Positions 1-23,408 of a stretch of 23,408 bases of DNA are shown here, in pieces. Within the stretch, counting starts at the first letter, position 1; every line of letters starts with the position of its first letter. A program made the translations under genes and the position numbers. Below the pieces are notes generated by a model, which worked only from the letters and a program-made list of their open reading frames with translations, was not told the DNA's origin and made no database searches. The stretch is from Alphaproteobacteria bacterium (GTDB lineage Bacteria; Pseudomonadota; Alphaproteobacteria; Sphingomonadales; Sphingomonadaceae). The DNA is taken from positions 1 through 23,408 of the forward strand of contig JAQGLD010000193.1 in assembly GCA_028293055.1 (NCBI GenBank). Direction: 5' to 3'.

Positions 1-1175
1 CAGCGCTCGTCGAAGTCGGCGGGCCGCCTGCCCACGTCGACCGCGCGTTCGTAGCGCTGGCGCCAGCGCGTCAGCGGCTCTGCATCATGCAGCCGGTAGC
101 TGCTGCGATCTCTCCATTCGAGCCCAATGCCCTCGGCGATCTCGGCGAAGCGGCGTTCGCTGATCAGCATTCCGCCGGGAAAGACATAGGTCTGGATGAA
201 ATCGGCATTGGCGGCATAATCGTCGAACAGGTCCTCGCGGATCGAGATGAGCTGGAGCCCCGCCCGCCCGCCGGGCTTGAGCATGCGGGCAATGGTCGCG
301 AGATAGGAAGGCCAGTAATCCTGGCCGACCGCCTCGACCATCTCGACGCTCGCGATGGCGTCGAACTGGCCCTCCACATCGCGATAATCGGTCAGCTGGA
401 TCTCGCAACGCTCCGCCAGGCCGGCCTTGTCGAGCCGCTGGTCGGCATAGACCTTCTGCTCCTCGGAGAGGGTGAGTCCCGTCACCCTGGCCTGGTGGTC
501 GCGGGCAGCGACCTCGATCAGCGAGCCCCAGCCGCACCCGATCTCGAGGAGATGGTCGCCCGGCTGGAGATCGAGCCGGCCCAGCAAGAACTCGATCTTG
601 CGCACCTGCGCGGCCTCGAGATCCTCCTCTGCGGCGATCGGCTCGGCGAAGACCGCGCTCGAATAGGTCATTCCGGGGTCGAGCCAGGCGGAGTAGAAAT
701 CGTTGCCGAGGTCGTAGTGGAAGGCAATGTTGCGCCGCGACCCCTCCTTGTCATTGTCCCGCACCCGATGCGCGATTCGATTGACCAGACGGAACAGGCC
801 CTTGGCGCGCGCGGTATTACCCAGCGAGGTACCGTTGCGGGCGAATATCTCGAAGATCGCGACCGGATCGGCGCTGCTCCACTCGCCCATCTCCCAGGCC
901 TTGTACCAGCCGACCGAGCCGGAGGTGATCAGGCGGATCAGGGCGCGCCAGCTGTGGAGATGGATCTGGGCACTCGGGCCGGGGTTGCGGCCGCCGAAGC
1001 TGCGCACCGAGCCGTCCGGCAAGGTCGCCTGCAATCGCCCTTCGCCGATCCCTCGGTCGATCCGCTCGAGCAATTTATGGAAGCCGCCGGCGAACAGCCG
1101 CGCAATCAGCCCACCCCCGGTCGCGAAACCGCGATCGGCGGCGATGAAGTGACGGCCTCGCGGCAGGTCGTTCAT
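1..1175 (-). CDS. cfa: Cyclopropane-fatty-acyl-phospholipid synthase, C-terminus cut off by window edge
   Basis: Reading the minus strand from the ATG at 1175 gives at least 391 residues with no stop before base 1. The protein matches the CFA synthase family, which transfers a methylene group from S-adenosylmethionine to the double bond of membrane phospholipid acyl chains. Visible motifs are HYDLGNDFY (residues 153-161), MTYSSAVF (169-176), the SAM-binding EIGCGWGS (211-218) and TGLTLSEEQ (232-240). The residues before about 140 form the usual N-terminal lipid-binding domain. A GGAG ribosome site lies just upstream (the minus-strand reading of about 1179-1182). The gene follows korB on the same strand with a 66-base gap and may be cotranscribed. 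The family is often annotated as a class I SAM-dependent methyltransferase; the exact modification of the lipid is inferred from the family. The 3' end, probably only a few tens of residues, lies outside the window. Confidence 0.93.
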   Translation of the reverse strand, partial: MNDLPRGRHFIAADRGFATGGGLIARLFAGGFHKLLERIDRGIGEGRLQATLPDGSVRSFGGRNPGPSAQIHLHSWRALIRLITSGSVGWYKAWEMGEWSSADPVAIFEIFARNGTSLGNTARAKGLFRLVNRIAHRVRDNDKEGSRRNIAFHYDLGNDFYSAWLDPGMTYSSAVFAEPIAAEEDLEAAQVRKIEFLLGRLDLQPGDHLLEIGCGWGSLIEVAARDHQARVTGLTLSEEQKVYADQRLDKAGLAERCEIQLTDYRDVEGQFDAIASVEMVEAVGQDYWPSYLATIARMLKPGGRAGLQLISIREDLFDDYAANADFIQTYVFPGGMLISERRFAEIAEGIGLEWRDRSSYRLHDAEPLTRWRQRYERAVDVGRRPADFDER

Positions 1176-1241
1176 GGGACTCCAATGACAGACGGGACGC
1201 GTGCTGTCACGCATCCGAAACAAGTTCCGGTACCGATCTGA

Positions 1242-2264
1242 CTAGATGGAATGGGGTTCCGAATTGACCATCCAGGTCTGGCCCTTGGAAACGAGGGCCT
1301 GGAGATCGGCGTTCTTGCCCAGGCTGGCAGTGCGATTCTGCTCGACCACCGCGCTTTCGAAGGTCGGTGCCGGGTCCTCGTAAATCACCCCGAGCGCGGT
1401 CGGGAAAATGCCGAATGGCATCTCGACCAGCATGTGGGCGATCGACCGGTTGCGCGGATTGTGGACGATCACGCCGGCCGCCTCCCAGTCGCCGCCTTCG
1501 ACCTCGACCACCTTCAGGGTCAACGCCTCGGCATCGAGCGCAAGGCCCTTGGCACCGTTGGCGAACAGCATCGGCTGATCGGCCCCCAGCCAGAGCTGGT
1601 TTCCGGCATTCTCCTTGGCGGTGAACGGAGCGAAGACGTCGTCATTGTAGACGATGCAATTCTGGTAGATCTCGACGAACGATGCGCCCTTGTGGCGGTG
1701 CGCCGCCTTGAGCACCTCTGGCAGGTTCTTGTGAACGTCGATTCCGCGGGCGACGAAGCGGGCGCCCGAGCCGAGCGCGAAGGCGCACGGGCTGGCCGGC
1801 CGGTCGACCGAGCCGAACGGGGTCGAGGGCGAGCGCGTGCCGACCCGGCTGGTCGGAGAATATTGGCCTTTCGTAAGGCCATAGATCTCGTTGTTGAAGA
1901 GCAGAACCTGGCAATCGAGGTTGCGGCGCAGCAGGTGCATGGTGTGGTTGCCGCCGATCGACAAGGCATCGCCATCGCCGGTGATGATCCAAACATCGAG
2001 CCCGGGATTGGCAAGCTTGATCCCGGTCGCGAACGTCGGCGCGCGGCCGTGGATGGTGTGGAAACCGTAGGTCTCCATATAATAAGGAAAACGCGACGAG
2101 CAGCCGATCCCGGAGACGAATACGGTGCTCTCCGGCCGCGCGCCGATCTCGGGCATCGTGCGCTGGACCGCCTTGAGCACGGCATAGTCCCCGCAGCCCG
2201 GGCACCAGCGCACCTCCTGGTCGGTCGCGAAATCCTTCGCAGTGAGCTTGGTCATCTCGTTCAT
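1242..2264 (-). CDS. korB: 2-oxoacid:ferredoxin oxidoreductase, beta subunit
   Basis: This 340-residue protein is the thiamine-diphosphate subunit of a 2-oxoacid (probably 2-oxoglutarate) ferredoxin oxidoreductase, which decarboxylates the oxoacid to acyl-CoA and passes electrons to ferredoxin. CPGCG (residues 21-25) and the cysteine in SGIGCSS (51-57) fit the [4Fe-4S] ligands of the family. The TPP/Mg signature runs from GDGD (96-99) to NNEIYGLT (124-131). The start at 2264 has a GAGG ribosome site a few bases upstream. The alpha subunit lies immediately upstream on the same strand, so the two form an operon. Substrate (2-oxoglutarate rather than pyruvate or branched-chain oxoacids) is inferred from the alpha/beta architecture. 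The stop codon is TAG, which matters for interpreting flhB elsewhere in the window. Confidence 0.93.
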   Translation of the reverse strand: MNEMTKLTAKDFATDQEVRWCPGCGDYAVLKAVQRTMPEIGARPESTVFVSGIGCSSRFPYYMETYGFHTIHGRAPTFATGIKLANPGLDVWIITGDGDALSIGGNHTMHLLRRNLDCQVLLFNNEIYGLTKGQYSPTSRVGTRSPSTPFGSVDRPASPCAFALGSGARFVARGIDVHKNLPEVLKAAHRHKGASFVEIYQNCIVYNDDVFAPFTAKENAGNQLWLGADQPMLFANGAKGLALDAEALTLKVVEVEGGDWEAAGVIVHNPRNRSIAHMLVEMPFGIFPTALGVIYEDPAPTFESAVVEQNRTASLGKNADLQALVSKGQTWMVNSEPHSI

Positions 2265-2272
2265 AACTACCT

Positions 2273-2360
2273 CGTCATCCCGGCGAAGACCGGGATCTCA
2301 GGGAGGAAAAGGCACCGGTGAGTGGGCGATCGAGGATCCCGGCCTTCCGCGAGATGAAGG
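2273..2360. repeat. REP-like imperfect palindrome between korA and korB
   Basis: The left arm 2273-2299 begins CGTCATCCCGGCGAAGACC and the right arm, about 2332-2360, reads approximately as its reverse complement (GATCCCGGCCTTC then GAGATGAAGG). The two arms are separated by about 32 bases and each contains a short internal hairpin (CCCGG/CCGGG on the left). This resembles the dispersed intergenic palindromes of sphingomonad genomes. It fills the korA-korB gap and starts about 8 bases after the korA stop. In the transcript it could stabilise the korA message or lower korB expression; that role is inferred. Confidence 0.7.
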
Positions 2361-2367
2361 TCAGGAT

Positions 2368-4248
2368 TCATCCCAAGGCTTCTTCTATCGCGGCTTCGAT
2401 CTCGGCGATCTTGAAGGGTTGGCCCGACACCTTGGTGACCGGCCGAGCGTCGACAAGATATTGATCGCGAAGCACGGTCTTGAGCTGGCCCTTGTTCATC
2501 TCCGGCACGATGACCCGGTCATAGCTTCTCAGCATGTCCCCGAGATTGCGCGGCATCGGCCATATATGGCGGATATGGATGTGGCTGACATCCGCCCCCC
2601 TGCCCCGCGCCCTGCGCACTGCCTGATGGATCGGCCCGAACGTCGAGCCCCAGCCCACGACCGCCAGCCGGCCGCCCGCCTCGCCGAGCTCGATCTCCTG
2701 CTCGGGGACACCGTCGGCCACTCCCATCACCTTGGCGGCGCGGATGTCGGTCATCGTCTGATGGTTGTCCGGCGAATAATCGATATGGCCAGTGCCGACA
2801 TTCTTCTCGATCCCGCCGATACGGTGCATCAGCCCGGGCGTGCCGGGCCGGATCCACACGCGGGCGAGCTTTTCGTCGCGCTTGTAAGGATTGACCGATT
2901 CCCCCTCTGCCGGCGGCTCGTCGTGGAAGGCGACCGGGAAGGGCGCATAGCCGTCCATCCGCGGCACTTTCCAAGGCTCGGCGGCATTGGCGATATAGCC
3001 GTCGGTGAGCAGCATCACCGGGGTCATGTATTGGACTGCGATGCGACACGCCTCGATGGCGCAGTCGAACGCGTCGGCCGGGGACCGCGCCGCGATGACC
3101 GGCATCGGTGCATCGCCGTTGCGCCCGTAGACCGCCTGGTAAAGGTCGGATTGCTCGGTCTTGGTCGGCAGGCCGGTCGACGGCCCTCCGCGCTGCGAAT
3201 TGATGATCACCAATGGCAGCTCGGTCATGATCGCCAGCCCCATCGCCTCGGCCTTGAGCGCGATACCCGGGCCCGAGGACGAGGTGACGCCCAGCGACCC
3301 CGCATAGGCCGCGCCGATCGCGCTGCCGATCGCTGCGATCTCGTCCTCGGCCTGGAAGGTGGTGACCCCATATTCCTTGAGCCGCGAAAGATGATGGAGG
3401 ATCGCCGAGGCGGGCGTGATCGGATAGCCGCCGAAGAACATCGGCAGGCCGGCGAGCTGCGCACCGGCGACGAGGCCGAGCGAGATCGCCTCGGCGCCGG
3501 TGATCGTGCGGTAGAGGCCCGGGGCCGCCGGCGCCGGATCGATGTGATGCTGGTGGACCTGGCCGCCGATCTCGGCGGTCTCGCCATAAGCGTGTCCAGC
3601 GTCGAGCGCGGCGATATTGGCTTCGGCGAGCTCGGGCGCCTTGGCGAACTTGGTCCGCAGCCAATCCTCGATCGGCTTGCGATCGCGATCGAACATCCAC
3701 AGCGCCAGGCCGAGCGTCCACATATTCTTGCAGCGCAGCGCTTCCTTGTTGCCGAGCCCGAACGGCTTGACCGCGTCGAGCGTCAGCTGGCTGATGTTGA
3801 ACGCGAGCAGCTGCCATTTGGCCAGGCTGTCATCCTCGAGCGGATTGGCGTCATACCCCGCCTTGGCGAGGTTGCGCGCTCCGAATTCTCCGACATCGGC
3901 AATGATCAGGCCGCCTGGCTTGAGGTCAGCGACATTGGTCTTCAGCGCCGCCGGATTCATCGCGACCAGCACGTCCGGCGAGTCGCCGGCAGTGTCCACC
4001 GCGGACGAGCCGAAGTTGATCTGGAAGGCGGAGACTCCGAACGTGGTCCCCTGCGGGGCGCGTATCTCCGCCGGAAAATCCGGAAAGGTGGCGAGATCGT
4101 TCCCTGCGAGCGCCGTCGACAAGGTGAACTGCCCGCCAGTGAGCTGCATCCCGTCGCCGCTATCCCCGGCGAAGCGCACGACGACCGCTTCGAGCGGTGG
4201 ATGGGCATTGGATTCTTCGGGAGTAAGATAATGTGTGGCAGTCGCCAT
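2368..4248 (-). CDS. korA: 2-oxoacid:ferredoxin oxidoreductase, fused gamma-alpha subunit
   Basis: This 626-residue protein is the partner of KorB. The N-terminal part (about 20-200) is the gamma domain, opening with VVVRFAGDSGDGMQLTGGQF (residues 22-41). The alpha (pyrimidine-binding) domain follows from about 250, with GGYPITPAS (273-281), the EDEIAA segment (301-306) and RGGPSTGLPT (353-362). The C-terminal third is the transketolase-C-like domain. The gamma-alpha fusion is the usual form of two-subunit KGOR-type enzymes in aerobic bacteria. The enzyme oxidises 2-oxoglutarate (or a related 2-oxoacid) to the CoA thioester while reducing ferredoxin, in the cytoplasm. The ATG at 4248 leaves a roughly 300-base gap to the divergent gene, so the korAB promoter should lie there. 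No ferredoxin gene is adjacent, so the electron acceptor is encoded elsewhere. Confidence 0.93.
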   Translation of the reverse strand: MATATHYLTPEESNAHPPLEAVVVRFAGDSGDGMQLTGGQFTLSTALAGNDLATFPDFPAEIRAPQGTTFGVSAFQINFGSSAVDTAGDSPDVLVAMNPAALKTNVADLKPGGLIIADVGEFGARNLAKAGYDANPLEDDSLAKWQLLAFNISQLTLDAVKPFGLGNKEALRCKNMWTLGLALWMFDRDRKPIEDWLRTKFAKAPELAEANIAALDAGHAYGETAEIGGQVHQHHIDPAPAAPGLYRTITGAEAISLGLVAGAQLAGLPMFFGGYPITPASAILHHLSRLKEYGVTTFQAEDEIAAIGSAIGAAYAGSLGVTSSSGPGIALKAEAMGLAIMTELPLVIINSQRGGPSTGLPTKTEQSDLYQAVYGRNGDAPMPVIAARSPADAFDCAIEACRIAVQYMTPVMLLTDGYIANAAEPWKVPRMDGYAPFPVAFHDEPPAEGESVNPYKRDEKLARVWIRPGTPGLMHRIGGIEKNVGTGHIDYSPDNHQTMTDIRAAKVMGVADGVPEQEIELGEAGGRLAVVGWGSTFGPIHQAVRRARGRGADVSHIHIRHIWPMPRNLGDMLRSYDRVIVPEMNKGQLKTVLRDQYLVDARPVTKVSGQPFKIAEIEAAIEEALG

Positions 4249-4547
4249 CGAACGTCCTTGAATCGTGCGCGCTCTCTCTAGCCCGGCGAGATGCCGGCAT
4301 CAACGCAGCACCGGCCGCTTCACAGACTGCGGAAGATGCCGCCAACGCTGCAGCGTCAAAAAGGATCATGCTGCAGGACGGCGCGCATCCTGACGCCATC
4401 GATGCACAAAATGTCCCCGACGATTCGCGCGACAGGGTAGAAAAGTCAAGACTGAGAGCCTCTTAGGACCGCTGGTCAAGGACGGTTGGAACACAGGTGG
4501 CCAACTCGCAAGCATGGTCCTAAAGGCCGACCGAAGCCGGAGCTACG
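4249..4547. other. Divergent intergenic region with a nested inverted repeat
   Basis: No convincing gene is seen in these 299 bases; short open frames on both strands have low-complexity translations and no recognisable family. The region separates korA (minus) from the hydrolase gene (plus), so promoters for both should be here, but no clear -35/-10 pair is visible. Next to the hydrolase, TTAGGACC (4463-4470) and GGTCCTAA (4516-4523) form an 8-base inverted repeat that encloses a second pair, GTTGG (4485-4489) and CCAAC (4501-4505). This could fold in the hydrolase leader or serve as an operator. The hydrolase ribosome site GGAG is at 4539-4542. Confidence 0.5.
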
Positions 4548-5516
4548 ATGACCGAAAATACCCCAGTCACGGAAAACGCAGCGCGGCCGGATGTCCGGCT
4601 GTTCCTCGACTATCTTAACGCTTTGCCCGGGCCGCGCAGCCACGAGGTCGGACCGGACGACGCGCGCATGATGATGCTCGCCTCACGACACTTCGCCGAC
4701 GTGCCGGTCGGCGAACTGGCGCTGATCCGAAATCTCTCCTGCCCCGGCCCCGGCGGCGAGATTCCACTGCGCCTCTACGATTCGCGCGAAACACGGGGAC
4801 CAGGGCCTCTGCTGCTCTTCTTCCATGGCGGCGGATTCGTCCTCGGCAATCTCGACACGCATGAACCCTTGTGCGCGGAGATCGCTCGCCAGCTCGATTT
4901 GCCGGTGCTTGCGGTCGACTATCGTCTGGCCCCCGAAAATCCCTGGCCGGCCGGAGTCGAGGACTGCATCGCGGCGACTCGCTGGGCGGCCGCGAGCCCC
5001 TCGGATCTCGGGCACTCGGTCACTGGTCTGGTGGTCGCGGGGGACAGCGCCGGCGGCAACTTCGCGATCATCGCCAGCCTCGCGCTGCGCGACGAGCCGG
5101 CCGCGGTGCCGATGCTCGCGCAATGGCTCATCTATCCGGCCGCCGATCCCGGCAAAGGTTATCCCTCATACGAGGATTTCGCAGAAGGTTATCTGCTTAC
5201 CGATGTCGGCATGCGCTGGTTCGAGTCCTGCTACCAGGCAGACCGGAGGGACTGGCGTTACGCGCCTATGGTGAAGAGCCAGAAAGGCATGCCGCCGACC
5301 CTGATCGTCACTGCCGGCCTCGATCCGATCCGCGACCAGGGCCGCGCTTATGCGGCAGAATGCGTCAAGGCCGGCGTGCCGACCATTTTCCGCGAGGCCG
5401 AGGGCAATATTCACGGTTTCGTCAATTTGCGAAAGGCGATCCCGTCCTCGCAGGCGGATGTGGACGGCTGCATCGAGTCGCTCAAGCTGATGCTCGCCCA
5501 GGAAAGGACGAGATGA
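4548..5516 (+). CDS. Alpha/beta hydrolase of the hormone-sensitive lipase family (esterase)
   Basis: This 322-residue protein has the full signature of HSL-type (bacterial family IV) carboxylesterases. The oxyanion-hole motif HGGG is at residues 93-96, YRLAPE at 125-130, and the nucleophile elbow GDSAGG at 165-170 (Ser167). The acid is Asp259 in LDP and the base His289 in NIHGF. No signal peptide is apparent, so it is probably cytoplasmic. It should hydrolyse short-chain esters, but the natural substrate cannot be read from the sequence. A GGAG ribosome site precedes the ATG by 5 bases. Its stop overlaps the rppH start (ATGA), so the two are likely translationally coupled, although no functional link between an esterase and an RNA pyrophosphohydrolase is obvious. 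Confidence 0.92.
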   Translation: MTENTPVTENAARPDVRLFLDYLNALPGPRSHEVGPDDARMMMLASRHFADVPVGELALIRNLSCPGPGGEIPLRLYDSRETRGPGPLLLFFHGGGFVLGNLDTHEPLCAEIARQLDLPVLAVDYRLAPENPWPAGVEDCIAATRWAAASPSDLGHSVTGLVVAGDSAGGNFAIIASLALRDEPAAVPMLAQWLIYPAADPGKGYPSYEDFAEGYLLTDVGMRWFESCYQADRRDWRYAPMVKSQKGMPPTLIVTAGLDPIRDQGRAYAAECVKAGVPTIFREAEGNIHGFVNLRKAIPSSQADVDGCIESLKLMLAQERTR

Positions 5517-5989
5517 TCGAGAGAGAGACCCTCCCCTACCGCCCGGCGGCCGGAATCATGCTGCTCAACCGCGACGGAAAGGTGTTCGTCGCGCAACGGC
5601 TCGATAGCAGTCTCGAGGCCTGGCAGATGCCCCAGGGCGGGCTCGACAAGGGCGAGGATCCCGAGGACGGAGCGTTGCGGGAGCTCGAGGAAGAGACCGG
5701 AATCCGCCCTGAGCGGGTCGAGATCCTCGCGCGCAATCCGGTCGAACTGCTCTACGACCTCCCCGATGATCTGCTCGGCAAGATCTGGAAGGGACGCTAT
5801 CGCGGCCAGCGCCAGCATTGGTTCCTCGCCCGCTTCCTCGGCCGCGACGAGGATGTGAACATCGACACCGCCGAGCCCGAATTTCGCGCCTGGAAATGGG
5901 CTGAGCCGGCCGAGCTTCCGTCGATGATCGTCCCGTTCAAGAAGAAGCTCTACGAGGATGTGCTGGCGGCATTCGCGGACTGGCTGTGA
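5513..5989 (+). CDS. rppH: RNA pyrophosphohydrolase, Nudix family
   Basis: This 158-residue protein starts at the ATG at 5513, overlapping the preceding stop by 4 bases. It has the complete Nudix box GX5EX7REUXEEXGU at residues 42-64 (G42, E48, R56, E57, E60, E61, G63). The flanking YRPAAGIML near the start, AWQMPQGG (36-43) and the WKWAEPAEL segment (128-136) are typical of RppH/IalA. RppH removes pyrophosphate from the 5' triphosphate end of RNAs and so triggers 5'-dependent mRNA decay; in alphaproteobacteria the homologue is also known as the invasion-associated protein IalA. An alternative reading is another (di)nucleoside polyphosphate hydrolase, since RppH-family enzymes also cleave Ap4A/Ap5A. 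A REP-type hairpin 7 bases after its stop probably marks the end of the transcript. Confidence 0.92.
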   Translation: MIERETLPYRPAAGIMLLNRDGKVFVAQRLDSSLEAWQMPQGGLDKGEDPEDGALRELEEETGIRPERVEILARNPVELLYDLPDDLLGKIWKGRYRGQRQHWFLARFLGRDEDVNIDTAEPEFRAWKWAEPAELPSMIVPFKKKLYEDVLAAFADWL

Positions 5990-5996
5990 TCCCGGC

Positions 5997-6145
5997 CGTC
6001 ATCCCGGACAAGGCCGGGATCTCAAAGCCTTAATACCTGCTCTTTGGTTCGCCAGGAAGAAGTTGGGCGCGAGTAGCGAGGGCCCCCGCTTTCGCTGACA
6101 CGACGACAGAGCGGCTCGCCATCGACCCCAAGGTGGGGAGCTCCC
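5997..6145. repeat. REP-like intergenic palindromes after rppH
   Basis: CGTCATCCCGG opens the element at 5997, and a perfect 7-base hairpin ATCCCGG (6001-6007) / CCGGGAT (6014-6020) with a 6-base loop follows. This is the same family as the element between korA and korB. Further right are CCCC/GGGG around AAGGT (6126-6138) and the palindrome GGGAGCTCCC (6136-6145). The 216-base gap holds no credible gene. The first hairpin, directly after the rppH stop, could protect the 3' end or help termination; there is no T-run. The piece around 6085-6110 resembles a degraded further copy, which is inference. Confidence 0.6.
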
Positions 6146-6205
6146 GCGTCGCGCGAAGCGCGCCCGTGGGTTCACCGCCGCTCCATCTTCGATTAGAGGC
6201 GGTTC

Positions 6206-7417
6206 ATGCGGGGACTTTCGAGTGACGAGCAGGCGGCGGTGGAGCACGCCGCGGCTGAACCCATGCTGGAGCAGGTCCGGTCATGGGCCTCGCTCAATAG
6301 CGGCTCCCGCAATCTCGCCGGTCTCGCGGATCTCGCCGAGATCCTTGCCGACGCCTTTTCGGCGCTTCCCGGTGCGCTCGTCCTCGCCGATGCCACGCCA
6401 GTCGAGGCGATCGATGCGACGGGCGCTTCGCGTATGGTCGAACATGGCCGCAACCTTCATCTCCGGGTGAGGCCCGAGGCTCCTGTGCAGCTTCTGCTCA
6501 CCGGTCATATGGACACGGTGTTCGGCGCCGATCACCCGTTCCAGCAAATAGCCTGGCGCGAGGCCGGAGTGCTCGGCGGGCCGGGAGTCGCCGACATGAA
6601 GGGGGGCCTTGCCGTCATGCTGGCGGCGCTCAAGGCGGTCGAGGCTTCGCCGGCCGCTGCGGCATTGGGCTATGAAGTGGTGGTCAATTCCGACGAGGAG
6701 GTCGGCTCGCCCGGTTCGGCGGCGCTGATCTCGGCAGCCGCGCGGGGCAAACGGGCGGCATTCACCTACGAGCCCTCCGCGCTTCCGGACGGAACATTGG
6801 CCGGTGCCCGGCCGGGAAGCGGCAATTTCTCGATCCTGATCGAAGGGCGCAGCGCCCATGCCGGCCGCAATCCCGAGGACGGACGCAATGCGATCGTCGC
6901 AGCATCGGATCTCGCGCTGCGCATCTGGCAGCTTCGCGGGCCCGGACTGTCGGTCAATCCGGCCAGGATCGATGGCGGCGGCCCGAACAATGTCGTGCCC
7001 GATCGCGCCATATTGCGCGTGAACATGCGCCCCGCTTCGTCGGCCGACCAGGCGCGTGCGGAAGCGGGCCTGGGCGAGGCGATGACTTCCGTGCGATCCG
7101 AACGCGATGTCGGTATCAGCCTGCACGGCAGCTTCGCCCGCCCACCCAAGCCGATGGATGCGGCGGCTGAAAGGCTGTTCGGCCTGGTCCGCGACTGCGG
7201 CGCCTCGCTCGGTCAGCCGATCGGCTGGCGCGCCACCGGCGGCGTCTGCGACGGCAACAATATCGCGGCCTGCGGAGTGCCGGTGGTCGACACGATGGGG
7301 GTACGTGGCGGCGCCATCCATTCGGACTCGGAATATCTGATCGTCGAGAGCCTGGCGGAGCGAGCGCAGCTCTCCGCGCTGAGCCTGATTCGGTTTGTTG
7401 AAGGGGAATGTCGGTGA
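6206..7417 (+). CDS. M20-family metallohydrolase, carboxypeptidase G2-like, in the ast cluster
   Basis: This 403-residue protein carries the complete two-zinc M20 site: H101 and D103 in GHMDTVF, D130 in GPGVADMKGG, E164/E165 in DEEVGS, E189 in TYEPS and H372 in GGAIHSDSE. The dimerisation domain lies at roughly 200-310 and includes RSAHAGRNPEDG (215-226). The closest recognisable pattern is carboxypeptidase G2, whose members release glutamate from N-acyl-glutamates. The gene overlaps astA by 10 bases and heads the ast cluster. No classical AstE (M14-type succinylglutamate desuccinylase) is in the window, so this enzyme could perform the last step, N-succinylglutamate to succinate plus glutamate. 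That is inference; ArgE/DapE-type deacylation is the main alternative. A GAGG ribosome site sits before the ATG. No signal peptide is seen. Confidence 0.88.
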   Translation: MRGLSSDEQAAVEHAAAEPMLEQVRSWASLNSGSRNLAGLADLAEILADAFSALPGALVLADATPVEAIDATGASRMVEHGRNLHLRVRPEAPVQLLLTGHMDTVFGADHPFQQIAWREAGVLGGPGVADMKGGLAVMLAALKAVEASPAAAALGYEVVVNSDEEVGSPGSAALISAAARGKRAAFTYEPSALPDGTLAGARPGSGNFSILIEGRSAHAGRNPEDGRNAIVAASDLALRIWQLRGPGLSVNPARIDGGGPNNVVPDRAILRVNMRPASSADQARAEAGLGEAMTSVRSERDVGISLHGSFARPPKPMDAAAERLFGLVRDCGASLGQPIGWRATGGVCDGNNIAACGVPVVDTMGVRGGAIHSDSEYLIVESLAERAQLSALSLIRFVEGECR

Positions 7418-8430
7418 GTTTTCGAGTGCGGCCAGCGACCGACGCGGACTTCCAGGCGATCTACGAGATGGCCAAGCTTACCGGCGGCGGCTTTACCAAC
7501 CTGCCGGCCGACCGCGGCGCCCTGGTCGAGAAACTGGTTCGCTCGGACAAGGCGTTCGCGGCGGAGCCGGGCGAGCCGCAGGACGATCTCTTCCTGATGG
7601 TGCTCGAAAATGCTGCGACCGGCCAGATCCGAGGCACCTGCCAGATATTCTCCAAGGTCGGCAGCGAATGGCCCTTTTATTCCTATCGCATGAGCATCCT
7701 CACCCAGACATCGAAGGCCCTCGGCAAGACCTTCCGCAACGAGACCCTGACCTTGTGCACCGACTTCGAGGGATGCTCGGAGGTCGGCGGCCTGTTCCTT
7801 CACCCGGCCGAGCGCGACGGCGGGCTCGGAATGCTGCTAGCGCGCAGCCGCTATCTGTTCATCAAGCTCAATCGCAGCCGCTTTGGCGACACGACCCTCG
7901 CCGAGCTGCGCGGGGTGATCGACGAGAGCGGCGGCTCTCCCTTCTGGGACGGGATTGCGGGCCGCTTCTTCGGAATGGGTTTTCACGAGGCGGACGAGTT
8001 CAACGCGATGCACGGCACCCAGTTCATCGCGGACCTGATGCCTCGGACTCCGATCTACGTCTCTATGCTTCCCGATAGCGCCCGCGCCGTCATCGGCGTG
8101 CCGCATCCTTCGGGCCGGGCGGCGATGAAGATGCTCGAGGGCGAGGGCTTCGAATTCCACCGTTATGTCGACATCTTCGACGGAGGCCCGACCATGTCGG
8201 CAGCCACCGACGAGATCAGGTCGATCCGGGAATCGCGGGAGCTGACCATTTCCGGCATCCATGGCGGGGTCCGCGGACAGCCGACGATGCTCGCTGCAGG
8301 GCATCTCGCTTCGTTCAGGTGCGGCTATGCGAAAGTGGAGACTCTTGGCGACGAAGCCAGCATCGATGCGGAGACTGCCGAGCGGCTCCACCTCCAGCCA
8401 GGCGATATCGTCGTGGCGATGGGGCGCTGA
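7408..8430 (+). CDS. astA: Arginine N-succinyltransferase
   Basis: This 340-residue protein belongs to the AstA family, which has a GNAT-like fold. AstA transfers succinyl from succinyl-CoA to the alpha-amino group of arginine, the first step of the arginine succinyltransferase (AST) pathway for using arginine as nitrogen and carbon source. Recognisable segments are FRVRPATDADF near the N-terminus, TGGGFTNLPAD (25-35), and the conserved block ADLMPRTPIYV near residue 210. Length equals the family norm of about 340. The start ATG at 7408 lies inside the end of the M20 gene and has GGGGA just upstream. The stop directly abuts astB (TGAATG), so the three genes are almost certainly one transcript. 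Confidence 0.94.
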   Translation: MSVSFRVRPATDADFQAIYEMAKLTGGGFTNLPADRGALVEKLVRSDKAFAAEPGEPQDDLFLMVLENAATGQIRGTCQIFSKVGSEWPFYSYRMSILTQTSKALGKTFRNETLTLCTDFEGCSEVGGLFLHPAERDGGLGMLLARSRYLFIKLNRSRFGDTTLAELRGVIDESGGSPFWDGIAGRFFGMGFHEADEFNAMHGTQFIADLMPRTPIYVSMLPDSARAVIGVPHPSGRAAMKMLEGEGFEFHRYVDIFDGGPTMSAATDEIRSIRESRELTISGIHGGVRGQPTMLAAGHLASFRCGYAKVETLGDEASIDAETAERLHLQPGDIVVAMGR

Positions 8431-9684
8431 ATGCGGCTCGTCGAAATCAATTTCGACGGCATCATCGGTCCGAGCCACAATTATTCGGGCTTGAGCCTCG
8501 GCAATATCGCCTCCGGCACCAACAAGGGCAGCGTATCCTACCCCCGCGCCGCGGCGCTGCAGGGCCTCGACAAGATGCGCCACAATTTGCGCCTCGGCCT
8601 GGTCCAGGGTCTGTTCCCGCCTCAACCCAGGCCGGACCGGTCCTGGCTGGCGAATCTCGGCACCAGCGTCGAGAAGGTCCCACCGAGCTTGCGCGCCGCC
8701 GCTTTCTCGGCATCGGCGATGTGGGCGGCCAATGCAGCGACGGTCTCCCCCGCCCCGGATTGCGCCGACGGCCTCTGCCATCTTACCGTCGCCAACCTGA
8801 GGACGATGCCGCATCGCAGCCACGAATGGCCGCACACCCTGGCCCAGCTACGCCTCGCTTTCGGCGATGCTCGCCATTTCGCGGTTCACGGCCCCGTGCC
8901 GGCGACCTTCGGCGACGAAGGGGCCGCCAATCATATGCGCCTGACCGATGCGCACGCGGCGCCGGGAGTCGAGATCTTCGTCTACGGAGATCGCGGCGGC
9001 GCCTTCCCGGTCCGCCAGCATGTCGAGGCGAGCCGAGCGGTGGCCCGCTTTCACGGGCTCGATCCCGGCCGAACCCTGTTCGTAGCCCAGTCCGAATCTG
9101 CGATCGCCGCCGGAGCGTTCCATAACGATGTCGTCGCAGTCGCCAACGAGACCGTCCTGTTCGCCCATGAACAGGCCTTTGCGGACCGGTCTGACTTCTA
9201 CGCCGAACTCAGGCGCCTGTTGCCCGCGGTCGAGATCGTCCAGGTCCCGGCGAGCGCCGTCACCCTCGAGGAGGCGATCGCTTCCTATCTGTTCAACGGC
9301 CAGCTGGTCACCCTTCCGGCGGGCGGGATGGCCCTGATCATTCCCGAGGAAGCGCGCGAAACGCCCTCGGTGTGGGCGTGGCTCGAGGCCTTGGTCGCCG
9401 GCAACGGCCCGATCCGCGAGCTTCGGGTGGTCGATGTCCGCCAGTCGATGGCCAATGGCGGCGGTCCGGCCTGCCTGCGGCTGCGCGTGGTCGCCGATCC
9501 AGCGACGATCGACCCAAGGTTTCTAGCGGACGAGGCGAAGCTCGAGCGGCTCGCCAAGGTGATCGAAGACCGCTGGCCCGAGCGGATCGCGCCGGACGAT
9601 CTGCTCCAGCCTGCCCTTTGGTCCGCGATGGAAGCGGCGCGCTCATCCCTGCTGGCCGAACTCGAATTGACCGGGCTGCTCTGA
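8431..9684 (+). CDS. astB: N-succinylarginine dihydrolase
   Basis: This 417-residue protein is AstB, which converts N2-succinylarginine to N2-succinylornithine, releasing CO2 and two ammonia. The family start pattern VEINFDGIIGPSHNYSG is at residues 4-20. The catalytic triad of this amidinotransferase-fold enzyme can be placed: E163 in GDEGAANH, H231 in FHNDV and C348 in NGGGPACLRLRV. Their spacing matches E174/H248/C365 of the E. coli enzyme as remembered. At 417 residues it is somewhat shorter than the enterobacterial protein (about 447), with shortened surface loops but no missing catalytic motif. It starts immediately after the astA stop. The downstream pathway genes astC and astD are not in the window, so the pathway is only partly clustered here. 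Confidence 0.94.
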   Translation: MRLVEINFDGIIGPSHNYSGLSLGNIASGTNKGSVSYPRAAALQGLDKMRHNLRLGLVQGLFPPQPRPDRSWLANLGTSVEKVPPSLRAAAFSASAMWAANAATVSPAPDCADGLCHLTVANLRTMPHRSHEWPHTLAQLRLAFGDARHFAVHGPVPATFGDEGAANHMRLTDAHAAPGVEIFVYGDRGGAFPVRQHVEASRAVARFHGLDPGRTLFVAQSESAIAAGAFHNDVVAVANETVLFAHEQAFADRSDFYAELRRLLPAVEIVQVPASAVTLEEAIASYLFNGQLVTLPAGGMALIIPEEARETPSVWAWLEALVAGNGPIRELRVVDVRQSMANGGGPACLRLRVVADPATIDPRFLADEAKLERLAKVIEDRWPERIAPDDLLQPALWSAMEAARSSLLAELELTGLL

Positions 9685-9703
9685 CGGTCGCCTCACGGCC
9701 GAC

Positions 9704-9734
9704 AAGGGGCGCTTCTTAGGCCCCCCTTAACCAT
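9704..9734 (+). promoter_or_regulatory. Stem-loop after astB and CtrA-like 8-mer before the glycan operon
   Basis: In the 86-base gap, AAGGGG (9704-9709) pairs with CCCCTT (9723-9728) around a 13-base loop, a weak candidate for termination of the ast transcript. The end of this stem overlaps TTAACCAT (9727-9734), identical to an 8-mer associated with CtrA-regulated promoters in Caulobacter. It lies 37 bases before the ATG of the first glycosyltransferase. No spaced second TTAA half-site is present. The downstream gene has GAGGG just before its ATG. Both readings are tentative; an 8-base exact match can occur by chance in a window of this size. Confidence 0.3.
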
Positions 9735-9770
9735 GGGCCACCTAGGGAGGTCCGAGGGCACGAGGGCATC

Positions 9771-10859
9771 ATGGCGACTTTCGAGACAGGACCTGACGAT
9801 GCGTTCGGCGCCGCTCCGATAACCGGCCGAGAGGGTAAAAGCCCAATCCTCCTGTCGGTGGTCATGGTCGTCGATCGCTGGGTCGAGCAGATCCCGCAGA
9901 TCGTCGGAGCGATAGGAGCCGAGGTCTTCGAGGCCGTCGCCGATTACGAGCTGATCCTCGTCGACAATGGCTCGGATGCCGGCGCGAACGCCATGTATCG
10001 CGCGATCACTGGCCCGGCAGGCCTGCCCAACGTCCAGGTCTACCGCCTTCTTCGCCAGGTCGACTATGAGGCCGCCGCCTGGGCCGGCGCGGAAAACAGC
10101 CTCGGTGATTATGTGCTGGTCATCGATCCGTTCAGCGAAAGCCTCGAGCCGCTCCGCCGCGCGCTCGACGAGATGCTGGGCAATCAGCTCGACCTGGTCC
10201 TGCTCGTCAACAAGGCACCGCGCCGTGAATCCCTGCCGGTGCGGTCGCTTCGCACGGCCTATCTCGCCTTGTTCGACTGGATGAGCGGGGTGAACCTGCA
10301 GGTCGAGGCTGCTCAATACCGGCTGATGAGCAAGCGCGTGGTCAGCTACCTGCTCCAGCAACCGCGCCCGGCCTTGCGCTACCGCGCGCTGCCCGCGACG
10401 GCCGGCTTCGCACGAAAGGTGATCACTTATTCTGCGCCGCGCCGGCCGCATCCGGCGGCGAGCTTCACGCGCGACGTCCGCCGCGCGCTTCGAATCCTGC
10501 TCGGAAACAGCACCGCTCCTGCCCGGATCGCTTCGATCCTCAGCCTGGCCGGGGCGGCGCTCAACATCGTCTATTCGATTTACGTCGTCGTGCTCGCTTT
10601 GACCCGCTCGGACCTGCAACCCGGTTGGATCACCTTGTCGCTGCAGCAATCGGGGATGTTCTTCCTCTTCTCGCTGCTCGCCTTCGTGATGACCGAATAT
10701 ATGGTCGACACGATCAAGGGCCGCCGCTCAGGCTCCTCCTACTTCGTGACCCAGGAGTGGAGCAGCGCGATGCTGACCCGCCGCGAGCGCCTCAATGTCG
10801 AGACCGGAAGCCAGGTCCATCGCGACGGCGAGCGGGTACGCACCGGCACCAACGGATGA
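9771..10859 (+). CDS. Membrane-anchored family 2 glycosyltransferase with altered DxD motif
   Basis: This 362-residue protein has an N-terminal GT-A domain of family 2 (about 25-235) followed by two predicted membrane helices (about 253-277 and 293-311) and a charged tail. That layout resembles polyprenyl-phosphate glycosyltransferases (ArnC/DPM1-like). The nucleotide-binding strand ends in LILVDNGSD (61-69). At the position of the metal-binding DxD, where relatives read VMDADLQDP, this protein reads VIDPFSES (117-124), so only the first Asp (D119) remains. It may have altered metal use or act in a complex. It is the first gene of a six-gene run and its stop overlaps the next start (ATGA). 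Likely role: adding a sugar to a lipid carrier at the inner membrane, inferred from architecture only. Confidence 0.82.
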   Translation: MATFETGPDDAFGAAPITGREGKSPILLSVVMVVDRWVEQIPQIVGAIGAEVFEAVADYELILVDNGSDAGANAMYRAITGPAGLPNVQVYRLLRQVDYEAAAWAGAENSLGDYVLVIDPFSESLEPLRRALDEMLGNQLDLVLLVNKAPRRESLPVRSLRTAYLALFDWMSGVNLQVEAAQYRLMSKRVVSYLLQQPRPALRYRALPATAGFARKVITYSAPRRPHPAASFTRDVRRALRILLGNSTAPARIASILSLAGAALNIVYSIYVVVLALTRSDLQPGWITLSLQQSGMFFLFSLLAFVMTEYMVDTIKGRRSGSSYFVTQEWSSAMLTRRERLNVETGSQVHRDGERVRTGTNG

Positions 10860-11989
10860 GCGTCGCCGCGATCATCGGCGGTGGCTTCTACGGCGCGAGC
10901 ATCGCTCTCTATCTAAAGCGCAGCCGCGGAATCGACCAGGTCGTGCTGCTCGAGCGCGAAGCGAGCCTGCTGTCGCGAAGCTCGCGCACCAACCAGGCGC
11001 GAGTCCATCGCGGCTATCACTACCCGCGCAGCTTCACGACCGGCTATCGCAGCATGACCAATGCCCCGCGTTTCCAGGCCGACTTCGCTCCGGCGCTGCA
11101 AAGCAGCTTCACCAACCTCTATGCGGTCGCCAGGCGCAACTCCAAGATCACCTCCCGGCAGATGGAGCGGTTCTGCCAAGAGATCGGAGCGACCCTGTCC
11201 CCGGTCTCGCCCGAGCTTGCAGCCTTGTTCAGTCCGGCCCTGGTCGAAAGCGTCTACCATGCCGAGGAGCAGGCGTTCGACGCCGAGATCCTGCGCCGGA
11301 TGCTGATGCGCCAGCTCGCGGAAGCCGGCGTCGAAATCCTCACTGGCCGGGAAGCGAGCTTGCTCTCCCATAGCGACGACGGAGTTCGCATCGGTATCGC
11401 GGGCGGCGGCGAGGCGCGCGAGCTGACCGCGGACTTCGCCTTCAATTGCACCTACAGCCGGCTCCAGACCTTCCTCGGCGATAGCGCCGGCGCGGAGCCG
11501 CTCGGTCTCAAGCACGAGATCAGCGAGATGCTGCTGATCGAGCCGCCGCCGGCTCTGTCGGGGCTTGGCGTCACAGTGATGGACGGGCCCTTCTTCTCGA
11601 TGATGCCCTTCCCGGTTCGCGGCCTCCATTCGCTTTCCCATGTCCGCTACACGCCGCACAACCACTGGAACGAAGACGGTTCGGATCCCTATCGCGCACT
11701 CTCCGATTATGAGCGCGAGTCGAGAGCGGACCGGATGATCCGGGACGCCGCGCGCTACTTACCCGCCATCGCCCAAGCTCGGCCGCGCGAATCCTTGTTC
11801 GAGGTGAAGACGGTGCTCACCCGCAACGAAGGGGATGACGGTCGCCCGATCCTCTTGCGCCGTCATGGACCGCATGGTCGCCTCTTCTCCGTGCTTGGGG
11901 GCAAGATCGACAATATCTACGACATATTCGAAAAGCTGGACGAAGAATCCCTGTCGACCGGTCGGGGGGCGCCGCAATGGACGCACTGA
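10856..11989 (+). CDS. FAD-dependent oxidoreductase, DAO family
   Basis: From the ATG at 10856 (overlapping the preceding stop by 4 bases) this encodes 377 residues. A Rossmann dinucleotide fold opens the protein: IIGGGFYGASIA (6-17), with the ribose-binding acid E33 at the end of the second strand. Next comes NQARVHRGYHYPRS (46-59), a pattern also seen in DAO-like enzymes from surface-polysaccharide loci. The C-terminus has FSVLGGKIDNIYD, matching the second FAD-contacting glycine segment of the family. The enzyme should oxidise an amine or alcohol, or act as a dehydrogenase, with FAD. Within this locus it probably modifies a sugar or a carrier-linked intermediate, but the substrate is unknown. 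No signal peptide is seen, so it is cytoplasmic. An earlier in-frame start inside the glycosyltransferase gene is unlikely. Confidence 0.85.
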   Translation: MSVAAIIGGGFYGASIALYLKRSRGIDQVVLLEREASLLSRSSRTNQARVHRGYHYPRSFTTGYRSMTNAPRFQADFAPALQSSFTNLYAVARRNSKITSRQMERFCQEIGATLSPVSPELAALFSPALVESVYHAEEQAFDAEILRRMLMRQLAEAGVEILTGREASLLSHSDDGVRIGIAGGGEARELTADFAFNCTYSRLQTFLGDSAGAEPLGLKHEISEMLLIEPPPALSGLGVTVMDGPFFSMMPFPVRGLHSLSHVRYTPHNHWNEDGSDPYRALSDYERESRADRMIRDAARYLPAIAQARPRESLFEVKTVLTRNEGDDGRPILLRRHGPHGRLFSVLGGKIDNIYDIFEKLDEESLSTGRGAPQWTH

Positions 11990-12756
11990 TCGGCCGGACC
12001 GGCTTCGTCGGCACGACCCTGCTGCGCCAGCGCGGCTTCGACCGCGGTTTCGCGTCCGCCGATATCGAGCAGATCCGCGGCAGCGCCTTCGATCTCCTCG
12101 TCTGCGCCGGCGCGCCGGCGGCCAAATGGATCGCCGATCGGGAGCCCGAGACCGATCTCGCCAATTTGCGGCGTCTCGCTGGTCATCTGGCGGAGGTCTC
12201 GGCACGCAAGATGATCCTGATCAGCACCGTCGACGTGTTTGCCGACAGCAGCGGAGCCGACGAGGGCAGCCTCCCCGACGAGGCGCGGCTCACCCCCTAC
12301 GGCCGCAACCGCCTCTGGCTGGAACGCTTCGTCAGCGACCATTTCCCCAAGGCGTTGATCGTCCGCTTGCCCGGACTGGTCGGACCGGGCCTGCGCAAGA
12401 ATGCGGTGTTCGACCTGCTCAACCGCAACAATCTGCACGCGATCGACGCGCGCGGCGTCTTCCAATTCTATCCGATGGTCGATCTGTGGAACGATCTGCA
12501 GACCGCTTTGGCCGCCGGAATCGAGCGGCTCCACCTGACGGGCGCTCCGCTCACGATCGGCGAAGTCGCCGAAGAAGGATTCGGAATCGCGTTCGACAAC
12601 CGGGTCGAGGGACGCCCGCCCGCCCGCTACGACCTGCAGACCCGCCACGCCGCTCTGTTCGGCGGGCACGGCCGCTACACCTGTTCCCGACGCGAGAGCC
12701 TGACTGCGATCCGGGCCTACGCCCAGTCGGAGCCGCAATCGAAGCCGCTCGCCTGA
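11977..12756 (+). CDS. NAD(P)-dependent epimerase/dehydratase-like (extended SDR) protein
   Basis: This 259-residue protein has a short glycine motif LIGRTGFVG (residues 4-12) at the very N-terminus and an SDR-like core. The Ser/Thr-rich strand LISTVDVF lies near residue 82. The catalytic tyrosine motif is PYGRNR, about residue 107, in which the usual lysine four residues after Tyr is Arg. This places it near the RmlD/NAD-epimerase families but short (relatives have about 280-320 residues) and with a changed active site. The start overlaps the FAD oxidoreductase by 13 bases and has a G-rich ribosome site. It most likely reduces or epimerises a sugar intermediate in the same pathway as its neighbours; that is inferred from context. 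Confidence 0.78.
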   Translation: MDALIGRTGFVGTTLLRQRGFDRGFASADIEQIRGSAFDLLVCAGAPAAKWIADREPETDLANLRRLAGHLAEVSARKMILISTVDVFADSSGADEGSLPDEARLTPYGRNRLWLERFVSDHFPKALIVRLPGLVGPGLRKNAVFDLLNRNNLHAIDARGVFQFYPMVDLWNDLQTALAAGIERLHLTGAPLTIGEVAEEGFGIAFDNRVEGRPPARYDLQTRHAALFGGHGRYTCSRRESLTAIRAYAQSEPQSKPLA

Positions 12757-13571
12757 TGCGCGTCTCGGTCTCCAACATCGCCTGGGAGCTGGACGAGGAA
12801 CCAGCAGTCGCGAGCCTGCTGGCGGATCGAGGCATCGACCTCGTCGACGTTGCCCCCGGAAGATATTTTCCCGACCCGGAAACCGCGAGCCCGGCGCAGA
12901 TCGCTGCGGTCCGACGCTTGTGGGCCGATCGCGGCTTCGCCATCCACGGAATGCAAAGTCTACTGTTCGGCACGAGCGGGTTGAACCTGTTCGACGAGGG
13001 CGAGGGCCGGATGCTGAGGCGGCTCGAAGCGGTGTGCCGGATCGGCGGCGGGCTCGGTGCGAAGTCCCTGACTTTCGGATCGCCAGGCCAGCGCGACCGT
13101 GAAGGGCTTTCCGACGAGGACGCGGAAGCGATCGCGGTCGGCTTCTTCCGGCGGCTCGGCGACTCCGCGCGAGAAGCCGGGGTCGTCGTCTGCCTCGAGC
13201 CCAACCCGGCGCTCTACGGCTGCAACTTCATGACCGGGACCGACGAAGCCGCTGCGATCGTCCGCGCCGTCGCGCATCCCGCGATCCGGCTCCAGCTCGA
13301 CACCGGGGCAATCGCCGTCAACCGCGAAGCGGCGACCGACCTGATCGATCGCCACTCCGCGCTGATCGGTCATGTCCACGCCAGCGAGCCCGGGCTCGCC
13401 ACCCTCGGGGACTGCGGCGCGCCGCATCCCGAGGTGGCGGCAGCGCTGCGCGTGCGCCGTCCGGACCTGGTGGTCACGGTCGAAATGGTCGCCGCGGCCG
13501 AGGGCTCGCATATCGACGAGGTCGCACGCGCGGTCGACCTGGCCCTGAGCTGTTATGGCGGGGAGTCGTAA
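12756..13571 (+). CDS. TIM-barrel sugar phosphate isomerase/epimerase
   Basis: The start codon shares a base with the preceding stop (TGATG), giving 271 residues. The protein fits the xylose-isomerase-like TIM-barrel superfamily (AP endonuclease family 2). The four metal-ligand positions are in place: E148 in VCLEPN, D182 in LQLDTGA, H208 (or H206) in GHVHASE and E243 in VTVEM. Relatives include tagatose/psicose 3-epimerases, hydroxypyruvate isomerase and inosose-processing enzymes, which interconvert keto and aldo sugars or epimerise them using Mn or another divalent metal. The superfamily also contains endonuclease IV, but the lack of its extra histidines and the sugar-gene context favour a carbohydrate substrate. 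It probably supplies or converts the sugar used by the flanking glycosyltransferases. Confidence 0.82.
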   Translation: MRVSVSNIAWELDEEPAVASLLADRGIDLVDVAPGRYFPDPETASPAQIAAVRRLWADRGFAIHGMQSLLFGTSGLNLFDEGEGRMLRRLEAVCRIGGGLGAKSLTFGSPGQRDREGLSDEDAEAIAVGFFRRLGDSAREAGVVVCLEPNPALYGCNFMTGTDEAAAIVRAVAHPAIRLQLDTGAIAVNREAATDLIDRHSALIGHVHASEPGLATLGDCGAPHPEVAAALRVRRPDLVVTVEMVAAAEGSHIDEVARAVDLALSCYGGES

Positions 13572-13575
13572 GCCG

Positions 13576-14409
13576 ATGCTGACCGCAGACGCGATCGACG
13601 CAGCGATGGAGGAGCATGCCATTCCGCCGCAGCCTCGCGAGGTGCCCAGCTATGCGGTGGAACGCTGGCGCGGCCGCCGCTCGAGCGCCTGCGTCGTCAT
13701 CCCGGTCATCGACGAAGGTGCTCGGATCGGGCGCCTCCTCGCGCGGATCGCCGACCTGGGAATTCCGGAACAGGCCGATATCATCCTCGTCGACGGCGGC
13801 TCGACCGACGGATCGCTCGACCCTGAGCGACTCGACTCGGCCAGGATCGGAGGCCTGCTGGTCAAGCGGGGACCGGGCCGACTGAGCGCCCAGCTGCGCT
13901 GTGCCTACGATTTCGTGCTCCGCCAGGGTTATGAGGAGATCGTCACGATCGACGGCAACGACAAGGACGATCCCGACCCGATACCGGCCTTCATCGCTGC
14001 GCTTCGGGGTGGGGTGGATTTCGTCCAGGCGTCGCGATTCATTCCAGGCGGGACGGGGGAGAACACGCCCTGGAAAAGGCGACTCGCGGTACGCCTGATC
14101 CACGCCCCGATCCTGTCGATCGCATCCGGATTTCGCTGGACCGACACCACCCAAGGATTCAGGGGCTATAGCCGGCGGTTGCTGGCGGACCCTCGCCTCG
14201 CCATCTTCCGCTCCGCCTTCAGCGACTACGAGCTGCTCGCCTATCTCAACGCTCGCGCACCGCGGCTCGGCTTCAAATGTATCGAGATGCCCACCGCGCG
14301 CCGCTATCCGGCGGGCGAAAAGGCCCCCACCAAGATCAGCCTGGTCGGCGAGCTTCGGCTCCTGTCCACTTTGTTCGCCGCCGCGACCGGTCGTTATGAC
14401 CCCGATTGA
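13576..14409 (+). CDS. Soluble family 2 glycosyltransferase
   Basis: From the ATG at 13576 this encodes 277 residues. That start lies 4 bases after the preceding stop, with GGGGAG about 11 bases upstream. An ATG at 13555 would add 7 residues and overlap the previous gene by 17 bases, but has no clear ribosome site. The GT-A signature is complete: CVVIPVIDEG (about 39-48), ILVDGGSTDG (70-79), and the metal-binding region TIDGNDKDDPDP (124-135). QASRFIPGG and TDTTQGFRGYSRR match the acceptor-side motifs of dolichol-phosphate-mannose-synthase-like enzymes. Unlike the first glycosyltransferase of the locus it has no membrane tail and an intact acidic motif. It probably transfers a sugar from an NDP- donor to a lipid carrier or growing glycan. 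Confidence 0.87.
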   Translation: MLTADAIDAAMEEHAIPPQPREVPSYAVERWRGRRSSACVVIPVIDEGARIGRLLARIADLGIPEQADIILVDGGSTDGSLDPERLDSARIGGLLVKRGPGRLSAQLRCAYDFVLRQGYEEIVTIDGNDKDDPDPIPAFIAALRGGVDFVQASRFIPGGTGENTPWKRRLAVRLIHAPILSIASGFRWTDTTQGFRGYSRRLLADPRLAIFRSAFSDYELLAYLNARAPRLGFKCIEMPTARRYPAGEKAPTKISLVGELRLLSTLFAAATGRYDPD

Positions 14410-16015
14410 GCCCGCAACTTCAGCCGCGCCCCGCCCTGCCGAGCCGCGGCTCACCAGCGGAGAGCGGGTCCGCATATTTGCGGTGGTCGGATTCATCGCC
14501 TTTCTGACCGCGTTCCACGCTCCGCTCGACCTGCCGATCAAGGACCTGTTCCATGAAGGCGAATATCTCGCGCCGCGTCTGTTGATCGTCGGCGCGATGA
14601 AGCCGCTGCTGATCCACGGCCAGATCAACTATCTGCCGGCTCAGCTTGCTGCTTCGATGTGCGGCCCCGACCATATCGTAATCTGCACGCGCGCAACCAA
14701 TTCGATCCTGGCCGTCGCCGCCACCCTCCTGCTGTTTGCCTGCGCCTTCGCGACGGCCCGATCGCGCGAGGCACTCCTGTTCGTAGGGCTCGCGGTCTCC
14801 GGCTTCCTGCTGACGATCGACGGCCGGTTGTTCAGCACGGTCGGGATGCATCAGGGCAGTCCCTCGGTTCGCGACGTCGCCTTGCTCGCGATCCTCTGGT
14901 GCCTGATGTCGGTGCCGGGACGCAGGAGGGCCGTGGCCGATCTGCTGGGCGGCGCTGCCGGACTGATCGCCGGCCTGTCGTGCTTCTGGGCCTATAATCG
15001 GGGGCTGATCGGAGTGGCGATCATCCCCCTCTATTGCGTGGCTTCGCTCATCGCCGGGCGTGGCGCGCGGCACGCCCTGTTCCCGCTTCTCGGACTTGGC
15101 GTCGGCCTCGTCGGCGCGGTCGCCCTCGAGCCGGACATGGCGCGGCAGCATATCGCGAACATCGTCTATTGGGCTCGGCATGGCGACATCTGGCGGTACG
15201 ACGCATCGCTCGACCGGATCACGACCAACATCCCTTTCTATCTGATCCTGCTGTCGCTCATCGCGGTCGCGTTGCGACGGGCTTGGCGCCTGTGGCGCGC
15301 CAAAGAGGGTCGCGAAGAGCTGCCTATCCTTCTCGTGCTGATCGCGACCGTGGCGATGGTCGCGCAGCAATCGTCCAATCGCGACGACACCACCCACCTG
15401 ATGTGGGTCGTCCCCTGGGCGCTCCTCCTGATCCTGAAGCTGGTCGAGAGCGTCTACACATGGCCCGAATCCGGCGACGGATGGGCGCGAATCGCGAGTC
15501 GCCATTCGCTACTCGGCGGCAGTCTGGCGGGCCTCCTCCTGCTCGATTTCTTCGGCACGGTCAGCTACACCAAGCCGATGCTGGCATCGTCGTTTCGCAA
15601 CCTCGGCCTGTTCGTGGTCGGGCTGCCGAGCGATTCCGATCTTATGCCGCCGAGTCTCGCCCAGATCGTCCATGCGCTGCGCGGCAGCGGGCAATCCTGC
15701 ACCTATGTCTTCAACAATGGCGGGGCGATCTATCATCTGGCCGGGCAGCGGCCCTGCTCGTCGATCATCTATCCGGTCTACGCCTCCCCGGACTCGCAGG
15801 CACGCGTCATCGCCGACCTCGCCAAAGCGCGACCCGTTCTCGTCGTCGGCCTTTCCGAGGAGAATTTCTCGCACATCGACGACCGGACACTGGCGATGCG
15901 CACGCCTTTGATCGCAGCCTGGATGGAGCGCCATTATCCGATTGTCGCGCGGTTCGACGGCACCGAGCTACGCGGTATCGTGCCGCCTGTGGCTCGGGTG
16001 GCGGCCGCCCGCTAA
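14396..16015 (+). CDS. Polytopic membrane protein, possible GT-C-type glycosyltransferase
   Basis: This 539-residue protein starts inside the end of the glycosyltransferase gene (14-base overlap). It has roughly ten hydrophobic segments, beginning at about 27-45 and 105-123, and a C-terminal soluble part after about residue 420. HEGEYL (53-58), in the loop after the first membrane segment, is an acidic loop motif comparable in position to the catalytic acids of GT-C enzymes. The size and topology resemble ArnT/PMT-type transferases that use polyprenyl-phosphate sugars on the periplasmic side. No specific family could be recognised, so this is inference from topology and from being the last gene of a locus with lipid-carrier glycosyltransferases. 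A flippase or polymerase role is the main alternative. The TAA stop sits in the loop of a small hairpin. Confidence 0.8.
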   Translation: MTPIEPATSAAPRPAEPRLTSGERVRIFAVVGFIAFLTAFHAPLDLPIKDLFHEGEYLAPRLLIVGAMKPLLIHGQINYLPAQLAASMCGPDHIVICTRATNSILAVAATLLLFACAFATARSREALLFVGLAVSGFLLTIDGRLFSTVGMHQGSPSVRDVALLAILWCLMSVPGRRRAVADLLGGAAGLIAGLSCFWAYNRGLIGVAIIPLYCVASLIAGRGARHALFPLLGLGVGLVGAVALEPDMARQHIANIVYWARHGDIWRYDASLDRITTNIPFYLILLSLIAVALRRAWRLWRAKEGREELPILLVLIATVAMVAQQSSNRDDTTHLMWVVPWALLLILKLVESVYTWPESGDGWARIASRHSLLGGSLAGLLLLDFFGTVSYTKPMLASSFRNLGLFVVGLPSDSDLMPPSLAQIVHALRGSGQSCTYVFNNGGAIYHLAGQRPCSSIIYPVYASPDSQARVIADLAKARPVLVVGLSEENFSHIDDRTLAMRTPLIAAWMERHYPIVARFDGTELRGIVPPVARVAAAR

Positions 16016-16021
16016 GCGGGC
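16007..16021 (+). terminator. Hairpin spanning the stop codon at the convergent junction
   Basis: GCCCGC (16007-16012) and GCGGGC (16016-16021) form a perfect 6-base stem whose 3-base loop is the TAA stop of the membrane protein gene. It lies 4 bases before the end of the convergent pgl gene (16026), so it could end transcription in both directions. No T-run follows, so intrinsic termination is uncertain. Confidence 0.4.
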
Positions 16022-16025
16022 CGTC

Positions 16026-16724
16026 CTAACCTTCGGGGCACCAGAAGATGTCGACCGGAACCTCGACTCCGGCGAGCAGGCGGCCGATCGGCGCCGAGGA
16101 AAGCGGACCTTCCTTGAGCGCCTGCTCCAGCATCTGCCGTTTCTCCGCGCCGGTAACGACGATCATCAGCGCGCGCGCCGTGGTGAGCGCCGAAGCGGTG
16201 AGGGTCAGGCGATCGCCGTCGGGCGCACGCACCGCGACCGCCCTGCGCTCGCGCGGTGCGTTGAGCACCCGCTCGAGCTCGGGGCCGTTGAACAAGCCTG
16301 CGGTGCCGCCACTATCGTTGACTCCGAGGCAGACCAGGTCGAGCGGCCAGCGCAGCAAGGCCAGCCGGGCATCGGCAAGACGGGCCGCCTCGGCCGGATT
16401 GTCGAGCGCCGATTCGTCGACCAGCGACAATATCTCCGCGCCGAGGCCGCCAAAGCGGCCCTCGAGCCTGCGATAGTTGCTGGTGGTATCCTCGAGCGGA
16501 GCGAGCCGGTCGGCGGTCGGCACCACCCACACCTTGGACCAATCGATATCCTTCGACTTGGCGAGCGCCGAAAAGACCGCGTCGAGACCGTCCTCGCCGG
16601 GCAGCGCGAGCCGCGCGTCCTTGTGGGCCTCGACTGCGCTCTCGACGACGAAGCCGATATCGCCTGCGACCTGCTCGGCCATCAAAGCGGCGGAGTCGAA
16701 CTCCCACCATTCAATCTCGTCCAT
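16026..16724 (-). CDS. pgl: 6-phosphogluconolactonase homologue with eroded active site
   Basis: The likely start is the ATG at 16724, preceded by AGGGAGA, giving 232 residues; a longer frame to 16859 would add 45 residues of unlikely sequence. The length and order of motifs match Pgl/DevB, the second enzyme of the oxidative pentose phosphate and Entner-Doudoroff routes. Conserved parts include PTADRLAP (69-76, with Asp72 and Arg73), SNYRRL (82-87) and the segment VCLGVNDSGGTAGLF (131-145). That last segment normally reads close to LGMGEDGHTASLF; here the catalytic His is Gly140 (codon 16305-16307). The SGGSTP phosphate loop is replaced by LPGEDG (41-46). The protein may therefore be inactive, changed in function, or a diverged paralogue of a true Pgl elsewhere. 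The stop is TAG. The gene is divergent from the DUF3008 gene. Confidence 0.8.
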   Translation of the reverse strand: MDEIEWWEFDSAALMAEQVAGDIGFVVESAVEAHKDARLALPGEDGLDAVFSALAKSKDIDWSKVWVVPTADRLAPLEDTTSNYRRLEGRFGGLGAEILSLVDESALDNPAEAARLADARLALLRWPLDLVCLGVNDSGGTAGLFNGPELERVLNAPRERRAVAVRAPDGDRLTLTASALTTARALMIVVTGAEKRQMLEQALKEGPLSSAPIGRLLAGVEVPVDIFWCPEG

Positions 16725-16754
16725 CGGTGCGAATCTCCCTGCTGCGCCGGTCAA

Positions 16755-16781
16755 GGAACCGGGCGCGGCAGCGCGGGTTCC
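16755..16781. promoter_or_regulatory. GGAACC/GGTTCC palindrome, possible EcfG-type promoter
   Basis: GGAACC (16755-16760) and GGTTCC (16776-16781) form a perfect inverted repeat, with GCGC/GCGC inside extending the stem around a GGCA loop. It lies between the divergent pgl and DUF3008 genes. Read rightwards it gives GGAAC, 16 bases, GGTT, close to the alphaproteobacterial general-stress sigma factor EcfG consensus (GGAAC, 16-17 bases, CGTT) with one mismatch. A transcript starting there would have a leader of about 28 bases before the DUF3008 ATG. Because the element is symmetric, the same match exists leftwards, so it may equally be an operator or simply a hairpin. Confidence 0.35.
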
Positions 16782-16813
16782 AAGGCAAGGCGCCCCGTTA
16801 GAGGAGACAGTGC

Positions 16814-16996
16814 ATGCCTGCCAAATCGAAAGCGCAGCAAAAGGCCGCCGGAGCGGCACTATCCGCTAAGCGCGGCGACACGCCAAAGAGCAAGCTCAAA
16901 GGCGCGTCGAAGCAGATGGTGGAATCGATGAGCGAAAAGCAGCTCGAAGAATTCGCCTCGACCAAGCGCAAGGGCAAACCGGAGCATGTGAGCTGA
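16814..16996 (+). CDS. Small basic DUF3008-family protein
   Basis: This 60-residue, Lys- and Ala-rich protein begins MPAKSKAQQKAAGAALSAKR and ends TKRKGKPEHVS, which matches the DUF3008 family (function unknown, common in alphaproteobacteria). It has no signal peptide or membrane segment and is strongly basic, which would suit nucleic-acid binding or an intrinsically disordered protein. GAGGAG at 16801-16806 is a strong ribosome site 7 bases before the ATG. An upstream inverted repeat resembling a stress-sigma promoter may control it. The family has no established function that can be assigned here. Confidence 0.87.
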   Translation: MPAKSKAQQKAAGAALSAKRGDTPKSKLKGASKQMVESMSEKQLEEFASTKRKGKPEHVS

Positions 16997-17136
16997 GAGT
17001 CGGGGTTGATCGGCATCATGGCGGCGGACGGCAAAGGCGCAAGGGCGCCGAAAGCCAGTCGTTCGAGCCGGATGACGAGACCCAGAACCTCTGCTAAGCC
17101 CCTGACTTCGTGGTTCAATGATGGGGTCCAGGGGTA

Positions 17137-19104
17137 ATGCGTCACTCTTTTCTCGGCGCCGCGGCAGCCGGCTGCTGGCTTGCGTCGGCGGCACTCGCAG
17201 CGCCGACGCCGACCGTCCAGCAACAGTTCGAGACCGCCACGGCGGCGCTCGATTCGGGCCGGTGGGCCGACGCGATCACCGCCTATGAGGCACTCGAGCG
17301 AAGCATCAGGAATCCTCGCACCCTCGCGGTCATTCGGGTTCGCAAGGGTCGCGCTTTGGCAGGGCTCGGGCGAATCGACGAGGCAGCTTCGGCCTTCCGA
17401 CTCGGGCTCAGCGATCTTCCGACCAACGATCCGTCGCTGATCGAGGATCGCTATCTCGCTTTGGTCACGGTCGGCGAGATCGCGCAGCACGATCTCGATT
17501 ATGGCCAGGCGCTGGAAAGTTTCCGCGCCGCCAAGCCGCTGATGACCGGAATGCTCGAACGCTCGCGGGCTTCGAAGGGACTGATCCTGACCGGCATGTT
17601 CTACGACGCCCCGGCCGCGCTCGCCGAAGCCGATGCTTCCCTCGCCGCGATCGCGGCGGAAAAGCTCCCGGACAAGCGGATCGAGGCGATGTTCCGCAAT
17701 CTGCGCGGCCGCGTCCTCCTCAATCTCGGCCGCCCCGACGAAGCCAAGAAAGAGCTGTTCCGAGCGATCACATTGCTTGGCGGCCTCACCTCCAAAGTCG
17801 ACGCTGCCGATCTCGCCGCCCGTTCGGACCTCTCCATCGCCGCCCTCCGCAGCGGCGACGAGGAAACCGCACGCCAATATCTTGCCTGGACCGGCGCTGG
17901 CCAGTTCGCCAACGCCTTCCCTTCTGGGGCCGAAATGACCCCGCCTCCCTGCGGCGAGGACCTGACTCCGGACGATGTCGCGGTGGTCGAATTCTCGATC
18001 CGCGACGACGGCTCGGTCGGCACCGCGCAGCCGATCTTCGCGTCGCGCCAGGGACCGAGCGCCCTCGCCTTTGCGCGCGCAGTCCAGGCCTGGTCGTGGA
18101 AACCGGAGGCGCTGGCCAAGATTGGGTCGCTATTTCGTGCGATGACCCGCGTGGAGATGCGCTGTACGACCTCCACCGAGCGGCCTTCGGTGCTGGCCCT
18201 GCTTCGCAATCACGTCGACGATTGGCTGGCCGCGCGCGGTTTCCCGGCCGAAGACAGCGCCGCTCGTTCCGACGCGAGGAGGCTGCAGCCCCTCAAGACG
18301 GAGCTCGCCCGGCGCGAGACGGCCTCAGGCCCGGACTCGCTCGCGCTGGTCCCCGTCCTCGCCAATCTCGCAGTCAACGCGATCGTTCCGCGCAAGGACG
18401 GCCTCGCCTATCTTGCGCGCGCGGAAGCGATCGCGCGGCGCGAGAAGGCGCCGGCCGCGGCTATCGCCTGGTTCCGAATCGCGCAGCTCGGTGAAGAGAG
18501 AGGCTGGGAGCGAGGCGCCCGCGACCGCTATCTGGCGAGCCTCCAGGAACTGGCCGCCAAGCCGGAAATCGCCGCCGATTCCACGGCGGCTGGCGGTGTG
18601 CGGCTCGAGATTGCCGAGACGCTCTACCGGGCCAAGCGGAATAACGAGGCGATGGCCGAACTTCGGTCCCTGGCCTCGACTCCGGGGCTAGGCGAGCACG
18701 ATGCGCTGCGCGCGGCAGCGCTCGTCAGGCTCGCCTCGCTGGAGCTCGCCGCCGGCGACGACAAGGCGGCCCGTGCGACCTTCGCGCGGTCCGGCCTCAC
18801 CGCCGATCAGTGTTCGCTGGTCGACACCCCACCACGCCGCAAATCGGGCAGCTTCAGCGATTCCGACTTTCCGATGGATGCAGAGCGCTGGGGCTTCGAG
18901 GGCTGGGTGAGGACCGAGTGGGACGTGAGCGCGACCGGCGCACCGGTAAATGTCCGCACGACAGTCGCCTACCCGCCCTTCGTGTTCAGTGCTTCCGCCG
19001 TGCGTGGCTTCGACCGCCTGCGTTACGAGCCCACATTCCGCCCAGGCGGCGGCCTCGCTTGCGGTGGAATGTCGAGCCGGGTCAACTTCAGAAGGGGAAC
19101 TTGA
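17137..19104 (+). CDS. Exported TPR protein with two TonB-C-like segments
   Basis: This 655-residue protein starts with a signal peptide (hydrophobic 4-20, likely cleavage after ALA near residue 21), so it should be periplasmic or outer-membrane associated. TPR-like helical pairs occupy about 27-130 and 185-250 (for example SGRWADAITAYEAL and LGRPDEAKKELFRAI), and again about 530-590. Between them, about 280-345, and at the very end, about 588-655, are two segments resembling the TonB C-terminal fold. The end segment has the pattern EGWVRTEWDVSATG, then AYPPFVF, then a closing Tyr-Glu-Pro (RYEPTF). A transmembrane anchor like that of TonB is absent. CAGGGG (17129-17134), two bases before the start, is the probable ribosome site and can pair with CCCCTG (17099-17104). 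The function is unknown; a role in envelope protein interaction is inferred. Confidence 0.78.
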   Translation: MRHSFLGAAAAGCWLASAALAAPTPTVQQQFETATAALDSGRWADAITAYEALERSIRNPRTLAVIRVRKGRALAGLGRIDEAASAFRLGLSDLPTNDPSLIEDRYLALVTVGEIAQHDLDYGQALESFRAAKPLMTGMLERSRASKGLILTGMFYDAPAALAEADASLAAIAAEKLPDKRIEAMFRNLRGRVLLNLGRPDEAKKELFRAITLLGGLTSKVDAADLAARSDLSIAALRSGDEETARQYLAWTGAGQFANAFPSGAEMTPPPCGEDLTPDDVAVVEFSIRDDGSVGTAQPIFASRQGPSALAFARAVQAWSWKPEALAKIGSLFRAMTRVEMRCTTSTERPSVLALLRNHVDDWLAARGFPAEDSAARSDARRLQPLKTELARRETASGPDSLALVPVLANLAVNAIVPRKDGLAYLARAEAIARREKAPAAAIAWFRIAQLGEERGWERGARDRYLASLQELAAKPEIAADSTAAGGVRLEIAETLYRAKRNNEAMAELRSLASTPGLGEHDALRAAALVRLASLELAAGDDKAARATFARSGLTADQCSLVDTPPRRKSGSFSDSDFPMDAERWGFEGWVRTEWDVSATGAPVNVRTTVAYPPFVFSASAVRGFDRLRYEPTFRPGGGLACGGMSSRVNFRRGT

Positions 19105-19140
19105 CGCCGGGTCTCGCAGACAGGCGATGAGCAGTCGACC

Positions 19141-19872
19141 CTAACTCGCGAAGCTCTTGACCAGCGAGCCCGCGACGAGTGCCCAGCCGTCGACCAGCAC
19201 GAAGAAGATGATCTTCATCGGCAGCGAGATGGACGGCGGCGGCAGCATCATCATGCCCATCGCCATCAGCACCGCCGACACCGCGAGGTCGATGATCAGG
19301 AAGGGCAACAGCAGCAGGAATCCGATCTCGAACGCGCGGCGCAGCTCAGAGATCATGAAGGCCGGCATCAGGGTGGTGATCGGCAGGTCGGCGCGGGTCG
19401 CGGGCTTCTTGGTCGACAGATCGACGAACAGTTTGAGATCGTCCTCGCGCACCTGCTTCAGCATGAAGATCCGGAACGGCTCCGAGGTCCGCTGGAACGC
19501 CTGCTGCTCGTTGATGCGGCCCTGGGTGAAGGGCTGGACACCGTTCTGCCACGCTGCCTCGAGCGTCGGAGACATCACGAAGAAGGACAGGAACAAGGCC
19601 AGGCTGATGATCACCGGGTTCGGCGGGACTCCTTGCGCTCCGATCCCGGTACGCAGCAAAGAAAGCGCGACGACGATTCGGGTGAAGCTTGTCACTGTCA
19701 TCAATATGCCCGGCGCGAGGCTGAGCACGGTGAGCATGAGGACCAGCTGGATCGCCCGCCCGGAGACGCTATTGCCTCCGCCCAGGCCACCGAGATTGAT
19801 CGTTGCGGCCTCAGCGGCAGCGGGCAGCACGAACAAGGCGACGAGCGCCGCGATACGAAGCAGCTTGCGCAT
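19141..19872 (-). CDS. fliP: Flagellar type III export gate protein FliP
   Basis: FliP is part of the FliP5-FliQ4-FliR1 export gate of the flagellar secretion system in the inner membrane. The start is taken as the ATG at 19872, which overlaps the fliO stop as TGATG and gives 243 residues; a TTG one codon earlier is also open. The protein begins with a cleavable-type signal peptide (MRKLLRIAALVALFVLPAAAEA), as is normal for FliP. Family landmarks are SFTRIVVALSLLR (near 62), GVPPNPVIISLALFLSFFVM, and the membrane segments around AFEIGFLLLLPFLIIDLAVS and MKIIFFVLVDGW. The length matches the usual about 245. The stop is TAG, and it converges with the TPR gene across a 36-base gap with no clear terminator. 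Confidence 0.95.
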   Translation of the reverse strand: MRKLLRIAALVALFVLPAAAEAATINLGGLGGGNSVSGRAIQLVLMLTVLSLAPGILMTVTSFTRIVVALSLLRTGIGAQGVPPNPVIISLALFLSFFVMSPTLEAAWQNGVQPFTQGRINEQQAFQRTSEPFRIFMLKQVREDDLKLFVDLSTKKPATRADLPITTLMPAFMISELRRAFEIGFLLLLPFLIIDLAVSAVLMAMGMMMLPPPSISLPMKIIFFVLVDGWALVAGSLVKSFAS

Positions 19873-20543
19873 CAATTCCGCTCCGTTTCGTCTTGCCTGG
19901 GACGGCGGACCGTCTGACGCGGCTTGCGGACGCGCTTGACCGGAGCTTCGAGCTCGACTTTCTCAGCTTCGCTGTCGAGCTCCAGTTGCGGCTCGAGCGC
20001 CAAGCCTCGCGCTTCGGCTTGCTCGGCAAATTCCGATTGTGGCGGGCCGCTGCGTTCGCCACGCTTACGCGCCCTGGCCACCTGCTGGCGGGCGCCTTCG
20101 ACCAGAGTCAGGCCTCTTTCGCGCGCGCCCTGCTTGACCTCGTCGAGCCTCTCCACGGCCTTGTCGACCATGGCCCTGAACTCGGCCCGGCTGCGCGCAG
20201 CCGCCTCCGCCGCGGCCGCCGCGGCCGCTTCGGCGGCCCGGGACCGCGCCGTGGATGCGTCTGCGTCGATCGAATCCTGGAGGATATTGCTCTCGATCAC
20301 CAGATTGCCTTCGGGGCCGAGCAGCAACAAATGCTCGCGCCCGTCACGGCGGACCAGGGCGATCGACCTGCGGCTGTCCATCGACAGGCGCTCGACCAAC
20401 TCTAGCCGGCGGCCATGGCCGCCCGCTCCCACCGCGCCAGGCAGCCTGATCTGGAACCGGCGTACGATCCACAGCGCGCCGACCAGCAGGCCGAGCACGA
20501 CGCCGAGCGCGCCGAGCATGCGCAGGAGCGGCAATATGTCCAT
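19872..20543 (-). CDS. fliO: Flagellar assembly protein FliO with long charged C-terminal extension
   Basis: FliO helps assemble the FliP ring of the export gate. This 223-residue protein has one N-terminal membrane helix (about 5-28) followed by a compact FliO domain to about residue 92 (RLELVERLSMDSRRSIALVR, HLLLLGPEGNLVIES). The family is normally about 90-150 residues; here about 130 extra residues follow. They begin with an alanine-rich run (AAEAAAAAAAEAAARSR) and continue as a charged, probably helical or coiled-coil stretch that ends in Arg/Lys-rich sequence. The start ATG shares a base with the fliN stop and its stop shares a base with the fliP start, so all three are translationally coupled. 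The extension's role is unknown. Confidence 0.85.
   Translation of the reverse strand: MDILPLLRMLGALGVVLGLLVGALWIVRRFQIRLPGAVGAGGHGRRLELVERLSMDSRRSIALVRRDGREHLLLLGPEGNLVIESNILQDSIDADASTARSRAAEAAAAAAAEAAARSRAEFRAMVDKAVERLDEVKQGARERGLTLVEGARQQVARARKRGERSGPPQSEFAEQAEARGLALEPQLELDSEAEKVELEAPVKRVRKPRQTVRRPRQDETERN
20211..20228. repeat. Tandem 9-base direct repeat inside fliO
   Basis: CGCGGCCGC occurs twice head to tail (20211-20219 and 20220-20228), with partial copies on both sides. The unit is three codons long, so gain or loss of a copy would change the alanine run of FliO without shifting frame. It contains two NotI-type GCGGCCGC sequences. Confidence 0.75.
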
Positions 20544-20776
20544 CAGCGCGCCTTGGAGACGACGCGGCTGATCTCGAGCGACATGCGGTCGCCGTCGACC
20601 TGGATCTGTCCTTCTGCGACCAGCTCGTCGTTGACGAACACCAGGGTCGGATCCTCATAGCCGCAGTCGAGCGGAATTGTCGCTCCGCGGCTCATCTTCA
20701 GAATTTGGCGGATCGGCAATTGGGCCGAGCCGAGCACGATCGAAACATCGATCTTGATACCATCTACAACGGACAT
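20543..20776 (-). CDS. fliN: Flagellar motor switch protein FliN
   Basis: This 77-residue protein consists almost entirely of a SpoA (FliN/SpaO C-terminal) domain: VDVSIVLGSAQLPIRQILKM-type N-terminal strand and helix, then LVFVNDELVAEGQI near residues 45-58 and an ISRV-type end. FliN forms the base of the C-ring with FliM and FliG and affects both export and switching. It is short compared with enterobacterial FliN (about 137 residues), but short versions without the N-terminal extension are common. GGGAGGA lies before the ATG at 20776. It is the first gene of the leftward fliN-fliO-fliP operon. The fliM gene is not adjacent in this window. Confidence 0.9.
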   Translation of the reverse strand: MSVVDGIKIDVSIVLGSAQLPIRQILKMSRGATIPLDCGYEDPTLVFVNDELVAEGQIQVDGDRMSLEISRVVSKAR

Positions 20777-20886
20777 CTCAGTCCTCCCTCACGATTGGTT
20801 TATAGGAAAGTTTTTCCGCCCTCCCGCCGGCACTAGGCAAAAAATGCCTATAAGAAACGAGGCGGCCGTTCCGCCGGGAGTTGAAC
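20777..20886. promoter_or_regulatory. Divergent flagellar promoter region with two inverted repeats
   Basis: These 110 bases lie between fliN (minus) and flgC (plus) and must hold the promoters of both operons. TAGGCA (20834-20839) and TGCCTA (20845-20850) form a perfect 6-base inverted repeat around five A residues, and GGAAA/TTTCC (20805-20817) forms a second small one. TATAGGAAA (20801-20809) and TATAAGAAA (20849-20857) are similar direct copies on the plus strand. The repeats are candidate operator or promoter elements, but no exact sigma-54 (GG N10 GC with flanking consensus) or sigma-28 match could be fixed. The flgC ribosome site GGGAG is at 20876-20880. Confidence 0.45.
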
Positions 20887-21294
20887 ATGGATCTCAAGGC
20901 TTCGGTACAGGTGTCGGCTTCCGGCCTGCGGGCGCAGTCGCTGCGCATGCGGATCATCGCGGAGAATCTCGCCAACGCGGATTCGGTCGCGTCGACCCCG
21001 GGAGGCACTCCCTATCGTCGCAAGGTCGTCACCTTCGAGCCCACGCTGGACCGCGAGAGTGGCGGCACCGGCGTCAAGGCGACGTCCGTGGTCAACGACA
21101 AGAGCCCTTTCAACCGGGTCTATCAGCCGGGCAATCCGGCTGCCGACGGACAGGGCTATGTCCAGATGCCGAACGTAAACGGCCTCGTCGAAGCGGCCGA
21201 CATGAAGGCCGCGCAACGCGCCTATGAAGCCAATCTCAATGCTATCGAGGCCGCCCGCGGGATGACCGCTCGCACCCTCGACCTTCTGAAATAG
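20887..21294 (+). CDS. flgC: Flagellar basal-body rod protein FlgC
   Basis: The ATG at 20887, 6 bases after GGGAG, gives 135 residues; a TTG two codons earlier is open but less likely. FlgC is one of the proximal rod subunits, exported through the flagellar system without a cleaved signal. The N-terminus VSASGLRAQSLRMRIIAENLANADS (about 8-32) is the classic rod/hook start with the LANA motif, and the C-terminal half includes YVQMPNVNGLVEAADMKAAQRAYEAN and ends in the conserved helix. The stop is TAG. flgB, which normally precedes flgC, is not upstream here. The gene begins the rightward operon flgC-fliE-fliQ-fliR-flhB. Confidence 0.95.
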   Translation: MDLKASVQVSASGLRAQSLRMRIIAENLANADSVASTPGGTPYRRKVVTFEPTLDRESGGTGVKATSVVNDKSPFNRVYQPGNPAADGQGYVQMPNVNGLVEAADMKAAQRAYEANLNAIEAARGMTARTLDLLK

Positions 21295-21305
21295 GAATTA
21301 TCAAA

Positions 21306-21620
21306 ATGTCTATCGGAGCTCTCGACGCTCTCTCCGCCTACGGCCGCGTCGCCGGGCGCACCTCTCCCCTCCCCACTGCCCCCGCGGGCGGAACCGCTTC
21401 CGGCGGGAGCTTCGGCGGAATGGTCTCGTCGATGATCGGCGACACCTCCACCGCCCTCAAGGGCGCCGAGTCCGCGAGCGCCAGGCAGGTCGCCGGCAAG
21501 GGCGACCTCGTCGACACCGTCACTGCGATCGGTGCCGCGGAGATGGCGCTCGATACCGTTGTCGCGGTCCGCGACAAAGTGGTCGGCGCCTATTCCGAAA
21601 TCATGCGGATGCAGATCTGA
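21306..21620 (+). CDS. fliE: Flagellar hook-basal body complex protein FliE
   Basis: FliE joins the MS ring to the rod and is the first rod-type protein exported. This 104-residue protein has the family layout: a variable N-terminal half (here Gly/Ser/Ala-rich) with FGGMVSSMIGD, then GDLVDTVTAIGAAEMALDTVVAVRDKVVGAYSEIMRMQI, which matches the conserved C-terminal helix. It starts 11 bases after flgC with a GGAA-type ribosome site. The order flgC-fliE is conserved widely. Confidence 0.93.
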   Translation: MSIGALDALSAYGRVAGRTSPLPTAPAGGTASGGSFGGMVSSMIGDTSTALKGAESASARQVAGKGDLVDTVTAIGAAEMALDTVVAVRDKVVGAYSEIMRMQI

Positions 21621-21624
21621 GCCG

Positions 21625-21888
21625 ATGGATCCCGCCGACGTCATAGAGCTGGCGCGCGCCGGCCTCGTGCTGACCCTGACCCTGGCCGGGCCGATGCTGA
21701 TCACCTCGCTGATCGTCGGCGTGGTGATCGGCCTCTTCCAGGCGCTGACCCAGGTCCAGGAGCAGACTCTCACCTTCGTTCCGAAATTGCTTGCGGTCGG
21801 TCTCGTCATGCTGCTGTCGCTGCCGATGATCGGCCACGCAATGTCGGTCTTCATGACCCAGATCACCGACCATATCGTCGCCGGCTGA
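21625..21888 (+). CDS. fliQ: Flagellar type III export gate protein FliQ
   Basis: From the ATG at 21625 this is an 87-residue protein with two membrane helices (about 15-40 and 52-75), the standard FliQ form. The loop FQALTQVQEQTLTFVPK (about 36-52) is the family signature. The longer open frame extending left to 21532 would run through the end of fliE and is not used. Four FliQ subunits surround FliP in the export gate. The gene starts 4 bases after the fliE stop. Confidence 0.95.
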   Translation: MDPADVIELARAGLVLTLTLAGPMLITSLIVGVVIGLFQALTQVQEQTLTFVPKLLAVGLVMLLSLPMIGHAMSVFMTQITDHIVAG

Positions 21889-21894
21889 GACCAG

Positions 21895-22641
21895 GTGAAC
21901 GCCCTTCCGGCGGAGACCGCCGTCTTCCTTTTGCTCTTCGCGCGCGTCGGCGGAGTGCTGATGATGCTCCCGGTCTTCTCGGACGAATCCGTGCCCGCGC
22001 AGATCAGATTGCTGATCGCGCTCGGCATGGCGCTCGGTCTGTGGGGGCTGCTCGGGCCGAAGATTCCGGTCAGCGCCCAGAACGCCCTCGTCTCTACCTT
22101 GATCGCCGAGATCATGGTCGGCCTAGCGATCGGCGCCATTGTCCGGATCATGTTCATGGCCGCGGTGATGGCCGGGGCGCTGATCAGCCTCAATATCGGC
22201 TTGTCCTCGGCCTTGGTCTTCGATCCCTCGCAAGGCGGACAGGTGCCGCTGCTGTCGAAGTTCATCGCGGTGGCGGCCGCCGTGGTCTGCCTTTCGCTCG
22301 GAGTCCATCACCTCTGGATCGGCGCGATCGTCAAATCCTACGACATGTTCCCGGTCGGCGGGCTCCCGCCGGCAGCCGACTTCGCGCAGCTCGCGATCCA
22401 CACCGTGACCCACGCCATGGCGCTTGCGCTGAGCCTTGCCGCGCCCCTGCTCGTCTACGGGATCGTGTTCAACGCCGCTCTCGGCCTGATGGCCCGGCTC
22501 GCTCCGGCGATCCAGATCTTCTTCATCGCGCAGCCGCTCAACCTGCTGCTCGGCCTCGCCATACTGGCCACCCTGTTCGGAACCATCCTCGCCGCGTTCA
22601 GCACCGAGATGGCCAATTTCATGCAGGCCGGGTGGAGCTGA
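21895..22641 (+). CDS. fliR: Flagellar type III export gate protein FliR
   Basis: This 248-residue protein has about six membrane segments and fits FliR, the single-copy subunit of the export gate. Landmarks include FLLLFARVGGVLMMLPVFSD (about 11-30), FDPSQGGQVPLLSKFIAV (about 103-120) and the C-terminal hydrophobic block ending in MANFMQAGW. It starts with GTG at 21895, 6 bases after the fliQ stop, preceded by a weak AGG-type ribosome site. Length is close to the usual 250-260 residues. Confidence 0.94.
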   Translation: MNALPAETAVFLLLFARVGGVLMMLPVFSDESVPAQIRLLIALGMALGLWGLLGPKIPVSAQNALVSTLIAEIMVGLAIGAIVRIMFMAAVMAGALISLNIGLSSALVFDPSQGGQVPLLSKFIAVAAAVVCLSLGVHHLWIGAIVKSYDMFPVGGLPPAADFAQLAIHTVTHAMALALSLAAPLLVYGIVFNAALGLMARLAPAIQIFFIAQPLNLLLGLAILATLFGTILAAFSTEMANFMQAGWS

Positions 22642-22644
22642 ACG

Positions 22645-23370
22645 ATGAGCGAGGGGCCAGACAAGGATCAGAAGACTCACGATCCTACCGACAAGAAGCT
22701 CGCCGACGCGCGCCAGAAGGGCGATGTCGCGCTGTCCAGCGAGATGCGCCACGCCGTGATGTTCGTCGGAATGCTGATGGTGGTCGGAACCATGGGCGCA
22801 TGGGCCTTTACCCGCCTGTCGCAGCTGATGATCGGAATGTGGGGCGGCGCCGCCGACCATGCCATCGATCCGCGCAACGCCCAGTCGCTCTTCACCGGGG
22901 TGGCGTCGAGCGTGGTGGTCGCGATGGGCCCGATGATGGCAACCCTCACCGGTCTCGCTCTACTCACCCTTTTCCTTCAGGGCCGGCCCAACCTTTCATG
23001 GTCCCGGGTCAAGCCGAATTTCAAGAAGCTCGCCCCCTGGTCGGGCCTGGCGCGGATGTTCGGGCCTCGCGCGTTCGTCGAATTCGCCAAGACGCTTGCC
23101 AAGTTCGGCGCGGTCGCGATCGTCTGCACCACCTTGCTCTGGCCCAAGGTCGCCGGCCTCGAGCGCCTCGTGGGCGCCGGCCCGCACGAGGTCGGACTGG
23201 TCGCCGGCAGCCTGATCCGCACGATGGTCAAGGCGGTGGCGATGCTCGCCGGAGCGATCGCGCTGTTCGACTTCATCTACCAGCGCCGCACCTATCTCGC
23301 CATGATGCTGTTGTCGCTCCAGGAGATTAAGGACGAGCACAAGCTGAGCGAGGGCGACCCCAAGATCTAG
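22645..23370 (+). CDS. flhB: Flagellar export switch FlhB, reading frame interrupted by TAG codons
   Basis: This frame gives 241 residues: a short cytoplasmic start (TDKKLADARQKGDVALSSEM, 15-34) and four membrane segments (about 36-55, 88-111, 152-166, 190-211). It ends with the family's QEIKDEHKLSEGDP block, then KI and TAG. FlhB interacts with the export gate and, through autocleavage at NPTH in its C-terminal domain, switches export from rod/hook to filament substrates. Complete FlhB is about 350-380 residues, so the cytoplasmic domain is missing from this frame. The stop falls exactly in the linker, and the same frame carries on with FlhB-like sequence after it. The membrane part is intact with no frameshift. 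Either the gene is broken or split, or the stops are read through or are sequence errors. Confidence 0.85.
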   Translation: MSEGPDKDQKTHDPTDKKLADARQKGDVALSSEMRHAVMFVGMLMVVGTMGAWAFTRLSQLMIGMWGGAADHAIDPRNAQSLFTGVASSVVVAMGPMMATLTGLALLTLFLQGRPNLSWSRVKPNFKKLAPWSGLARMFGPRAFVEFAKTLAKFGAVAIVCTTLLWPKVAGLERLVGAGPHEVGLVAGSLIRTMVKAVAMLAGAIALFDFIYQRRTYLAMMLLSLQEIKDEHKLSEGDPKI

Positions 23371-23408
23371 GGCTAGATTCGCCAGATCCAGGCGCAGCGT
23401 GCGCGCAA
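23368..23408 (+). other. In-frame continuation of flhB after two TAG codons
   Basis: In the flhB frame the codons are TAG (23368-23370), GGC, TAG (23374-23376), then ATT CGC CAG ATC CAG, and so on, reading IRQIQAQRAR to the window end. Normal FlhB proteins read EGDPK-[IV]-K-[AG]-[KR]-IRQ-x-x-x-x-RAR here. Each TAG therefore replaces an expected Lys or Arg codon, and a single A-to-T change turns AAG into TAG at each. There is no frame shift. Confidence 0.75.

Follow-up and report, generated by a model that had tools for sequence, protein, structure and literature searches.

The two in-frame TAG codons in the linker of the flhB gene described here very probably result from an error of sequencing or assembly where the contig ends, and the FlhB of the organism itself is most likely an ordinary one. 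We favour this explanation because the stops sit in an error-like patch of substitutions at the contig end, and because a near-identical gene is unbroken. The window, that is, the whole stretch of DNA analysed (23,408 nucleotides), is one entire contig (G000:C599), and its 3′ edge at position 23408 is an edge of the assembly. Its source genome, by its look a MAG, comprises 3.6 Mb in 644 contigs and is 82.3% complete and 4.4% contaminated; searches of this genome covered 141 contigs, of which 116 were readable and 25 masked (all under 3 kb). The original prediction had offered four explanations for the stops: sequence error is the one we favour, a pseudogene appears less likely, and no evidence came to light for a split FlhB or for local readthrough.

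Table 1. Features at the 3′ end of the window, with the evidence on which each is placed
Feature	Position	Strand	Basis
fliR, directly 5′ of flhB, without stops	21895..22641	+	TIGR01400, 185.3 bits (cut-off 168.6)
flhB, N-terminal membrane domain and start of linker	22645..23367	+	241 codons ahead of first TAG; PF01312, TIGR00328
Final 127 bases, corresponding to the terminal k-mer for an inferred k of 127	23282..23408	+	127-base dovetails elsewhere in the assembly
Patch with six differences from P0001 (residues 220, 222, 223, 234, 242, 244)	23302..23376	+	Protein comparison, fewest-step changes
Perfect inverted repeat (6+2+6) spanning both stops	23365..23378	+	Repeat search
First in-frame TAG, residue 242	23368..23370	+	Frame translation, comparison with P0001
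Second in-frame TAG, residue 244	23374..23376	+	Frame translation, comparison with P0001

Read from the ATG at 22645, the flhB frame runs to EGDPKI, then TAG-GGC-TAG, and continues as IRQIQAQRAR, with no other stop up to the contig end. Against PF01312 it matches at positions 2-241 of 335, the tool reading through both stops, and thus has the N-terminal membrane domain of the FlhB/SctU family; against TIGR00328 the match extends over positions 2-234 of 348 and scores 150.7 bits (whole-protein cut-off 349.25), the remainder of the profile being unmatched. Among named genomes the best FlhB matches are Sphingomonas species, at approximately 50-56% identity. As in Sphingomonas, the gene lies directly 3′ of fliR and has a similar membrane domain and EGDP linker, but this copy differs in the two stops that break the linker frame in the record, and its contig ends before the NPTH domain. 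Because the contig stops 32 bases past the second TAG, that domain is not visible in the window; the original prediction had missed that the window edge is the contig end. What had been predicted of the stops themselves was borne out: both follow EGDPKI in the linker, and they take the place of expected basic residues, since relatives have lysine at the first place in 86 and lysine or arginine at the third place in 86 of the 92 loci with a readable linker motif (three of these reads look like off-frame matches on the opposite strand). None of the 92 has a stop at either place; they derive from 110 related loci (L002-L111), the other 18 of which did not fit the motif. The tetranucleotide CTAG is scarce in this contig of 66% G+C, with 11 copies in positions 1-23408, one of them in fliR and two in the flhB stops.

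The strongest comparison is with the protein P0001 (NCBI name: MAG, flagellar biosynthetic protein FlhB, Alphaproteobacteria bacterium), which is encoded on a 3878-base contig. It is unbroken throughout its 358 amino acids, including the linker, has NPTH at residue 270, and scores 364.3 bits against TIGR00328, above the curated cut-off of 349.25. Before the first stop, 236 of 241 residues (98%) are identical between P0001 and the FlhB of the window. From the length of its contig, and because no second FlhB was found in the readable contigs of the window's own genome, we infer that P0001 stems from another assembly; it may come from another strain. The two were compared as protein, with silent sites outside the comparison.

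At this level the differences are distributed very unevenly, with one in residues 1-219 and six in residues 220-244. The latter consist of both stops and of four missense differences just 5′ of them, which the original prediction had overlooked. By fewest steps, all six base changes are to T on this strand, five from A and one from G, as would be expected of a one-directional error (P = 0.0014 with equally likely target bases). Six of the seven differences in residues 1-254 fall within 75 of 762 bases (P about 5.8e-6 under uniform scatter); these P values are rough, because the stretch was picked after looking. A comparison with relatives points the same way. At sites with at least 90% agreement among 56 relatives (of 61 loci, L002-L062, five of which failed the motif or open-frame filter), private changes in the window number three among the 37 callable sites of 23300-23380, each of them A to T, and four, of mixed kinds, among the 103 callable sites upstream of the patch. 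Near-identical DNA was found neither among plasmids nor in the 25 other genomes of the same genus, where the best match by score is only 71% identical over 1185 bases, so there is no DNA of the same species for comparison.

The window contains 17 inverted repeats of this type. The one across the stops is the sole exact copy found in the genome, which has one further place with a single mismatch. Template switching was considered as the source of this repeat and dropped, as the changes stand one in each arm and a single switch would copy arm onto arm. A diversity-generating retroelement was likewise dropped, since T is the target throughout and A is not the only source base.

The TAG codons would then be foreign to the organism's gene and, like the rest of the patch, would stem from wrong base calls in the final ~106 bases. 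In a short-read metagenome, an assembler running out of cover at a contig end would draw its final k-mer from one or a few error-rich reads, and one read could be all that supports such a dead-end terminal k-mer. An overlap of exactly 127 bases is shared by two other pairs of contigs in the assembly, as expected from a de Bruijn assembler with k = 127. With its first changed base 106 bases from the contig end, the patch would lie entirely within one terminal k-mer if k is 127, as these two dovetails suggest. A k-mer of this length requires reads longer than was usual on the Illumina GA. The short reads, the value of k, the small number of reads supporting the contig end and the error chemistry are the parts of this explanation that we infer. 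As to the last, G to T has been described as the most frequent substitution on the Illumina GA, with A to T climbing fastest towards read ends, and errors to T have been ascribed to accumulation of the T fluorophore (PMC3879328). The same paper did not observe this pattern on HiSeq (PMC3879328), and we therefore put forward T-error chemistry only as a suggestion. The patch resembles short-read T errors at a de Bruijn contig end in its A to T and G to T substitutions clustered near the end, but it differs in that the last bases look clean at the protein level and other contig ends have no T excess.

These two differences weigh against an artefact. Errors at read ends should grow towards the end, yet the residues after the patch, up to the contig end, agree with P0001. 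Over 280 contig ends of the assembly (50 of them from the 25 masked contigs and read as N) we found no excess of T pointing outward: when the last 120 bases were divided into six bins of 20, T accounted for 13.2-14.8% of all letters per bin, compared with 13.8% at 500-1000 bases from the end. The end of the window ranks 74th of 230 in T richness, and the patch itself is thus not unusually T-rich. In favour of an artefact, CTAG, which both flhB stops contain, is somewhat commoner in the last 60 bases of contigs (0.54 per kb) than at 500-1000 bases from the end (0.24), on a handful of counts in which the flhB stops are included. A strict test for stops in coding frames could assess 24 of 230 ends and flagged none, against 1 of 451 controls; the window's end was not assessable. 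The thresholds were loosened after this outcome, and the laxer version, which has little power, flagged 2 of 118 ends (of 230) versus 18 of 5004 interior controls, leaving the window's end unflagged. A local bad read fits better than a systematic fault.

Alternatively, the stops could belong to a real, recently broken flhB allele, a pseudogene carried by a strain or by part of the population in a lineage that is losing motility. The stops do stand in the record itself, and searches of 25 genomes of the genus gave no FlhB in six (of which two are less than 90% complete) and just a C-terminal FlhB fragment in a seventh, G012. In a decaying system other flagellar genes would be broken too, but FliP, FliR and FlgC, all on the same contig, are above their curated cut-offs, and no stops occur in what is visible of FlhA, which covers profile positions 127-655 of 657 before its contig ends, or in the visible N-terminal domain of flagellin. 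The flagellar system thus looks kept. Moreover, changes in a relaxed pseudogene would be of mixed kinds and spread over its full length, whereas here six changes, all to T, are packed into 75 bases at a contig end. Given that the cluster is one-directional and terminal, and that near-identical P0001 is intact, we regard a broken allele as unlikely. A real allele of another kind, in which a local purine-to-T process hit the 3′ part of flhB and broke or split FlhB at the linker in part of a flagellate population, is very unlikely.

The abrupt onset of differences close to the end would also suit a chimera, in which the assembler joined on a contig end from a related strain or a paralogue. Another strain would bring mixed and mostly silent changes, but the amino-acid changes here are all to T by fewest steps. 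Elsewhere in the readable contigs of the same genome, the final 80 bases of the window meet only chance-like matches (the best has 24 bases and E 0.13), and beyond these no other contig of the bin shares them as a branch point would require. A chimera is accordingly very improbable.

Slighter still is the chance of a split FlhB, in which the membrane part and the NPTH domain would be made as two polypeptides, the second from an internal start past the stops. Past the linker, at NPTH, FlhB normally undergoes self-cleavage, a cut that has been described as required for the switch (PMC7064499). Given this normal self-cleavage, and with the stops located in the linker, a two-chain form might not be absurd. 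Against it, the conserved linker continues past the stops in the same frame, near-identical P0001 is unsplit, and an internal start, which had been proposed as a check, is not seen in the remaining 32 bases, which hold no ATG, GTG or TTG. A second flhB, also proposed as a check, and a separate FlhB C-terminal piece were looked for as well, with no other match in the readable contigs of the genome.

Recoding of TAG as a sense codon, throughout the genome or locally, has a negligible probability, and we reject it because both FliP and FlgC terminate at TAG where their profiles end (the matches reach the last profile position, 197 in FliP and 137 in FlgC, each with TAG directly after). The original prediction had argued against recoding from TAG at the ends of korB, pgl, fliP and flgC; fliP and flgC carry that argument, but korB and pgl, although they end at TAG, have profile matches that stop short. 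In favour of recoding, RF1 (TIGR00019) was not found above its cut-off in the incomplete and partly masked genome, the sole match being G000:C370:5712-6719 (276.3 bits, 423.25 required), which looks like RF2 by its motif. RF1 may, on the other hand, lie in the unseen part, as 25 of 141 contigs are masked and the genome is 82% complete, and neither of the two tRNA genes detected by ARAGORN in 50 scanned contigs (of 116 readable) has the anticodon CUA.

Several observations on the FlhB family in relatives are recorded here in their own right. In a single-contig genome of the same family, the flhB match is broken in two at profile position 271, close to the NPTH site, as if by a frameshift (G032:C1:2609208-2610226). 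In 15 of 24 genomes of the same order (one below the cut-off) there is a short frame resembling the FlhB C-terminal domain (profile ~260-335), often ~3 kb from flhB and on the opposite strand; examples are G047:C265:9917-10135, G041:C33:44667-44882, G055:C222:4968-5186 and G042:C1:575837-576055. A second export system is suggested in four genomes of the same genus (G005, G015, G016 and G021), each with between two and four matches to the FlhB family. Among the 120 FlhB-like proteins listed, two (P0007 and P0108) are without the exact NPTH motif, and P0007 is also short, at 284 amino acids.

In conclusion, this case serves mainly as a warning: where paired stops are accompanied by clustered substitutions in one direction, no farther than a read length from a contig end, a biological reading would be premature. 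A sequence or assembly error remains our favoured explanation for the stops in this flhB. If a split or switched-off FlhB were nevertheless real, it would bear on how far a break in the linker is tolerated in export and in the hook-to-filament switch.
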